Assembly: GCA_020161815.1 (NCBI GenBank)
Contig: JAIUOP010000006.1
Coordinates: 62,001 to 126,000, forward strand
Length of the DNA stretch: 64,000 nt
Direction: 5' to 3'
Source of the DNA: Actinomycetota bacterium
Lineage (GTDB): Bacteria > Actinomycetota > Actinomycetes > Actinomycetales > Dermatophilaceae
Made by a program: the position numbers and the translations under genes. The notes beneath the pieces were generated by a model. It saw only the letters and a list, made by a program, of their open reading frames with translations, had not been told where the DNA came from and did no database searches. This document shows, one piece after another, positions 1-64,000 of this stretch (within the stretch, counting starts at the first letter, position 1; the number at the start of each line of letters is the position of its first letter).

Positions 1-58
1 GCTGGTCGAACCCGTCGACATGGGCATAGAGCAGGACGTTGACGTCCGGGACGATCAC
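1..58 (-). CDS. vapC: VapC-like PIN-domain toxin, N-terminal fragment (runs off window)
   Basis: Only the first 19 codons are inside the window. They start at a GTG at 58 and read (M)IVPDVNVLLYAHVDGF, the typical opening of PIN-domain ribonucleases: a beta strand with the first catalytic Asp followed by NVLLYA. The start codon shares GTGA with the stop of the upstream antitoxin gene, so the two are translationally coupled. PIN toxins of VapBC systems cleave RNA (often tRNA or rRNA) when freed from the antitoxin. The remaining acidic residues lie outside the window, so whether the toxin is intact cannot be judged. Confidence 0.8.
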   Translation of the reverse strand, partial: MIVPDVNVLLYAHVDGFDQ

Positions 59-297
59 GACGACGTGAGCTCGTCGTCAGCCAACTCGTCGACGAGGTGA
101 TTCAGCCGTGCCACGTCAATCCCACCCCGGACCCCGGAGCGATGAACGGGGACCACGTGGGCCGAAACGCCATCGGCCGTGCCGAGCGCCCGCCTCAGGG
201 CGTCGTTGACGACGTCCTTCATCGTCCGACGGTCGCGGCGAACGGCGTCCTCGACGAGCCGACTGACGTCGTCATCGAGCGTGAGCGTGGTCCTCAT
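55..297 (-). CDS. vapB: VapB-like ribbon-helix-helix antitoxin
   Basis: An 80-residue protein beginning MRTTLTLDDDVSRLVEDAV, a short beta strand followed by helices as in ribbon-helix-helix DNA-binding antitoxins. The C-terminal half (HVVPVHRSGVRGGIDVARLN) is the usual toxin-masking extension. It lies immediately upstream of, and overlaps by 4 nt, a PIN toxin gene. By family knowledge it neutralises the toxin and represses its own operon through palindromic operators. A perfect 14-bp palindrome lies just upstream. The ATG at 297 sits 6 nt behind a -10-like TAAGAT, so the mRNA is probably leaderless. Confidence 0.8.
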   Translation of the reverse strand: MRTTLTLDDDVSRLVEDAVRRDRRTMKDVVNDALRRALGTADGVSAHVVPVHRSGVRGGIDVARLNHLVDELADDELTSS

Positions 298-303
298 GCA
301 GAC

Positions 304-337
304 ATCTTAGCATCAGACGATCAGGCATCATGATGCC
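304..337 (-). promoter_or_regulatory. vapBC promoter and palindromic operator
   Basis: On the minus strand the -10-like box TAAGAT (304-309) ends 6 nt before the antitoxin ATG. Upstream lies the perfect palindrome GGCATCATGATGCC (324-337), and another GCATCA half-site is at 310-315. This is the arrangement expected for autoregulation by a ribbon-helix-helix antitoxin. Operator function is inferred. Confidence 0.55.
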
Positions 338-388
338 TTGATGGCCGGCCAGGTTCCCGGCGTACGCCTCGGGGCCGTACAGGCCTCC

Positions 389-600
389 CATGAGCGCCGC
401 ACGCCGCCGTCTCCCCCTCTCCGTCTGACCGCGATCGTCGATCAGCAGTTCTCCGTCAAGATCGACCAGTACGGCGGGGACAACAGCTACCTCGCCGTGA
501 CCGTCGGTCTCGACGCGGCCCAGCAGTACGGCTGGCCGGTGCGGTCCGAGCACGCCTGCCTGATGGACTGGTACGCCACCTCTGCGGGCCGTCGTAGGAC
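389..600 (+). pseudogene. Possible gene remnant of unknown family
   Basis: The plus-strand frame from about 425 to 590 reads TAIVDQQFSVKIDQYGGD then NSYLAVTVGLDAAQQYGW. Its codons are almost all G/C-ending and its composition looks like real protein. An ATG at 389 opens a different frame (MSAARRRLPLSV) that stops at once, so a 1-nt frameshift could have broken the gene. Beyond about 600 the frame turns into Arg/Pro-rich text antisense to the redoxin gene. I do not recognise the family. No other gene is seen between 338 and 714. Confidence 0.3.
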
Positions 601-714
601 GCCCGACACCGGTCCCGCGCCGCGAGGAAACCGGAGCCCGGGCAGGCCGCGAACGCCGTCTCCACCCGCTTCTTCCCGAGCCCCTCCCCGGCACTCACCC
701 CGCCCGTCGCCCCG

Positions 715-1221
715 TCATCCCGCGGACCGGCCGGCCGACCACTCCACGGTCTCCTCGGCGAGCAGACTGCCCAGCGCCCCACCGAGGGCGAGCTCGTCGA
801 CCGTCCCGAAGGCCTGTGCGCGCAAGCGCCCACCCCGGTCCAGGACGATGAGCGTCGGCGTTCCCTGCAGCCCCCACCGCTGCATCGTCATCGGTATGCC
901 GTGCCCCTGCGGTGTGTCGACGCCCACCGGGAAGGTGACCCGATACTCGTGCATGAAGGCCTTGAGCGACACCGGCGTCATCGCCTCATGGTGCTCGAAG
1001 ACCGTGTGCAGCCCGATGACGACGACCTCGTCCGCCAGGGTCGAGTGCACCTTGCGCGCCAGCGGCAGCCCGTGACTGACACACCCCGGGCAGAGCATCT
1101 GGAAGGCCTCGATCACCACCACGCGACCTCGCAGCCCGGCAAGGGTCTCGGCCGGCGGCGTGCCCAGCCACTCACTGACCTCCCACTCGGGGGTCGGACC
1201 CATCACCGGTAGTCGCTGCAT
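715..1221 (-). CDS. Thioredoxin-like (TlpA/redoxin family) protein
   Basis: A 168-residue thioredoxin-fold protein. The strand VVVIEAFQML leads into a CPGC active site (Cys44-Pro-Gly-Cys47), and the later GTPTLIVLD supplies the cis-Pro loop. VDTPQGHGIPMTMQRWG is a typical redoxin insertion. No signal peptide or lipobox is visible, so it is probably cytoplasmic. CPGC is closer to TlpA/peroxiredoxin-like proteins than to CGPC thioredoxins. Likely role: thiol-disulfide exchange or peroxide reduction; the partner is unknown. It is monocistronic, flanked by decayed DNA on both sides. The ATG lies 8 nt behind a TAGCGT box at 1230-1235. Confidence 0.75.
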   Translation of the reverse strand: MQRLPVMGPTPEWEVSEWLGTPPAETLAGLRGRVVVIEAFQMLCPGCVSHGLPLARKVHSTLADEVVVIGLHTVFEHHEAMTPVSLKAFMHEYRVTFPVGVDTPQGHGIPMTMQRWGLQGTPTLIVLDRGGRLRAQAFGTVDELALGGALGSLLAEETVEWSAGRSAG

Positions 1222-1229
1222 ACCCAGCC

Positions 1230-1235
1230 ACGCTA
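1230..1235 (-). promoter_or_regulatory. -10-like box of the redoxin gene
   Basis: TAGCGT on the minus strand, 8 nt upstream of the ATG at 1221. This is compatible with a leaderless or nearly leaderless transcript. No clear -35 box was found. Confidence 0.35.
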
Positions 1236-1306
1236 GACCCGGAAAGCGTCGACGTCCCGGTCTCCATCGACCTCGATCCGCAGTGAGGTCAGAGGCTCGG
1301 GGCCAC

Positions 1307-1540
1307 TCACCCCAGGACCAGGCCCCAACTCCACCGGTCCCAGCGGTGATACCTGCTCGCGACAGCAGCGCTCATCGACAAGGTGAGCGCATAGGGCCGG
1401 GCTCCCAAGGCGCGGGCCATCAGCCACACGAAGGGGCTGATGAGGAGCAGCCAGGCGGGCCCGAACTGGCTGGCTCGCCCGGTCAGACGAACGGTGTCGC
1501 CCGTGGGCTCACCGGTGGGCGTTGCCGGAGTTCAAGGGCA
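1307..1540 (-). pseudogene. C-terminal remnant of an integral membrane protein
   Basis: The minus-strand frame ending at TGA 1307-1309 reads AWLLLISPFVWLMARALG, then ARPYALTLSMSAAVASRY, then a Trp-rich tail. It has a hydrophobic helix and sensible G/C-ending codons. The frame has no plausible start and no membrane-protein gene precedes it. It looks like the 3' end of a deleted membrane protein gene; the family is not recognised. It lies back to back with another remnant at 1522-1683. Confidence 0.3.
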
Positions 1541-1683
1541 CCGCGGCGGTGCGCCAAAGCGCTGAGCAGCGCCAGCGTCTGCTCGCGTTCTCGGCCGAGC
1601 AGTATTTGGCCGGTCGCTCCCTGCGGCAGATCGCCGAGCTGACCGATCGATCCCAAACCGGCTCATCCCAATTGAGGGTGTAG
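1522..1683 (+). pseudogene. Helix-turn-helix protein fragment
   Basis: The frame ending at TAG 1681-1683 encodes FKGTAAVRQSAEQRQRLLAF, then SAEQYLAGRSLRQIAEL, then TDRSQT. The GRSLRQIAELTDRSQT stretch is a helix-turn-helix like those of small actinobacterial HTH proteins and recombinases. The normal continuation of the recognition helix is lost: after SQT the frame runs into GSSQLRV and stops. There is no good start codon except TTG 1522. Interpreted as a truncated remnant. Confidence 0.4.
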
Positions 1684-1931
1684 CTACGGTCTGAAGCCGC
1701 CGGTCTCGAGGAGGCTGCGGGCGATGTAGTTTACCTACCCGATAGTTTTCATGGCCCGTTGTGACTAGTGCGCGTCCGCGCGGTCCTGACGACCTGGCTC
1801 ACCCCGGCCGCGGGTCACCCTTCGGGCACGTGCAAAGGTTCGGGAACGCCCCCACTCGCTCTCCTGAGCCGCGCGAAAGGGGCTGTGTGACAACCACTTT
1901 CGCTGGCCCGCAGCGAGCCGCCCACGTGGCC
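1684..1931. other. Non-coding stretch with a possible transposase 3' tail
   Basis: On the minus strand 1684-1734 could encode NYIARSLLETGGFRP before a TAG. This resembles a short C-terminal tail of a transposase but is preceded by an in-frame stop. Positions 1720-1760 (tagtttacctacccgatag) are unusually AT-rich for this window. No complete gene is visible up to the aldolase promoter. Confidence 0.25.
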
Positions 1932-1937
1932 TAGGAT
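1932..1937 (+). promoter_or_regulatory. -10 box for a leaderless class II aldolase mRNA
   Basis: TAGGAT ends 6 nt before the GTG start at 1944, and no Shine-Dalgarno sequence lies between. The same spacing recurs at other genes in the window. Confidence 0.45.
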
Positions 1938-1943
1938 GTCGCC

Positions 1944-2570
1944 GTGGCTGCGCTCCAGACCGTCATCCTCCAGCTCGCCGAGGCAGGGCGGACCGTCGTC
2001 GAACGCGGGCTGGTCCTCGCCTCGGGCGGCAACCTCTCCGCGCGACTCGATGACGGCACCTTCGTCGTCACCGCCTCGGGCACCTGGCTGGACCGCCTCA
2101 CCGACGAGGACTTCAGTGTCATCGACACGGAAGGGTCCGTGGTCGCGGGAAACCCCAGGCCCAGTGTGGAGTGGAAGCTGCACCACCACACCTATGCCGC
2201 GCGCCGCGACGTCACGGCCGTCGTCCACCTCCACCCGCAGCACGTGCTGCTCGTCGACATGCTCGGTCACCCGATCCGGTGCACGACCCTCGACCACGCG
2301 TTCTACCTCGGCTCGGTGGCCCGGGTTCCCTTCCGGCCCGCCGGCAGTGAGGAGATCGCCGCCCTCGCGAGCGAGGCGGTCAGCGACGGGACGAATGCCG
2401 TGGTCCTGGCCCACCACGGGTGCTCGGCGCTGGGCGACTCGGTGCCGATGGCCCTGCGGCGGGCGATGAACCTCGAGGAGGCGGCGACGATGACCTACCG
2501 GCTTCTGCTGGCCGGCGACACCGACAGCGACTTCCCGGAGGAGTACCGGGGCCGGATCATCAGCGTGTGA
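1944..2570 (+). CDS. Class II aldolase/adducin family protein, possibly MtnB-like
   Basis: A 208-residue class II aldolase fold. LASGGNLSARL is the phosphate-binding loop, VVHLHPQHV gives the HxH metal ligands, and LAHHGCSALG supplies the third His region. Members are zinc-dependent aldolases (fuculose- or ribulose-phosphate type) or methylthioribulose-1-phosphate dehydratases. The mtnA gene 1.5 kb away, on the opposite strand, favours use of (methylthio- or deoxy-)ribulose-1-phosphate from S-adenosylmethionine by-products. That assignment is inference, and plain sugar-phosphate aldolase remains possible. The GTG start was chosen for its place behind TAGGAT and because the aldolase N-terminal helix begins there. 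The last 11 nt overlap the convergent gene at 2560. Confidence 0.7.
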   Translation: MAALQTVILQLAEAGRTVVERGLVLASGGNLSARLDDGTFVVTASGTWLDRLTDEDFSVIDTEGSVVAGNPRPSVEWKLHHHTYAARRDVTAVVHLHPQHVLLVDMLGHPIRCTTLDHAFYLGSVARVPFRPAGSEEIAALASEAVSDGTNAVVLAHHGCSALGDSVPMALRRAMNLEEAATMTYRLLLAGDTDSDFPEEYRGRIISV

Positions 2571-3324
2571 GGGCCAGGCTCCCGAGAGCGACGAGCCAGC
2601 TGACGAAGCTCCCGATGAGGAAGTACTCGGTGATCTCGTCGATGCCCACGGCGTCGATCGTCGACCCGTCCTTGGCCTTGGCCTGCAGCTCGGGGAAGCG
2701 GATGAGCCCCTTGGCGCCGATGACGAGGCCGGCCGCGGTCAGCTGACCGGCCAGTCCCAGTCCGAGGATGAGCAGGCGCTCCATCGGACCCAGGAGGCGC
2801 CCGCCGCGGAGCCGGTCGGCGGGTTGGGCCAGCCCGCTGTTGCGCGGCCGCAGGGCGCCGACCGAGACCAGCACGAGACGGACGACGATGTTGGCGGTCG
2901 CGACATTGGCGACGACGAGGGCGGCGACGAGGAGCAGGTGCTCGAGGGCGCGGCCGCCGACCGGGCCGTCGCCGGTGAAGGGCAGCTCGGCCCAGGCCAG
3001 CCAGCGCGCGAGCGGGCCGCCCGGTGTGCTCGCCCAGCCGGAGAGGCCGAGCAGCAGCAGCGGGCCCGCGAGGAGGGCCCCGAGGGCCAGGAGGTGGGCG
3101 CGGCCGCGGCGGCCCTGGGCACGCTCCGAGGCGGTCCACCACAGCACGAGCGGGATGATGGAGGCGCTGAGGACCACCAGGTCGGCCGCTGCCGTGAGGC
3201 CGGCGAGGAGCGCCCCGCCGTAGAGCACGACGGCACCGACGACCGGGACGAGCCAGCCCGGCCGGGTCGGACGGCACAGGTCCATGACACCGACGCCGAG
3301 CACCCACAGCGCGAGCCAGGTCAT
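2560..3324 (-). CDS. Polytopic membrane protein paired with SatD-like regulator
   Basis: A 254-residue protein with about seven hydrophobic helices (for example LVPVVGAVVLYGGALLAGLT, LLLVAALVVANVATANIVV and LLILGLGLAGQLTAAGLVIG). The cytoplasmic-looking loop ELQAKAKDGSTIDAVGIDEI resembles DUF3307-type membrane proteins encoded next to SatD genes. Its ATG shares ATGA with the stop of the SatD-like gene (3321-3324), so the pair is translationally coupled. Transport or sensing is possible, but no substrate can be read from the sequence. Confidence 0.65.
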   Translation of the reverse strand: MTWLALWVLGVGVMDLCRPTRPGWLVPVVGAVVLYGGALLAGLTAAADLVVLSASIIPLVLWWTASERAQGRRGRAHLLALGALLAGPLLLLGLSGWASTPGGPLARWLAWAELPFTGDGPVGGRALEHLLLVAALVVANVATANIVVRLVLVSVGALRPRNSGLAQPADRLRGGRLLGPMERLLILGLGLAGQLTAAGLVIGAKGLIRFPELQAKAKDGSTIDAVGIDEITEYFLIGSFVSWLVALGSLALTR

Positions 3325-3971
3325 GGCAGCCTCCTCAACATCCCGTGCGCGTGCAGGATCGCACCGATCCCCTGGGTGCGCACCTGCTGCGACACCGCCG
3401 ACGGGCTGATCCCCTCCCGCGCCGCCAGCTCGGCCTGGGTGGCGCCGGCGAGGAGGCCCGCGAGCAGCCGCAGCCCGCGCTCCGAGAGCGATCCAACCAG
3501 CTGGTCCTGACAGGCCAGGGCTGCGTTGACCGCGTCCTGTGTCCCCGCCCGCTCGGGCGCGCTCTCACGGTATGCCGTGCGCAGGCTCTTGAGCCCGCCT
3601 CCCCGGGCACTCGCCTCGATGGCCTCGACGGCCTCGCGGGCGGCCCACCAGCCCGGGCCGTCCTGGAGCCCGGTGCCGGTCTCGAGGTCGACGACCGGGC
3701 CGCGCCCGAGACCGATCCGCACGTCGACGGCGGGGAGGAGAGCCAGGCGCACCCGCAGGGCGGCATCGAGTGCCGACCCGAGGGTGGGATAGCGGCCTTG
3801 GAACTCGTCACCGACGGTGACGGCCAGGGCGGGATCGGAGTCGACCTCGGCGTCGACGGCGGTGAGGACCTCGCGCAGGCGCGCGTGAAGGGCGACGCGG
3901 TCCGGGGCCCGGCGGGATCCGACGACATCCCCCAGGAGGCTCACTCGTGAAGCCGGTGACTTCCTTCTCAC
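3321..3971 (-). CDS. SatD family regulatory protein
   Basis: A 216-residue protein. The N-terminal SLLGDVVGSRRAPDR and the central TVGDEFQGRYPTLGSALDAA are signatures of the SatD family. The C-terminus (TQAELAAREGISPSAVSQQV) is a helix-turn-helix, so it probably binds DNA. SatD was named from a stress/acid-tolerance locus of streptococci; the biochemical role is unknown. The GTG at 3971 follows TATTCT by 7 nt. A later GTG at 3945-3947, just before SLLGD, is the alternative start. Repeated TGAAG/CTTCA pentamers upstream are candidate operators for this HTH. Confidence 0.75.
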   Translation of the reverse strand: MRRKSPASRVSLLGDVVGSRRAPDRVALHARLREVLTAVDAEVDSDPALAVTVGDEFQGRYPTLGSALDAALRVRLALLPAVDVRIGLGRGPVVDLETGTGLQDGPGWWAAREAVEAIEASARGGGLKSLRTAYRESAPERAGTQDAVNAALACQDQLVGSLSERGLRLLAGLLAGATQAELAAREGISPSAVSQQVRTQGIGAILHAHGMLRRLP

Positions 3972-3975
3972 GAAA

Positions 3976-4039
3976 TGAAGAATATCACTTCACTTAAGCA
4001 GAGGGCTTCAGGGTCCACGTCTGAAGTCCGATCCTTCAG
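3976..4039. promoter_or_regulatory. satD promoter region with TGAAG/CTTCA repeats
   Basis: The -10 box TATTCT (3979-3984, minus strand) lies inside the inverted repeat TGAAG-N7-CTTCA (3976-3992). Further copies are CTTCA 4006-4010 and the inverted pair CTGAAG 4021-4026 / CTTCAG 4034-4039, which spans the mtnA stop codon. The array could be an operator for the SatD HTH protein. The mtnA-proximal pair could alternatively be a weak 3' hairpin. Confidence 0.45.
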
Positions 4040-5052
4040 TCCATCCGCTCCCCGGCTGCCGGTGAGACGACACCACGCTCGGTGACGACCGCCGTGACGA
4101 AGCGTGCGGGGGTCACGTCGAAAGCCGGGTTGAAGCCGACGGACGCCGAGGGCGTCACCGGCACCCCGGCATACCGCGTGACCTCCTCCCCCGGTCGCTC
4201 CTCGATCTCGATGTCCTCGCCGGAGGCGGTCGCGAGGTCGACCGTCGACCACGGGGCGGCCACGACGAACGGGATACCGGCCTCGCGGCAGGCGAGCGCC
4301 ACCCCCAGGGTGCCGATCTTGTTGGCGACATCGCCGTTGGCGGCGATCCGGTCCGACCCGACGATCGCGCAGTCGACGAGACCGCGCATGATCGTCGAGG
4401 CCGCCGCTCCATCGGACTGGACGGCGTGCGGGATGCCCTCCTCCGCGAGCTCGTAGGCGGTCAGCCGCGCCCCCTGGAGCAACGGGCGGGTCTCGTCGGC
4501 GTGGACGAACTCCAGCCGGTCGCGGGCGTGCAGCTCACGCACGAGCCCCAGGGCGGTCCCCCAGCCGGCGGTGGCGAGCGCGCCGGCATTGCAGTGGGTG
4601 AGGACCCGCAGGCGAGGGCGGTCGACGCGGGCGAGCAGCCAGTCCACCCCCAGGCGGGAGAGCTCCCGGTTGGCAGCCTCGTCCTCGGCCGCGAGGCGCC
4701 GGGCGGCCTCGAGGACGGCGTCACGGCCCTGCGCCACGAGCGGGCGCACCTGGTCGACCCCCCAGGCGAGGTTCACCGCGGTGGGGCGGGCCAGCCGGAC
4801 CCGGTCGATCGCGGCCTCCAGAGTGCCCTCGTCCCAGCCTTCGCGCCGCGCCTGGTCGAGCGCGACGACCACGCCCATGGCCCCCGCGACGCCGAGCGCC
4901 GGCGCGCCGCGGACGGCGAGGACGGAGATGGCGTCGACGAGCTGGTCCACCGTCTCGACATCGAGATGGACCGTCTCGCCCGGGAGCCTGGTCTGGTCGA
5001 GCAGGCGGAGCCGGTCGGTCGACCCGTCCCAGGTGATGGCGTGCAGCGTCAT
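4036..5052 (-). CDS. mtnA: S-methyl-5-thioribose-1-phosphate isomerase
   Basis: A 338-residue eIF2B-like isomerase converting the aldose MTR-1-P to the ketose MTRu-1-P in methionine salvage. Seen in order: AVRGAPALGVAGA, the catalytic-Cys motif THCNAGALATAGWGTALG, ETRPLLQGARLTAYEL, the catalytic-Asp motif AIVGSDRIAANGDVANKIGT, and FVVAAPWSTVDL. Length and motifs are complete. The ATG lies 6 nt behind TAGGCT (5059-5064), so the transcript is probably leaderless. No mtnK, mtnP or mtnC/D is in the window. The only possible partner is the class II aldolase at 1944. Confidence 0.9.
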   Translation of the reverse strand: MTLHAITWDGSTDRLRLLDQTRLPGETVHLDVETVDQLVDAISVLAVRGAPALGVAGAMGVVVALDQARREGWDEGTLEAAIDRVRLARPTAVNLAWGVDQVRPLVAQGRDAVLEAARRLAAEDEAANRELSRLGVDWLLARVDRPRLRVLTHCNAGALATAGWGTALGLVRELHARDRLEFVHADETRPLLQGARLTAYELAEEGIPHAVQSDGAAASTIMRGLVDCAIVGSDRIAANGDVANKIGTLGVALACREAGIPFVVAAPWSTVDLATASGEDIEIEERPGEEVTRYAGVPVTPSASVGFNPAFDVTPARFVTAVVTERGVVSPAAGERMD

Positions 5053-5058
5053 GGCCTC

Positions 5059-5064
5059 AGCCTA
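5059..5064 (-). promoter_or_regulatory. -10 box for leaderless mtnA mRNA
   Basis: TAGGCT on the minus strand, separated from the ATG at 5052 by GAGGCC (6 nt). Confidence 0.45.
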
Positions 5065-5188
5065 GGTGGCGGCGGCCCGCCGGCGACGGCGGGCCGCCGG
5101 GCCCGCAACGGTGGACACGGACGCACCACGAGGCCACCATGGTCCCTCAGTGGCATGTCGTCCCCGGTTGCGGAGGAGGTCGGGTCGC

Positions 5189-5869
5189 ATGAGTTCTCTG
5201 CTGGTCTGGGCGGTCGTCGCGGCCGCTCTAGCCCTGCTCGCGGTGGTCGTCGGGGTCCGGGCTCAGAAGCTGGTCCTCGGGATCCTCGTCGACGACCGCA
5301 ACCGGTTCAGCCTCACGCGCTTCCAGGTCGTCGGCTGGACGCTGCTGCTGTTCTCGATGTTCGCCGCCGTGGCCGCCAAGCGCGCGAGCAATGACACGAC
5401 GACCTCCCTGGACTTCGTCATCCCCGGGGAACTCCTCCTCGTCCTGGGCATCAGCCTGTCCTCCACCGTCATCGCCACGGCCATCAAGGCGGTCAAGGAT
5501 TCCCGCGATGCGGGCACGATCAAGAGGGGCCTGGCTCCGGCTGCTCGGACCAGCGACTCGGATCCCGAGCTCAAGCCCTTCTTCTTCCAGGTCTTCCTCC
5601 AAGAGGACGGGGCCATGGCGGACAAGGTCGTCGATGTCGCCAAGTTCCAGAACTTCTGCCTGACCGTCGCCCTCTGGGTGGGCTACGTCGCCGTGGGCGG
5701 TGCCTTTCTCCGACAGGGTGAGCTCAAGGCGCTCCCCGGCTTCACCGACCAGTTCGTCACCCTCCTGGCCATCAGTCACGGCACCTACCTGGCCGGCAAG
5801 CTCCCCGACCATTCGGGACAGCCGGCGCTCACCGCGAACCGGGAGGGGAACGCACCGCGGACGACTTAG
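5189..5869 (+). CDS. Conserved membrane protein with RFQ motif, function unknown
   Basis: A 226-residue protein with about five hydrophobic segments: residues 3-24, about 48-68, about 80-100, about 150-170 and near 185-205. DDRNRFSLTRFQVVGWTLL recalls a family of bacterial membrane proteins that pair a DRNR..SRFQ loop with an IPGELLLVLGIS helix. No enzymatic motif is visible. The ATG was chosen because GGAGGAGG (5172-5179) precedes it at a usable distance and TM1 begins directly after. It is a single gene ending 36 nt from the convergent oligopeptidase gene. Confidence 0.6.
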   Translation: MSSLLVWAVVAAALALLAVVVGVRAQKLVLGILVDDRNRFSLTRFQVVGWTLLLFSMFAAVAAKRASNDTTTSLDFVIPGELLLVLGISLSSTVIATAIKAVKDSRDAGTIKRGLAPAARTSDSDPELKPFFFQVFLQEDGAMADKVVDVAKFQNFCLTVALWVGYVAVGGAFLRQGELKALPGFTDQFVTLLAISHGTYLAGKLPDHSGQPALTANREGNAPRTT

Positions 5870-5905
5870 GTTAGCCCGGCGACGGGCGGTCAGGTCACGT
5901 CCCCG

Positions 5906-8023
5906 TCAGGACAGTGAGGTCGCGTCGAGCTGGTCGAGGACGAAGGCCCACTCCCACGCGATCTGCTCCCACGCGGCATACCGGCCGGACCGGCCCCCGT
6001 GGCCGGCGGCCATCTCGGTGCGCAGCAGGATCGGGCGGGTCAGCGGGTCGTTGGTCACCGTGGCACGCAGGCGCGCGACCCACTTGGCCGGCTCGGTGAA
6101 GAAGACGCGGGTGTCGTGCAGGCTGGTCGTGGCCAGGATCGCCGGGTAGTCACGCGCGGCCACGTTCTCGTAGGGCGTGTAGCCCTTCATGCAGGCATAG
6201 ACCTCGGGGTCCTCGAGCGGATTCCCCCACTCCTCCCACTCCCCCACGGTCAGCGGCAGGTCCGGGCGCAGGATGGTGGTGAGCGCGTCGACGAAGGGCA
6301 CCGCGCCGTGGACGACACGGAAGAGCTCCGGTGCCAAGTTGGCCACGGCGCCGACGAGCAGCCCTCCGGCAGAACCGCCTTCGAGACCGAGGCGGTCGGG
6401 GGCCACCCAGCCCTCGTCGTGCAGCAGCCGGGCCGCGGCGATGGTGTCCTCGAAGGTGTGCGGCTTGGCGAGCAGCTTGCCGTCGTCGTACCAGTGCCGC
6501 CCCATCTCTCCGCCGCCGCGCACGTGGGCAACGGCGAAGACCACGCCCCGGTCGAGCAGGGAGAGGCGGGCGACCGAGAAGTAGGGGTCGCTGGAGACCT
6601 CATAGGCCCCGTATGCCGTGAGCAGGCCGGGTGCGCTGCCGTCGGGCACGATGTCGGCCCGGTGGACGATCGAGACCGGGACCTGCACACCGCCGGTCGA
6701 GCGGGCCCAGGCGCGCACCTGGCGATAGTCGCCGGGGTCGTAGCCGCCGAGCACCGGCTGCTGCTTGAGGACGGTGCGGGCTCCCGTGGCGAGGTCGACC
6801 TCGAGGACGGTGCGCGGCGTGACATAGGACTCGTAGGACACGAGCAGGCTGCCCTGGTCCGGCTCGGGGTTGTCACCGAGCCCGACGGAGTGGATCGGCT
6901 CGTCGAAGGCCAGGTCGACCGGCGCACCGAAACCATTGTCCTGCAGCGGGATCAGGCGCAGAGCGGTCTGCCCGGCGGTGCGCAGCGAGAGCACCACCCA
7001 GTCGTCGAAGGCGTCGACGCCGAGGAAGCGCTCCCCCGGCGGCGAGGCCAGCACCGGCCGCCAGTCCTCGCTGCTGCGGGACGTGACGGGCGCCCAGGCG
7101 AGGTCGGACTCGACGTTGTCCCGGTTGTGGACGATGAACATCCGGTCCCCGGCCGGCTCCACGTCGTACTCGAGTCCCTCCTGACGCGGGGAGACCACGT
7201 GCCACTGCCCTTCCGGGCTCGCGGAGTCGAGGAGGCGGACCTCACTGGTGGTCTTGCTGCCCAGGGAGTGGACGAGCCAGCGCTCGTCGCGGCTGGACCC
7301 GATGCCCATCCAGAACCGCTCGTCGTCCTCCTGGTGGACCAGGACGTCCTCGGCCGGGTCGGACCCGATGCGGTGGCGCCACAGCTGGTGCGGCCGCCAC
7401 GCGTCGTCGAGCCGGGTGTAGAAGACATGCGTGCCGGCGCGCGAGAACTCCACGCCGTAGCCGATGTCCCGGATCGCGTCGTCGAGGACCGCTCCGGTCC
7501 CGAGGTCGGTGATCGTCAGGGCGAAACGTTCGTCACCGGTGTGGTCGGTCGCGTGGGCCATGAGGCGATGGTCGTGGCTGACGGTGAGCGCGCCGAGCGC
7601 GAAGAACTCGCTGTCGCCGGCGGCGAGGTTGCCGTCGAGGAGGACCTGCTCGTCGGCGATGACTCCCCCGGACACATCGGGCCGCGAGGCCCGGTCGGTC
7701 AACGGCGAGCGAGCGTGCACGGCATACTGCTGGCCCTCGATGGTGCGGGTGTAGTACCACCACGGGCCGCTGGCCACCGGCACCGACAGGTCGCTCTCCT
7801 GGACCCGCGCCTTGATCTCCGCGAAGAGGCGGGCGCGCAGCGGCGCGAGGTGAGCCGTCATGGCCTCGGCGTAGGCGTTCTCCGCCTCCAGATGGGCGAT
7901 CACCTCGGGGTCCTCGCCATCGCGGAGCCACTCGTAGGGATCGACGACCCGGTCGCCATGGTGCTCCCGGATCTGCTCGCGGATCGGCGCGACCGGCGGC
8001 GCCGGCTGGGACGTCTGGCTCAT
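5906..8023 (-). CDS. ptrB: S9A family prolyl oligopeptidase / oligopeptidase B
   Basis: A 705-residue cytoplasmic serine peptidase with an N-terminal beta-propeller and a C-terminal alpha/beta hydrolase domain. The catalytic Ser is in GGSAGGLLVGAVANL (about residue 550), the Asp in SLHDTRVFF (about 636) and the His in AGHGGRSGR (about 672). DPYEWLRDGEDPEVIAHLE near the start is the typical opening. Oligopeptidase B cleaves short peptides after basic residues; prolyl specificity cannot be excluded from sequence alone. The ATG lies 1 nt after the dnaE stop, so it is co-transcribed and probably translationally coupled with dnaE. It ends convergent to the gene at 5189. Confidence 0.85.
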   Translation of the reverse strand: MSQTSQPAPPVAPIREQIREHHGDRVVDPYEWLRDGEDPEVIAHLEAENAYAEAMTAHLAPLRARLFAEIKARVQESDLSVPVASGPWWYYTRTIEGQQYAVHARSPLTDRASRPDVSGGVIADEQVLLDGNLAAGDSEFFALGALTVSHDHRLMAHATDHTGDERFALTITDLGTGAVLDDAIRDIGYGVEFSRAGTHVFYTRLDDAWRPHQLWRHRIGSDPAEDVLVHQEDDERFWMGIGSSRDERWLVHSLGSKTTSEVRLLDSASPEGQWHVVSPRQEGLEYDVEPAGDRMFIVHNRDNVESDLAWAPVTSRSSEDWRPVLASPPGERFLGVDAFDDWVVLSLRTAGQTALRLIPLQDNGFGAPVDLAFDEPIHSVGLGDNPEPDQGSLLVSYESYVTPRTVLEVDLATGARTVLKQQPVLGGYDPGDYRQVRAWARSTGGVQVPVSIVHRADIVPDGSAPGLLTAYGAYEVSSDPYFSVARLSLLDRGVVFAVAHVRGGGEMGRHWYDDGKLLAKPHTFEDTIAAARLLHDEGWVAPDRLGLEGGSAGGLLVGAVANLAPELFRVVHGAVPFVDALTTILRPDLPLTVGEWEEWGNPLEDPEVYACMKGYTPYENVAARDYPAILATTSLHDTRVFFTEPAKWVARLRATVTNDPLTRPILLRTEMAAGHGGRSGRYAAWEQIAWEWAFVLDQLDATSLS

Positions 8024-8024
8024 C

Positions 8025-11000
8025 TCACCCTCCGGTCAGGCAGCGCGGACCGAGCAACACCTTGAGATCCCCGAACAGGGCGTCCGAGGCCTGCACCCGA
8101 TAGCTGGCGTCGAGGCGCAGGTGCACCTCCCGGCCCGGCTTGACGAGGCGGAGGTGGACGTCGGTGGTGCCGGGGTGGTTGGTGAGGATGCCCTTGAGCT
8201 CCTCGATCCGGCTCGTCGTCGCCCGCAGCGTGTCCATCGTCACCACGACCGGCCCGCGTGGGCCGTCGGTGAGCTCGGGCAGGAAGAGCTCCTGCGCATA
8301 GATCGAGACCGAGTCGTCGCGCCGGTTCACCTTGCCCTTGACGACCGCGACGACGTCCTGGCTGAGCATCGTCTGGACGGTCATGTAGGCGCTCGGGAAG
8401 AACAGGCACTCCACCGCGCCGGCGAGGTCCTCGAGGGTCGCGATGGCCCAGAGGTCGCCCTTCTTGGTGCGCTTGATCTGCAGCCCGGTGATGAGGCCGG
8501 CGATCGTGACCATGGAGCCCTCGGGCTTGCCGTCGTCGCCGGAGAGCGCCGCGATCTGGGTGTCGGCGTGCTGGGTGAGGACGTGCTCGACGCCGAAGAG
8601 CGGGTGGTCGCTGACGTAGAGCCCGAGCATCTCGCGCTCGAAGGAGAGCAGGGTCGCCTTGTCCCACTCCACCGCCGGCACGGGGGTCAGCCCGAGCATG
8701 TCGATCTCGCTAGCCTGGCCGTCGTCGTCGCCGAACGACCCGAAGAGCGAGTCCTGCCCGATCGACTCCTGCTTCTTGATGGCGACGAAGGCGTCGACGT
8801 ACTCCTCGTGGATCCGGAGCAGCCCCATCCGGCTCTCACCCAGGCCGTCGAAGGCGCCGCCCTTGATGAGTGACTCGACGGTGCGCTTGTTGGCGACGAC
8901 CGCGGCGCACTTGGACAGGAAGTCCTTGAACGAGGTGAAGGCCCCCTTCTCCTCGCGAGCCCTGATGATCTCCTCGACGACCTGGTGGCCGACGTTGCGG
9001 ATCGCCTGCAGGCCGAAGCGGATGTCGGTGCCGACGGCGGCGAACTGCCCCACCGAGTCGTTGACGTCGGGCGGCAGGACCTTGATCCCCATCCGACGGC
9101 ACTCGCCGAGGTAGAGCGCGGACTTGTCCTTGTCGTCGCCGACGCTGGTGAGCAGGGCCGCCATGTACTCGGCGGGGTAGTTGGCCTTGAGGTAGCCGGT
9201 CCAGTAGGACACCAGGCCGTATGCCGCGGTGTGGGCCTTGTTGAACGCGTAGTCCGAGAAGGGGACGAGCACGCCCCAGAGCGCGGCCACCGAGGCCTCG
9301 TTGAAGCCGTTGCGCTTCATCCCCTCGGAGAAGGGGACGTACTCGGCGTCGAGGACCTCCTTCTTCTTCTTGCCCATCGCCCGGCGGAGCAGGTCGGCGT
9401 TGCCGAGGGTGTAGCCCGCCAGCTTCTGGGCGATCTCCATGACCTGTTCCTGGTAGATCACCAGGCCGTAGGTCGTGCCGAGGATCGGCTCGAGGGCGGC
9501 CACCATCTCCGGCTGCAGCTTGCCCTTGAGCTGCGGGTCGAGCGGGATGAGCTCCTGCTTGCCGTTCTTGCGCAGCGCGAAGTTGGTGTGGGCGTTGACT
9601 CCCATCGGGCCGGGTCGATAGAGCGCGAGGGCGGCCGAGATGTCCTCGAAGTTGTCCGGCTGCATCAGGCGCAGCAGCGAGCGCATGCCGCCGCCGTCGA
9701 GCTGGAAGACGCCCAGGGTGTCGCCGCGGCCGAGCAGGTCGTAGGTGGCCTTGTCGGTCATGTCCTTGGACAGGGCGTCGAGGTCGATGTCCTCGCCGCG
9801 GTTGGCCTTCACGTTGGCGATCGCGTCGTCGAGGATCGTCAGGTTGCGCAGGCCGAGGAAGTCCATCTTGACCAGGCCGAGCGACTCACAGCTCGGGTAG
9901 TCGAACTGCGTGATGACCTGCCCGTCCTGGAGCCGGCGCATGATCGGGATGACGTCGAGGAGCGGCTCGCTGCTCATGATGACGCCGGCCGCGTGGACAC
10001 CCCACTGGCGCTTCAGGCCCTCGATGCCCTTGGCGAGCTCGACGACCTCCTGGGCGGCCGGGTCCTCGGCGACGACCTGCCGGAACTCGGCGCCCTCGCC
10101 GTAGCGCGCGTGGGCCGGGTCGTAGAGGCCCGAGAGCGGGACGCCCTTGCCCATGACGTCGGCCGGCATCGCCTTGGTGAGCTTCTCCCCCATGGCGAAC
10201 GGGTGGCCCAGGATCCGCGAGGAGTCCTTGACCGCCTGCTTGGCCTTGATCGTGCCGTAGGTGACGATCTGCGCGACCCGCTCCGAGCCGTACTTGTCGG
10301 TGACGTACTTGATCACCTCGCCGCGCCGGCGCTCGTCGAAGTCGACGTCGAAGTCGGGCATCGACATCCGCTCGGGGTTGAGGAAGCGCTCGAAGATCAG
10401 GCCGTGCGGGATCGGGTCGAGGTCGGTGATGCCCATCGCGTAGGCGCACATGGACCCCGCACCGGAGCCACGACCGGGGCCCACCCGGATCCCGTTGCGC
10501 TTGGCCCAGTTGATGAAGTCGGCGACCACGAGGAAGTAGCTGGAGTAGCCCTTGGAGACGATGACGTCGATCTCGAAGTCGGCCTGCTTGAGGGCATAGT
10601 CGGGCAACCCGTCGGGGAAGCGCCGCTGGAGGCCGGTGTAGACCTCCTTGATGAACCAGGACTGGTCGCTCTCCCCGTCGGGCACCGGGAACTTGGGCAT
10701 GTAGCGCCCCTCGCCCTCGGTGAAGGACACCTCGCACCGGTCCGCGATCTCGAGGGTGTTGTCACAGGCCTGCGGCAGCTCGCGGAAGAGGTGACGCATC
10801 TCCGCCGGGGACTTGAGGTAGTAGCCCTCGCCCTCGAACCGGAAGCGCCCCGGCTCCAGCAGGGTGTTGCCGGAGTTGATGCAGAGCAGGGCGTCCTGCG
10901 CCTTGTCGTCCTCGGGCTTGACGTAGTGCAGGTCGTTGGTGGCCAGCAGCGGCAGGTCGAGGTCCTTGGCCAGGCGCATGAGGTCCTCGCGGGTGCGCCG

Positions 11001-11642
11001 CTCGATGGCGTTGCCGTGGTCCATCAGCTCGAGGAAGTAGTTCTCACGGCCGAAGATCTCGCGGAACTCCGCGGCCGCCTCACGCGCAAGGTCGTACTGG
11101 CCCAGGCGCAGCCGGGTCTGGATCTCCCCGCTCGGGCAGCCCGTCGTCGCGATCAGGCCCTTGCCGTAGCGGTGGAGCAGCTCGCGGTCCAGGCGCGGCC
11201 ACTTGGCGTAGACCTGGTCCAGGCTCGCGATCGAGCTCATCTTGAACAGGTTGCTCATCGAGGCGTTGTCGGTGGCCAGGAGCGTCATGTGGGTGTACGC
11301 GCCACCGGCCGAGACGTCGTCGGAGCGCGGCGTGCGCTCATCACCCCACAGGGTGCGCGTCTTGTCGGTGCGGTGCGTGCCGGGCGTGACATAGGCCTCG
11401 ACGCCGATGATCGGCTTCACGCCGGTCCCCTGCGCCTTCTTCCAGAACTCGTAGGCACCGAAGAGGTAGCCGTGGTCGGTCGTGGCGAGGGCCGGCATGC
11501 CCATCTCGGCGGACCTGGCGAAGAGCTCACCGATGCGCGCCGCACCATCCAGCATGGAGTACTCGGTGTGGACGTGCAGGTGGACGAAGTTGTCCTTGCG
11601 GTCCAGGGGAGCGCTGGGTGCGGAGGCCGGATCGGGAGACAT
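8025..11642 (-). CDS. dnaE: DNA polymerase III alpha subunit
   Basis: The 1205-residue replicative polymerase, DnaE1 type. The N-terminal PHP domain begins NFVHLHVHTEYSMLDG (about residue 18). The palm motif PDFDVDFDERR has its aspartates at residues 430, 432 and 434. LYRPGPM is the conserved finger motif, and the C-terminal OB fold reads MVTIAGLITGLQIKRTKKG. Length matches actinobacterial DnaE1. The ATG is 8 nt behind TAGGAT (11651-11656) and lacks a Shine-Dalgarno, so the mRNA is probably leaderless. It is separated from rluD by a region with a long inverted repeat. The oligopeptidase gene follows after 1 nt. Confidence 0.97.
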   Translation of the reverse strand: MSPDPASAPSAPLDRKDNFVHLHVHTEYSMLDGAARIGELFARSAEMGMPALATTDHGYLFGAYEFWKKAQGTGVKPIIGVEAYVTPGTHRTDKTRTLWGDERTPRSDDVSAGGAYTHMTLLATDNASMSNLFKMSSIASLDQVYAKWPRLDRELLHRYGKGLIATTGCPSGEIQTRLRLGQYDLAREAAAEFREIFGRENYFLELMDHGNAIERRTREDLMRLAKDLDLPLLATNDLHYVKPEDDKAQDALLCINSGNTLLEPGRFRFEGEGYYLKSPAEMRHLFRELPQACDNTLEIADRCEVSFTEGEGRYMPKFPVPDGESDQSWFIKEVYTGLQRRFPDGLPDYALKQADFEIDVIVSKGYSSYFLVVADFINWAKRNGIRVGPGRGSGAGSMCAYAMGITDLDPIPHGLIFERFLNPERMSMPDFDVDFDERRRGEVIKYVTDKYGSERVAQIVTYGTIKAKQAVKDSSRILGHPFAMGEKLTKAMPADVMGKGVPLSGLYDPAHARYGEGAEFRQVVAEDPAAQEVVELAKGIEGLKRQWGVHAAGVIMSSEPLLDVIPIMRRLQDGQVITQFDYPSCESLGLVKMDFLGLRNLTILDDAIANVKANRGEDIDLDALSKDMTDKATYDLLGRGDTLGVFQLDGGGMRSLLRLMQPDNFEDISAALALYRPGPMGVNAHTNFALRKNGKQELIPLDPQLKGKLQPEMVAALEPILGTTYGLVIYQEQVMEIAQKLAGYTLGNADLLRRAMGKKKKEVLDAEYVPFSEGMKRNGFNEASVAALWGVLVPFSDYAFNKAHTAAYGLVSYWTGYLKANYPAEYMAALLTSVGDDKDKSALYLGECRRMGIKVLPPDVNDSVGQFAAVGTDIRFGLQAIRNVGHQVVEEIIRAREEKGAFTSFKDFLSKCAAVVANKRTVESLIKGGAFDGLGESRMGLLRIHEEYVDAFVAIKKQESIGQDSLFGSFGDDDGQASEIDMLGLTPVPAVEWDKATLLSFEREMLGLYVSDHPLFGVEHVLTQHADTQIAALSGDDGKPEGSMVTIAGLITGLQIKRTKKGDLWAIATLEDLAGAVECLFFPSAYMTVQTMLSQDVVAVVKGKVNRRDDSVSIYAQELFLPELTDGPRGPVVVTMDTLRATTSRIEELKGILTNHPGTTDVHLRLVKPGREVHLRLDASYRVQASDALFGDLKVLLGPRCLTGG

Positions 11643-11650
11643 CGCCAGCC

Positions 11651-11656
11651 ATCCTA
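11651..11656 (-). promoter_or_regulatory. -10 box for leaderless dnaE mRNA
   Basis: TAGGAT on the minus strand, 8 nt before the dnaE ATG. Confidence 0.45.
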
Positions 11657-11740
11657 GGTCGCCTCACCGACACCGCTTCCCGGCACGCCACGCTGTGACG
11701 AATGGTGCCCATGGGACTGGACCGACCCCAGCTGAACCAC

Positions 11741-11787
11741 CCCGTATGCCGCGTGCTCGCCTCCCAGCCCGGCTCCCGGCATACGGG
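11741..11787. terminator. Inverted repeat built from the GTATGCCG word
   Basis: CCCGTATGCCG (11741-11751) and CGGCATACGGG (11777-11787) are perfect 11-bp complements separated by 25 nt. The pair lies between the rluD stop and the dnaE promoter, so it could end the lspA-rluD transcript. No U-tract follows. Each arm carries the octamer that is over-represented throughout the window, much as uptake-sequence pairs form terminators in other bacteria. Confidence 0.45.
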
Positions 11788-11792
11788 TGGGA

Positions 11793-12728
11793 TCAGACCC
11801 CGGAGGCGAGGCGTTCCAGCGCCTCCTCGAGGTCGTCGGGGTAGGTCGACTCGAAGGTGACCCACTCCCCGGTGGCCGGGTGCTCGAAACCCAGCCCCAT
11901 GGCGTGCAGCCACTGTCGCTCCAGCCCCAGTCGCTTCGCGAGCACCGGGTCGGCGCCGTAGAGGGGGTCACCGACGCAGGGGTGCTTGATCGCCGCCATG
12001 TGGACGCGGATCTGGTGGGTGCGGCCCGTCTCGAGCTTGACCTCGAGCAGGCTGGCGTGCCGGAAGGCCTCGATGAGCTCGTAGTGCGTGACGGCGTGCT
12101 TGCCGGAGTCCATGACGGCGAACTTGTAGTCATGGCCCGGGTGCCGCCCGATGGGGGCGTCGACGGTGCCGACGAGCGGGTCGGGCAGGCCCTGGACGAG
12201 CGTGTGGTAGGTCTTGTCGACCCGGCGCTCCTTGAAGGCCCGCTTGAGCACGCTGTAGCCGTGTTCGCTCTTGCAGACCACCATCAGCCCGCTCGTGCCG
12301 ACGTCGAGCCGGGAGACGATGCCCTGCCGCTCGCTGGCCCCGCTGGTGCTGATGCGGTAGCCGGCCGCCTTGAGCCCGGCGAGCACGTTGGGTCCGGTCC
12401 AGCCGACGCTCGGGTGGGCGGCCACGCCCACCGGCTTGTCCACGACGACGATGTCGTCGTCGTCGTGGACGACGCGCATCCCCGGCACCGGCTCGGCAAC
12501 GACCTCGAGGGTGGGGCTGGTGGCGGTGGAGGGCAGGGCGACCTCGAGCAGCTCGCCCCCGTGGACGCGGTGCGACTTGCCGACCGAGGTGCCGTCGACG
12601 CTGACGCTGCCGCCCGCGGCGAGGTCCGCCGCGCGGGTGCGGGAGAGCCCGAAGAGCCGCGCGAGCGCGGCATCCACCCGCTCGCCGGCCAGCCCCTCGG
12701 GCACGATCATGGTGCGCTGGTCAGTCAT
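11793..12728 (-). CDS. rluD: RluA/RluD family 23S rRNA pseudouridine synthase
   Basis: A 311-residue protein: N-terminal S4 RNA-binding domain (about residues 9-75) and a pseudouridine synthase domain. The catalytic Asp is near residue 141 in [10 protein letters not shown]; many relatives have HRLD, so Ser replaces the first His here. [11 protein letters not shown] and GDPLYGAD are the other family motifs. It isomerises uridines of large-subunit rRNA; the exact positions are not deducible. It overlaps the end of lspA by 8 nt, so the two are co-transcribed, an arrangement common in actinobacteria. Confidence 0.9.
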
Positions 12729-13287
12729 GGGGACCTCCGGTCACGGTGGCCGGCTCGCCGCGCAGCGTGAGCCACACGACGACGACGGCGGCCACGACGA
12801 TGGCGATGTCCGCGACGTTGCCGATGAAGAGGCCGAAGTAGTCGAGGAAGTCCACGACATGGCCGCGGAAGAGGCCCGGCGCACGGAAAAGCCGGTCGAG
12901 GAGGTTGCCCACGGCGCCGCCGAGGAGCGCCCCGAAGGTCAGTGCCCACGGCCGGCTCGCCACCCGGCGGACGGTGACGAGGACGCCGACGATGATGACG
13001 ATCGACAGGATGGTCAGCAGCCAGGTCCTGCTGTTGCCGAGGGAGAACGCCGCCCCACTGTTGCGGATGAGGTTGAGGCGGATCCACTCGCCGAGCAGCG
13101 GCCGCGGCTCCCCCGGCGTGAGGGAGGCCAGCGCCCAGACCTTGGTGCCCTGGTCGGCGACGAGGGTGAGCAGCGCGGTGATCCCGACCAGGGCGTACAG
13201 CCGGGACCGGCCCGCGGCTGGTGCCGAGGCCGGTCCGTTCCGATCGGTGGTCGGTGGGGTCAGCGACGTTCCTGTTTCATCTTGCAT
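12721..13287 (-). CDS. lspA: Lipoprotein signal peptidase (signal peptidase II)
   Basis: An integral membrane aspartyl peptidase that removes signal peptides from diacylglyceryl-modified prolipoproteins. Four TM segments are visible. [20 protein letters not shown] and [11 protein letters not shown] (first catalytic Asp), then [20 protein letters not shown] (second Asp), are in order. The predicted start ATG 13287 (MQDETGTSL) or ATG 13296 falls inside the last codons of the DksA-like gene, giving a same-strand overlap of 28-37 nt. The first ~30 residues are a disordered, Pro/Thr-rich cytoplasmic tail. It overlaps rluD downstream. Confidence 0.92.
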
Positions 13288-14168
13288 GGCATGCACAGCG
13301 TCGCACGCGGGGCGGCCTGGAGGCGAAGTTTGCCGATCGGCTCACCGCACGACTCGCAGATGCCGTAGCTGCCGTCGTCGAGGCGTTCGAGGGCACGTTC
13401 GTTCTGCCGCAACATTTCTCGCGCGTTGTCGGCCAGGGCCAGCTCCTGCTCGCGCTCGTAGGTCTTGGCGCCGGCATCCGCCTGGTCGTCCCCGGCTCCG
13501 TCGCCGGAGTCCCGCATCAGGTCAACGATCTCGGTCTCGGCCTGCTCGAGGTCCCGGCGCAGCTGCGCGATGTCGGCCTCGATCTCGGCCCGGACCTCAG
13601 TGAGCTCCTTGGGCGTCCAGGGCGACTCGTCCCCCCGGACCGCCAAGGCCTTCTTCGCGGGAGCGGCCTTCTTGGCCGGCGCTGCCGCCTTCTTTGCGGG
13701 AGCCGACGCCTTTGCCGGGGCTGCCTTCGTGGCCGGTGCTGCGGCCCGCTTCGCAGGTGCCGCCACGCTCTTGGCGGGCGCCGCCTTCTTCGCGGGTGCC
13801 GCAGTCTTCTTTGCCGTGACGGCCTTCTTGGCTGGAGCGGCCTTCTTGGCCGGCGCCGCAGCCTTCGCAGGAGCGGCCTTCTTCGCGGGCGCCGCGCTCT
13901 TGGCCGGCGCAGCGGCCTTCTTCGCCGGAGCCGACGCCTTCTTGGCCGGAGCGGCCTTCTTCGCAGGCGTGGCCTTCTTCGCCGGAGCCGACGCCTTCTT
14001 GGCCGGAGCGGCCTTCGCAGGCGCTGCCTTCTTCGTAGGCGCCGCCTTCTTCGTAGGCGCGGCCTTCTTGGCGGGGGCGCCCTGGGCTGGTGCGGTCGCC
14101 TTGCTCACGGCCTTGCGCGCCGTCGAGACGGCCGACTTGGCCGCAGCCAGGACCCGGTTGGCAACCAT
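13260..14168 (-). CDS. DksA/TraR zinc-finger protein with histone-H1-like N-terminal tail
   Basis: A 302-residue protein. Residues 20 to about 180 are low-complexity Ala/Lys/Pro, many copies of KKAAPAKK and KKASAPAKKA, like the C-terminal tails of actinobacterial HupB and histone H1. The C-terminal ~115 residues are a DksA-type coiled coil (TEVRAEIEADIAQLRRDLEQ) plus the zinc finger CESCGEPIGK..CMPC. DksA/TraR proteins bind the RNA polymerase secondary channel, and the tail would add DNA binding (inference). ATG 14168 is preferred because GAGGAA precedes it; an upstream frame to 14255 would run through the promoter. A good promoter lies at 14218-14246. Confidence 0.85.
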   Translation of the reverse strand: MVANRVLAAAKSAVSTARKAVSKATAPAQGAPAKKAAPTKKAAPTKKAAPAKAAPAKKASAPAKKATPAKKAAPAKKASAPAKKAAAPAKSAAPAKKAAPAKAAAPAKKAAPAKKAVTAKKTAAPAKKAAPAKSVAAPAKRAAAPATKAAPAKASAPAKKAAAPAKKAAPAKKALAVRGDESPWTPKELTEVRAEIEADIAQLRRDLEQAETEIVDLMRDSGDGAGDDQADAGAKTYEREQELALADNAREMLRQNERALERLDDGSYGICESCGEPIGKLRLQAAPRATLCMPCKMKQERR

Positions 14169-14198
14169 GCCATTCCTCACTTCGTCGTCGGTGACGCT

Positions 14199-14246
14199 CC
14201 GCACTGTCAGTGCGGCGAGGATACGGGTCTGCGGGCCGCGGCTCAA
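14199..14246 (-). promoter_or_regulatory. Promoter of the dksA-like/lspA/rluD operon with a hairpin at the start site
   Basis: The -35 box TTGAGC (14241-14246), a 17-bp spacer and the -10 box TATCCT (14218-14223) on the minus strand form one of the best sigma-70-type promoters in the window. The expected start is near 14211. The perfect 7-bp hairpin CCGCACT-N3-AGTGCGG (14199-14215) then lies at the very 5' end of the mRNA. It may be an operator or an mRNA-stabilising stem. Confidence 0.6.
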
Positions 14247-14302
14247 TGCAGACACACCAGCGTGGACGTCGTGTTGCCCGTGCCACCGCAGGGGTGGGAC
14301 GT

Positions 14303-14338
14303 CGAAGGGGCGGGGCCGCGATCGGCCCCGCCCCTTCG
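14303..14338 (-). terminator. Strong GC-rich hairpin downstream of divIVA
   Basis: A perfect 15-bp stem (14303-14317 with 14324-14338) and a 6-nt loop lies 13 nt after the divIVA stop. No long U-run follows, as is usual for actinobacterial terminators. It separates divIVA from the promoter of the DksA-like gene. Confidence 0.75.
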
Positions 14339-14350
14339 GCGCATCCCGGA

Positions 14351-15409
14351 TCAGGCGTTCTCGGCCTGCTCCTCCGCCGGCTCCTGCGGGTCGACCGCGG
14401 TGTGCTCGAGACGGTCCAGCTGCTCGGTGATGAAGCCCTTGAGCCGGCCGCGGTAGTCCTTCTCGAAGTTCCGCAGCTCGGCGATCTTGCCCTCGAGGAT
14501 GCCCTTCTGGCGGGACAGCTCCTCGAGGATGGAGGCCTTCTTCTGCTGGGCCTCGTGGACCATGCCCGTCGAGCGCTCACGGGCCTCGGTGATCAGCTCG
14601 TCGTGGCGGCTCTGCGCCTCGCCGATGAGGGTGTCGTGCTGCGCCTGGGCGCTGTTGATGAGCTCGTCGCGGCGGGCCTCACCCGTGGCCACGTGCTCGT
14701 CGTGGAGGCGCTGGGCCAGCGCCAGGACGGCAGCGGCGGATCCGGCGCCACCAGCCGCCGCGCCGGCGACTGCGAGGCCGGAAGCACCCTCGCCGTCGGG
14801 CCCCTCGGCGACCGCAGCCGCCTGACGTTCCTGCGCGGCGCGCTCAGCGGCCTCGGCGCGAGCGATGGCCTCGGCGGCGCGGGCCTCGGCGGCCTCCACG
14901 CGAGCCTGGGCGTCGCGCTCGGCCTCCGCGGCGCGCTCACGCAGCACCGCGAGCTCCTCCTCGTGGTTGGCCCCGGCCTGCTCGAACTCGGCCTGGCCCT
15001 GGGCGCTGGCGGCCCGCTCGTTGTCCCACGTGGAGCGCTCCTCGTCCCACGAGGCGCGATCGGTGTCGACCTGGGAGCGGAACGCCGCGAAGCTCTCCTC
15101 GGACTCAGCGAGGCGCCCCTGCAGCTCCTTGACCTTGCCCTCGAGCTCGGCGTTGCGGTCGCGCAGCGAGGCAACCTCGGCGTCGAGTTCGCCGGAGCCG
15201 GCCGGAGCCGCCGCGGGCAGCGGCTCCAGGCCGCGTCCCTCACGGCAGTCGTCGAGCTGGCCCCGGAGCTCCTCCACGTCCTTGGCGGCGCGGCGCATCT
15301 CCACGACGATGTCGTCGAGGAAGTCGTCGACCTCGCGCTCGTCGTAGCCACGACGGAACTGCGTGGTCGTGAACGTCTTGTTGAGGACGTCATCGGGTGA
15401 GAGGGCCAT
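14351..15409 (-). CDS. divIVA: Cell division/polar growth protein DivIVA (Wag31)
   Basis: A 352-residue coiled-coil protein. The N-terminal MALSPDDVLNKTFTTTQFRR then GYDEREVDDFLDDIV is the DivIVA membrane-binding domain. Heptad-rich coiled coil (Glu/Ala/Arg) runs from about residue 80 to 320, broken by an Ala/Gly-rich linker near 200-220. It recognises negatively curved membrane at septa and poles and recruits wall-synthesis enzymes. It lies at the downstream end of the dcw cluster after yggT, as in most actinobacteria. AGGAG precedes the ATG. A strong hairpin ends the transcript. Confidence 0.95.
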   Translation of the reverse strand: MALSPDDVLNKTFTTTQFRRGYDEREVDDFLDDIVVEMRRAAKDVEELRGQLDDCREGRGLEPLPAAAPAGSGELDAEVASLRDRNAELEGKVKELQGRLAESEESFAAFRSQVDTDRASWDEERSTWDNERAASAQGQAEFEQAGANHEEELAVLRERAAEAERDAQARVEAAEARAAEAIARAEAAERAAQERQAAAVAEGPDGEGASGLAVAGAAAGGAGSAAAVLALAQRLHDEHVATGEARRDELINSAQAQHDTLIGEAQSRHDELITEARERSTGMVHEAQQKKASILEELSRQKGILEGKIAELRNFEKDYRGRLKGFITEQLDRLEHTAVDPQEPAEEQAENA

Positions 15410-15475
15410 CTCAACTCCTACAGAAAGCCAATGGGGGTCGTGACCCCTCCTGTGACGGATGGGTCGGCGTCAAGC

Positions 15476-15751
15476 CTAGAGGATTGCCAGCAGTACGTAG
15501 AGCGCGAGCACGAGAACGAGGAAGCCGAGGTCCAGCGCAGCGCCGCCGAGGCGCAGCGGTGGAATGACCTTGCGCAGGGCGTTCAGGGGTGGATCGGTCA
15601 GGGTGTAGACCGCCTCGGCGATGACCAGCATCGGGCCCCGCGGCCGCCACTCCCGTGCGAAGACGCGGATCCAGTCGAGCACGAGGCGACCGAAGACGAC
15701 CATGAGGTAGAGCCAGACGATCAGGTGCAGGATCTGGCGTACGGCGAGCAT
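15476..15751 (-). CDS. yggT: YggT family membrane protein
   Basis: A 91-residue protein with two hydrophobic hairpins: LHLIVWLYLMVVFGRLVLDW at the N-terminus and LGFLVLVLALYVLLAIL at the C-terminus. Between them lies the conserved YTLTDPPLNALRKVIPPLRL. YggT proteins sit between sepF and divIVA in Gram-positive dcw clusters. A role in osmotic or division functions has been proposed, but the mechanism is unknown. The length is typical. Confidence 0.9.
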   Translation of the reverse strand: MLAVRQILHLIVWLYLMVVFGRLVLDWIRVFAREWRPRGPMLVIAEAVYTLTDPPLNALRKVIPPLRLGGAALDLGFLVLVLALYVLLAIL

Positions 15752-15799
15752 GAGGTCAAGCCTGCGCGAGGAACCTGTGACGGCGCTGGGAAGCGCCGG

Positions 15800-16255
15800 T
15801 CAGCTCTGGTTGAACAGGGTGCGCCCAGGGACGGCGGCGTGCTCCTCGGCGTTGACCTCAAGGGTCTCCGGGGAGAGCAGGAAGACCTTGTTGGTCACCC
15901 GCTCGATGGCACCGTGGAGCCCGAAGACGAGGCCGGCGGCGAAGTCGACGAGGCGCTTGGCGTCCGCGTCGTCCATGTCGCTGAGGTTCATGATGACCGG
16001 CACTCCGTCGCGGAAGTTCTCGCCGATGACCTTGGCCTCGTTGTAGGTGCGGGGGTGGATCGTGGTGATCCGGGAGACACCGATGCCCTCGGCGGGTCGA
16101 AGGACGCGGGCGGCCGTCGGACGGTGCGTGTCCAACGAGGTGACGGGTGCCTCGTAGCCCGGCTCCTCGTCGTACTCGTAGTACTCGTCCTCCGCCCGGA
16201 CCTGGTCCTCGGCCAGGCCCAGGTAGACCATCGTCTTGCGGAGCGCGCCGCTCAT
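15800..16255 (-). CDS. sepF: Cell division protein SepF
   Basis: A 151-residue protein. The short N-terminal amphipathic segment ([14 protein letters not shown]) would bind membrane. An acidic Tyr-rich linker ([13 protein letters not shown]) follows, then the SepF core with [17 protein letters not shown] and [20 protein letters not shown]. SepF anchors FtsZ filaments to the membrane in actinobacteria, which lack FtsA. ATG 16255 was chosen because AAGGAG lies just upstream; longer upstream frames lack this. It is followed by yggT and divIVA on the same strand. Confidence 0.95.
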
Positions 16256-16316
16256 GAGAACTCCTTCGCGTGGCGGTGTCCGCCGTGGTCGACCTGACCG
16301 GTTGTCGTGATCGAAG

Positions 16317-17012
16317 TTACCCAAGTGACAGGCGAGTTCCGAGGATTGCGGTGCCGACACGCAGGTGTGTCGCGCCGTGCCGGATGGCCGCCTCCAGGTC
16401 ACCGCTCATCCCGGCCGATATCCACGTCGCGTCGGGATGAGCGGCCCGTATGCCGTCACTGACCTCCCGGAGGCGGGCGAAGGCGGGGTCCGGGTCGCCC
16501 CCTCGGGGCGCCACCGCCATCAGGCCGCGCAGGCGCAGGGTGGTCGAGGCGGCGACCTCGTCGCACAGGGCCGGCACGGCGGCCGGGGCGGCACCCCCGC
16601 GGTCCGCCCGGTCGTCCAGCGAGACCTGCACGAGCACGTCGAGCGGATCGGACGGGTCGTCGCGATGGCGCGCAAGTGTCCTGACCAGCTTCACCCGATC
16701 GACCGAGTGGACGACATCGGCCAGGCGCGCCACCGACGCTGCCTTGTTCGACTGCAGCTGCCCGATGAAGTGCAGCCGCAGGTCCGCGCGCCGGGCGACG
16801 GCGGCGTACTTCTCGCGCGCCTCCTGCTCCTTGTTCTCCCCGACGTCGGTGACGCCGAGCGCTGCCAGTGCGTCCACGTCCGCGGCCGGGAAGTGCTTGG
16901 TGACGACGACGAGGGTCACGGGGTCGTCCCGGCCGGCGGCGGTCATGGCCGCGACGATGCGCTGGCGCACCTGCGCCAGGCCGGTCGCGATCTCGGTGGC
17001 GCGCTCGGTCAT
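16317..17012 (-). CDS. yggS: YggS/PLPBP family pyridoxal-5'-phosphate homeostasis protein
   Basis: A 231-residue single-domain PLP protein of the alanine-racemase barrel fold. [13 protein letters not shown] holds the PLP Lys, and [16 protein letters not shown] and [12 protein letters not shown] are family signatures. [26 protein letters not shown] is the C-terminal phosphate-binding part. It buffers PLP and affects amino-acid pools; no enzyme activity is established. Its ATG overlaps the end of pgeF by 4 nt. Confidence 0.93.
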
Positions 17013-17728
17013 GGCTGCCGCCGCACGATGACACCGGCGAAGCGACCGGTGACCCCGTCGCGCCGGTGGGAGTAGAGGTCGTCGCGCTCACGCGCACACC
17101 CCGGCACCCAGGTGACACCGACACCCAGCCGGGTCAGCTGCGCGACCACGCCCGCTGCCACGTCGATGGCCGGGGTGCCGGTCCACGTGACCGCGCACGT
17201 CTCCGGCCAGGCCTGCACCGCCTCGGCACGCATCGGCTCCGGCACCTCGTAGCAGCGGCCACAGACCGACGGCCCCACGGTGGCCTCCAGCCGCACTGCT
17301 CCCAGCTCCCTCATCGTCGAAACCGCCTGCTGCACAACGCCTTTCATCATGCCCGGCCGGCCCGCATGGACGGCGGCGATGGCCGGGCCGTCGAGGTCGG
17401 CAAGCAGGACCGGGGTGCAGTCCGCGACGAGGGAGACGAGCGCGAGGTCGGGCTCGGTGGTCACGAGGGCGTCGACGGACGGGGCGCGCTCGGGCCGGCC
17501 CGACACGACGGCGACCTCTGCGCCATGGCACTGGTCCATGAGGACGAGCCGCTCCCGGGCCACCCCCAGGGCGACCGCCAGCCTCCTGCGGTTCTCCTCG
17601 ACGGCGAGCGGGTCGTCCCCCACGTGCCCACCGAGGTTGAGGCCGGCATACGGACCCGTGCTCACCCCACCGAGACGGGAGGTGAAGGCACGGGTCACCC
17701 CGAGGTCATCGGCGCGCCAGGAGAACAC
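17009..17728 (-). CDS. pgeF: Peptidoglycan editing factor PgeF (YfiH/laccase-domain)
   Basis: A 239-residue polyphenol-oxidase-like protein. The ligands/catalytic residues are seen in MDQCHGAEVAVV, LVADCTPVLLAD and AAVHAGRPGM, and the conserved GPSVCGRCYEVPEPM follows. PgeF removes misincorporated L-Ser from UDP-MurNAc peptides, which fits its place directly after ftsZ. It has its own start signal: TACGGT (17736-17741) lies 7 nt before the GTG at 17728, so a leaderless mRNA could supplement ftsZ read-through. Confidence 0.9.
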   Translation of the reverse strand: MFSWRADDLGVTRAFTSRLGGVSTGPYAGLNLGGHVGDDPLAVEENRRRLAVALGVARERLVLMDQCHGAEVAVVSGRPERAPSVDALVTTEPDLALVSLVADCTPVLLADLDGPAIAAVHAGRPGMMKGVVQQAVSTMRELGAVRLEATVGPSVCGRCYEVPEPMRAEAVQAWPETCAVTWTGTPAIDVAAGVVAQLTRLGVGVTWVPGCARERDDLYSHRRDGVTGRFAGVIVRRQP

Positions 17729-17735
17729 GGCTCCT

Positions 17736-17741
17736 ACCGTA
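17736..17741 (-). promoter_or_regulatory. -10-like box for pgeF
   Basis: TACGGT on the minus strand, 7 nt before the pgeF GTG, in the 56-nt gap after ftsZ. Confidence 0.35.
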
Positions 17742-17784
17742 GACGGGTCAGCGCCGAGGGCTTCGGCGCCGGCCCGGTGCAGGC

Positions 17785-19011
17785 CTACTTGAGGAAGTCC
17801 GGGACGTCGAGGTCGTCGCCCTCTTCGAAGGTGACGGCCCGCGGCACCGGACGGGACGCCGGCGCGCTGGCCTCGGGGGCCGACACGGCCGGGCGCTCCT
17901 CGGCGGCACTGCGCTCGCCCTCGGCAGCAGGCGCCTCGTTCCCCGCCGAGGGTGCCGCGGCCGCGGGGGCCGCCGCCGGGGAAGCGGACGAGGAGGGTGC
18001 CGCCACGGGGGTGGACCGGGACTGGATCGAGCCCAGGGCCCGGCTGTCCTCGCGCCGGCTGGGGTTGCCGCCGTCGAAGCCGGCCGCGATGACCGTGACC
18101 CGCACCTCGTCGCCCAGGGCGTCGTCGATCACCGCGCCGAAGATGATGTTGGCCTCGGGGTGCGCCGCCTCCTGGACCAGCTTGGCCGCCTCGTTGATCT
18201 CGTAGAGCCCGAGGTCGCTGCCGCCCTGGACCGAGAGCAGGACGCCGTGGGCGCCGTCGATGCTCGCCTCGAGGAGCGGGCTGGAGATGGCGAGCTCGGC
18301 GGCCTGGATCGCGCGGTCCTCACCGCGGGCCGAGCCGATGCCCATGAGGGCCGAGCCGGCGCCCTGCATGACCGACTTGACGTCGGCGAAGTCGAGGTTG
18401 ATCAGGCCGGGAGTGGTGATGAGGTCGGTGATGCCCTGGACACCCGAGAGCAGGACCTGGTCGGCGCTGCGGAAGGCGTCCATCATCGTCACGCTGCGGT
18501 CGCTGATCGAGAGCAGCCGGTCGTTGGGGATGACGATGAGGGTGTCGACCTCCTCGCGGAGGGCCCCGATGCCGGTCTCGGCCTGGTTCGCGCGGCGACG
18601 GCCCTCGAAGGTGAACGGACGGGTGACGACGCCGATGGTGAGGGCGCCGAGGTTCTTGGCGATGCGCGCCACCACGGGTGCTCCCCCGGTGCCGGTGCCA
18701 CCGCCCTCGCCGGCGGTGACGAAGACCATGTCGGCGCCCTTGAGGACCTCCTCGATCTCCTCCGCGTGGTCCTCGGCGGCCTTCTTGCCGACCTCCGGGT
18801 CGGCGCCCGCGCCCAGGCCGCGCGTGAGCTCCCGGCCCACGTCGAGCTTGACGTCGGCGTCGCTCATGAGCAGCGCCTGCGCGTCGGTGTTGATGGCGAT
18901 GAACTCGACGCCCTTGAGGCCGACCTCGATCATCCGGTTGATGGCGTTGACGCCACCGCCGCCGACGCCGACGACCTTGATGACGGCCAAGTAGTTCTGG
19001 GGTGTTGCCAC
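17785..19011 (-). CDS. ftsZ: Cell division protein FtsZ
   Basis: A 408-residue tubulin-like GTPase that forms the Z ring. The N-terminus [19 protein letters not shown] matches actinobacterial FtsZ. The GTP-binding signature [13 protein letters not shown] and the synergy residues [11 protein letters not shown] are present. A Pro/Ala-rich linker (about 320-395) precedes the conserved C-terminal peptide [10 protein letters not shown] that binds SepF and other partners. GTG 19011 was chosen for similarity to known FtsZ starts and the GAGAGG upstream. It has a promoter at 19096-19124. Confidence 0.97.
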
Positions 19012-19064
19012 GGTGGTGGGCCTCTCGTTGCGGTGCGCGAGCAAGTCTCGATCTCAACTTGACG

Positions 19065-19124
19065 GTAACGGTTTGGTTACGCCGCCGTCGGGACGACGCT
19101 AGGCGGCCCCCCAGTGCCGATCAA
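19065..19124 (-). promoter_or_regulatory. ftsZ promoter and leader
   Basis: The -35 box TTGATC (19119-19124), a 17-bp spacer and the -10 box TAGCGT (19096-19101) on the minus strand predict a start near 19089 and a leader of about 78 nt. The leader contains the small inverted repeat GTAAC-N6-GTTAC (19065-19080), a possible regulator site. It gives ftsZ expression independent of the upstream dcw genes. Confidence 0.6.
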
Positions 19125-19183
19125 CGACAGGCGCGGCGTGTCGCCGCACTCTCCCGGGAAATCCCGGACCGTCGGCCACAACC

Positions 19184-19206
19184 GTCACTCCCGTCACTCC
19201 CGTCAC
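19184..19206. repeat. Short tandem repeat upstream of the ftsZ promoter
   Basis: The 9-bp unit GTCACTCCC is present twice (19184-19192 and 19193-19201), followed by GTCAC. It lies between the ftsQ stop and the ftsZ -35 box. It could be an activator site or simple slippage; nothing else supports either. Confidence 0.5.
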
Positions 19207-19223
19207 ACCAAATGGGCGAGGGA

Positions 19224-19979
19224 TCACCAGGTCGTGGGCGTCTCCGGTGCACTGACGTCGATGCCCACCGGGTTGGTGGCGAGGAGCGCCCGCAGGACCC
19301 TGACCTTGCGGGTCGGTTGGTCGGCCCCGCCCCAGGTCACCTGGACCTCCCCCAGCGTGAAGGTCACCAGGTTGGCGCTGCTCACGGTGATCGTGGAGAC
19401 CCGGTCCGCCAGGTCCGAGGGCAGGGCGTGGATCAGCGAGAGGGCCGCGCGCAAGGCCTCGGTGGTCTGCCCGGCTGTCGACTCGGCGGTCACCACGGGC
19501 ACTCCGGCGGGCGCCTCGGCCACCTGGCCGAAGGTGACGCCGGTGGCATCCACAACCTCCAGTTGACCTTGAGGGTTCTTGACGACGAGTGCGGCCGTGC
19601 GGGGACGGACGGTGATGGTCACGGTGCCCGGCCAGGAGCGACCGGTTCTGGCCTCGGCGATGGTGATGCGGGCCCGCACGCGCTCGGTGACCGCACCGGT
19701 GTCGACGCGGGCCAAGGGGGTGCCCAGCGGCACAGCCGCCGCCTCGACCACCGCATCACGCTCGGCCCCATCGACCCCCTCGACGGTGACCGTGCGCGCG
19801 ACCAGGTAGGGGCTGAACCAGACCAGCCAGACCAGGCCCGCCACGGCGCCCAGGGCCACCAGGCCCGCGAGGGCACGTCGCCACGGAGCCCTCCTGCGTG
19901 CGCGCGCCCGCGCCGCGAACCGCTCGGCCGAGGACATCGGCCGGGGCGCGGTCGCGGCCCGCGTCCGAGCCGCCATCAC
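19224..19979 (-). CDS. ftsQ: Cell division protein FtsQ
   Basis: A 251-residue bitopic protein. It has an Arg-rich cytoplasmic tail (RFAARARARRRAPWRR) and one TM segment (ALAGLVALGAVAGLVWLVWF). The POTRA domain begins VARTVTVEGVDGAERDAV, followed by the FtsQ beta domain (PGTVTITVRPRTAALVV). FtsQ links FtsL/FtsB and the FtsWI synthase at the septum. The start overlaps the murC stop by 4 nt. After its stop comes the ftsZ promoter region. Confidence 0.93.
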   Translation of the reverse strand: MMAARTRAATAPRPMSSAERFAARARARRRAPWRRALAGLVALGAVAGLVWLVWFSPYLVARTVTVEGVDGAERDAVVEAAAVPLGTPLARVDTGAVTERVRARITIAEARTGRSWPGTVTITVRPRTAALVVKNPQGQLEVVDATGVTFGQVAEAPAGVPVVTAESTAGQTTEALRAALSLIHALPSDLADRVSTITVSSANLVTFTLGEVQVTWGGADQPTRKVRVLRALLATNPVGIDVSAPETPTTW

Positions 19980-21406
19980 CGGGCTCGCAGCCCGTCGACG
20001 ATGCGCGGCGCCAACGCGGTGATGTCACCGGCACCCACGGTGACGACCAGGTCACCGGCACGGGCGCTCGCCAGCACGTGGTCCAGCGCCTCCTGCTCGG
20101 AGCGCACCCTGGCGGGGTGCCCGGCGGCGACCAGGGCATCGACGACGAGGGCAGAGCTGACGCCGGCGATGGGGTCCTCGCGCGCGCCGTAGATGTCGAG
20201 GAGGGAGACGTCATCGGCCGGGGCCAGTCCCCGCGCGAACCCGGGCGCGAAGTCCCGGGTGCGACTGAACAGGTGCGGCTGGAAGATGACGAACAACCGC
20301 CCCTGCCGCGCATGGGCGATGTCCGCGGCCGTGGCGACGACGGCGGCCACCTTGCCGGGGTTGTGGGCGTAGTCGTCGACGACGGTCACTCCCCCGACCT
20401 CGCCGCGGACCTCGAAGCGTCGACGGGCGCCACCGAAGGCCGCCAGCCCGCCCAGCACCGCGTCGACCTCCGCTCCGACCCCCTCGACCGCTGCCAGGAC
20501 GGCGGCGCAGGCGTTGAGCACGTTGTGGTGACCGGGCGTGGCCAGCCGCAGCTCGCGCTCCACGCCGGAGGGGTCACGCAGCACGGAGCGGGTGTGCGTG
20601 CCCTCGGAGGTCGTGTCGACCAGGCGCAGGTCGGCCGCCGGGTCGGTGCCATAGGTGAGCACCCGACGCTGCCCGGCGAGGGCGCGAGCCAGCCGGGCCG
20701 ATCCCGGGTCGTCGGCGCACGCGATGACGAGCCCGTCCACCGGCGTCGTCCGGGCGAACTCGGCATAGGCCTGCTCGACCCGCTCGAAGCTGCCGTAGAA
20801 GTCGAGGTGGTCGGGTTGGACGTTGGTGACCACGGCCACCTGTGGCCGATAGGCGAGGAAGCTGCCGTCGCTCTCGTCGGCCTCGACGACGAAGGGCGCC
20901 CCGTCGTGCCAATGGGCATTCGTGCCGCGGTCCGCGAGCTCCCCACCCGAGGCGAACGACGGGTCGAAGCCGGCGGCCGCCAAGGCGCTGGTGAGCATCG
21001 CCGTGGTCGTCGTCTTGCCATTGGCCCCGGCGACGGCGAGGCGGTGCTGCCCGCTCATGGCGCTGGCGAGCGCCTGTGCGCGATGGAGGACGAGGAGCCC
21101 CCGGCCCCGCGCAGCCCGCAGCTCGACGTTGTCCTCGCGGATGACGCTGGAGATGACGACGGCGTCGACGTCCTCGATCCGCTGGGCGTCGTGGCCGACG
21201 CCGACCCGGGCCCCCTCCTGCGCCAGCGCCTGCAGCACTGCCGAGTCCTTGGCGTCGGACCCACTGACGGGCACACCGCGCGCCAGGAGCAGCCGCGCCA
21301 CGGCCGACATCCCGGCGCCGCCGATGGCGATGAGGTGGACCCGCCCGAGGTCGGCGATCGACGGGACCGGTGCGCTGAAGTCGAAACGGGGGTTGCCTCC
21401 GTCCAC
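19976..21406 (-). CDS. murC: UDP-N-acetylmuramate--L-alanine ligase
   Basis: A 476-residue three-domain Mur ligase that adds the first amino acid (L-Ala) to UDP-MurNAc. The N-terminal Rossmann motif VHLIAIGGAGMSAVARLLL is typical for MurC. The ATP loop reads VAGANGKTTTTAML, with Ala-Asn where most MurC proteins have Thr-His. NVQPDHLDFYGSFE and DDYAHNPGKVAAVV are the other ligase signatures. GTG 21406 follows the murG stop by 1 nt. It overlaps ftsQ by 4 nt. Confidence 0.96.
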   Translation of the reverse strand: MDGGNPRFDFSAPVPSIADLGRVHLIAIGGAGMSAVARLLLARGVPVSGSDAKDSAVLQALAQEGARVGVGHDAQRIEDVDAVVISSVIREDNVELRAARGRGLLVLHRAQALASAMSGQHRLAVAGANGKTTTTAMLTSALAAAGFDPSFASGGELADRGTNAHWHDGAPFVVEADESDGSFLAYRPQVAVVTNVQPDHLDFYGSFERVEQAYAEFARTTPVDGLVIACADDPGSARLARALAGQRRVLTYGTDPAADLRLVDTTSEGTHTRSVLRDPSGVERELRLATPGHHNVLNACAAVLAAVEGVGAEVDAVLGGLAAFGGARRRFEVRGEVGGVTVVDDYAHNPGKVAAVVATAADIAHARQGRLFVIFQPHLFSRTRDFAPGFARGLAPADDVSLLDIYGAREDPIAGVSSALVVDALVAAGHPARVRSEQEALDHVLASARAGDLVVTVGAGDITALAPRIVDGLRAR

Positions 21407-21407
21407 G

Positions 21408-22529
21408 TCAGCTCCCCGGGGCCGCGCCGGCCGAGCCGGCCGCGGCGTGGACCAGGTCGGCGAGCAGCTCGTCCCCGCCGCGCTCCCCCACCGAGGCCGC
21501 TGCCGCCGCCATGGCGGCGAGCCGACCCGAGTTGCTCACCAGCGGCAGCAAGGAGCCCTGCACCCAGTCCGCCGTCATCGCCGTGTCGTCGAGGAGGAGC
21601 CCTCCCCCGGCCGCCACGACCGCCTCGACGTTGAAGCGCTGCTCCCCGTTGCCGATCGGCAGTGGCACGTAGACCGCCGGCAGCCCGACCGCGGTCAGCT
21701 CGCACACCGTGTTGGCTCCGGCCCGCCCGACGACGAGGTCGGCCGCGGCATACGCCAGGTCCATCCGGTCGGCATACGGCAGGACGACATAGGACGGGTG
21801 GCCCGGACGCGGCTCGGGCACCTCGAAGGTCTTGCCCTGGCCGGTCACGTGGAGGACCTGCACCCCGGCCGCGGCCAGGGCCGCTCGGGCCTCGCGGAAG
21901 GCATCGTTGAGGCGAAGGGCCCCCAGGGAACCACCGGTGACGAGCACCGTGGGCCACTGTGGATCCAGGCCGAAGTGCGCGAGCGCCGTTGGGCGCAGCG
22001 CGGGCCGGTCGAGGAGGGCGATCTCGCGCCGCAGCGGCATACCCGTGACGACGGCTCGCGGCAGCGGCGTGCCGGGGAAGGTGACCGCGACGTGGCGGGC
22101 GAAGCGGGCCCCGAGGCGGTTGGCGACGCCGGGTCGGGCGTTCTGTTCGTGGACGACGACCGGTATGCCGCGGCGCCGGGCTGCGAGGTAGGCCGGCGTG
22201 GAGACGTAGCCGCCGAACCCGACGACGACATCGGCGCGACTGTCGGCGATCGCTGCGTCCGCGGCGGCCACGGCGCGCCGCAGGTTGCCCGGCAGCCGAA
22301 ACAGATCGCCGGAGGGCCGGCGCGGCAGGGGCACCTTGGGCACGACCGACAGGTCGTATCCGCGACCGGGGACGAGCCGGGACTCCAGGCCCTCGGCGGT
22401 GCCGAGCGCCATGATCCCGATGTCGGGGTCGCGACGGCGGAGGCAGTCGGCGAGCGCCAGCAGCGGTGAGACGTGCCCTGCGGTGCCGCCGCCGGCGAGC
22501 AGCACCGATCGCGCCCTCGTCGCGGTCAT
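21408..22529 (-). CDS. murG: UDP-GlcNAc:MurNAc-pentapeptide-undecaprenol GlcNAc transferase
   Basis: A 373-residue GT28 glycosyltransferase that makes lipid II from lipid I on the inner membrane face. VLLAGGGTAGHVSPLLAL is the N-terminal glycine-rich loop. VVVGFGGYVSTPAYLAAR and HEQNARPGVANRLGARFA follow, and the nucleotide-sugar site is GRAGANTVCELTAVGLP with GEQRFNVE. It overlaps ftsW by 4 nt, as is common in dcw clusters. Confidence 0.97.
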   Translation of the reverse strand: MTATRARSVLLAGGGTAGHVSPLLALADCLRRRDPDIGIMALGTAEGLESRLVPGRGYDLSVVPKVPLPRRPSGDLFRLPGNLRRAVAAADAAIADSRADVVVGFGGYVSTPAYLAARRRGIPVVVHEQNARPGVANRLGARFARHVAVTFPGTPLPRAVVTGMPLRREIALLDRPALRPTALAHFGLDPQWPTVLVTGGSLGALRLNDAFREARAALAAAGVQVLHVTGQGKTFEVPEPRPGHPSYVVLPYADRMDLAYAAADLVVGRAGANTVCELTAVGLPAVYVPLPIGNGEQRFNVEAVVAAGGGLLLDDTAMTADWVQGSLLPLVSNSGRLAAMAAAAASVGERGGDELLADLVHAAAGSAGAAPGS

Positions 22530-23782
22530 CGGGTGCGTCGCACCGAAACGCTGGGGACGACCGCTGCCGTGCGTCGCAGGATCGAGGGTCGCCCGGCGAG
22601 GGCCTCCTTGGCTCCCGGTTCGGCGCGCGCGAAGGACATGAGCATCCCGAGGACTCCCATGGTCGTGATGAGCGAGGAGCCACCGGAGCTCACCAGCGGC
22701 AGCGGCACGCCGATGACCGGCAGCAGGCCGATGACGGCGCCGATGTTGACCAGCGCCTGGACGACGATCCAGGCCATGGCCCCGGCCGTGGCCAGGCGCA
22801 CGAAGAAGTCACCGGAGCGCAGGACGAGGCGGTAGCAGGCATAGGCGAGCACCCCGAAGAGGGCGAGCACCATGAGGGTGCCGGGCAGTCCGAGCTCCTC
22901 GCCGATGATGGCGAAGATGAAGTCGTTGTGCGGCTCGGAGAGCCACTGCCACTTCTCGCGGGAGGCACCCAGGCCCAGGCCGATCCAGCCACCGTCGGCC
23001 AGCGCGTAGCGGCCCTGCATGGGCTGGCGGGCCGCACCGAAGGGGTCGGTGTCGCGGCCGAGCCAGACGTCGAAGCGGGCCAGCCGGTTGGGGCTGGTGA
23101 CGATGAGGGCGAGCGCCACCGCCGCGAAGGACGCGCCGGCGGCGGCGAACCAGCGCAGCGGCGCGCCCGACGCGAAGAGGATGGCGGCGACGATGCCGGC
23201 GACGACGATGCTCGTGCCCAGGTCGCCGCCGATGAGGATCAGCCCGAACGCCGTGGCCACCCCGGGCACGAGGAAGGGCACCACGACGTGGCCGATCTGG
23301 CCGAGCCGGTCCCGCTTGAGGGTGAGGACGAAGGCGCCGAAGAGCACCAGCCCGAACTTCACCAGCTCCGAGGGCTGGATGGACACCGGCCCGAAGCGCA
23401 GCCAGTTGCGGTTGCCGTTGACGCTCGTGCCGATGAAGGCCACGAGGAGCTGCAGGCCGAGCGCGATCACGAACAGGGGCACGCTCAGCCGCTTCCACGC
23501 CGGGACCGGCAGCCGCGAGGCGAGCACGAGCGCGACGGTGCCGATCGCGGCATACACCGCCTGGCCACGGAAGATCGTGAAGGCGGACTGCGACTCGCTC
23601 GCGGCCAGCGAGGTCACCGCCGAGGCCGAGAGCACCATGATCAGGCCGAAGACGACGAGCGTGGACGTGACGATGACGAGCAGGTAGTAGGTCGTCGTCG
23701 GCGCCTCGAGGCGGACGAGCGCATCGTGCAGGCGGCTCCGCAGCGGGCGCGCAGCACGGGCCTTGGCCGTCGTGCTGGTCAC
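22526..23782 (-). CDS. ftsW: Septal peptidoglycan polymerase FtsW (SEDS family)
   Basis: A 418-residue protein with about ten TM segments. It polymerises lipid II together with FtsI. SEDS signatures are NGNRNWLRFGPVSIQPSELV, KFGLVLF, GGDLGTSIVVAGI, SEPHNDFIFAIIGEELGLPG and PLPLVSSGGSSLI. The GTG at 23782 (VTSTTAKA) was chosen because it lies 1 nt after the murD stop behind GGGGAG. A longer frame upstream is out of register with murD. Confidence 0.96.
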   Translation of the reverse strand: MTSTTAKARAARPLRSRLHDALVRLEAPTTTYYLLVIVTSTLVVFGLIMVLSASAVTSLAASESQSAFTIFRGQAVYAAIGTVALVLASRLPVPAWKRLSVPLFVIALGLQLLVAFIGTSVNGNRNWLRFGPVSIQPSELVKFGLVLFGAFVLTLKRDRLGQIGHVVVPFLVPGVATAFGLILIGGDLGTSIVVAGIVAAILFASGAPLRWFAAAGASFAAVALALIVTSPNRLARFDVWLGRDTDPFGAARQPMQGRYALADGGWIGLGLGASREKWQWLSEPHNDFIFAIIGEELGLPGTLMVLALFGVLAYACYRLVLRSGDFFVRLATAGAMAWIVVQALVNIGAVIGLLPVIGVPLPLVSSGGSSLITTMGVLGMLMSFARAEPGAKEALAGRPSILRRTAAVVPSVSVRRTR

Positions 23783-23783
23783 G

Positions 23784-25265
23784 TCACTCCCCGGCAGCGC
23801 CCGACAGGCGGCGCACGGAGTCGACGAAGGCATCGCCGCGGGCGCCGTAGTTGGCGAACATGTCCATCGACGCGGCCGCGGGGGCGAGCAGGACGACATC
23901 GCCGGCGCGGGCGAGCTCGGCAGCGGCGGAGACGACCTGGTCCATGGCTCCAGTGTCGGTGGCGGAGACCTCGACCACCGGGACGTCGGGCGCGTGTCGG
24001 GCGAGTGCCTGCGCGATCTGGTCCCGATCGCGACCGATGAGCACCACGCCGCGCAGGCGGCGCGCGTGGTCACGCACGAGGTCGTCGACGTCCGCGCCCT
24101 TGAGCAGCCCACCGGCCACCCAGACGATGTCCTCGAAGGCGGCGAGGCTGGCGGCGGCCGCATGGGGGTTGGTCGCCTTGGAGTCGTCGACGTAGCGCAC
24201 GCCGGCCCAGGACCCCGCCTCGGCGATCCGGTGGGGTTCGGGCCGGAAGTCCCGCAGCCCCTGGCGCACCGCAGCAGTCGGTATGCCGTGCGCCCGGGCC
24301 AGCGCCGCCGCGGCCAACGCATTGGCGACCTGGTGGGGGGCGACCGTCGGCGCGTCCCCGCGCACGTCGTCGAGGGTGGCCAGCTCCGCCGCGGACGTCC
24401 GGCGCTCGGCGACGAAGGCCCGGTCGGCGAGCACGTCGTCGACGACGCCGATCATCGACGGCGCCGGCAGCCCGAGGGTGAACCCGACCGCGCGACAACC
24501 CTCCTGGACGTCCGCGTCCTCGACGAGCGTGCGGGTCTGGGGATCCTGCTCGTTGTAGACGCAGGCGACCTCGGTGCCGGCATAGACCTTGCCCTTGGCC
24601 CGGAGGTACTCCTCGTAGGACCCGTGCCAGTCGACGTGGTCGGGTGCGACGTTGAGGCACACCGACGCCCGGGGGCGGATCGAGTCGGACCAGTGCAGCT
24701 GGAAGCTCGAGAGCTCCACGGCCAGGACGTCGTGGGGAGTGGGATCCATGATCGCCTCGAGGATCGGTGTCCCGACGTTGCCGACGCTCTTCGCGCGCAG
24801 GCCGGCGGCCCGGAGCATCGAGGTGAGCATCTGCACCGTCGTCGTCTTGCCGTTGGTGCCGGTGATGCACAGCCAGGGAGCAGCCCCCTCGGCCGGACGC
24901 AGTCGCCAGGCGAGCTCCACCTCACCCCAGATCGGGATGCCGCGCGCCGCGGCAGCGGCGAGCAGGGGCTGGTGCGGGGGCCATCCGGGAGAGGTGACGA
25001 CGAGGTCGAGCTCCTCCTCGGGGAGGCTGGTCACGTGCGCCTCGCCGAAGCGCAGGTCGGCGCCGAGGATGTCGAGGATGCGGGCGCGTTCGCCCAGGGC
25101 CGCGTGGGTGTCTGGGTCGGCGGCATCGACGGCGATGACCTGGGCGCCGCGCTCGAGCAGCGCATCGGTGGCGGCGAAGCCGCTCACTCCCAGGCCGGCG
25201 ACGAGCACCCGCAGCCCGGTCCAGTCGGCCTCACGGTGGGTGAGTCCGTCGAGGCGAGCGGTCAC
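23784..25265 (-). CDS. murD: UDP-N-acetylmuramoylalanine--D-glutamate ligase
   Basis: A 493-residue Mur ligase adding D-Glu to UDP-MurNAc-L-Ala. [19 protein letters not shown] is the N-terminal fold, [19 protein letters not shown] the ATP loop, [20 protein letters not shown] the central signature, and [18 protein letters not shown] the carboxyl/ATP motif of the C-terminal domain. GTG 25265 shares GTGA with the mraY stop. The stop is 1 nt from ftsW. Confidence 0.96.
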
Positions 25266-26344
25266 GTGCCGCCCACCACCCACTCGGCATAGAACAGGCC
25301 CAGGCCCAGGGCCACGAACAGGCCCGCGATGATCCAGAACCGGATGACGATGGTGACCTCTTGCCAGCCGAGCAGCTCGAAGTGGTGCTGGAGCGGGGCC
25401 ATCCGGAAGACGCGCTTGCCGGTGGTCTTGAACGAGATCACCTGGATGATGACCGAGAGCGTGATCGTCACGAAGAGCCCGCCGAGGATGATGACGAGCA
25501 GCTCGGTGCGGGTGGTGATCGCCAGGCCGGCCATGAGCCCGCCGAGTGCGAGCGAGCCGGTGTCGCCCATGAAGATCTTCGCCGGCGAGGCGTTCCACCA
25601 GAGGAACCCGAAGCAGGCGCCCATCGCGGCCGCGGCGACCGTGGCCAGGTCGAGCGGGTCGCGGACCTCGTAGCACTTCAGTCCGGGGTTGAACTGGCAG
25701 TTCTGGTTGAACTTCCAGATGCCGATCAGGATGTAGGAGGCGAAGACCATCGTCGAGGCACCCGTGGCCAGGCCGTCGAGCCCATCGGTGAGGTTCACCG
25801 CGTTCGACGTCGCCGCCACGATGACATTGGCCCAGATGATGAACAGGATCAGTCCGCCGACGGTGCCGGCGATCGCGAAGTCGACCTTCGTGTCTCGGAC
25901 GAAGGAGACCGATGTCGAGGCCGGCGTGCGCATCGTCGAGTTGGGGAACTGCAGCGCCAGGACGGCGAACAGCACCGCGACGAGGGTCTGGCCGGCGAGC
26001 TTCTGCTTCGAGCGCAGGCCCAGGCTGCGTTGCTTGGAGATCTTGATGAAGTCGTCGAGGAAGCCCACGAGTCCGAGCCCGGCCATGAGGAAGAGCACGA
26101 GGATCGCCGACCACGTCGGCGCCGACCAGAAGACCAGGTGCGCCACGGCATACGCCACGAGCGTGGAGAGCACGATGACGGCACCACCCATGGTGGGCGT
26201 CCCGCGCTTGGTGTGGTGGGAGGTCGGCCCGTCGTCACGGATGAACTGGCCGTACCCCTTGCGCACGAGGAACTTGATGAAGGCCGGCGTGCCGAAGATC
26301 GACAGGATCAGCGAGGCGACGGCTGCCACGAGCACCGAGAGCAC
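25262..26344 (-). CDS. mraY: Phospho-N-acetylmuramoyl-pentapeptide-transferase
   Basis: A 360-residue polytopic enzyme forming lipid I from UDP-MurNAc-pentapeptide and undecaprenyl phosphate. Seen: [10 protein letters not shown] after [27 protein letters not shown] with the catalytic Asp pair, [14 protein letters not shown]-type motif ([16 protein letters not shown]), and [25 protein letters not shown] is the C-terminal His motif. GTG 26344 abuts the murF stop without a gap, and the stop overlaps murD. Confidence 0.97.
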
Positions 26345-27739
26345 TCAGCGGCCTCCTTCCACTCCGGCGACGGACTCACCGAGCCACCGTAGTCCTGCAT
26401 CGCGGCTGGACTTGAACAACACGACGTCGCCCCGCCGAAGTTCGGCGCGCAGGATCGCCCCGGCCGCGTCGGCATCGGGCACGGTCCGCACCCGTATGCC
26501 GTCCGCTCCGGTCCCGCTGGCGCCGGCGGCGATCGGGGTGGCCACCTCCCCCACGACGAGGAGCTCGTCGACACCGTGGGCGGCCGCGAAGGCACCCACC
26601 TGCGCGTGCTCGGCCTCGGAGTCCTCTCCCAGCTCGAGCATCGACCCGAGGACGGCCCACGACCGGCGGCCCGCACTCATCGCCTCCAGGGCGCTGAGGG
26701 CAGCGCGCATCGAGTCCGGGTTGGCGTTGTAGGCGTCGTTGACGACGGTGACGCCGTCGTCGCGGACGGTGACCTCCATCCGCCAGCGGCTGACAGGACG
26801 GGCCACACCGAGGGCGTCGGCGACTTGCCCCAGGGGCATGCCGGCCTCGAGGGCGACAGCCACGACGGCCAGGGCGTTGCCGACATGGTGTCGGCCGACC
26901 AGGGACAGGGAGACGTCTGCCTCACCGGCCGGCGTCACCAGGTAGAAGCTTGCCCGGCCGTGCTCGTCCACGCGGACGTCGGCCGCGCGGACGTGGGCCT
27001 CCGCGCTCTCCCCGACGAGCACCACCCGCGCAGCCGTCCGCTCCGCCATGGCGCGCACCGCCGGGTCGTCGGCGTTGAGGACGGCCAGGCCTTCCTTGGG
27101 CAGTGCCTCGACGAGCTCGGCCTTGGCCACCGCAATGGCTTCGCGAGAACCGAATTCGCCGACGTGTGCCGTCCCCACGTTGAGGACGACGCCGATCCTG
27201 GGCGGAGCCATGGTGGTGAGGTAGCGGATGTGTCCGATGCCCCGGGCGCCCATCTCCACGACGAGGTGGCGAGTGTCCTCGGTGACCCGGCAGACCGTCA
27301 GCGGGACGCCCACTTCGGAGTTGAGCGATCCCATTGGTGCGATCGTCGGGCCGACCAGCTCGAGGACGCCGCCGAGCAGGTCCTTGGTGCTCGTCTTGCC
27401 CGAGGAGCCGGTGATGCCGATGACGAGCAGGTCCGGGTGGATGTCGATGACGTGGCGGGCCAGCGCAGCGAAGGCGGCCTGGTCGTCCTCAACGACGATG
27501 CAGGGCAGGTCGCTGACGAGCCGCGTCGTCAGCGCGGCCACGGCCCCGCGGTCGGCGGCCCCGGCCACGAAGTCGTGCCCGTCGAGCGCTGCACCGATGC
27601 GGGCGACGTAGAGCGAGCCGGGCTTCGCCTCTCGCGAGTCGGTGACGACCTCGGAGGTCACCATGACCTCTCCGACGTCGGCGGGGTGCATCGTGCCGCC
27701 GACGACCTGGGCGATCTCGGCGAGGCTGAGGGCGATCAT
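26345..27739 (-). CDS. murF: UDP-N-acetylmuramoyl-tripeptide--D-alanyl-D-alanine ligase
   Basis: A 464-residue Mur ligase adding D-Ala-D-Ala. VTDSREAKPGSLYVA is the N-terminal substrate domain, GITGSSGKTSTKDLLGGVL the ATP loop (GSSGKTS is usual in MurF), and DAYNANPDSMRAAL with AVLGSMLELGEDSE the C-terminal signatures. It overlaps murE by 4 nt and abuts mraY. The D-Ala-D-Ala ligase gene (ddl) is not in this window. Confidence 0.96.
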   Translation of the reverse strand: MIALSLAEIAQVVGGTMHPADVGEVMVTSEVVTDSREAKPGSLYVARIGAALDGHDFVAGAADRGAVAALTTRLVSDLPCIVVEDDQAAFAALARHVIDIHPDLLVIGITGSSGKTSTKDLLGGVLELVGPTIAPMGSLNSEVGVPLTVCRVTEDTRHLVVEMGARGIGHIRYLTTMAPPRIGVVLNVGTAHVGEFGSREAIAVAKAELVEALPKEGLAVLNADDPAVRAMAERTAARVVLVGESAEAHVRAADVRVDEHGRASFYLVTPAGEADVSLSLVGRHHVGNALAVVAVALEAGMPLGQVADALGVARPVSRWRMEVTVRDDGVTVVNDAYNANPDSMRAALSALEAMSAGRRSWAVLGSMLELGEDSEAEHAQVGAFAAAHGVDELLVVGEVATPIAAGASGTGADGIRVRTVPDADAAGAILRAELRRGDVVLFKSSRDAGLRWLGESVAGVEGGR

Positions 27740-29292
27740 GCGGGGTCCTCCCGGGCTGGGTCGAGCGCCTCGAAGAGCTCGTGCCGGTCGTCGAAGGGGT
27801 GGATCTGGCCGCCGATCTCCTGGCCGGTCTCGTGGCCCTTCCCGACGACGGCGACCGTGGCTCCCGGGCCGGCGGCGCGGGCGAGGTCGACCGCGCGCCG
27901 GATGGCCGCGCGTCGGTCACCCTCCTCGATCACGCTCACCTCGCCGGTGCGTGCGTCCGCCACGGCGCGGGCTCCCTCGAGGACGGCGGCCCGGATGGTC
28001 GCGGGGTCCTCCGAGCGTGGGTTGTCGTCGGTGACCACGACGACATCGGCCACCTCGGCGGCGGCGCGGCCCATGTCGTCGCGCTTGTCCCGGTCGCGGT
28101 CACCGCCGGCGCCGGTCACCACGACCAGCGCACCCGGCGTCGACGGCCGCAGCGCGCCGAGCGCGGCACGGATGGCGTCCGGGGTGTGGGCGTAGTCGAC
28201 CACGGCGCGCAGCGTGGCGGCCTCGGTCGGGTCGGCGGTCCGGGTGACCACCTCCATCCGGCCGGGAACGTGCGGGTCGGTCAGGACCGCGCGCTCGACC
28301 GCCCGTGGGTCCTCACCGAGCAGGATGAGGCCGGCTGCCGCCATGGCCGTGTTGGTGACGTTGAAGTCGCCGGGCAGGGCCGACCGCAGGGACAACTCGG
28401 TGCCGTGGCCGCGCAGGGTGAACCGGGACGGGTGGGCGCGGTCGACGGTGACCGTCCAGTCGGCGTGACCGCCAGGGTGCGTGGTCAGGGTCGCGACCGG
28501 GATCGTGCACTGGCCGGCCAGGCGCACGCCCCACTCGTCGTCGATGCACACCAGGGCCTGGCGGGCCCGCTCCGGGGTGAAGAGGGTGGCCTTCGCGGCG
28601 AAGTAGTCAGCCATGCCCGAGTGGAAGTCGAGGTGGTCCTGGGACAGGTTGGTGAACATCGCCAGGTCGTAGCGCACGCCGTCGACCCGGTGCTGTCGGA
28701 GGGCGTGCGAGGAGACCTCCATGACACAGGCATCGAGGCCGCGTTCGGCCATGACCGCGAGGAGCGCGTGCAGGTCGGAGGCCTCCGGGGTGGTGCGCAC
28801 GCTGCGGACCCGCTCGTCATCGATGCGCGTCTCGACCGTGCCGATGAGGCCGATCCGGGCACCGAGCGCCTCCAGCGCGGAGTGCACGAGGTAGGCCGTC
28901 GTGGTCTTGCCGTTGGTGCCGGTGATGCCGATCAGCCGCATCGGCAGGGTCCCCGTGGCATAGATCAGCGAAGCCAAGGCGCCGAGGATGCTGCGTGGAG
29001 AGGGATGGACCAGCAGCGGCAGGTCGAGCCCGGCCGACACGATGGTCTGCGCGCCGACGGGGTCGGTGAGCACGGCCACGGCCCCGCTGTCGCGGGCCTG
29101 CCCGGCGAAGCGGGCCCCGTGCGTCGTGGCGCCCGGCAGGGCGGCATACAGGTCTCCGGGGAGGACGGCACGCGAGTCGAGGCTGACACCGGTGACCACG
29201 GCGTTGGCGGTGGAGGTGGCCGAGTGGTCGAGGGCGGCCGCGAGGTCGCCGAGGGTCACCGACCCGGTGCGCGTGGGTCGCAGAGGAGGCAC
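27736..29292 (-). CDS. murE: UDP-MurNAc-L-Ala-D-Glu--diamino acid ligase
   Basis: A 518-residue Mur ligase that adds the third residue of the stem peptide. SLDSRAVLPGDLYAALPGA is the N-terminal domain, [20 protein letters not shown] the ATP loop, NLSQDHLDFHSGMADYFAAK the central motif, and YAHTPDAIRAALGALRP the C-terminal start. TDDNPRSEDPATI holds DNPR, the motif associated with diaminopimelate recognition, so meso-DAP is the likely third residue (inference). It overlaps murF by 4 nt. Confidence 0.95.
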   Translation of the reverse strand: MPPLRPTRTGSVTLGDLAAALDHSATSTANAVVTGVSLDSRAVLPGDLYAALPGATTHGARFAGQARDSGAVAVLTDPVGAQTIVSAGLDLPLLVHPSPRSILGALASLIYATGTLPMRLIGITGTNGKTTTAYLVHSALEALGARIGLIGTVETRIDDERVRSVRTTPEASDLHALLAVMAERGLDACVMEVSSHALRQHRVDGVRYDLAMFTNLSQDHLDFHSGMADYFAAKATLFTPERARQALVCIDDEWGVRLAGQCTIPVATLTTHPGGHADWTVTVDRAHPSRFTLRGHGTELSLRSALPGDFNVTNTAMAAAGLILLGEDPRAVERAVLTDPHVPGRMEVVTRTADPTEAATLRAVVDYAHTPDAIRAALGALRPSTPGALVVVTGAGGDRDRDKRDDMGRAAAEVADVVVVTDDNPRSEDPATIRAAVLEGARAVADARTGEVSVIEEGDRRAAIRRAVDLARAAGPGATVAVVGKGHETGQEIGGQIHPFDDRHELFEALDPAREDPA

Positions 29293-29302
29293 GACTCGGA
29301 CC

Positions 29303-31429
29303 CTACCCGCCTCGGCGCGAGGGGTCGTTGCGCAGCGTCGTCGGGTCGGCCTCGGCGACGCCCGGGTCGACGTCGAGGACGAGGTTGGGTGCGGCGGTGC
29401 CGGTCGGCGGGATCTTGAGGTCCTGGAGGGCGTACGTCATGACGTCGCGGAAGACCGGGGCCGCGACCAAGCCGCCGAAGTAGCCCTTGATCGGTCGCTG
29501 GAGGATGACGGCGACGACGACCTGGGGGTCGTCGGCCGGGGCGTACCCGATGAAGCTCGCGGTCTTGCCGGAGTAGGCGCCCACGGCCGGGTCGTAGCGA
29601 TCGGCGGTCCCGGTCTTGCCCGCCACGCGGTAGCCCGCGATCTGCGCCTCGGGCGCGGTGCCGTTCGGGCTGACCACCCCCTCGAGCATCTCGCTCAGCT
29701 GCGCGGCCACGGAGGCGTCGACGACGCGCGTGCCCTTGCTCGCGGGGGTCGGGGTGGTCCTGCCCTTGGTGTCGGTCGTCGCCTCGACGAGGCGTGGGGG
29801 CACCCGGACACCGCCGTTGGCCACCGTCTGGAAGACCCCGGCAGCCTGGATGGCCGTGACGGACAGGCCCTGCCCGAAGGCGACCGTGGCCCGCTGGGTT
29901 CCACTCCAGTCCTTGGACGGGGTGAGCAACCCGGCGGACTCACCCGGGAATCCGGTGCCGGACTTCTCACCGAGCCCGAACTTGCGGAAGTACTCCTCGA
30001 GCTTGGCCGGCTCAAGGGTCTCGCTGACGAGCACGGTGCCGATGTTGCTGGACTCGGCCAGCACGCCGGTGACGGTGCGGTACTCGGTGGGGTGCGGGTG
30101 GCTGTCGTTGAAGACCTGGTCATAGCGCGGGAGGGTCGGCGGGATGATGACCGGCGTCGAGGGCTGGACCTTCTTCTCCTCCAGCGCAGCAGCGATGGTC
30201 ATCAGCTTGGCCGTCGACCCGGGCTCGAAGACCTCGCCGAAGGCCTTGTTGGTCAACGTCCCCCGGGCGCTCCCGATGTCGTTCGGGTCATAGGTCGGGT
30301 ACGACGCCACGGCGAGCAGGTCACCGGTCTTGGCATTGAGCGCCACCACGGTGCCGGAGAGGGCGTCGGTCTCCTGGATCTTCTGGGCGAGGGCGTTCTG
30401 GGCGTACCACTGCAGCCCCGAGTTGATGGTCAGCGTGACGTCGCCACCGTTGACCGCCTCGGTGCGCGTCTGCCCGGCGGACGGGATGATCTCGCCGTTG
30501 GCGCTGGTTTCGTACTCGAGCTGGCCCACCGTGCCGGTGAGGGTCTTGTTCTCGAGGAGCTCCACCCCGCCCCCGGCCTTGCCGTCGTTGGTGACGAAGC
30601 CGACGAGGGAGGCCGCGGCCGGTCCGGTCGGGTAGGTGCGTTGCGGCACGGACACATCGGTTCCGGGCCGCACGTCCTTGTAGATGCCGGGGATGCGCAG
30701 GTCCGCGATCTTGCGCCACGTCAGCGGTGTCGCCTGGCGCTCGAGGATGCGATAGCGGCTGGTGCCGGTGAGGGAAGGCTTGAGCTGGTCGACGCTCTGC
30801 CCCAGCAACGGCGCCAGCGCCTGGGCCGCCTTGGTGACGGCCGCGTCGGTCGTCGCCTCCTCGCAGACGTTCTTGCGCGTCTGGTAGGTGCACACCGAGG
30901 TCGGGTCGGCCACGACGGTGATGCGCTCCTGGCTCGAGGCCAGGACCACGCCGTCGCTCGAGCGGATGGTCCCCCGCAGCGACGGGATCGCGACGACCGC
31001 GGTGCGCTGGGCCCGGGCCTCGGCAGCCACGCTGCTGGCATCGAAGCCCTGGATGCGGATGAGCTGCGCCGCAAAGATCGTCAGCACGAAGGTGACGACC
31101 GTGAGCAGGGTGCGCATGCGGCGCACCGGGGACGCCAACCGCGCCGGAGGCCGGGGGCGCGGCGACGCCGGCCGGGCCGGGCCGCGCGGCGGGCGACCAC
31201 CGCCGGATCGACCACCGGTGCCACCACTGGCCCTGGCCACCGGGCGCGCCGGGGCGCGCGAGGCCGTCGCGCGGGCAGCCGAGCCGGTGGTCCTGGCCGC
31301 CGTGGGACGTCGGGTCGCCGCCTTCGCGGTCGGGCGGGGTGAAGCACCCGCCGACGCCGGGCGTCGAGCGACACCGGCGCGGCCCGAGGCACGACCGGTG
31401 GCCGGTGCCGGCCTGCGCGGAGGTGTCAC
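29303..31429 (-). CDS. ftsI: Septal transpeptidase FtsI (class B penicillin-binding protein)
   Basis: A 708-residue protein. Its unusually long N-terminal cytoplasmic tail of about 110 residues is rich in Arg, Ala, Gly and Pro (for example ARRPASAGASPRPTAKAATR). One TM segment follows (TLLTVVTFVLTIFAAQLIRI), then the PBP dimerisation domain. The transpeptidase has SxxK in GSTAKLMT (Ser near residue 406), SxN in SSNIGT (near 463) and KTGTADR (near 604). GTG 31429 was chosen because AAGGGG lies just upstream. It works with FtsW. The spacing of 10 nt to murE suggests co-transcription. Confidence 0.95.
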   Translation of the reverse strand: MTPPRRPAPATGRASGRAGVARRPASAGASPRPTAKAATRRPTAARTTGSAARATASRAPARPVARASGGTGGRSGGGRPPRGPARPASPRPRPPARLASPVRRMRTLLTVVTFVLTIFAAQLIRIQGFDASSVAAEARAQRTAVVAIPSLRGTIRSSDGVVLASSQERITVVADPTSVCTYQTRKNVCEEATTDAAVTKAAQALAPLLGQSVDQLKPSLTGTSRYRILERQATPLTWRKIADLRIPGIYKDVRPGTDVSVPQRTYPTGPAAASLVGFVTNDGKAGGGVELLENKTLTGTVGQLEYETSANGEIIPSAGQTRTEAVNGGDVTLTINSGLQWYAQNALAQKIQETDALSGTVVALNAKTGDLLAVASYPTYDPNDIGSARGTLTNKAFGEVFEPGSTAKLMTIAAALEEKKVQPSTPVIIPPTLPRYDQVFNDSHPHPTEYRTVTGVLAESSNIGTVLVSETLEPAKLEEYFRKFGLGEKSGTGFPGESAGLLTPSKDWSGTQRATVAFGQGLSVTAIQAAGVFQTVANGGVRVPPRLVEATTDTKGRTTPTPASKGTRVVDASVAAQLSEMLEGVVSPNGTAPEAQIAGYRVAGKTGTADRYDPAVGAYSGKTASFIGYAPADDPQVVVAVILQRPIKGYFGGLVAAPVFRDVMTYALQDLKIPPTGTAAPNLVLDVDPGVAEADPTTLRNDPSRRGG

Positions 31430-31484
31430 GAGGTCCCCTTCGGAAGGGTGGTGGGCGGTCGAGGTCAGTGGCGGACGGTCGGGG

Positions 31485-32138
31485 TCAGGGCGCGGTCGGC
31501 GCCCCGGCCACAGGCGTGCGCGACGTCGTGCTGGTGGTCGCACCGCTCGCACTGTCCACGCTGGTGACCGTCGTCTCCACGGTGTCCCCTCGCACGACCG
31601 TCACCGTCGTCCGGGTGACCGTGCCTTCGGTGGCGACGGTGGTCCCGGACTGGGGCGCCGGTGCTGCTGCGGGCGCAGGGGCCGCGGATTCGGCGGCCGG
31701 CGCGTGAGCGACCGGCTTGGCCTGTGCGACCACCGTAAAACCGCTGTCCGCCGACGCCGGCTCCGCCACGCCGAGGACGGCTCCGTCGCTGAGCCGGAGG
31801 AAGGCGGCGCTGCCCGAGGGCACCATGCCCAGGTCGAGGGCCTGGCGGGCGAGCTCTGCCGGGGCGCTCTGGGCGTCGACGGCGTGCCGGAGGGCGGCCT
31901 CGGTGTCGGCGAGCTCGCTGCTCTTGGCCTGCAGGTCGTTGAGCACGAAGGCTCCGCGGGCCATCGAGGTGTTGAGCAGCAGCACCGCGACCAGCCCCGC
32001 GGTGAGCAGGAGCAGGCAGCTCGCGACGAGGCCGGCGTGCCCCTTGGGGGCGCCGACGACCACGCGCAGCTCGCGCGGGGAGGGCAGACCCTGCGCGGGC
32101 AGTCGCGGGAGGGCGCGGGCAGTCGCCATCTGGCTCAT
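31485..32138 (-). CDS. ftsL: FtsL-like septum protein with extended Ala/Thr-rich C-terminus
   Basis: A 217-residue bitopic protein in the ftsL position between rsmH and ftsI. There is a short cytoplasmic N-terminus, TM segment [20 protein letters not shown], then a coiled coil of about 60 residues ([20 protein letters not shown]) and [15 protein letters not shown], a motif common in actinobacterial FtsL-like proteins. The last ~90 residues are low-complexity Ala/Pro/Thr/Ser, periplasmic and probably wall-spanning. Assignment rests on position and topology. Its ATG shares ATGA with the rsmH stop. Confidence 0.8.
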
Positions 32139-33118
32139 CGGGTCGGTCCCTTCGTTGCGCGGATGCGCTCGGCCGCCCGGAGTCGGACGGAGGCTGATCG
32201 GGGGTTGGCCAGCTGCTCGTCGGCGCTGGCCTCCTCGGCGCCGCGGGTGAGCAGGCGCAGGTATGCCGCGTGCTCGGGCAGCTCGACCGGCATGCCCTTC
32301 GGCGTGGTGCTGACCGCGCCCTTGGCCAGGGCGCGCTTGGTGATGCGGTCCTCGAGGGAGTGGTAGGACAGCACGGCGATCCGGCCACCGACGGCGAGTG
32401 AGTCGATCGCCTCGGGGAGGGCGCTCGCCCAGGCGGCGAGCTCCCGGTTGACCTCGATGCGCAGCGCCTGGAAGGTCCGCTTCGCCGGGTGTCCCCCGGT
32501 GCGCTGGGAGGCCGCCGGGATCGCTGACCGCAGGACCTCGACGAGGCGACCCGAACTCGAGAAGGGCTCACGGTCGCGTTCACGACCGATGGCCGCCGCG
32601 ACCCGCCCGGCGAACCGCTCCTCACCGAACTCCCGGAGGATGCGGGTCAGGTCGGCCACGGCATACGTGTTGAGCACGTCCGCGGCGGTGAGGCCTGAAC
32701 CCTGGTCCATGCGCATGTCGAGGGGGGCGTCCTGCGCGTAGGCGAAGCCACGATCGCCCTCGTCGAGCTGGAGTGAGGAGACGCCGAGGTCGAAGAGGAC
32801 CGCGTCGGCGTGGTCCAGGCCCTGGTCGGCCAGCACGTCGCCGAGCTCGTCGTAGACGGCGTGCACCCCGATGAAACGCGAGCCGTACGGCGCCAGGCGG
32901 GCGCCCGCGAGGTCCAGGGCCTCGCGGTCACGGTCGATGCCGATGAGCCTGGCGGTCGGGCAGGCCTCGAGGAGGGCCTGCGCGTGCCCGCCCATGCCGA
33001 GGGTGCCGTCGACGATGACCGCCCCGGCCTGACGGGCAGCCGGGGCGAGGAGGTCGACGATGCGGTCGCGCAGGACCGGCACGTGCCGGTCGGCGGCCTC
33101 GCCTCGGTCGACGGTCAC
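32135..33118 (-). CDS. rsmH: 16S rRNA m4C1402 methyltransferase
   Basis: A 327-residue SAM-dependent methyltransferase. [13 protein letters not shown] opens the protein, [16 protein letters not shown] is the SAM loop, [20 protein letters not shown] the substrate motif, and [17 protein letters not shown] and [17 protein letters not shown] the C-terminal signatures. It methylates N4 of C1402 in 16S rRNA. It is second in the dcw cluster after mraZ. GTG 33118 is preceded by GAGGAG. Confidence 0.96.
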
Positions 33119-33303
33119 GGGTTCTCCTCTCGGGCTCTCGGGTCAGGTGGGGGGTGGTGGGGCTGCCACTGCCCTGCACTCCCCCGTCTCCTGGTCCCCA
33201 TCCGGTCGGGCCCGGCGCGGGGGAAGGCGCGTCGGGAGCGAACGGCTGGAGGCCGGGCGACGGGGTGGTGCGGGCCGGGAGCGGCGATGTCGGTCTGGGC
33301 CGG
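33119..33303 (-). other. mraZ-rsmH intergenic spacer
   Basis: 185 nt without a credible gene. On the plus strand it is G-rich (runs such as ggtggggggtggtgggg near 33146). It carries the rsmH Shine-Dalgarno at its proximal end. No terminator was recognised. Confidence 0.5.
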
Positions 33304-33735
33304 TCAGATCAGTCCGGGGATGACCTCCTCGGAGGTGTCGGAGTAGGCCTGCTCGTGGTCGCCGAGCCAGGCGTTCCAGGCGTCGGTGTCCCAGACCTCG
33401 ATCCGCGATCCCTGGCCGATGACCGTGCAGTCCTTGGTCAGGCCGGCGTACTGCCGCAGGTGGGAAGGGATCGTCACGCGGCCCTGGCGGTCGGGGATCT
33501 CGTCGGAGGCGCCGGAGAGGAAGACGCGCATGAAGTCACGGACATTGCGGTTCGTCGTCGGCGCGGACCGCATGGCGCTGGTCACCTCCGCGAACTCGGC
33601 CATCGGGAAGACGTAGAGGCAGCGCTCCTGGCCCCGGGTGACGACCAGGCCGCCGGCCAGCTGCTCGCGGAACTTGGCCGGGAGGAAGAGCCGGCCCTTG
33701 TCGTCCAGCCGCGGCGTGTGGGTGCCCAGGAACAC
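33304..33735 (-). CDS. mraZ: Transcriptional regulator MraZ
   Basis: A 143-residue protein with two SpoVT/AbrB-like beta repeats, each with the DxxGR core: [17 protein letters not shown] and [17 protein letters not shown]. MraZ forms rings that bind 10-bp direct repeats and control the dcw promoter. Such repeats lie directly upstream at 33774-33803. GTG 33735 is preceded by GGGAGGTGAGGG. It is the first gene of the dcw cluster. Confidence 0.95.
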
Positions 33736-33773
33736 CGACCCTCACCTCCCCTGCAGCGACCCGTGGACGACAC

Positions 33774-33803
33774 TTCTCGCCCGTTTCCCCCACTTTACTC
33801 CAC
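33774..33803 (-). promoter_or_regulatory. MraZ box: three contiguous 10-bp repeats upstream of mraZ
   Basis: Reading the minus strand: GTGGAGTAAA, GTGGGGGAAA, CGGGCGAGAA in exact 10-bp register. The array contains AAAGTGG, the core reported for MraZ boxes, and TGGNG-type repeats spaced by 5 nt. The -10-like TAAAGT (33792-33797) lies inside the array, so bound MraZ would cover the promoter. Confidence 0.65.
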
Positions 33804-33874
33804 CTCTGTCCAGAAGGCTCCCGATAGCAGGCAGATTCTTGGGGATAGCTCTCAGTCTTTGCAGTTCAGAGGCG

Positions 33875-33894
33875 GTGGAGGAAAGTGGAGGGGA
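33875..33894 (+). promoter_or_regulatory. Second MraZ-box-like repeat facing the moxR operon
   Basis: On the plus strand GTGGAGGAAA GTGGAGGGGA repeats the same 10-bp unit in the opposite orientation, including AAAGTGG. It lies 72 bp from the dcw-facing array and 100 bp upstream of the moxR start. Confidence 0.5.
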
Positions 33895-33994
33895 AATTCG
33901 GACGCTGCTCCGGGGCCACCGTCACGGCAGATCGGGCAAGATCGTCGGGAGAGGGGTCGGGACCACCCGCCGACCCGGGGTCGGAGGGAACGCC

Positions 33995-35002
<1,008 letters not shown>

Positions 35003-35003
35003 C

Positions 35004-36221
35004 GTGAGCGCCCGCCAGACCCTGACCCAGCGCGGCGTGGCCTTCCTCGCCGCCGGTGCGGTCCTGCTCGCGGCGGGTGTCCTCCTCGGCCAGCGCGACC
35101 TCACCCGGCTCGGGGTGCTGGTGCTCGGCCTGCTCCTGGCCTGTCACGCCCTGGCTCGGTGGCGACCGATCGCGGTGTCGGTCGAGCGCGCGGTCTCGCC
35201 GTCGCGCATCAGCGTCGACGAACGGGCCCGAGTGCGGGTGTCCACACGCAACGAGGCCGACGTCCGGACACCCCTGCTGCTGGCCGAGGAGCGGCTGGAC
35301 CCCGGTCTGGGTGACCGGCCCCGCTTCACGATCCCGCCCACCGGAGCCGGCACGGTGAGCGAGGTCGAGTACACCATCCGCCCCCACCTGCGCGGAGTCC
35401 ACCGGCTCGGCCCCCTCGACGTGTGGTCGCGCGACCCGTTCGGCCTGACGTCGGCACGGCGGCCGACGACGGGCACCGATGCCGTCCTCGTCATCCCGAG
35501 GATCCATGACCTCACGACGGGTCGCGCCCTCGGGCGTGGTGTCGGGTCCGAGGGCTCGGTGCCGCACCAGGTGGCCCTGCACGGTGAGGACGACCAGTCC
35601 ATCCGCGACTACCGCGAAGGGGATGACCTGCGCCGGATCCACTGGCCGGCGACGGCACGCCAGGGCACGCTCATGGTGCGCCAGGAGGACCGACCCGCGC
35701 GACGACGCGCTGTGGTCCTGCTCGACTCGCGCTCGGGGCAGCACGTCGGTCGCGGCGCCACGAGCAGCTTCGAGTGGTTCGTCACGATGGCGGCCTCCAT
35801 CGCCTCGCACTTCCTCGACCTGGGGTATGCCGTGCACCTCCTCACGAGCGATCCCACCGCCGACACCGGTGTCCGATCCGATGGCGACCTCGACACCATG
35901 CTCGACACCCTGGCCACGATGCGGCCCGGTCCGGACGACGGCTTCCGGTCGGTGCTTCGCTCCGCCCACCTCGCGACCGGCACCGGCGGCCTGCTCGTGG
36001 CCCTCGTCAGCGCCCTCGACGAGGACGGGGCGCGGGCACTGGCCGCGCTGCGGCAGCCCGGATCGACCGCCGTCGCCTTCGTGCACGGCGCCTCTGCCGA
36101 GGCGACCCGCGCCACCCTGGCGTCCTCCGGATGGCTCGCGTCATCGGTGGCCGGGTCCGAGCCACCGGCTCGGGCCTGGGCCGTGGTGACGGGCGCGTCA
36201 TACGTGGGGTCCGGGCGATGA
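35004..36221 (+). CDS. DUF58 domain membrane-anchored protein
   Basis: A 405-residue protein. Two hydrophobic segments lie at the N-terminus (GVAFLAAGAVLLAAGVLLG and LGVLVLGLLLACHAL). A beta-rich domain follows (about 50-180), then the DUF58 signature YREGDDLRRIHWPATARQG and a von-Willebrand-A-like fold (AVVLLDSRSGQHVG). DUF58 proteins are predicted partners of MoxR ATPases. No function is assigned here. It starts 1 nt after moxR, and its stop shares ATGA with the next gene. Confidence 0.88.
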   Translation: MSARQTLTQRGVAFLAAGAVLLAAGVLLGQRDLTRLGVLVLGLLLACHALARWRPIAVSVERAVSPSRISVDERARVRVSTRNEADVRTPLLLAEERLDPGLGDRPRFTIPPTGAGTVSEVEYTIRPHLRGVHRLGPLDVWSRDPFGLTSARRPTTGTDAVLVIPRIHDLTTGRALGRGVGSEGSVPHQVALHGEDDQSIRDYREGDDLRRIHWPATARQGTLMVRQEDRPARRRAVVLLDSRSGQHVGRGATSSFEWFVTMAASIASHFLDLGYAVHLLTSDPTADTGVRSDGDLDTMLDTLATMRPGPDDGFRSVLRSAHLATGTGGLLVALVSALDEDGARALAALRQPGSTAVAFVHGASAEATRATLASSGWLASSVAGSEPPARAWAVVTGASYVGSGR

Positions 36222-38512
36222 GGCGGGCCCGTGTCACGCCGACCGTCCTGGCAGCCGCCTCCACACTGGGTGCGATCCTGCCGATGCACGTGCTCTTCGC
36301 ACCGACGACCTGGGCCAGACCGGCCCTCGTCGCCATCCTCGTGGTGGCAGCGACAGGAATGCTGGGGCGCTGGGCCCTGCCCGGGCGCGTCCTCGTCGCG
36401 CTCACCCAGCTGGTCTGCCTCCTCGGGACGCTCACCCTGACCCTGCTGCGGGAGACGACGTGGCACGGCATACCCACCGCGTCGACGGTGCGTGCGGTGG
36501 GCGAGGCGATCACGGCCACGGTGACCGCGATCCAGACCCAGGCAGCACCGGTGGCCGTGACGCCCGAGGTGACGCTCGTCCTCGCCCTGGCCGTGGGGGT
36601 GGTGGCCCTGGTCGTCGACGTCGTGGCGGTGACGTCGGCAATGCCGGCGGCGGCCGGGCTGCCACTCCTGGCGGCGTTCGCCGCGAGTTCGGCCAACACC
36701 GGCGCGGGCCTCGGCGTGACCTACTTCCTCCTCCCGGCCGCCGCCTGGATCGCCCTCCTGGGCCACGACGGAGTCGCCCGCCTGCAGCGCTGGGGCAGCG
36801 CCGTGGCCCGACCGCGAGGCGGCGCGCCGCCGGACCTCTCCCGGACCCTCCTCGCGCGGGCACGGGGCATGGCCGTGGCCGTCCTCGCCGGCGCCGTCGT
36901 CCTGCCGGCGGTGATCCCGCACCTCCCACCGACCTTCCTGGCCGGCGGCCTGGGCCGGGCCGACGACAGCCGGGGCCGGGGCGAGGGCGGCGGCAACCGG
37001 CTCGTGGACTCGCTCGCGGTCGCCCGCAGCCTCGAGGACCGCTCGACCGACCCCGTCCTCACCTACCAGACCGACGACCCGGTCCCTCCCCCGTTGCGGG
37101 TCGATGTGCTGCTCCACTACGAGGACGGGGTGTGGCGGCCCGCGAGTGCCTCCACCTACGACACCGGGGGCGCCTTCCCGGCCAGCCAGGCAGATGTCGC
37201 CGTGTCCCGCCGCGTGCAGACGACCACGATCCGTGACAACGTGCTGCGCGGTCCGCAGCTGGCCCTGCCCGGCACCCCACTCGCCCTGGACATCGACCCG
37301 ACCGCCTGGCGCATCGACGCCAACGGCACCGTGCGCGTCCTGGACCGGCGTGAGGAGTACACCGTCCGCTACGAGGAAGTGACCCCCACGGCCGCGCAGC
37401 TGCGCGCCTCCGATCCCTACACCGCGGGTGACGCCCAGAGCCTGGAGATCGACCAGGCCTCGAGGGCCTACCTCCGGGACGTGCTCGCCGGAATCGCTCC
37501 CGAGGACCTGGGCGCGGCCGAGACGGCGTGGCGGATCCAGGCGTTCCTCCGCAGCGCGCAGTTCACCTACGCCCTCGACCTCGCCGACCCGGTCCAGGTC
37601 GACGCCCAGGGGCGCGAGGTGCCCGCTGACCCGCTGAGCCAGTTCCTGGCCACCCGACGGGGCTACTGCGTGCAGTTCGCCACCGCCATGGCGATGATGG
37701 CCCGCCATCGCGGGATCCCGGCACGCGTGGCCATCGGCTTCCTCCAGGGACGGCGCGACGGCGAGACGTGGAGTGTCGTGGCCGCGGATGCCCACGCCTG
37801 GCCGGAGCTGTTCTTCCCCGGGATCGGCTGGGTGAGGTACGAACCCACGCCCGGCACGCGCAGCGGCGCAGCCCCCGGCTGGAGCACCGAGCAGACCACG
37901 GCGCCGGCCCCGACCGGCCCCGGGTCGACGAGCTCGGCCAGCGCCTCGGCGGAGGCCACGCCGGACGCTGCGACCGAGGGATCCGTTGCCACCGGATCCG
38001 CCACCGACTGGCGATCGCGGCTGCAGGGCTGGCTGGGCGCCAACATCCAGGTCCTGCTCGGTCTCCTGGGGGCGGTCCTCGCCCTGGCGGCCACCCCCGT
38101 CGCCGGCCTGGCTCATCGGCGACTGGCCCTGCGCCGCGCTCGCGACGACGCCGAGCGCGTGGAAGCCGCCTGGGAGTCGATGCTCGACGGACTGGCGTCG
38201 ATCGGGGTCCGCCCGGGCGCGGGCGACACGCCGCGGCAGGCCCGGACCACGCTCTCGAGCAGGGCACACCTCGACCGGGAGGCCGACGCCGACCTGGCCG
38301 GTGTCGTCACCACCCTGGAGCGGGCCCGCTATGCCCCTCCGGGCTCGGAGGTCGACGACGTGACCCGGGCCGCCCGCCGAGTGGTGCAGTCGGCCGTGTC
38401 CAAGCGCCGGCTCACCGCCCGCGTGCAGGCCCGACTCTGGCCGGTCGAGGGACGCCGGGCCTGGCAGGAGCTCGGAGCCGCCCTCTCGGGGCGACTCCGA
38501 CGCCGCTCCTAG
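36218..38512 (+). CDS. TgpA-like membrane transglutaminase-domain protein
   Basis: A 764-residue protein: about six TM segments in the first 240 residues, then an extracytoplasmic domain. The transglutaminase core has Cys in [20 protein letters not shown] (near residue 483) and His in [20 protein letters not shown] (near 525). A Ser/Thr/Ala-rich linker, one more TM ([20 protein letters not shown]) and a DUF4129-like cytoplasmic tail end it. TgpA-type proteins are envelope proteins important in some bacteria; the substrate is unknown. ATG 36218 overlaps the DUF58 stop. Its TAG stop shares the tetramer CTAG with the stop of the convergent sigma factor gene. Confidence 0.9.
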
Positions 38513-40425
38513 TCGAGGTAGTCGCGCAGCGCCTGGCTGCGGCTCGGGTGACGCAGCTTGCTCATCGTCTTGGACTCGATCTGACGGATGCGCTCGCGCG
38601 TGACGCCGTAGACCTTGCCGATCTCGTCGAGGGTCTTGGGCTGCCCATCGGTGAGGCCGAAACGCATCGAGACCACGCCGGCCTCCCGCTCGGAGAGCGT
38701 GTCGAGGACCGAGTGCAGCTGCTCCTGGAGGAGGGTGAAGCTGACGGCGTCCGCGGGCACGACGGCCTCGGAGTCCTCGATGAGGTCACCGAACTCGCTG
38801 TCCCCGTCCTCACCGAGGGGGGTGTGCAGCGAGATGGGCTCGCGCCCGTACTTCTGGACCTCGACGACCTTCTCGGGCGTCATGTCGAGTTCCTTGGCCA
38901 GCTCCTCCGGGGTGGGCTCCCGGCCCAGGTCCTGCAGCATCTGGCGCTGGACGCGGGCGAGCTTGTTGATGACCTCGACCATGTGCACCGGAATGCGGAT
39001 GGTGCGGGCCTGGTCGGCCATGGCGCGGGTGATCGCCTGCCGGATCCACCAGGTGGCGTAGGTCGAGAACTTGTAGCCCTTGGTGTAGTCGAACTTCTCG
39101 ACGGCACGGATCAGGCCGAGGTTGCCCTCCTGGATGAGGTCGAGGAAGAGCATCCCGCGACCGGTGTAACGCTTGGCCAGCGAGACGACGAGGCGCAGGT
39201 TGGCCTCGAGGAGGTGGTTCTTCGCCTTCTTGCCGTCCTGGGCGATCCACCACAGCTCGCGCTTGAGCTGCATCTCCATCTTCTCGCCGGCGTTGAGCTT
39301 CTCCTCGGCGAACAGGCCGGCCTCGATGCGTTTGGCGAGCTCGACCTCCTGCTCGGCGTTGAGCAGGGCAACCTTGCCGATCTGCTTGAGGTAGTCCTTG
39401 ACCGGGTCAGCCGTCGCACCGGCGGTGACGACCTGCTGGGCCGGCGCATCGTCCTCGTCGTCGTCGCGGATGATGAACGCGGCCGACTCCTCCTCGTCCT
39501 CGGCGTTCGCGGCCGCCGCAGGCGTGCTGCCGGACTCCTCGCCTTCGGCGACGTCGGCCTCGTCCTCGGTGTCGGTGTCCGCGTCGGTGACCTCGACCTC
39601 TTCGAGGTCGGCCGGGTCGACCTCGTCGGGCTCGGCCTCGACGGGGCCTGCGTCCTCGACCTCATCGACCTCGTCGGGCGCGGTGGTCTTGGCTGCACCG
39701 GTGGCCTTGCGGGCGGCGGTCTTCACGGCCGGGCCCTTGGCCGGAGCCTTGGTGGCCGGAGCCGCTGCCTTCGCCGCGGCCTTGGTGGTGCTCGCCTTGG
39801 CCGTGGTCGCCTTCGCAGCCGTGGCCTTGGCGGGAGCCGCCTTGGCCGGCGCCGCCTTCGCGGCCGTGGTCTTCGCCGCGGTGGTCTTCGTCGCAGCGGC
39901 CTTGGTCGCCGCGGTCTTTGTCGCTGCGGCCTTCGTCGCGGCGGCCTTGGTCGCTGCGGTCTTCGACGTGGCGGACTTGGCCGGCGCCGCCTTCGCGGTC
40001 GGCTCCTTGACGGCCGTGGCCTTTGCGGTGGTCTTGGCTGCCGCGGCCTTCGCCGGCGCGCTCTTGGCCGTGGATGCCTTGGTGCTGTCCTTGGTGCTGT
40101 CCTTGGTGGAGGCCGTCTTGGCCGCCGGTGCCTTCGTCGCCTTCGTCGCGGACGCGGCCTTCGCCGGCGCCGTCTTGGCGGCGGTGGTCGCGCGTGCGGC
40201 CGCCACCTTCGCCTCCGTGGTGCGGCTCAAGGTGACCTCGATACCGGCTTCGGCCAGGGCGTTCATGATGACGCGTCCACGCGTGGCGCGCACCCCCGCC
40301 TCACGGATCGCGGTGGCGACCTCCTCGCCGGTCACGCTCCCCTCGACGCGGCCACGCTTGACCAGGGTCTGGAGAGCCGGGTGGGTGAACTCGGCAGGGA
40401 ACGAGGACTCGGGAACTGAGGGCAC
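38509..40425 (-). CDS. sigA: Principal RNA polymerase sigma factor (SigA/HrdB type)
   Basis: A 638-residue sigma-70 factor. Region 1.1-like N-terminus ([20 protein letters not shown]). Residues of about 75-215 are a Lys/Ala/Thr-rich low-complexity tail (for example [16 protein letters not shown]), then an acidic stretch ([20 protein letters not shown]). Regions 1.2-4.2 follow: [20 protein letters not shown], the region 2 core [20 protein letters not shown] and the region 4.2 helix-turn-helix [20 protein letters not shown]. It recognises -35/-10 housekeeping promoters. The GTG start is behind a promoter with a perfect TATAAT. It is convergent with, and overlaps by 4 nt, the transglutaminase gene. 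Confidence 0.96.
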
Positions 40426-40562
40426 GTGCAGGAACGACCTTTCAGTGCAGCCCGCCCGGGCACGACGAGATCGCGACGGACGGTCAGGGGGGGATGAACG
40501 AAGGCCCTCGGTGAGCTCCTGGCCGCTGCGACTGCCCGGGCTGGACGAGAGGGATCTCCAAC

Positions 40563-40588
40563 ATTATAAATCGCCGCTGGAAGCGGCG
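40563..40588 (-). terminator. Terminator of the USP gene whose U-tract is the sigA -10 box
   Basis: On the minus strand the perfect hairpin CGCCGCT-TCC-AGCGGCG (40572-40588) follows the universal stress gene and is followed by ATTTATAAT. TATAAT (40563-40568) is a perfect -10 hexamer about 140 nt upstream of the sigA start. The same bases therefore look like a Rho-independent terminator tail and the sigA promoter. No good -35 was found; the hairpin occupies the -35/-10 spacer. Confidence 0.65.
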
Positions 40589-40605
40589 TGTGCCAGGAAC
40601 CCGTT

Positions 40606-41001
40606 TCAGCCCTTCACGGCGAGGACGGCGCAGGGCGCATCGAGCAGGATCCGCTGGGCGTTCGAGCCGAGGATCAGCTTGCCCACGGGGGTCCGGCGAC
40701 GCAGGCCGATGACGATGAGGTCGGCGTCGCTCTCGTCCGCGACCGCGATGAGGTCCTCGGCCGGCTCCTTGCCCCGGACGAGTTGGCGCACCTCGACCTC
40801 GAGCCCACCCTCGCGCAGGTCGGCCTCGATCCGCTCGAGTTCGTCCTCGCTGCGCGCGTTCGCGTCACCATCGAAGTCCCGGCCACCCCGGTTGGAGTTG
40901 ATGACCACGAGCTTCTGGGAGCGCAGCTTGGCCTCCGCGATGGCGCGGTCGAGGGCAGCATGCCCCTCCTTGGTCGGGACGTATCCCACGACGATGGTCA
41001 C
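40606..41001 (-). CDS. Universal stress protein (UspA family)
   Basis: A 131-residue single-domain USP. VTIVVGYVPTKEGHAALDRA is the first strand and loop, and VIGLRRRTPVGKLILGSNAQ followed by RILLDAPCAVLAV is the ATP-binding signature (G-2x-G-9x-G-S/N). It is probably a cytoplasmic nucleotide-binding dimer with a stress role; its client is unknown. GTG 41001 is chosen over an upstream start because AAGGAGG precedes it with 7-nt spacing. A TAGCGT box at 41059-41064 could be its -10. It ends at the hairpin before sigA. Confidence 0.85.
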   Translation of the reverse strand: MTIVVGYVPTKEGHAALDRAIAEAKLRSQKLVVINSNRGGRDFDGDANARSEDELERIEADLREGGLEVEVRQLVRGKEPAEDLIAVADESDADLIVIGLRRRTPVGKLILGSNAQRILLDAPCAVLAVKG

Positions 41002-41101
41002 TGAAGTCCTCCTTGACGTCACGGCGAACCGCCTCGGCCATGACCGGGCGCACTCCGCACGCTACCCGACGCATCCCGCCCTGCACACGACCTGGTCGGG
41101 C

Positions 41102-42235
41102 TCAGCCCTCGAGCGCGTCGCGCAGGATGGCACCCACCTGGTCCGGCTCGGTGAGGAAGCCGTCGTGTCCTTGTGAGGAGGAGATGCTGACCCACCGGGC
41201 CCGTGGGAGCACCCCGGCCAGTCCGACGGAGAGGCGCGGTGGGTAGCAGCGGTCGGAGTCGACGCTGGCGATCACTGTGCGCGCCGTCACCGCGCGCAGG
41301 GCCTGAGCCACTCCCCCGCGCCCACGCCCGACGTCGTGGGAGTTCATCGCCTCGGTGAGGACGAGGTAGCTGTTGGCGTCGAAGCGCCCGGTGAGCTTGT
41401 GGGCATGGTGGTCCAGGTAGCTCTCCACCGCGAACCGGCCACCGTCCTCGCGGGGCGGGTCGCCGGCCTGGAGACGACGGCCGAAGCGGGAGCTGATCTC
41501 CGACTCGCTCCGGTAGGTCAGGTGGGCGATGCGTCGCGCGAGGCCGAGACCCGCATCCGGCGTCGGGCCCCCGTAGTAGTCACCCCCGGCGAAGTCGGGG
41601 TCCTGGCGGATCGCGAGGATCTGGGTCTGGCACCAGGCGACCTGGTCTGCGGTCGAGGCGGCGGTCGAGGCCAGCACGAGGCAGCGGGCGACACGGTCCG
41701 GGTGGGAGACGGCCCACTCCAGGGCCCGCATGCCCCCCATCGACCCGCCGAGCACGGCCGCCCACCGGTCGATCCCGAGCAGGTCCGCGACGGCGGCCTC
41801 CGCGGCCACCTGGTCACGGATGGTCACGCGGGGGAACCGAGAACCCCAGGGGCGGCCGTCGGGCGCCGGGCTCGAGGGGCCGGTGGTCCCCCGGCACCCG
41901 CCGAGGACATTCGTCGCGATCACGAAGTACCGGTCCGAGTCCACGGGAGCGCCGGGGCCGATGAGCCCCTCCCACCACCCGGCCGTCGGGTGACCCGGCC
42001 CCGCCGGTCCGACGACATGGCTGTCCCCGGTGAGTGCGTGCTCCACGAGGACGGCGTTGTCGGCGCGCTCGTTGAGCCTCCCCCACGTCTCATAGGCCAC
42101 GACGACCCCCGGGAGGACGGCACCGGACTCCAGGGTCAGGTCCCCGATGGCCAGGAAGCGCCGATCGCCGGCGGGTTCGTCCGGATCGAGCGACCACGGC
42201 ACCGAGGCGGCGGTCGTGGGCGGATCCGTGGACAT
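41102..42235 (-). CDS. metX: Homoserine O-acetyltransferase
   Basis: A 377-residue alpha/beta hydrolase-fold acyltransferase making O-acetyl-L-homoserine from homoserine and acetyl-CoA. The nucleophile Ser lies in LGGSMGGMRALEWAV (near residue 166), the Asp in ASVDSDRCYPP and the His in SSQGHDGFL. NVLGGCRGTTGPSS is the MetX oxyanion region. The product feeds MetY, encoded at 53062-54378. Expression is probably controlled by the SAM-IV riboswitch at 42281-42366. GGAG lies 10 nt before the ATG. Confidence 0.95.
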   Translation of the reverse strand: MSTDPPTTAASVPWSLDPDEPAGDRRFLAIGDLTLESGAVLPGVVVAYETWGRLNERADNAVLVEHALTGDSHVVGPAGPGHPTAGWWEGLIGPGAPVDSDRYFVIATNVLGGCRGTTGPSSPAPDGRPWGSRFPRVTIRDQVAAEAAVADLLGIDRWAAVLGGSMGGMRALEWAVSHPDRVARCLVLASTAASTADQVAWCQTQILAIRQDPDFAGGDYYGGPTPDAGLGLARRIAHLTYRSESEISSRFGRRLQAGDPPREDGGRFAVESYLDHHAHKLTGRFDANSYLVLTEAMNSHDVGRGRGGVAQALRAVTARTVIASVDSDRCYPPRLSVGLAGVLPRARWVSISSSQGHDGFLTEPDQVGAILRDALEG

Positions 42236-42280
42236 CGGTGCGGCGCTCCTGGGTTCGCGTTTGCCTCGCCGCGATCGCGG

Positions 42281-42366
42281 GAGGCCAGGTCCTCACCCGG
42301 GGCACCCCACCGCGAGGAGGGTTGCCGGCCAGCAAGCCGGGGCTTGGTGCTGGCACTCATGACCTG
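42281..42366 (-). ncRNA. SAM-IV riboswitch upstream of metX
   Basis: The minus strand runs from GGTCATGAGTGCCAGC through GCCGGCAACCCTCC and GGTGGGGTGCCCCGGGTGA to GACCTGGCC. The opening AGGTC pairs with the closing GACCT (P1), and the central GGCAACCCTCC...GGTGGGGTGC elements are the SAM-IV core. SAM-IV riboswitches bind S-adenosylmethionine and shut off methionine genes in actinobacteria. The -10 box TATAGT (42372-42377) overlaps the stop codon of the preceding DUF4192 gene. Between aptamer and start lies the palindrome CCGCGATCGCGG (42269-42280), perhaps part of the expression platform. Confidence 0.88.
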
Positions 42367-42372
42367 GCCGCA

Positions 42373-43479
42373 CTATACGGCGCGACGGGTGTCACGAGCC
42401 ACGGACGGTCCGGCGGCTGGACGACCCGCGGGATTGATCCCCAGGCCGATGACCTGCAGACCGAGTAGCGCGAGCCGGAGGTCGGGGTCGATGCGCAGGG
42501 CCCTCTCGTGGGCGTCCTTGGCCAGCCCACCCAGACCAAGGTGCCAGGCCACGCACCCCGCGACCGCACACACCGTCGCGGTGAGCGGATGCGCATCAGG
42601 TGCCCGGCGCGCCAGCGCCAGCAGCGGCTCGAGCCGACGGCGGGCGTCACCGGAGTCAGCGACGTCGTCGCTGGGCCGCGAGAGCCATCGGGTGACAGCA
42701 CGTCGCGTGTCCGGGCGCAACTGGCCCAGGGGCAGGGATCCCGGTGCCGCCACGGCGATCAGGGCATCGCGCCAGTCCACGTCGAGCAGGGAGAGCATCA
42801 GTCCCGCCAGCTGCCTCGTGGTCAGCCCCTCGACGTCGACACGACCGTCCAGCACCTCACCCCAGAGTCGGCCCTGCCGTGGCACCCGCCGGGACCCTCC
42901 GCTCATCGCCATCGCCAGCCAGCGCTCGACCCGGTGCTCGAGCTCATCGCACAGGGCCGGGGCCCGTTGCGGCTCCTCACTCACCAGTGCCCGGACGGCA
43001 GCGCGATCGGGCAGCGGAGCACTGCCCCGGAGGACGTGGAGCAGCACGGCCGGGCTGTCCGGGTGCGGACGCAAGCTGACTCCCTCGACCCGCTCACGGA
43101 CATCCGGGGAGCGCGGTGACCAACGCCGGCCGTCCCGGACGATCGTGAGGTCGACCAGCTCCAGCCCGCCCTCGCGGACGTGGTGCTCCAAGGCCTCGAT
43201 GGCTGCGTCGCTGTCCCGGCGATGGTCCTCGAAGGCCACGGCGTGGACCGCGTGCCCTCCGTTGCGCAGGGCGGCCGCGACGATCGCACCGACCTGCCTG
43301 CCCACCTCACGGGGACAGCTCAGGGTCCCGTCCTCGTCGTGCAGGGGCAGCCGTGCCGTGAAGAGCGGGGTCCGCCCGGAGAGCACCAGGACGACCAGCG
43401 CGTCGGCCGGCTGGTGCCCGAGCGAGTGTGGGAGGACGGCGATGAGCTCGTCCACGGAACGCACGGAGATCGGTGTCAT
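42373..43479 (-). CDS. DUF4192 family protein
   Basis: A 368-residue actinobacterial protein of unknown function. MTPISVRSVDELIAVLPHSL then GHQPADALVVLVLSG is the DUF4192 N-terminal signature. AVHAVAFEDHRRDSDAAIEA lies in the middle, and the C-terminal ~120 residues form Ala/Leu/Arg-rich helices like a TPR (CAVAGCVAWHLGLGGLAKDA, HERALRIDPDLR). Soluble; no catalytic motif. ATG 43479 begins exactly at the conserved start; the frame extends further upstream without support. Its stop codon coincides with the -10 box of the metX riboswitch transcript. Confidence 0.8.
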   Translation of the reverse strand: MTPISVRSVDELIAVLPHSLGHQPADALVVLVLSGRTPLFTARLPLHDEDGTLSCPREVGRQVGAIVAAALRNGGHAVHAVAFEDHRRDSDAAIEALEHHVREGGLELVDLTIVRDGRRWSPRSPDVRERVEGVSLRPHPDSPAVLLHVLRGSAPLPDRAAVRALVSEEPQRAPALCDELEHRVERWLAMAMSGGSRRVPRQGRLWGEVLDGRVDVEGLTTRQLAGLMLSLLDVDWRDALIAVAAPGSLPLGQLRPDTRRAVTRWLSRPSDDVADSGDARRRLEPLLALARRAPDAHPLTATVCAVAGCVAWHLGLGGLAKDAHERALRIDPDLRLALLGLQVIGLGINPAGRPAAGPSVARDTRRAV

Positions 43480-43599
43480 GACCCCGACCCTGACGTCCGG
43501 GGCGATGGACCTGGAGCCTCCGCAGCCGTCCTGTGGACGACACACCTGCGGGGTGAGGCCGTGTGGACGGCCTCACCCCGCAGGGGGAAATGGAGTGCC

Positions 43600-43989
43600 T
43601 CAGCCGACGACGTGACCGGGCACCGTCGTCGCGGCCGGGGACGCCGCGGGCTCCTGGGCCGCGATGCCCCGCTCCCAGCCGAGGAAGCCCTCGGTCTCGG
43701 TGACGACGGCCGCGACGAGCCAGGAGGCGATCATCGCGTCGTCGACGAGCCCGAAGACGCCGAGGACGGCCTCGGGCAGGAGGTCGATCGGCGAGAGCAG
43801 CCAGCCGAGGGCACCGACCATCATCAGCAGCCGGCCGGTCGTGGCACCGGTGTACTCGCCGCGCGCCACGGCCCGGGCCAGCCGCGGCAGCGCGGTGAGT
43901 CGTTCCACCATGGAGGGACCGCCGGGACGCGAGGCGAGGCGCAGCGCGTTCACCAGGTTGCGAATGATCGTCATACGGGGGCTGGCCAT
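43600..43989 (-). CDS. YkvA/DUF1232 family small membrane-associated protein
   Basis: A 129-residue protein with the DUF1232 core LSPIDLLPEAVLGVFGLVDD flanked by hydrophobic stretches (RLLMMVGALGWL and AMIASWLVAAVV). The family is widespread and functionally uncharacterised. ATG 43989 is preferred over the adjacent ATG at 43992 because AGGAGG (43996-44001) is then 6 nt away. The Ala/Pro-rich tail is not conserved in the family. Confidence 0.75.
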   Translation of the reverse strand: MASPRMTIIRNLVNALRLASRPGGPSMVERLTALPRLARAVARGEYTGATTGRLLMMVGALGWLLSPIDLLPEAVLGVFGLVDDAMIASWLVAAVVTETEGFLGWERGIAAQEPAASPAATTVPGHVVG

Positions 43990-44102
43990 CATGGTCCTCC
44001 TGGGTCGTGACCACCGTGCGGTGGCGTCGATCTGACCAACCATGGACGCGCGGGAGGCCATTCCCGGTTCCCCGGGATGGCTCAGCCAGGTTGAGAGCGC
44101 CC

Positions 44103-44825
44103 TCAGCGCGCGGCGATCTGGCCGCTCGTGGGGACGAACTCCCGGCGGGCACTGTCGGCGACCTTGTGCATGACCCATCCGTCGAGACCGGCACCGACGG
44201 CTCCGCCGACGAGCGGCACATTGCGCCCGAAGCGAGAGAAGACCGAACGCCCCGTCGACGACAGCAGCCGGAAGCCGATCGCCTTGTTGACGATCATCAG
44301 CGCCGGACCGGGCAGTCGCTCCGCGGCCAGGGCCGTCAGCCGCCCCGCAGGCACCACGACACCGGCCTTGGCGAGCAGGTCGTCGGCGTCGGCGCCGACG
44401 AGCGTGAGGAGGACGGCCGAGCGGATCTGCGGCGTCGACAGGTCGTAGCCCCGCACCTTGGCGATGGCGGCGACCATCCGCGTGGCGAGCAGGTAGAAGC
44501 CGGTGACATTGGCGGGCAGGGCCACCGGGAGGGTGACGAAGCCGCCGACGCTGGTGACGAACCCGGAGGCCATGGCCAGTTTGAGGTGGCTCTTGACGAT
44601 GGCGTCGACCGCGTCGTCCTGCCTCGGGTGCTTGCGCAGGGCAGCGGTGGCCACCTCGTGGGCGGAGTCGAACGGACCCTTGCCGTCGATGCCGACCTCG
44701 AGCAGTCGCTCGACCATCGCCATGGCCCGGGAGCCGATGAACCCCTGGTCCGCGCGGTCCGCGCCGGCCTGCTCCAGCGCACTCCTCGCGGGGGCGACCG
44801 CCTTGTTCTTCTCGCGTCCGAACAC
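44103..44825 (-). CDS. EcsC family protein
   Basis: A 240-residue protein with the EcsC-type arrangement. Amphipathic N-terminal helices (DAVDAIVKSHLKLAMASGFV) are followed by a hydrophobic pair GGFVTLPVALPANVTGFYLL, then KVRGYDLSTPQIRSAVLLTL and the C-terminal VPLVGGAVGAGLDGWVMHKV. EcsC-family proteins are peripheral membrane proteins of unclear function. GTG 44825 has GAGAGG upstream. It is divergent from the polymerase gene at 44909. Confidence 0.75.
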   Translation of the reverse strand: MFGREKNKAVAPARSALEQAGADRADQGFIGSRAMAMVERLLEVGIDGKGPFDSAHEVATAALRKHPRQDDAVDAIVKSHLKLAMASGFVTSVGGFVTLPVALPANVTGFYLLATRMVAAIAKVRGYDLSTPQIRSAVLLTLVGADADDLLAKAGVVVPAGRLTALAAERLPGPALMIVNKAIGFRLLSSTGRSVFSRFGRNVPLVGGAVGAGLDGWVMHKVADSARREFVPTSGQIAAR

Positions 44826-44895
44826 GTCCGACTTCCTCTCTCCCGACCTCTCGTCGGGCCGAATGCGGCCATCCTGCCAGAGCGCGAAACGCGGT

Positions 44896-44901
44896 TAGGC
44901 T
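44896..44901 (+). promoter_or_regulatory. -10 box for leaderless polymerase mRNA
   Basis: TAGGCT is separated by 7 nt from the ATG at 44909. No Shine-Dalgarno lies between. Confidence 0.45.
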
Positions 44902-44908
44902 CCCCGGC

Positions 44909-46702
44909 ATGGACACTCCCGACTGGGGCTCACCCCTCGGGGTGATCGTCAGCTCCCGCTCCCCCGACGGCATACGCCGGTATGCCGTGGGGCTGGCCGG
45001 CGAGGTCGCGGCGCTGCCTCCTGCGGCCGCGGCAGCGGCCGTGAGCGCGCTCGAGCAGGAGCACGCTCCGCGCTGGGTGGTGTGGTCCTGCGAGGAAGCC
45101 CTCGCGCCCCTGCTCGAGGTCACACCCGGACTGCGGCCGACCCGGGTCTGGGACATCGCCGAGGCGCACCGGCTGCTCCACGGTGGCTGGGCGGCCGAGC
45201 CCGGCAGGGCGTGGGCGGCGGCGCACGGCCTCGCGCCGGACACGGTGCCCGCAGCACCCACCGGCGACCTGTTCGACCTCGTGGGCGCCGACGACGGCCC
45301 GGACCTGGTGCGCGGCGACGGCCACCTGCGGGCGGACACCGTCACGGGGGCATGGCTGACCACGGACGATCGGCTCGTCGCGTGGGCCGGGGCCGCCCTC
45401 GCCTGCGCCGGGCTCCAACGCCGGCAGGCAGCCGCGCTGGGGTCGCGCGTGGTGCCTACGGTGCACTCGGAGTCCGCGGCCGCGGTGCTCTGCGTGGAGC
45501 TCGCCCGCGACGGCCTCCCCCTCGACCGCGCAGTCGTCGAGGAGCTCATCGGCGCCGCGGCCGGTCCCCGTCCGGCCTCCGTCGACGAGGAGCTGGCCTC
45601 GCGCCGCCGCCGGGACGCCGACGTCCTGCGGCACGTGCCCGGCCGGGAGTCCACCGACCTGCGCAACCCGGCCCAGGTCAAGGCGATGCTCGCCGCGGTC
45701 GGGGTCGACGTGCCCAACACCCGCAAGTGGGTGCTCGAGGACCAGCGGCGGGTGCACCCGGTCGTCGATGCGCTCCTGGACTGGCGCAAGCGCGAACGCA
45801 TCGCGACGACGTATGGCTACCGGTGGCTCGACACGCATGTCGGTGCCGACGACCGGCTCCGCGGGCACTGGACCGCCTGTGACGGGGCCGGGGGCCGGAT
45901 GACCGCCGACAACGGGCTGCACAACCTGCCCGCGCCCCTGCGACCGGCCGTCGCCGCGGCGCCCGGCCACGTGCTCGTCCGGGCCGACCTCGGCCAGATC
46001 GAGCCACGCGTCCTGGCCGTCGTCTCCGGAGACCGCTCCTTTGCCGAGGCGACCCGCGCCGACGACCTCTACGCCCCGGTCGCGGCCCGGCTCGGGGTCG
46101 ACCGCGGCGTGGCCAAGATCGCCGTCCTCGCCGCGATGTACGGACAACGCTCGGGTGCCGCCGGCGAGGCGCTCAAGGGCCTGGAGCGGGCGTACCCCGT
46201 CGCCATGGCCCACCTTGACCGCGCGTATGCCGTCGGCGTCGCCGGCGGGGACCTGCGCACCTTCGGCGGGCGCCTCATCCGGACCGGCCGCGTCCTCGGC
46301 GCGGAGCCGGTGGGCGCCAACCCGCAGCTGGATGCGGCGCGGGGACGCTTCGCCCGCAATGCCGTCATCCAGGGGGCGGCGGCGGAGCTGTTCAAGGCCT
46401 GGGCAGCGACGGTGCGGGCGACCACGGCCCCCTTGGGGGCTCGGATCGTCCTGTGCCTGCACGACGAACTGCTCGTCCACGTCCCCGAGGAGCAGGCCGA
46501 AGCGGCCGTCGCCGGCGTGAACGCTGCGCTCACGGACGCCGCCCGGCGATGGTCGCAGGGAGCGCCGGTGCGCTTCGTCAGCGACACCGGCGTGGTGCGC
46601 CGGTGGTCGGAGGCGAAGGAGGGGGCTCAGGCCTCCGACGAGGGGCCCGGGTTGGTCTCCGGGTTGTTGCGGAGGAACTCCTCGAACTCCGCCCCCAGCT
46701 GA
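44909..46702 (+). CDS. PolA-like bifunctional 3'-5' exonuclease/DNA polymerase
   Basis: A 597-residue family A polymerase without the 5'-3' exonuclease. The first ~190 residues are an exonuclease-like domain lacking the classical DxE motif I, so it is probably inactive. The polymerase motifs are intact: motif A DLGQIEPRVLAVVSGDRSF (near residue 360), motif B KIAVLAAMYGQRSG (near 403) and motif C LCLHDELLVHVPEE (near 515). It is much shorter than Pol I; an accessory repair role is plausible. The last 76 nt overlap the convergent PAC2 gene, and the tail after VSDTGVVRRW looks unconserved. The start region holds a perfect GTATGCCG-type inverted repeat. Confidence 0.85.
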   Translation: MDTPDWGSPLGVIVSSRSPDGIRRYAVGLAGEVAALPPAAAAAAVSALEQEHAPRWVVWSCEEALAPLLEVTPGLRPTRVWDIAEAHRLLHGGWAAEPGRAWAAAHGLAPDTVPAAPTGDLFDLVGADDGPDLVRGDGHLRADTVTGAWLTTDDRLVAWAGAALACAGLQRRQAAALGSRVVPTVHSESAAAVLCVELARDGLPLDRAVVEELIGAAAGPRPASVDEELASRRRRDADVLRHVPGRESTDLRNPAQVKAMLAAVGVDVPNTRKWVLEDQRRVHPVVDALLDWRKRERIATTYGYRWLDTHVGADDRLRGHWTACDGAGGRMTADNGLHNLPAPLRPAVAAAPGHVLVRADLGQIEPRVLAVVSGDRSFAEATRADDLYAPVAARLGVDRGVAKIAVLAAMYGQRSGAAGEALKGLERAYPVAMAHLDRAYAVGVAGGDLRTFGGRLIRTGRVLGAEPVGANPQLDAARGRFARNAVIQGAAAELFKAWAATVRATTAPLGARIVLCLHDELLVHVPEEQAEAAVAGVNAALTDAARRWSQGAPVRFVSDTGVVRRWSEAKEGAQASDEGPGLVSGLLRRNSSNSAPS

Positions 46703-47559
46703 TCGGCCGAGGGCAGCTCGCTGGCCTCGGTCGCGAGCAGGCTGGGACGGGCCCGGCCCTGGGTGAAGGCGTCGTACTGCTGCTCGAGCGCGGTCACCAG
46801 CTGGGCGGCGTCGGTGTTGTCGGCAAGTTCGCGGGCGATCTCGCGGGTGTTCACGCCCGCCTTGGCGACCAGGTCGTCATTGGGGAGGTTGAGCCCGGTG
46901 TGGTCCACGATCGCGTTGAGGGCCGTCAGAGCGCCCTCGGCCCATTCGGCGGCACCGAGGTAGTGCGGCACGTGGATCGCGAACCCGAGGGCGTCCTGCC
47001 CTGCCTCACCCAGGCGCAGCTCGAGGAGGGCGGTGACGCTCGCCGGCACCTGGACCCGACCGAAGGGGGACTCGGCCTCCCCGACGAGGCGGGCATCGGT
47101 CGCGTGCGCGGTCATGCCGACCGGGCGGGTGTGCGGCACGCCCATCGGGATGCCGTGTGCCGTGACGACGAGGGTGACGCCCAGGACGGCCATGACCTCG
47201 CGGACCGCCTCGATGAAGCGCTCCCACTGGTAGTCGGGCTCGGGGCCGGTGAGGACGTAGTAGGTCTGGCCGTCACGGTCGGTGAGGCGGTAGAGCAGGA
47301 TCGCGGGGTCGTCGTAGCTGACCCAGCGGTTGGTGTCGAAGACCATGACGGGACGACGGCCGCGGTAGTCGAGGAGCTCGTCGACGGCGAACGAGGCGAC
47401 CACCTCCGCCTCACCGCTCTCGAGCAGGTGGGTGGAGAGGGTGCGCTGGATGTTGCCGGCGTCGACGAAGCCGCCGAGGAGCGCCAGGAGCGGGCCGGGG
47501 CGGCGCGCCGGGCCGGGTCCGTCGGTCTCGAAGCGATAGAGCGCGGTGGGGTTGAGCAC
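46627..47559 (-). CDS. PAC2 family protein
   Basis: A 310-residue protein of the PAC2 (proteasome assembly chaperone 2-like) superfamily. LLALLGGFVDAGNIQRTLST is the glycine-rich start, VVASFAVDELLDYRGRRPVM and WERFIEAVREVMAVLGVTLV the core, and AIVDHTGLNLPNDDLVAKAG the C-terminal part. Bacterial members are often encoded in proteasome-containing actinobacteria; the function is not established. GTG 47559 with GAGAGG upstream. The 3' end overlaps the convergent polymerase gene by 76 nt. Confidence 0.85.
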   Translation of the reverse strand: MLNPTALYRFETDGPGPARRPGPLLALLGGFVDAGNIQRTLSTHLLESGEAEVVASFAVDELLDYRGRRPVMVFDTNRWVSYDDPAILLYRLTDRDGQTYYVLTGPEPDYQWERFIEAVREVMAVLGVTLVVTAHGIPMGVPHTRPVGMTAHATDARLVGEAESPFGRVQVPASVTALLELRLGEAGQDALGFAIHVPHYLGAAEWAEGALTALNAIVDHTGLNLPNDDLVAKAGVNTREIARELADNTDAAQLVTALEQQYDAFTQGRARPSLLATEASELPSADQLGAEFEEFLRNNPETNPGPSSEA

Positions 47560-47640
47560 GGGTCAAGCCTCTCAGCAGGGAACTGCCTTGACCAACACCC
47601 GCGCGCGCGACCCCATTCCTGCGCGGGCGCCGGGACGGGC

Positions 47641-50600
47641 TCAGCGCGAGGGGCTCACGGCACGGATGGCCGCGTGGACTCGCTTGTCGCTCACCTTCCC
47701 GACGACGCCGAGGGACTGGGCGAAGAGCGAGACACGCAGCTCCTCGATGAGCCAGCCGATGTCGGTGATCTCGGTGGCCCGCCGCCGGGCCGTGGGGAGG
47801 GACTCGAGCAGGTCGGCGTATGCCGTCTCCACACCGTCGATCGTGGCCTGCAGCTGCGCTTCGCGAGCGTTCTGCGGGGCGCGCTCGAGGCGCACGTCCA
47901 TGGCACGCAGGTAGCGGGTGAGGTCTCGCAAGCGCCCGACGCCGGTGTCGGCGACGAAGCCGGGACGGACGAGGCCGTCGAGCTGCGCCTGCACGTCGGC
48001 CCGGCTGGCGGCGAGCGTGCGCTGGGTCGTGGCGGCAGCGGCCGTGGCGTCGAGTCGGCGGCGGACCAGGGCGGCGGCCTCGAGCACCGGCACGACGTCA
48101 TCGACGACGCGCAGGACACCCGCGGCGAGGTGGGTGCGCACGGCGGCCAGCCCCGCGGCATACGCCTCCGGGGTCCGCACGTCGCCGGTGACGTGCTCGG
48201 CGACGATCGCGTCGACCGCTGCGGCCAGGCAGTCCTCGAGCAGCGCTGGGACGCTCCCGTGCGGGCCGGTGGCCAGGACCATCTTCTGCGCGTTGGTGAG
48301 GCGAGCCAGGACGCGCTTCCACGGCGCGGTGGTGCCGAGGAGCATGAGTCGGCGCACGCCCCGTCGATGCGCGGCGAGCGCCGTGCCCTCGTCGGCGATG
48401 ACTCGAAGGGCCACCGAGGTGCCCTCGTCCACCAGCGCCGGGAAGCCGTGCACCTCATGGCCTCCCGTGCGCCCGGTGAAGGTGCGCGGCACCGACCCGA
48501 TTGTCCAGTCCGTGAGCCCACGGCGCTCGAAGGTCGACCCTGCGGAGGCCATCCGGTCGCGGACCGCACCGGCGGAGCGCTCACGCAGGGCCGGCAGGTC
48601 CTTGCCGGTCGCCACGACCCGACCGCCGGGGGCCTCGACGGAGAAGGTGATCCTCAGGTGGTCCGGGACGCGGGCGAGGTCCCACTCCCCTGGCTCGATG
48701 CGGACGCCGGTGCGGGAGAACAGGACTCGGGCCAGCTCGTCGGTCAGCCGCGCCCCCGACGCGGGGTCGGCGTCGGCGAGGGCCGCCGCGGCGTGGTTGG
48801 GGGTGGGGACGAAGTGACGACGGGTCACCTTGGGCAGTGACTTGAGCAGCGCCACCGCGAGCTCCTCGCGCAGCCCGGGCACCTGCCAGTCGAAGCCGGT
48901 GTCTTCGACGCGATTGAGCACCTCGGCGGGGATGTGGACCGTGACCCCGTCGGCGGCTTCGCCCGGCGAGAACTGGTACGAGACAACGAGTTCCAGGTCG
49001 CCCTGACGCCACGTGCGCGGGTAGTCCTGCGCCGAGACCTCGGGTGCGGTGTCGCTTCGCAGCATCTCCTCGGTGAAGGTGAGCAGGTCTGGGCGGCGGC
49101 GGCGCTCACCGCGCCACCACCGGTCGAAGTGCCGCTCGCTGACCACGTCCGGCGGGATCCGCGCGTCGAAGAACTCGAAGATGACGTCGTCGTGGACGGT
49201 GAGGTCGCGTCGACGCGCCTGCTCCTCGAGCGCGGTCACGCGGGCGAGGGTGGCCTGGTTGTCCTTCCAGAACTGGTGCACCGGTTGCCAATCGCCCTCG
49301 ACGAGGGCACGCCGGATGAAGATCTCACGGGCCTGCTCGGGGTTGACCCGGGCGTACTGCATGGTCCGGTCCGCCGCGAGGGTGACGCCGTGGAGCGTGA
49401 CCCGCTCGCTGGCCAGCACGGCGCCCTGCTTCTTCGACCACCGCGGCTCGCTCACGGTCCGCTTGACCAGGTGGCCTGCGAGCTCCTCGGCCCACTCCGG
49501 CTCGATGCGCGCGTTGACGCGGGCCCACAGACGAGAGGTCTCGACGAGCTCGGCCGCCATGAGGAAGTCCGGCCGCGTCCGGAAGAGGACCGAGCCCGGG
49601 CTGATGCCGAAGCGTGCGCCCCGCGCGCCGAGGTACTCGCGCTTGAGTTCGTCCCACGCCCCGATGTGGCCGAGGAGGCCGGCGAGCAGGGCTTGGTGGA
49701 TGGTGTCCCAGTCGGGCTCCCCTCCGTGCGAGGCGGTGCCGAGGTCGGGGTCGATGCGCTGGCCCTTGCAGGCCTGCCGCAGCTGTTGGTGCAGGTCCTG
49801 CCACTCGCGAACCCTGAGGTAGTGGAGGTACTCGGCCTTGCACATCCGCCGGAAAGCGCTGTGGGACAGCGCCTTCTGCTGGTCCTTGAGGTAGCGCCAC
49901 AGGTTGTGCAGCGTGGCGAAGTCGCTGTCCTCGGCCTTGAAGCGCGCGTGCGACTGGGCGGCCTGTGCTTCCTTCTCGGCGGGGCGCTCCCGCGGGTCCT
50001 GGATCGACAGGGCCGCGACGATGACGAGGACTTCGCGGGTGCAGCCGCGCTGGCCGGCCTCGATGAGCATCCGGCCCAGGCGCGGGTCGACCGGGAGACG
50101 GGCCATCGTGCGTCCGTAGGCCGTGAGCCTGCGTCCGCGTCCTCGGTGCCGTCCCGGGGTGTCAGAGGTGGCGAAGGCGCCGAGCTCCTCGAGCAGGCGC
50201 ACGCCGTCGGCGACCTGCTTGGGGTCGGGGGCGTCGACGAACGGGAACCGGGTGACATCGCCCAGCCCCAGGGCGGTCATCTGGAGGATGACGCTGGCCA
50301 GGGAGGTGCGCTGGACCTCGGGCTCGGTGAAATCCAGCCGCGCCTCGAAGTCCTCCTCGGAGTAGAGGCGGATGCAGATGCCCTCGGCGACACGTCCGCA
50401 GCGGCCCGCCCGCTGGGCGGCACTCGCCTTGCTGATCGGCTCGATCGGGAGCCGCTGCACCTTGGTGCGCTGGCTGTACCTCGAGATGCGTGCCGTGCCG
50501 GTGTCGACGACGAAGCCGATGCCGGGCACGGTGAGCGAGGTCTCGGCGACATTGGTGGCCAGGATGATCCGGCGCTTCCCGCTGCGGTGGAAGACCCGGT

Positions 50601-51495
50601 GCTGCTCCGCCGAGGACAGGCGTGCGAAGAGCGGCAGGACCTCGGTGCCGGGCAGGTCGAGGGCGGTCAGCGCATCGGCGGCATCGCGGATCTCCCGCTC
50701 GCCGGAGAAGAAGACGAGGATGTCGGTCGCGTCCGAGCCGGGCGGGATCTCGGTCCACAGCTCCTCGACCGCCTCGACGACGCCGGTCACCTGGTCGCGT
50801 TCTGCGACCACGTGCTTGCCGTCGGGGCCGAGATCGACCAGTGGTCGATAACGGATCTCGACCGGATAGGTCCGGCCACTCACCTCGAGGATCGGGACCT
50901 CACGGACCGCCTGACCGCGCTCGTCGGTGCCGAAGTGACGGGCGAAGCGCTCGGGGTCGATCGTCGCGGAGGTGACGATGACCTTGAGGTCGGGTCTCCG
51001 CGGCAGGAGCTGCTTGAGGTAGCCGAGGATGAAGTCGATGTTGAGGGAGCGCTCGTGCGCCTCGTCGATGATGATCGTGTCGTAGCGCCGGAGGTCGCGG
51101 TCACGCTGCATCTCGTTGAGGAGGATGCCGTCGGTCATGACCTTGACGCGAGTCCGATCGCTGCTGTGGTCGGTGAAGCGCACCTGGTAGCCGACGAGTC
51201 CGGTGTCCTCGTCGCCCAGGGGCTCGTCGAGCTCCTCCGCGATCCGCTCCGCGACGGAGCGCGCCGCGATCCGGCGGGGCTGGGTGTGCCCGATCTGCCC
51301 GGCACGTCCCCGCCCGAGCTCCAGGCACATCTTGGGCAGCTGGGTGGTCTTGCCCGAGCCGGTTTCACCCGCGATGACGACGACCTGGTGGTCACGAATC
51401 GCCGTCAGGATGTCCTCGCGACGGGCGACGACGGGCAGGTGCTCGGGATAGTGCAGCAGCTCCCGGGCCACGGCGGCAGGGTCAGGAGCGGACAC
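47641..51495 (-). CDS. hrpA: ATP-dependent RNA helicase HrpA
   Basis: A 1284-residue DEAH-box helicase. Walker A GETGSGKTTQLPKMCLELG (near residue 43), TQPRRIAARSVAERIAEEL, motif II IIIDEAHERSLNIDFILGYL, motif III TSATI and motif VI SAAQRAGRCGRVAEG are followed by the HA2, OB and long DUF3418 domain of HrpA. E. coli HrpA resolves stalled ribosomes; the same role is inferred. Its GTG at 51495 is 6 nt behind TATCCT (51502-51507), which lies inside the last codons of the preceding gene, so it probably has its own leaderless promoter as well as read-through. Confidence 0.94.
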   Translation of the reverse strand: MSAPDPAAVARELLHYPEHLPVVARREDILTAIRDHQVVVIAGETGSGKTTQLPKMCLELGRGRAGQIGHTQPRRIAARSVAERIAEELDEPLGDEDTGLVGYQVRFTDHSSDRTRVKVMTDGILLNEMQRDRDLRRYDTIIIDEAHERSLNIDFILGYLKQLLPRRPDLKVIVTSATIDPERFARHFGTDERGQAVREVPILEVSGRTYPVEIRYRPLVDLGPDGKHVVAERDQVTGVVEAVEELWTEIPPGSDATDILVFFSGEREIRDAADALTALDLPGTEVLPLFARLSSAEQHRVFHRSGKRRIILATNVAETSLTVPGIGFVVDTGTARISRYSQRTKVQRLPIEPISKASAAQRAGRCGRVAEGICIRLYSEEDFEARLDFTEPEVQRTSLASVILQMTALGLGDVTRFPFVDAPDPKQVADGVRLLEELGAFATSDTPGRHRGRGRRLTAYGRTMARLPVDPRLGRMLIEAGQRGCTREVLVIVAALSIQDPRERPAEKEAQAAQSHARFKAEDSDFATLHNLWRYLKDQQKALSHSAFRRMCKAEYLHYLRVREWQDLHQQLRQACKGQRIDPDLGTASHGGEPDWDTIHQALLAGLLGHIGAWDELKREYLGARGARFGISPGSVLFRTRPDFLMAAELVETSRLWARVNARIEPEWAEELAGHLVKRTVSEPRWSKKQGAVLASERVTLHGVTLAADRTMQYARVNPEQAREIFIRRALVEGDWQPVHQFWKDNQATLARVTALEEQARRRDLTVHDDVIFEFFDARIPPDVVSERHFDRWWRGERRRRPDLLTFTEEMLRSDTAPEVSAQDYPRTWRQGDLELVVSYQFSPGEAADGVTVHIPAEVLNRVEDTGFDWQVPGLREELAVALLKSLPKVTRRHFVPTPNHAAAALADADPASGARLTDELARVLFSRTGVRIEPGEWDLARVPDHLRITFSVEAPGGRVVATGKDLPALRERSAGAVRDRMASAGSTFERRGLTDWTIGSVPRTFTGRTGGHEVHGFPALVDEGTSVALRVIADEGTALAAHRRGVRRLMLLGTTAPWKRVLARLTNAQKMVLATGPHGSVPALLEDCLAAAVDAIVAEHVTGDVRTPEAYAAGLAAVRTHLAAGVLRVVDDVVPVLEAAALVRRRLDATAAAATTQRTLAASRADVQAQLDGLVRPGFVADTGVGRLRDLTRYLRAMDVRLERAPQNAREAQLQATIDGVETAYADLLESLPTARRRATEITDIGWLIEELRVSLFAQSLGVVGKVSDKRVHAAIRAVSPSR

Positions 51496-51498
51496 CGG

Positions 51499-52704
51499 TC
51501 AAGGATAGGTGTCCTGGTTGGGCTGGCCCTCGATCACGCCGGGCAGCCGCTTGGCGGCCTGCTCGAGGGTGACCCCCTCGACGTACATCCGTTGCGCCTG
51601 CGGGCCATTGGCCGAGGCGAGACGCCACCCCAGGGTCTTGGCGCTCACCTGCTCCTCGAGAGTGCGCCCCACGCGCGGGGGAACGGCTCGCAGTCGATCC
51701 CGCCAGGGCAGGGAGGGCGATGGCGCCTGCCCCGACATCCGACTCGGCGTGGGCGTGTCGGGCAGCCCGAAGATCGGCGGGCCGGTCTGGCCCGTGGCCT
51801 TCTGGACCCAGGCACGAGCCTTTGCCCTGCCCTCGGCCCTGACCCCCTCGCGCAGCCGCGCGCCCGTCGTCCACGTCTCGGTGACCCGGACCGTGCGGAC
51901 CGTGCGACCCCCCGTTGTCGTGACCTGCTCGACCGCGCCGAGCCCGGAGGCCCGCTTGAGCACCCGTCCCCAGCTCCCGAGCCCGGCAATCGCCGCATTG
52001 ACGGCGACCTGGTCCCAGCCACCCTCGTTCCAGAAGGCCCGCAGGAGCCCGTCGGCCGCCGTGGAGACCACCGCGTGCGCAGCCCCGAGCGGCGGCAGGA
52101 TCACTCCCGGCACGCTGAGCAGGTCGGAGGCAAAGCTCTGGCTCGAGGCGGAGTGGACCGCGCGGTAGGTCGCGCTGTCGGCCAGCACGTCGTCGCTGGC
52201 CCGCGCGAGGGCGAGCGCGCACGCCCGGTCCGCGGCGTCGAACTCCGCGAGCGCGCGGGCATGCGCGTCCTCGGCGTCGCGCTGCCGGACCAGGCACCCG
52301 TGTTGCGAGGCCCGCAGCACCACGACTGTGGGGTCCAGCTCGGTCGCCCCGGCGCTCAGCTGTCGCCAGATCTCGTCCTCGAGGACGGCATAGCGCCGCA
52401 CGGCATCCGCCTGCTCCTCGACGGCCGCCGTGGCGCGGGCCTGGGTGTCGGCGAGCACGGGGGCGAACGCGCGCAGGGCCGCCGCGCACCCGGCATACCG
52501 ATCCGCGGCCGCCTCGAGCACCGGGCGCACCCCGCCGATCCGACTGGCGAAGGCCTCCCCCGCCGGCCCCTCCCAGACGGCGCCGGCGCTGAGCCCGGAG
52601 AGATCCGCGGCGGCTGCCGCGAAGCGGGTGGCGCTGCCGGTGAGGGCTCCGGCGAGCACGAGGCAGGCGTCGGCGTCTCCGCTGATCGGGGCGAGGATGG
52701 TCAT
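51499..52704 (-). CDS. WXG100/LXG-like putative type VII secretion-associated protein
   Basis: A 401-residue protein not assignable to a characterised family. The first ~110 residues are helical with a WxG turn (GAVWEGPAGEAFASRIGG) like WXG100/LXG proteins. A long Ala-rich helical part with many Ala, Arg, Asp and Glu follows, then a C-terminal region (TTTGGRTVRTVRVTETWTTG and VEGVTLEQAAKRLPGVIEG) with no recognised toxin motif. ATG 52704 shares ATGA with the stop of the small gene upstream. No immunity gene or T7SS ATPase is nearby. Secretion is inferred only from the WXG-like start. Confidence 0.5.
   Translation of the reverse strand: MTILAPISGDADACLVLAGALTGSATRFAAAAADLSGLSAGAVWEGPAGEAFASRIGGVRPVLEAAADRYAGCAAALRAFAPVLADTQARATAAVEEQADAVRRYAVLEDEIWRQLSAGATELDPTVVVLRASQHGCLVRQRDAEDAHARALAEFDAADRACALALARASDDVLADSATYRAVHSASSQSFASDLLSVPGVILPPLGAAHAVVSTAADGLLRAFWNEGGWDQVAVNAAIAGLGSWGRVLKRASGLGAVEQVTTTGGRTVRTVRVTETWTTGARLREGVRAEGRAKARAWVQKATGQTGPPIFGLPDTPTPSRMSGQAPSPSLPWRDRLRAVPPRVGRTLEEQVSAKTLGWRLASANGPQAQRMYVEGVTLEQAAKRLPGVIEGQPNQDTYP
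51502..51507 (-). promoter_or_regulatory. -10 box for leaderless hrpA mRNA
   Basis: TATCCT on the minus strand encodes the end of the preceding protein (Tyr-Pro) and lies 6 nt (TGACCG, containing that gene's stop) before the hrpA GTG. Confidence 0.45.
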
Positions 52705-52994
52705 CGCTCGCCGCCGATCATCAGGCGCTCCACGTTGCCCGTCTCCGCCTCGAGGTAGACAGCGCCCGCCGTGGCCGCGGCTGCGCCGAGGTCGTCGAGG
52801 GAGGCGGCCAGGAGCAACCGCTCGTGGCGCCAGTGCGTCATCGCCTCCTCGAAGGCGCCCGACGCCGCGGCATTGCCCAGGGCCCACGCGTCCGACCGCA
52901 CGGACTCCCCCTGCGTGGCGACACCCTGGGCGAGCTCGCTGAGGGCCAGGCCCAGGGCGGCGACCTGTGCGCCGTCGACGCGGTAGGACGACAT
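52701..52994 (-). CDS. Small helical WXG/EspC-like protein
   Basis: A 97-residue all-helical protein: SYRVDGAQVAALGLALSELA, VRSDAWALGNAAASGAFEEA, then a second helix (RHERLLLAASLDDLGAAAAT). Size, helical-hairpin appearance and the ALGNAAASGAF turn resemble ESX-associated EspC/WXG100-like proteins of actinobacteria. It probably pairs with the 401-residue protein encoded next, with which it overlaps by 4 nt. Its ATG is 6 nt behind TACCCT (53001-53006), so it is probably leaderless. Confidence 0.55.
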   Translation of the reverse strand: MSSYRVDGAQVAALGLALSELAQGVATQGESVRSDAWALGNAAASGAFEEAMTHWRHERLLLAASLDDLGAAAATAGAVYLEAETGNVERLMIGGER

Positions 52995-53000
52995 GTCGGC

Positions 53001-53006
53001 AGGGTA
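53001..53006 (-). promoter_or_regulatory. -10 box for the WXG-like operon
   Basis: TACCCT on the minus strand, 6 nt before the ATG at 52994. Its -35 region would fall inside the metY terminator hairpin. Confidence 0.4.
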
Positions 53007-53010
53007 GACA

Positions 53011-53050
53011 AAGGAGCCTGTGGCACCTTTCGGTTATCCACAGGCTCCTT
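53011..53050 (-). terminator. Rho-independent-like terminator of metY
   Basis: A perfect 13-bp stem AAGGAGCCTGTGG / CCACAGGCTCCTT (53011-53023 and 53038-53050) with a 14-nt loop lies 11 nt after the metY stop. On the minus strand it is followed by a short T-rich stretch (TTTGTCT). Confidence 0.8.
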
Positions 53051-53061
53051 CCCCCGGTGCG

Positions 53062-54378
53062 TCATCGAGCTGCGGAGAACCCCTGCTCGAGGTCGGCGAG
53101 GATGTCCTCGATCGACTCCAGCCCGACGGCCAGTCGGACCAGCCCGGGCGTCACCCCGGCCGCGAGGCGGTCCTCGTCCCCGCCCTGGCTGTGCGTCGTC
53201 GTCGCCGGGTGGATCGCCAGCGAGCGCACGTCACCGATGTTGGCGACGTGGCTGTGCAGGGTCAGCGACTCCACGAACTTCTGGCCCGCCTCCTTGCCGC
53301 CCTTGATCTCGAAGGCGAGGACGGCGCCGGCGCCCTTGGGTGCGTACTTCTGGGCCCGCTCGTAGGCCGGGTGGCCCGGCAGCGAGGCCCAGACGACCGA
53401 CTCGACCTGCTCGTGGTCCTGGAGGAACTCCGCCACGCGGCGGGCGTTGGCCAGGTGCCGCTCGACCCGCAGCGACAGGGTCTCGATGCCCTGCGCGAGG
53501 AGGAAGGCGTTGAACGGCGAGATCGCCGGGCCGAGGTCACGCAGCAGCTGCACGCGTGCCTTGAGCCCGAAGGAGACGTTGGCGCCGAAGGCACCGTCCT
53601 TGCCGAGGTCTCGCGCGTAGACCAGCCCGTGGTAGCTCTCGTCCGGGGTGTTCCAGCCGGGGAACTTCTCCGGGTCCGCGCCGAAGTCGAAGCTCCCACC
53701 GTCGACGATGACGCCCGCGATCGAGGTGCCGTGGCCGCCGAGGTACTTCGTCGCCGAGTGCACGACGACGTCGGCGCCGTGCTTGAGCGGGTTGAGGACG
53801 TAGGGCGTGGCGATCGTGTTGTCGACGACGAGCGGGACACCGTGCTCGTGGGCCACCGCCGCCACCGCCTCGATGTCGAGGACGTCGGCCTTGGGGTTGG
53901 CGATCGTCTCGGCGAAGAAGGCCTTGGTGTTGGGACGCACCGCAGCCGCCCAGGCCTGCGGGTCGTTCTGGTCCTCGACGAAGGAGGTCTGGATCCCCAG
54001 GCGCGCGAAGGAGTACTTGAGCAGGTTGAAGGTCCCGCCGTAGAGCGCCGTCGAGGCGACGATGTGGTCGCCGGCCTCGGCGATGTTGTGCAGAGCCAAC
54101 GTCGTCGCGGCCTGGCCGGAGGCGACCAGCAGCGCACCGATGCCGCCCTCGAGGGCCGCGATCCGGTCCTCCACGGCGGCCTGCGTCGGGTTCATGATCC
54201 GCGTGTAGATGTTGCCGAGTTCCCTCAGCGCGAACAGGTTGGCGGCGTGCTCGGAGTCCCTGAAGACGTAGGACGTCGTCTGGTAGATCGGCAGCGCCCG
54301 CGCGCCGGTGGCCGGGTCGGGCGCCTGGCCGGCGTGGATCTGGCGGGTCTCGAAACCCCAGGTGCTCGGGTCGGACAT
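53062..54378 (-). CDS. metY: O-acetyl-L-homoserine sulfhydrylase
   Basis: A 438-residue Cys/Met-metabolism PLP enzyme. GFETRQIHAGQAPDPATGAR then ALPIYQTTSYVFRDSEHAAN opens it, typical of O-acetylhomoserine sulfhydrylases rather than cystathionine synthases. The PLP Lys is in VVHSATKYLGGHGTSIAGV, and RLAVGLESIEDILADLEQGF ends it. It makes homocysteine from O-acetylhomoserine and sulfide, the step after MetX. ATG 54378 has AAGGAGA upstream. Controlled by a SAM-IV riboswitch and ended by a strong hairpin. Confidence 0.95.
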   Translation of the reverse strand: MSDPSTWGFETRQIHAGQAPDPATGARALPIYQTTSYVFRDSEHAANLFALRELGNIYTRIMNPTQAAVEDRIAALEGGIGALLVASGQAATTLALHNIAEAGDHIVASTALYGGTFNLLKYSFARLGIQTSFVEDQNDPQAWAAAVRPNTKAFFAETIANPKADVLDIEAVAAVAHEHGVPLVVDNTIATPYVLNPLKHGADVVVHSATKYLGGHGTSIAGVIVDGGSFDFGADPEKFPGWNTPDESYHGLVYARDLGKDGAFGANVSFGLKARVQLLRDLGPAISPFNAFLLAQGIETLSLRVERHLANARRVAEFLQDHEQVESVVWASLPGHPAYERAQKYAPKGAGAVLAFEIKGGKEAGQKFVESLTLHSHVANIGDVRSLAIHPATTTHSQGGDEDRLAAGVTPGLVRLAVGLESIEDILADLEQGFSAAR

Positions 54379-54492
54379 GGCTCTCCTTCGGAGGGTCACG
54401 GTGCCGGCGAGGGCCGGCACACGGCATACGGCGGTGCAGCGGGTGATCGGCGAGGCGAGTCCCGCGCTTGCCCCGGGCGCATCGGACGCACG

Positions 54493-54578
54493 AGGCCAGG
54501 TCGTCACCCGGAGCACCCCACCGCGGAGGAGGGTTGCCGCCCAGCGAGCCGGGGCTTGGCGCTGGGTCTCATGACCTG
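54493..54578 (-). ncRNA. SAM-IV riboswitch upstream of metY
   Basis: The minus strand contains AGGTCATGAGACCCAGCGCC, CGGCAACCCTCCTCCGCGG, TGGGGTGCTCCGGGTGACGA and the closing CCTGGCC. It is nearly identical in core to the metX riboswitch; substitutions lie in stems. Promoter: -35 TTGGGG, 17-bp spacer, -10 TATGGT (54584-54589), placing the transcript start close to the aptamer 5' end. About 115 nt separate the aptamer from the metY ATG. Confidence 0.88.
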
Positions 54579-54647
54579 CGCAGACCATAACGCAGCCTTT
54601 GGTTTCCCCCAAGAAGGGTCTCACTCTCCGTCGCCGTCTCGGCCGGG

Positions 54648-54653
54648 CATGAT
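54648..54653 (+). promoter_or_regulatory. -10-like box for gpr
   Basis: CATGAT ends 6 nt before the ATG at 54660, without a Shine-Dalgarno. A weaker match than the others. Confidence 0.3.
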
Positions 54654-54659
54654 GGGCCC

Positions 54660-55727
54660 ATGGCCTTCCACATCGATGAGTACAGGGCGGCTCCCGACCG
54701 CTACGACGCCGGTATGCCGTTCCGCCGCACCGGCCGCTCGGGGCTGGACCTCCCCGCGATCTCGCTCGGGCTGTGGCACAACTTCGGTGACGACGTGCCG
54801 ATGGAACGCCAGCGCGCGATCCTGCGTCGGGCCTTCGACCGGGGCGTGACCCACTTCGACCTGGCCAACAACTACGGCCCGGAGTACGGCGCGGCCGAGC
54901 GCAACTTCGGCGCCCACCTCCGGCGCGACTTCGGCATCTACCGCGACGAGCTGATCATCAGCTCCAAGGCCGGCTGGGACATGTGGCCCGGGCCCTATGG
55001 CCAGGGCGGCGGCTCACGGAAGTACGTCATCGCCTCGGCGGAGCAGTCGTTGAAGCGGATGGGCCTGGACTACGTCGACATCTTCTACAGCCACCGCTTC
55101 GACGAGACCACGCCGCTCGAGGAGACGATGGGGGCGCTGGATGCCCTGGTGCGACAGGGCAAGGCGCTCTACGTCGGCATCTCGTCCTACTCTGGCGTCC
55201 GCACGCGCGAGGCGATCGAGATCCTGCGCTCGATGGGCACTCCCCTGCTGATCCACCAGCCCAGCTACTCCCTCCTCAACCGCTGGATCGAGGAGGTGCC
55301 CGACGGCGCGACCGAGTCCCTGCTCGACGTCCTGGGCGACACCGGCACCGGGTGCATCGCCTTCTCGCCGCTCGCCCAGGGGATGCTCACCAACAAGTAC
55401 CTCAAGGGTGTGCCCGCGAATTCCCGTGCGGCACAGGGCAAGTCACTGGACTCGGGGATGCTCAGCGAGGCCAACCTCAAGCACATCCGGGCCCTGGACC
55501 GGATGGCAAAGCAACGCGGGCAGACGCTGGCCCAGATGGCGATCGCGTGGGTGCTGCGCGACGCGCGCGTCACCTCGGCCCTCATCGGCGCCTCGTCCGT
55601 GGAGCAGCTCGACAACAGCCTCGACGCGGTCAAGAACCTGGCCTTCGACGACGCCGAGCTGAAGAAGATCGACCGTCACGCGGTCGAGGGCGGCATCAAC
55701 CTGTGGCAGAAGCCGTCGACGTCATGA
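54660..55727 (+). CDS. gpr: Aldo/keto reductase, L-glyceraldehyde-3-phosphate reductase type
   Basis: A 355-residue NADPH-dependent aldo-keto reductase of the YghZ/Gpr group. FRRTGRSGLDLPAISLGLWH opens it. The catalytic Asp/Tyr are in THFDLANNYGPEYGAAE, the Lys in LIISSKAGWDMWPGPYGQGG and the His in DIFYSHRFDETTPLEETM. ALIGASSVEQLDNSLDAVKN is the NADP-binding end. WDMWPGPYG is characteristic of the Gpr subfamily, which detoxifies L-glyceraldehyde-3-phosphate and methylglyoxal. It overlaps the next gene by ATGA. Confidence 0.9.
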   Translation: MAFHIDEYRAAPDRYDAGMPFRRTGRSGLDLPAISLGLWHNFGDDVPMERQRAILRRAFDRGVTHFDLANNYGPEYGAAERNFGAHLRRDFGIYRDELIISSKAGWDMWPGPYGQGGGSRKYVIASAEQSLKRMGLDYVDIFYSHRFDETTPLEETMGALDALVRQGKALYVGISSYSGVRTREAIEILRSMGTPLLIHQPSYSLLNRWIEEVPDGATESLLDVLGDTGTGCIAFSPLAQGMLTNKYLKGVPANSRAAQGKSLDSGMLSEANLKHIRALDRMAKQRGQTLAQMAIAWVLRDARVTSALIGASSVEQLDNSLDAVKNLAFDDAELKKIDRHAVEGGINLWQKPSTS

Positions 55728-56158
55728 GTGAGCGCATCTACGTCGACAGCCCCGCGCCCTGGGTGCGCGACCAGGTGGCGGCCATCGACGCCGCCGGCGA
55801 CACCGCGGCCGCCTCGATCCAGGGCATGGCGGTCGTCGTGCTCCACATCAAGGGCGCCAAGTCGGGCACCTGGCGCAAGGTCCCGCTCATGCGGGTCGAG
55901 CACGACGGCGCGTATGCCGCCGTGGCCAGCAAGGGGGGCGCGCCGGACAACCCGCAGTGGTACCACTCGCTGCGCGCGAACCCGGACATCGACCTCCAGG
56001 ACGGCACGGCGACCATGCCGATGCGAGCGCGTGAACTGGCCGGCGACGAGCGGTCGCAGTGGTGGGAGCGGTGCGTGGCGGCCTTCCCGAACTACGCGGA
56101 GTACCAGCAGAACGCCGGCGACCGCCAGATCCCGGTCTTCGTGCTCGAACCACGGTGA
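55724..56158 (+). CDS. F420-dependent (Ddn-type) nitroreductase family protein
   Basis: A 144-residue split-beta-barrel protein of the deazaflavin-dependent nitroreductase family. VVVLHIKGAKSGTWRKVPLM is the core strand pair with the G(A)KSG loop, and SKGGAPDNPQWYHSLRANPD is the F420-binding signature. YAEYQQNAGDRQIPVFVLEP ends it. It implies that the organism makes coenzyme F420. Translationally coupled to gpr by a 4-nt overlap, which suggests a joint reductive detoxification role (inference). Confidence 0.85.
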   Translation: MSERIYVDSPAPWVRDQVAAIDAAGDTAAASIQGMAVVVLHIKGAKSGTWRKVPLMRVEHDGAYAAVASKGGAPDNPQWYHSLRANPDIDLQDGTATMPMRARELAGDERSQWWERCVAAFPNYAEYQQNAGDRQIPVFVLEPR

Positions 56159-56189
56159 ACCGGGCGTCCCGTCGGGGCGTCAGAGTCCC

Positions 56190-56957
56190 ATGAGCGGCGA
56201 GCAACCGTACGACGACTCCTTCTCCCTGGGCCCGGTGCCCGGCGGAGACATCCTGTTCGAGCCGCCCGGGCAGGTGGGAAGTGAGCAGACTTCCGTGCCT
56301 TCCGCGCCCACTGTGCCCACGGTGCCCCCGGAGTACCGCCAGCCGACCTACGCTCCCCCACCCCCGCCGCCGGTGCTCAGTCCGCGGCCGAGCTCGTGGG
56401 GACCCTCGCGGGTCAACATCCCGAGCAGCGCCGGCCCACCCCCGTCGCCCGCGCCGGCGCAGCGCCCGACGCGGTGGCAGCCCGCTCCCGGGTCGAGGCG
56501 CAAGGTCCCCGGATTCGTCCTCGTCCTCGGAGCCCTCTGGGTCGCCGGCCAGGTGCTGGGCGGGCTGGGCGGCCTCGCCGACCGCGTGTTCGGCAACGAC
56601 ACGGGGGCGGGCAGCCAGACCGATTCCTCGAGCGAGCAGGTGTCCGTGGACGGCATGAGCCAGGAGGGCGGAGTGGTCCTGACCTCCACGACCGAGATCG
56701 CGTGGACCATCGACGCTCCTATGGGCCAGACCCGCACCTACGACGTCTACCACGACGGCGAGCTCGTGCAGACCCTCACCCACGACGGCTACCTCCGCCT
56801 GTCCCAGCCGTTCGAGCAGGGTCGGTGGTGGGTGGCCTACGACGGGTCGACGGCCGGCGAGTGCTCGGTCTATGTCGACCAGACCCGGGTCGCCGTCCTC
56901 GAGCGCAGCGGCTACCCCTGCCTCCTCGACACGAGCTGGCTGCCACCCGCCTCGTGA
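56190..56957 (+). CDS. Pro-rich single-pass membrane protein of unknown function
   Basis: A 255-residue protein. The first ~105 residues are disordered and Pro/Ser-rich (YAPPPPPPVLSPRPSSW), then one TM (VPGFVLVLGALWVAGQVLGG). An extracytoplasmic ~130-residue domain with alternating polar/hydrophobic residues follows (TYDVYHDGELVQTLTHDGYL), with two Cys (AGECSVYVD and GYPCLLD) that could form a disulfide. No recognised family. It starts 31 nt after the Ddn-like gene and is probably in the same transcript. Confidence 0.6.
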   Translation: MSGEQPYDDSFSLGPVPGGDILFEPPGQVGSEQTSVPSAPTVPTVPPEYRQPTYAPPPPPPVLSPRPSSWGPSRVNIPSSAGPPPSPAPAQRPTRWQPAPGSRRKVPGFVLVLGALWVAGQVLGGLGGLADRVFGNDTGAGSQTDSSSEQVSVDGMSQEGGVVLTSTTEIAWTIDAPMGQTRTYDVYHDGELVQTLTHDGYLRLSQPFEQGRWWVAYDGSTAGECSVYVDQTRVAVLERSGYPCLLDTSWLPPAS

Positions 56958-56979
56958 CCCCGCGCGTGCCGGGCGAGCC

Positions 56980-57393
56980 TCAGGACCGTCGATGCCTCGC
57001 GAGCCACCACAGGCCGAGCACCGGCAGGACCAGGGGCACGAAGCCGTAGCCCGAGCCGAAGTGCGACCACACCGTCTTGTCCGGGAAGAGCTCGGGCAGG
57101 ACATAGGACAGGGCCCCCACGACGAGCACGCCGACCAGCTCGATGCTGATCGAGGCCCAGGCCACCCGGGCCGACGTGCGCGTGCCGCGGGCGAGTGCCA
57201 CCGTCGCCACGATGTAGATGAGGGCCGCGAGCGCGGAGAGGGTGTAGGCCAAGGGCGCCCGTGAGAAGTAGAGCGCGATCTGCATGATCGAGCGGCCGGT
57301 CGCCGCGAGGGCTAGGACGGCATACACGGCGACGAGGATGCGACCGGGGCCGCGCCCGAGCCCACGATCCAGCGGGCGATCGGCGTCAGGCAT
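56980..57393 (-). CDS. Four-TM membrane protein
   Basis: A 137-residue protein with four hydrophobic segments ([60 protein letters not shown] and GFVPLVLPVLGLWWLARHR). LPDKTVWSHFGSGYGF-type loop (PELFPDKTVWSHFGSGYGF) is its conserved-looking part. Function unknown. Overlaps the end of the upstream membrane gene by 8 nt and belongs to the rocD transcript. Confidence 0.6.
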   Translation of the reverse strand: MPDADRPLDRGLGRGPGRILVAVYAVLALAATGRSIMQIALYFSRAPLAYTLSALAALIYIVATVALARGTRTSARVAWASISIELVGVLVVGALSYVLPELFPDKTVWSHFGSGYGFVPLVLPVLGLWWLARHRRS

Positions 57394-57748
57394 GGAGGCT
57401 CCAGATCTGCTGGCAGCGGATCGACATGACCGCCACGGCGAAGGCGCCGGCGGCGAGCGCCCCCATGGCCCAACGCGTCTTCTCCTTCAGCGCCAGCCAC
57501 CCGATCCCGATCGGCACGAAGGGCAGCGTGAGCAGGTAGGCCGCGTAGGTCGCCCGCTCGTCGGTGTCGGCGATCGCGCCCATCGTCGTGAGGCCACGGA
57601 AGGCCTGGACGATGACCCCGAGCTCGAGCAGGACCACGAGGGCGAGGAGGAGGTCGTCGAAGAGGCGATCGCGCACGGCATACACACCGGCGACGACCAT
57701 GAGGAGCGCCGAGCCGCCGACGACAGCCCAGGTGAGTGCGGAGATCAC
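57386..57748 (-). CDS. Small membrane protein (four TM)
   Basis: A 120-residue protein with hydrophobic segments ALTWAVVGGSALLMVVAGVY, LLLALVVLLELGVIVQAF, YLLTLPFVPIGIGWLALKEK and WAMGALAAGAFAVAVMSIRC. It is commonly seen next to the preceding type of membrane protein. Function unknown. Its start overlaps the rocD stop by 4 nt and its stop overlaps the next gene by 8 nt. Confidence 0.6.
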   Translation of the reverse strand: MISALTWAVVGGSALLMVVAGVYAVRDRLFDDLLLALVVLLELGVIVQAFRGLTTMGAIADTDERATYAAYLLTLPFVPIGIGWLALKEKTRWAMGALAAGAFAVAVMSIRCQQIWSLHA

Positions 57749-58992
57749 GCCCCGGCACGCTCCCCGAAGGACTCGGCGAGGATCTCGCGGACACTCGTGA
57801 CGAGGAGGTCGACCTCGTCCTCGGTGATGCAGAGCGGGGGCGCGAGCCGGATCGTCATGCCGTGGGTGTCCTTGGCCAGGATCCCCCGCAGCGACAGCGC
57901 CTTGCAGAGGTCACGCCCGCTCGGGCCGCCCGGCTCGACATCGAGACCGGCCCACAGTCCGCGCACACGCACGGCACGCAGCCCGTGCCCCACCAACTCG
58001 GCGAGCCCGGCCTCGAGGCGCGCGCCGAGGCGGGCAGCGCGCTCCTGGTACTCCCCCGTCAGCAGCATCTCGACGACCTCGTGCCCGATGGCCGCCGCGA
58101 GCGGGTTGCCGCCGAAGGTCGAGCCGTGGCTGCCCGGGGTGATCACACCCAGGACGTCGCGGTCGGCGCTGATCGCGCTCACCGGCAGCAGGCCTCCGCC
58201 GAGCGCCTTGCCCATGATGTAGATGTCGGGCACGACCGACTCGACGTCGCAGGCGAAGGTCTGGCCGGTGCGGCCGAGCCCGGACTGGATCTCGTCGGCG
58301 ACCATGAGGACGTTCTCCTCGGTGCACAGGGCCCGCAGCTCGCGCAGGAAGCCCTCGGGCGGGATGACGACCCCACCCTCACCCTGGATCGGCTCGAAGA
58401 GGACGGCGACGGTGTGCTCGTCGATCGCGGCCCGGACCGCCTCGATGTCGCCGTAGGTCACGGCGCGGAAGCCCGGGGTGTAGGGGCCGTAGTTGTCGTG
58501 GGCGACCTTGTCGTCGCTGAAGGAGATGATCGTCGTCGTCCGGCCGTGGAAGTTGCCCTCCATGACGATGATGTTCGCGTGGTCCTCGGGCACGCCCTTG
58601 ACCTCGTAGCCCCACTTCCGGCTCACCTTGAGGGCAGTCTCCACCGCCTCCGCGCCGGTGTTCATCGGCAGCATCATCTCCTTGCCGGTGAGGCGGCTGA
58701 GCGCCTCGGCAAAGGGGCCGAGCTGGTCGTTGAAGAAGGCGCGGCTGGTCAGGGTGAGCCTGGCGACCTGCTCCTGGGCACGCGCCACGAGCCGCGGGTG
58801 CGAGTGGCCGAAGTTCAGCGCGGAGTAGCCGGCGAGGCAGTCGAGGTAGCGGTTGCCGTCGACGTCGGTCACCCAGGCGCCGTCGCCGGAGGCCAGGACC
58901 ACCGGCAGCGGGTGGTAGTTGTGCGCGGCATACCGCTCGGTGATCTCGATGTGGAACTCGGTGCCTTCGACACCGGCGAAGCCGTCGGGCAT
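57745..58992 (-). CDS. rocD: Ornithine--oxo-acid transaminase
   Basis: A 415-residue class III PLP aminotransferase that converts ornithine to glutamate-5-semialdehyde. ERYAAHNYHPLPVVLASGDG is the ornithine aminotransferase N-terminus. LPMNTGAEAVETALKVSRKW binds the cofactor phosphate, VADEIQSGLGRTG contains the PLP-contacting Asp, and DIYIMGKALGGGLLPVSAIS the PLP Lys. The Shine-Dalgarno AGGAG lies before ATG 58992, and a TAGGCT -10 box (59025-59030) covers the stop of the upstream nuclease gene. First gene of a unit with two small membrane proteins. Confidence 0.92.
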   Translation of the reverse strand: MPDGFAGVEGTEFHIEITERYAAHNYHPLPVVLASGDGAWVTDVDGNRYLDCLAGYSALNFGHSHPRLVARAQEQVARLTLTSRAFFNDQLGPFAEALSRLTGKEMMLPMNTGAEAVETALKVSRKWGYEVKGVPEDHANIIVMEGNFHGRTTTIISFSDDKVAHDNYGPYTPGFRAVTYGDIEAVRAAIDEHTVAVLFEPIQGEGGVVIPPEGFLRELRALCTEENVLMVADEIQSGLGRTGQTFACDVESVVPDIYIMGKALGGGLLPVSAISADRDVLGVITPGSHGSTFGGNPLAAAIGHEVVEMLLTGEYQERAARLGARLEAGLAELVGHGLRAVRVRGLWAGLDVEPGGPSGRDLCKALSLRGILAKDTHGMTIRLAPPLCITEDEVDLLVTSVREILAESFGERAGA

Positions 58993-59022
58993 GACGCATC
59001 TCCTGGGGGTGAGGGGGATGGC

Positions 59023-59787
59023 TCAGCCTAACGCCGTGGCACGCACGGCCCGCACCCGATCGACGAGGGCCGCCCGGGCCCCGTCCGTGAGGCCGTCGAC
59101 GAGGGCGGTGGCGTCCGCGGCGGTGAGCTCGGCGAGGAGGGCGTCGGCGTCCGCCGCGACGAGCACCCGTATGCCGTCCGCCCGGCTCTCGAGGTCGGCC
59201 ACCCGTGCGGGGATGGTGCAGGAGGGGGTGGTGCCGTGGAGACCGCGGCCGGCGGCCGCGGCGTCGTCGCGGGCCGCGTCGATGGCCGCGCGGAAGGTGT
59301 CCTGGCCGCCGACCGTCATCGGCGCGGCGAGACCGTCGCGGACGATCTCGGCGCCGAGCATTCGCCCATCGGGCAGCCAGGCCTCGCCCAGGGTGCGGCC
59401 GTAGCGGTCGCGGCCGACGACGCGCACGCTCAGGTCGGTGCCCCGGGGGGCGAGCTCGATCAGTCGGCTCCGGGCCTCCTCGGCCAGGCACTGGGGGCCA
59501 TGGAGGACCGTGCGGCGCTCGGGGGCGTCGATGTTGAGCAGGCGCAGGCGGGTGACGACGCCGTCGCGTTCGATGTCGAGGGTGTCGCCGTCGATCGTCC
59601 AGCGCGCCACCCATCCGGTCTCGGGCGGCGTCTCCGACGCAGCGGTCGGGGACGCGGTGGCGCTGGGCGCTGTGGTCGGTGACGCGGGGTCTGGTGGAAG
59701 CGGGCGCCGGACCAGCCAGGCCGCGAGTGCGAGGACGGCCAGGCCGACGACGAGGGTCGCCCAGGCCCGGGCCCGCCGTGAGCTCAC
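59023..59787 (-). CDS. Secreted or membrane-anchored thermonuclease (SNase-like)
   Basis: A 254-residue protein. N-terminal signal anchor (ARAWATLVVGLAVLALAAWL), Ser/Thr/Pro linker, then a staphylococcal-nuclease fold. TIDGDTLDI, LRLLNIDAPERR (active-site Asp/Arg/Glu region), GRDRYGRTLGEAW and GLAAPM are in order. The C-terminal ~60 residues (DADALLAELTAADATALVDG) are an Ala/Asp-rich helix not part of SNase. It likely degrades extracellular nucleic acid. GTG 59787 lies 7 nt after the patatin gene stop, so the two are co-transcribed. Confidence 0.8.
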   Translation of the reverse strand: MSSRRARAWATLVVGLAVLALAAWLVRRPLPPDPASPTTAPSATASPTAASETPPETGWVARWTIDGDTLDIERDGVVTRLRLLNIDAPERRTVLHGPQCLAEEARSRLIELAPRGTDLSVRVVGRDRYGRTLGEAWLPDGRMLGAEIVRDGLAAPMTVGGQDTFRAAIDAARDDAAAAGRGLHGTTPSCTIPARVADLESRADGIRVLVAADADALLAELTAADATALVDGLTDGARAALVDRVRAVRATALG

Positions 59788-59794
59788 GCAGACC

Positions 59795-60682
59795 TCAGGC
59801 CCACAGATCGGCGACCTTGGCGGCGACGCGCTCGGCCTGTTCGCGACCGGCGGTGATCGCGATCGGCGCCTTGGACATGTCGAGCGGGTTGAAGCCGATG
59901 AGGGCCCGGGCCCGCCGGTCGGGGGCGATGACGAGGGCCCGGCCGTCGCCGAGTCGCCGCGCCTGGGTGCCCGGCCGGTCGTAGCGCCGGAAGGCCAGCG
60001 GGATCGGCGCGAGGACGAGGACCGCGTCGTGGCCGATCGCGAGGTCGACATTGGCGGCGCTGCGCACCCCGCCGTCGACATAGTGCCGACCCTGGATCTT
60101 CACCGCGGGGAAGACCCCGGGGACCGCGCAACTGGCCGCGACGGCACGATCGAGGGGCACCCCGCTGTCGTTGGTGAAGAGGGTGAGCTCACCGGTCACC
60201 GCGTCGACGGTCGTGATGACGAGTCGCTCGGCGGGCCAGTCGAGGCCCTCGAGGTCCTTGGCCACGACGGAGACGAACTCGTCCTCGGTCGAGGTTCGCG
60301 CCTTGAGCGCGGCCCGACCGATGATGGCCCGGCCGTGGTTGCGCTGACCGGAGAAGGCACCGCGGACGAAGCGCTCGGCATCACCGACACCGAGGCGGCC
60401 CAGCTTGAGCGGTTCCCGGCCGTTGAGGCGGGCATAGGCGATGTCGACCGGGGTGTCCAGGCGCAGGTGGGTGCCGGTCACCGAGCCGGCCGAGGTGCCG
60501 AAGACGGTGGTGGCGTTGCGCAGGTCGATGCCCAGGTCGCGCAGGCCGTAGATGAGGCCGCCGAGCCAGCCGATGCCGGTGGCGCCGCCGCCGCCGAGCA
60601 CGAGCGCGCGGCTCGGCGTGGGCAACGTCATCGACGTCGACCACGACGAGGGGCCATAGGCCGTCCAGAGGCGCTCGTGCAC
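59795..60682 (-). CDS. Patatin-like phospholipase
   Basis: A 295-residue protein, or 278 if it starts at ATG 60631 (MTLPTPSRALVLGGGGA), which is the better homology start. ALVLGGGGATGIGWLGGLIY is the oxyanion loop, FGTSAGSVTGTHLRL the nucleophile Ser motif GxSxG, and YVDGGVRSAANVDL the catalytic Asp motif DGG. It is predicted to hydrolyse acyl lipids, cytoplasmic or membrane-peripheral; the substrate is unknown. It precedes the nuclease gene by 7 nt. An 8-bp inverted repeat lies upstream. Confidence 0.88.
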   Translation of the reverse strand: MHERLWTAYGPSSWSTSMTLPTPSRALVLGGGGATGIGWLGGLIYGLRDLGIDLRNATTVFGTSAGSVTGTHLRLDTPVDIAYARLNGREPLKLGRLGVGDAERFVRGAFSGQRNHGRAIIGRAALKARTSTEDEFVSVVAKDLEGLDWPAERLVITTVDAVTGELTLFTNDSGVPLDRAVAASCAVPGVFPAVKIQGRHYVDGGVRSAANVDLAIGHDAVLVLAPIPLAFRRYDRPGTQARRLGDGRALVIAPDRRARALIGFNPLDMSKAPIAITAGREQAERVAAKVADLWA

Positions 60683-60705
60683 GCGTCCATGATCGCCCCC
60701 GTGTC

Positions 60706-60730
60706 CAGCACCTCGTTACTACAGGTGCTG
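60706..60730. other. Inverted repeat between sprT-like and patatin genes
   Basis: CAGCACCT (60706-60713) and AGGTGCTG (60723-60730), perfect 8-bp arms with a 9-nt loop. There is no U-tract on the minus strand. Either a terminator for the upstream SprT-like gene or an operator for the patatin gene. Confidence 0.4.
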
Positions 60731-60760
60731 TGATCCTTCCCTCAGGGCCTGGGGAAACCC

Positions 60761-61483
60761 TCAGGCGCTGCGCTCGATGTCGCCGGCCACCGCTCGCTCG
60801 AGCTGGGCATGCGTGAAGGACACCAACTCGTCGTCGAGCCGCACCTGGCACCGCAGGGCACCGACGAACTCGACCTCGCCGACGAGACCGGACCACGGGC
60901 CCTCGGTGGCGATCCGCACGACGTCGCCGACGCGCCAGGAGTCCGGCGCGGTCCCGGCGGAGCGCGTGGGGGCGTCGGCTGCCGGCCCGAGGAGTCGGCG
61001 CAGCTGCACGGCATACGCCTCCGGCATCGGGACCACGGCACCGCGGTAGGTCCACCGGATGAGGTGACGCACGTCGAATCGGCGAGCGCAGCGTCCGCAG
61101 GTGACCACGCGGGTCGGCGCCTTGTGACGCGTCGAGCGGTGGCCCGCCGGGCAGGTGCCGACCCAGTCGCCGGGCACCCGCGCGGACTCGGGCGAGACGC
61201 ACCGCTCCCCCGAGGACCCGATGCGCGTGGCCATCGCCCGCCAGACCTGGTCATGACCGTGCTGCGGGCCGACGAGGGCGTGGGCTATCTCGTGGAGGAT
61301 CGTGTCGCGGACCTCGGCCTCGGAGTGCAGCTCGGTGAGGGGGCGGGAGAGGCCGATCTGGCGCGAGCCGAAGCGGCAGACCCCTGCCCGCGTCTTGGCC
61401 CGATCGGCGACGACGGTCCAGCCCTCGAGGCCGTGCTCGGCCATGAGTCGGCGCGCCAGGGACAGGGCCTGGGTCATCTCCAT
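60761..61483 (-). CDS. SprT-like zinc metalloprotease
   Basis: A 240-residue protein with HEIAH at residues 64-68 (RDTILHEIAHALVG), followed by GPQHGHDQVWR. These are the SprT/Spartan zinc ligands. A zinc-ribbon-like pair (GTCPAGH and CGRC) follows, and a C-terminal ~80-residue beta domain (VGDVVRIATEGPWSGLVGEV) resembles an SH3/KOW fold. Eukaryotic Spartan repairs DNA-protein crosslinks; bacterial roles are unproven. ATG 61483 has AGGAGGTG upstream and a TAGAGT -10 box (61515-61520). Confidence 0.8.
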   Translation of the reverse strand: MEMTQALSLARRLMAEHGLEGWTVVADRAKTRAGVCRFGSRQIGLSRPLTELHSEAEVRDTILHEIAHALVGPQHGHDQVWRAMATRIGSSGERCVSPESARVPGDWVGTCPAGHRSTRHKAPTRVVTCGRCARRFDVRHLIRWTYRGAVVPMPEAYAVQLRRLLGPAADAPTRSAGTAPDSWRVGDVVRIATEGPWSGLVGEVEFVGALRCQVRLDDELVSFTHAQLERAVAGDIERSA

Positions 61484-61604
61484 CGCGCACCTCCTTGCTG
61501 ATCGGCTTCGCTGCACTCTAGGTGGCGGCACCGACAATGCTCGTGAGGCCATCCGAGCCATTCGGCCGATGGCTGCTGAAGAGGTGATCGCCGAGGCTGG
61601 TGGG

Positions 61605-62627
61605 ATGAGCTGGGGGCGAGCGTGGGACCGGTGGACCGGCGGGCCCCGGCGCCGACAGCGAAAAATGCTCCGGAGGCTCGAGGAGCTGGACCGTCTGGAC
61701 GCGGAGGCCGGTGGCCCAGGCCGAGGTGGGCTGCCGGGGATGCATCAGGCCGAGGGCCCACGCATCGGGCCGAGTGGTTGGAGATCCGCAGACCTGTCGT
61801 CAGCGCACCTGAGCGCACGCCGCACCCCGAGGCGTCGACCTCGATCTGGTGCACTCGTGACCGTACTTGTCGTCGTTGCGGTGACCGCGGGACTGCTGAT
61901 GATCCGGGACCGAGTCGCCATGGGTCTGGACGGGGTCCGTGCCAAAGCGTTGACCGGCCAGGAGGATCGTCCACGCGCAGCCGCGGGATCGGCTGGTCGG
62001 CTGATCCCCGCGCCGACGGCCCCCGGCGGAACAGGAGGCTTCGCCTTCATCGCCGAGAACCCGCTGGGACCTGCGGCGTACGACCCGTGCCGTCCCTTGG
62101 CCGTCGTCGTCAACAATGAGGTGGTCGTCCCTGGTGCCGACGCGCTGATTGGCGACGCGCTGGCCCTTGTGCAGGAGGCGAGCGGACTGCAACTGGTCTA
62201 CGAGGGCGCCACGGATGAGCTGGCGAACCCCGAACGTCGGACCATGGACGCAGCTCGATACGGCGAGCGATGGTCGCCCGTCCTAATTGCCTGGACCACT
62301 CCCGAGCGGGACGCAGAGCTCGCGGGCGAGGTCGCAGGCGTCGCCGGCAGCGCTCACCTTGTCGAATCGACGGGACGGCTGACCAATGTCACCGGCGCCG
62401 TGCACCTGGACGCGCCCACGTTTGCCCAGATCCTTCAACAGCCCAATGGGCGGCCTCACGCGGTCGCGATCGTCATGCATGAGCTGGCCCATGTGTTGGG
62501 ACTGGGCCACGTGGACTCCAGCGATGAACTGATGGCGCCGAGCAACAGCGGACAAGTGGCCTTCGGTGATGGCGACCGACGCGGCTTGGCCCTGCTCGCG
62601 GACCGTCCCTGCGCGGTCGGGCTCTGA
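61605..62627 (+). CDS. Membrane-anchored matrixin-like zinc metalloprotease
   Basis: A 340-residue protein. Basic helical N-terminus (RRRQRKMLRRLEELDRLDAE), one TM (LVTVLVVVAVTAGLLMI), then an extracytoplasmic domain. The active site HELAHVLGLGHVDSSDELM (near residue 290) has the HExxHxxGxxH zinc site and the Met-turn of metzincins. Codon use is less G/C-biased than in neighbours (for example cctaattgcc near 62281). ATG 61605 is chosen; ATG 61569 is in frame but lacks support. It probably cleaves surface or secreted proteins. Its TGA abuts the stop of the convergent gene. Confidence 0.75.
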   Translation: MSWGRAWDRWTGGPRRRQRKMLRRLEELDRLDAEAGGPGRGGLPGMHQAEGPRIGPSGWRSADLSSAHLSARRTPRRRPRSGALVTVLVVVAVTAGLLMIRDRVAMGLDGVRAKALTGQEDRPRAAAGSAGRLIPAPTAPGGTGGFAFIAENPLGPAAYDPCRPLAVVVNNEVVVPGADALIGDALALVQEASGLQLVYEGATDELANPERRTMDAARYGERWSPVLIAWTTPERDAELAGEVAGVAGSAHLVESTGRLTNVTGAVHLDAPTFAQILQQPNGRPHAVAIVMHELAHVLGLGHVDSSDELMAPSNSGQVAFGDGDRRGLALLADRPCAVGL

Positions 62628-63911
62628 TCAACTCGGCGAGTTGAGGACGCGCACGGTCGGAGCGATGCGGCCTTCGTGGCCCGCCTGCCCCATGGCACGC
62701 GCGACGCGGTCGCGCAAGGTCCATGGGTCGATGGTGTTGATGTGGATCTTGGTGCCGCCCTCGAAGCCGGCGAGGGTGTTGATCCGCCACTTCACGACGG
62801 CCCGCAGCGGGATCCGCCCCTGTTCCTGGGGCGGGCGGTAGTGCCACTCCTCATTCGTCGGCACGCCCGACCCGGTCGCGGCGTGGACGGCGTGGAGCAG
62901 GTCCGACCAGCTGGCGAGCTCGGTCGGCGTGAGCTCCCACGGGGTGGCCTCCATCCGGCGGGCCCAGACCTCGATGGAGGGGTAGAGGTGGCCGATCCCC
63001 ACGAAGGCGATGGCGTCGTCGGTCTCGGCGATGTGCAGGCGGTGCTCCTGCACGGGGTCGAGGATCGCGTGCTGGAAGAGGTCGGGATCCCGGGTCAGTC
63101 GGGCGATCTCCTCCTCGCGGCGCTGGCCGAGGGCGTCGACACCGACGACCTGCTTGTGGAGGTGGTCGAAGCTGGCACCGGCGGGGCTGCGCCAGTTCTG
63201 GAAGGCCGCGACGTTGCGGATCAGCGGGTTCATCTCGAACATCCACTCGATCGCACCGACGGTGAAGTCGATGTACTCACGGTGCTCGGACGGCGTCAGG
63301 GTGCACGAGGAGGCGAGCTGGTCCTGGCGCGTCGCCCCGTCCACGTAGTGGCGACGGGCGACGACGACATCGTGGAACCCGCCGAAGAAGCCGAGCTCGA
63401 CGAGCCGGTGCCGCTCGGGCGAGCCCACGGCATACGCGGGGTCCTGGTGACCGGAGCGGAGGGTGCGCAGGTGGGCCAGGTGGTCGCGACCGCCCGGTGT
63501 GGACGCGTAGTGGGCGTAGCGCGCGAGCGCGAGGTCACTGAACTCGAGGCCGTGGTTGAGCCGCCAGTAGTCGACCGAGACGATCTCGAAGAGGTTGGGG
63601 ATGAGGCGGAACTGCGCGACGGTGTCGTCGAGCTCCTCGGCGGTCAGGCCCATGAGGGTGTGCCAGCCGCCGTTCTCAGCGATGACGCGCGCCTTCTCCG
63701 GGGTGGTGTCGAGGTAGCGCTTCTCGCAGAAGGCGCAGTACCGCCCCTCGAGCGCGGGGTCGATCGGCTCGTCCGAGCCTGGCGGCGTCGGCAGCGGGCG
63801 GTCGGCGCGACCGGGCACGGTCCACACCTGGGTGCCCGTGAGCGGATTGACCTGCTTGACCGTGCCGTCGGGCAGGCGCAGGAGTGGCTCGTTCACCGAG
63901 GGATCGGGCAC
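62628..63911 (-). CDS. GalT/HIT-like DUF4921 family protein
   Basis: A 427-residue protein resembling galactose-1-phosphate uridylyltransferases. A metal-binding-like CAFCEKRYLDTTPEKARVIA segment lies near residue 60, NLFEIVSVDYWRLNHG in the middle, and NWRSPAGASFDHLHKQVVG has an H-L-H-K-Q in place of the GalT HPHGQ nucleophile motif. Reaction unknown; nucleotidyl transfer or hydrolysis is plausible. Two GTG codons are adjacent. 63911 is preferred because TAGGCT (63918-63923) then lies exactly 6 nt away; 63914 would leave 3 nt. Confidence 0.7.
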   Translation of the reverse strand: MPDPSVNEPLLRLPDGTVKQVNPLTGTQVWTVPGRADRPLPTPPGSDEPIDPALEGRYCAFCEKRYLDTTPEKARVIAENGGWHTLMGLTAEELDDTVAQFRLIPNLFEIVSVDYWRLNHGLEFSDLALARYAHYASTPGGRDHLAHLRTLRSGHQDPAYAVGSPERHRLVELGFFGGFHDVVVARRHYVDGATRQDQLASSCTLTPSEHREYIDFTVGAIEWMFEMNPLIRNVAAFQNWRSPAGASFDHLHKQVVGVDALGQRREEEIARLTRDPDLFQHAILDPVQEHRLHIAETDDAIAFVGIGHLYPSIEVWARRMEATPWELTPTELASWSDLLHAVHAATGSGVPTNEEWHYRPPQEQGRIPLRAVVKWRINTLAGFEGGTKIHINTIDPWTLRDRVARAMGQAGHEGRIAPTVRVLNSPS

Positions 63912-63917
63912 CACGCC

Positions 63918-63923
63918 AGCCTA
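63918..63923 (-). promoter_or_regulatory. -10 box for leaderless DUF4921 mRNA
   Basis: TAGGCT on the minus strand, 6 nt before the GTG at 63911. The remaining bases to 64000 show no gene. Confidence 0.45.
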
Positions 63924-64000
63924 ATGGGAATGCATCGTCGCGCACCGGCTCCGGTCGGGTGGGAGGGTGGGGGCCGAGCCATCGGTCGGTGAATACTTCG

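What the first reader, a model, noticed from the sequence alone, without database searches (positions are those of the whole stretch)
51499..52994. Orphan WXG/T7SS-like gene pair without secretion ATPase or immunity gene, next to hrpA
A 97-residue helical protein and a 401-residue protein with a WxG turn are coupled by 4 nt and probably leaderless. The layout resembles T7SS substrates with a small partner. The C-terminal ~200 residues match no toxin I recognise, and the only downstream gene is a housekeeping helicase. It may be an undescribed secreted factor or a cytoplasmic module using the WXG fold.
Basis: inference. Interest (0 to 1): 0.6.

Follow-up and report, generated by a model that had tools for sequence, protein, structure and literature searches.

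The report
Secreted-protein pair of a scattered secretion system
Two overlapping genes in an actinobacterium look like a small carrier protein and a larger cargo protein of a type VII secretion system whose motor gene lies elsewhere on the chromosome but carries the same unusual, precisely spaced promoter, which suggests an undescribed, scattered version of this bacterial export machine.

Summary
The gene pair is real: 97-aa (P97) and 401-aa (P401) genes overlap by 4 nt and end 3 nt before hrpA. It is conserved as a pair, usually between a methionine-biosynthesis gene and hrpA, in 69 of 188 genomes of its family (Dermatophilaceae/Intrasporangiaceae). P97 is a WXG100-like hairpin with the T7SS export motif YxxxE/D (51 of 52 homologues). 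P401 carries an invariant WxG/WxS turn, and its N-terminal ~170 residues recur on other T7SS-type proteins.

It is not an orphan. The genome holds a full ESX (T7SSa) locus, and also a lone FHA-FtsK EssC-like ATPase and an orphan WXG100. P97, the EssC-like ATPase, the orphan WXG100 and one membrane protein share a rare promoter: TGTGGANAA, 27 nt, TANNNT. With a leaderless ATG, the pattern has only three exact hits in 3.06 Mb. Across relatives it precedes the ATPase in about 37 of 41 genomes that have the pair and 0 of 20 sampled without it. The ESX genes lack it.

Best reading: a PE/PPE- or Lap/LXG-like substrate pair exported by a dispersed, EssC-type T7SS. The function of the C-terminal half is unknown; there is no toxin domain or immunity gene. 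Export itself is untested.

The parts
52701..52994 (-). P97: 97-aa WXG100/EspC-like small partner with C-terminal YLEAE (YxxxE) export motif at residues 80-84
   Evidence: WXG100 E=0.056, below cut-off; profile-profile with orphan WXG100: prob 94.5, E 7.8e-8
51499..52704 (-). P401: 401-aa putative T7SS substrate; N-terminal helical WXG/PPE-like domain (about 1-170), low-confidence hydrophobic middle (about 175-255), least conserved C-terminal part (about 256-389)
   Evidence: (T7SS_signal E=0.024, below cut-off)
52701..52704 (-). 4-nt gene overlap (ATGA), conserved in 43 of 49 homologous pairs
53034..53042 (-). Upstream box TGTGGATAA (reverse complement TTATCCACA, DnaA-box-like); only TGTGGANAA in the window
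   Evidence: 0.19 expected per window by shuffling
53001..53006 (-). -10-like hexamer TACCCT, 27 nt from the box and 6 nt before the P97 ATG (leaderless start)
53011..53050 (.). Inverted repeat AAGGAGCCTGTGG...CCACAGGCTCCTT between the upstream gene and P97; probable terminator of the upstream gene overlapping the box
   Evidence: read directly; not scored by a terminator tool
47641..51495 (-). hrpA-type RNA helicase, 3 nt downstream of P401 (neighbour, probably not part of the system)
   Evidence: downstream in most relatives, but other genes intervene in several
53062..54378 (-). PLP-dependent methionine-biosynthesis enzyme (439 aa; O-acetylhomoserine-sulfhydrylase-like by inspection), upstream neighbour conserved in synteny
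   Evidence: enzyme name recalled, not searched

Best explanation
P97 and P401 form a T7SS substrate pair. Translation is coupled by the 4-nt overlap. P97 (WXG100-like, carrying YxxxE) pairs with the N-terminal WxG/WxS helical domain of P401 to form a composite export signal of the PE/PPE or Lap/LXG type. The signal is read in trans by the FHA-FtsK EssC-like ATPase encoded elsewhere (contig C1, about 552.3-556.4 kb), together with the orphan WXG100 (C1, about 168.3-168.6 kb). Pair, ATPase, WXG100 and a small membrane protein are expressed from one class of promoter: a TGTGGANAA box centred near -44, exactly 27 nt, then TANNNT. Three of the four start leaderlessly; the WXG100 has a 50-nt leader. 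P401 would be exported as a lineage-specific effector or envelope protein, not a polymorphic toxin. Shown: gene anatomy, conservation, motifs, shared promoter sequence, presence of the ATPase. Inferred: dimer formation, co-expression, export, choice of ATPase, function.
For: Pair conserved in 69/188 family genomes and kept together in the loci read. YxxxE/D in 51/52 small partners against 18% in shuffles. Invariant W44 and F52 in P401. Family members hit T7SS_signal, WXG100, PPE and EspA_EspE, EspC and WXG100. P97 profile matches ESAT-6 and EsxB in PDB (E 8e-4, 5e-3) and the orphan WXG100. P401 N-domain recurs on other proteins, one with a CdiA_C toxin tip. Shared promoter: only 3 exact hits in the genome, 0 in control; present at the orphan WXG100 in 9/12 strict, 11/12 loose; at the EssC-like gene in 32/41 pair-bearing genomes strict and 37/41 loose, 0/20 sampled without the pair. 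Spacer exactly 27 nt in 72/100, 26-28 in 96/100. ESX genes lack it. Genomes with FtsK as the only such ATPase, where near-complete, lack P401.
Against: No experiment shows export or dimerisation. In the window's own proteins WXG100 and T7SS_signal scores are below curated cut-offs. Foldseek E-values are not significant (best 0.17 and 0.035) and P401 also matches BAR domains. The central motif is WxS, not WxG, in 33 of 52 homologues. P401 is absent from many genomes that keep an EssC-like ATPase. The promoter also precedes RadC, DUF222-HNH and DinG-like genes in relatives, so it is not exclusive to T7SS. Presence and promoter patterns are phylogenetically correlated.
Confidence: 0.7

Rival explanations
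1. P401/P97 are an accessory part of the dispersed T7SS machine (adaptor or envelope component) rather than exported cargo.
For: Single copy, syntenic, no immunity gene, promoter shared with ATPase and WXG100; motif present at the ATPase mainly in genomes that have the pair.
Against: Many genomes keep the EssC-like ATPase without P401, and in some of these other small/large pairs sit behind the same promoter (L227, L231, L232), as expected of interchangeable substrates.
Confidence: 0.15
2. The pair is a substrate of the genome's complete ESX-type (T7SSa) system on contig C3.
For: A full locus exists: EccB, EccC, EccD, MycP and an Esx pair; 26 of 34 EccB-bearing genomes have P401.
Against: 39 of 65 P401-bearing genomes (BLAST count) lack EccB, including the complete sister genome G167, identified as Phycicoccus elongatus. 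ESX genes do not share the promoter.
Confidence: 0.1
3. P401 is an antibacterial toxin with an unrecognised C-terminal domain and an immunity gene elsewhere, or self-protected by localisation.
For: Toxin-like layout (targeting domain, hydrophobic middle, C-terminal part); C-terminal part diverges fastest (21% mean identity against 32% for the N-terminal domain); a related N-domain protein carries a toxin tip.
Against: C-terminal part remains alignable across 15 genera with no domain swapping seen; no immunity gene beside the syntenic loci; no toxin family hit.
Confidence: 0.12
4. Cytoplasmic module that only borrows the WXG fold and has nothing to do with secretion.
For: No export data; weak curated-model scores.
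Against: Conserved YxxxE/D export motif, links to T7SS domains and promoter shared with ATPase and WXG100.
Confidence: 0.05

Closest known systems
PE/PPE heterodimers of mycobacterial ESX systems (e.g. PE25-PPE41, PE5-PPE4)
   Same: Small partner with YxxxE and larger partner with WxG-type turn and long helices, adjacent genes; Foldseek places the P401 N-domain on PPE4/PPE15 (prob 1.00, TM 0.53-0.54 on target, E about 0.1)
   Different: No PE or PPE signature; PPE Pfam matched in only 3 of 27 members; no EspG gene looked for; occurs in genomes without ESX core genes
EspA/EspC pair of ESX-1
   Same: Adjacent genes for a ~100-aa YxxxD/E protein and a ~400-aa WxG-type protein encoded away from the secretion locus; weak Pfam hits to EspC (4/32) and EspA_EspE (1/27)
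   Different: Small gene first, low similarity, promoter shared with an EssC-like ATPase rather than ESX genes
LXG toxin plus Lap partners of T7SSb
   Same: Small helical partner next to a protein with an N-terminal helical targeting domain
   Different: No LXG family hit, no immunity gene, no swapped toxin tip
T7SSd of Actinomycetota (Garrett et al. 2024, PMC11217815)
   Same: FHA-bearing EssC-like ATPase plus WXG100 in an actinobacterium; phosphothreonine-type FHA residues present by inspection
   Different: T7SSd is a gene cluster with TsdD kinase, TsdH and TsdI; here ATPase, WXG100 and substrate pair are scattered single loci tied by a shared promoter

Membership tests
WXG100 (PF06013) for P97 | Score above curated cut-off | tested here: not met
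   14.2 bits against 27.3; 3 of 32 members reach E<0.01
WXG100 (PF06013) for P97 | ~100 aa helical hairpin | tested here: met
   AF2 pLDDT 82; best Foldseek hits are EsxA/EsxB, TM about 0.7, but E 0.17
WXG100 (PF06013) for P97 | Central WxG | tested here: not met
   P97 has WALG at the turn; WxG lies in P401
WXG100 (PF06013) for P97 | C-terminal YxxxD/E | tested here: met
   51 of 52 homologues
T7SS substrate pair (functional class) | Composite WxG plus YxxxE signal on two adjacent proteins | tested here: met
   W44/F52 invariant, YxxxE/D >90%; position +2 is G in 18 and S in 33 of 52
T7SS substrate pair (functional class) | Heterodimer and export | not testable with these tools
   needs pull-down and secretome
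T7SS substrate pair (functional class) | Cognate ATPase in the genome | tested here: met
   EccC and EssC-like both present
PE/PPE | PE and PPE N-terminal signatures | tested here: not met
   no hit for P0001/P0002; PPE E<0.01 in 3 of 27 relatives only
LXG polymorphic toxin | LXG domain and variable toxin tip with adjacent immunity gene | tested here: not met
   no LXG or toxin family; alignable C-terminus; no immunity gene in syntenic loci
T7SSd (for the linked ATPase) | FHA-bearing EssC-like ATPase and WXG100 | tested here: met
   FHA E 1.6e-8, FtsK_SpoIIIE 7e-35, EssC model 349 bits but cut-off 778; orphan WXG100
T7SSd (for the linked ATPase) | Clustered TsdD, TsdH, TsdI | tested here: not met
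   neighbours of the ATPase are Tad pilus genes and housekeeping genes; components elsewhere not searched

The most novel reading that the evidence does not exclude
A dispersed T7SS subtype of Dermatophilaceae/Intrasporangiaceae: an FHA-FtsK ATPase, an orphan WXG100, a small membrane protein and unlinked substrate pairs are scattered over the chromosome and bound into one regulon by a fixed-geometry promoter (TGTGGANAA, 27 nt, TANNNT). The box matches actinobacterial DnaA boxes (TTNTCCACA), so export may be tied to replication state or DNA damage.
Probability: 0.4. Interest if true: 0.78.

Novelty: new variant of a known kind. Interest (0 to 1): 0.62.

Why it matters
T7SS is normally recognised by gene clusters, so a scattered system is missed by cluster-based annotation. 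The promoter gives a sequence tag that finds ATPase, WXG100 and unlinked substrates together, and makes the role of orphan WXG100 and WXG-like pairs in these bacteria directly testable. It also offers a regulatory handle: one unknown activator, possibly DnaA, would control the whole set.

Tried and rejected
Single-protein scan of genome contigs found no relatives and the broad alignment had no usable stretch. Plasmid and phage records gave no match, so mobile origin is not supported. Structure alignments were limited to rows from the search for related loci (11-12 sequences), so model quality is modest. BAR-domain Foldseek hits of P401 were set aside as long-helix similarity (high rmsd). hhalign of full P401 with WXG100 was negative. 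I considered a polymorphic toxin, an ESX substrate and a cytoplasmic module, and ranked them as rivals. Functional coupling to hrpA was rejected: other genes intervene in several relatives.

Full report
What is there. On the minus strand, P97 (52701-52994) and P401 (51499-52704) overlap by 4 nt. hrpA begins 3 nt after P401, and a methionine-biosynthesis enzyme lies upstream. The window is contig C6:62001-126000 of a 3.06-Mb genome rated 100% complete. A same-genus genome, G167, has a contig of the same length as NZ_HF570956.1, Phycicoccus elongatus Lp2, so the host is a Phycicoccus/Nostocoides-type actinobacterium.

Conservation. BLAST finds P401 in 65 of 188 family genomes. A 27-sequence profile finds 69 at E<=1e-13 in 15 genera, plus weaker matches to its N-terminal ~170 residues in other, differently ended proteins. 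The order enzyme-P97-P401-hrpA is conserved in most loci; in others the pair stays together while genes are inserted between it and hrpA. The 4-nt overlap holds in 43 of 49 pairs.

Anatomy of P97. [YF]xxx[DE] is present near the C-terminus in 51 of 52 homologues, against 18% in shuffled C-terminal parts. The longer WXG100 pattern described in PMC3935865 (HxxxD/ExxhxxxH) fits 41 of 52 by my regular expression. The model is a helical hairpin. The profile aligns with the genome's orphan WXG100 family with the YxxxE columns superposed and with ESAT-6/CFP-10.

Anatomy of P401. W44 and F52 are invariant; residue +2 from the Trp is Gly in 18 and Ser in 33 of 52. The model gives helices 11-41, 47-117 and 125-170 with the WEG turn at 44-46 (block pLDDT 70-98), then a low-confidence region. 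Foldseek lists PPE4 and PPE15 with probability 1.00, but E about 0.1, among BAR domains. Relatives hit T7SS_signal (8/27), WXG100 (3), PPE (3) and EspA_EspE (1); small partners hit EspC (4/32) and WXG100 (3). None of these reaches a curated cut-off in the window's own proteins. Mean pairwise identity is 32% (N-terminal), 29% (middle) and 21% (C-terminal).

The N-domain elsewhere. Profile matches in other genera mostly sit at or near the N-terminus of proteins that follow a small partner gene. One (L138) ends in a CdiA_C toxin domain; two score above the T7SS_signal cut-off (L132, L133). This supports a targeting role for the P401 N-domain.

Not an orphan. Contig C3 carries EccB, EccC, EccD, mycosin and an Esx pair. 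A second ATPase on C1 (1371 aa; FHA, FtsK_SpoIIIE, hydrophobic segment near 246-286, one canonical Walker A at 645) resembles EssC (349 bits, below the 778-bit equivalog cut-off) and lies beside Tad pilus genes. A canonical WXG100 lies alone near groEL. Many P401-bearing genomes, including G167, lack EccB, but near-complete ones have a second FtsK/SpoIIIE ATPase besides FtsK. Eleven P401-less genomes show a single FtsK-level match, among them the near-complete G022, G023, G082, G083, G116 and G120. Exceptions among P401-bearing genomes (G027, G035, G102, G164) are fragmented drafts; G027 and G035 do show EssC-like pieces.

Shared promoter, own genome. Upstream of P97, relatives share CTGTGGANAAC and TAGCGT-type hexamers ending 6-7 nt before the ATG. 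The pattern TGTGGANAA-N24-32-TANNNT-N5-8-ATG occurs three times in the whole genome and never in the reversed control: at P97, at the EssC-like ATPase and at a 190-aa protein with a strong hydrophobic segment, next to lipB. The orphan WXG100 has the same element 50 nt before its start; across 12 loci from different genomes it is strict in 9 and loose in 11. The ESX genes do not have it.

Shared promoter, relatives. In 188 genomes the reversed control gave one hit in all. Of 60 non-P97 sites fetched, 34 begin an EssC-like gene. Others begin WXG-like pairs or WXG100 genes (L221, L227, L228, L229, L231, L232; L192 and L182 less certain), and some begin RadC, DUF222-HNH and a DinG-like helicase. 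In pair-bearing genomes G025-G093 the EssC-like gene has it in 32 of 41 strictly and 37 of 41 loosely; in 20 EssC-like genes sampled from pair-less genomes, 0. Two genomes without a clear pair (G050, G081) do have it, and several g44/g47 genomes gave no match at the ATPase copy fetched. The spacer is 27 nt in 72 of 100 distinct promoters and 26-28 in 96 (part of this set was chosen with a 24-32 window).

Mechanism. The fixed distance places the box about -48 to -40 from a leaderless start, where an activator bordering the -35 region would sit (inference). The box reads TTNTCCACA on the other strand; TTGTCCACA is the Streptomyces and M. tuberculosis DnaA box (PMC4285127), and DnaA can act as a transcription factor (abstract of PMC8203912). 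Whether DnaA binds here is unknown. In the proposed model the pair is made together with its ATPase and WXG100, dimerises, and is exported.

Compared with what is known. The pair works like PE/PPE, EspC/EspA or Lap/LXG pairs but meets the family definitions only in part (see membership table). The ATPase recalls T7SSd (PMC11217815), but T7SSd is a cluster with TsdD, TsdH and TsdI; here the parts are scattered. I found no description of such a regulon in the papers searched, which is a limited search.

Limits. Phylogenetic non-independence was not modelled; co-occurrence numbers are descriptive. Structure models rest on 11-12 sequences. Export, dimerisation and regulation are untested.

Noticed in passing
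L144:8895-9467 (genome C6:48894-49466, minus strand): A 190-aa protein with one strong hydrophobic segment and no family match, overlapping the end of lipB, shares the rare promoter; a Ser/Thr kinase gene lies about 1.4 kb away on the far side of lipB. Candidate extra parts of the scattered system.
   Followed up: partly
L184, L188, L190, L191 (DUF222-HNH type), L185 (RadC), L176 (DinG-like helicase): The same box-27-TANNNT promoter also starts DNA-processing genes in relatives, and several G072-G079 sites contain GAAC-N4-GTTC SOS-like boxes, hinting at a DNA-damage or competence link.
   Followed up: partly
L090:9306-11511 (genome C3:10305-12510): A second small/large pair (96 and 388 aa, 4-nt overlap) followed by a 251-aa membrane protein, without the promoter; a separate T7SS-type pair, perhaps with an immunity-like gene.
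   Followed up: no
L131, L139, L222: Other WXG-like pairs sit just upstream of dxr in other genera, another conserved 'orphan' location.
   Followed up: no
L180, L182, L192: Three-gene cassettes (about 79-111 aa, 98-180 aa, about 162 aa) behind the promoter; the first two genes look WXG-like by eye, but the first matches no Pfam family.
   Followed up: partly
window 53011-53050: Inverted repeat that overlaps the promoter box and probably terminates the upstream gene; g27 genomes also have a repeat here with other sequence.
   Followed up: no
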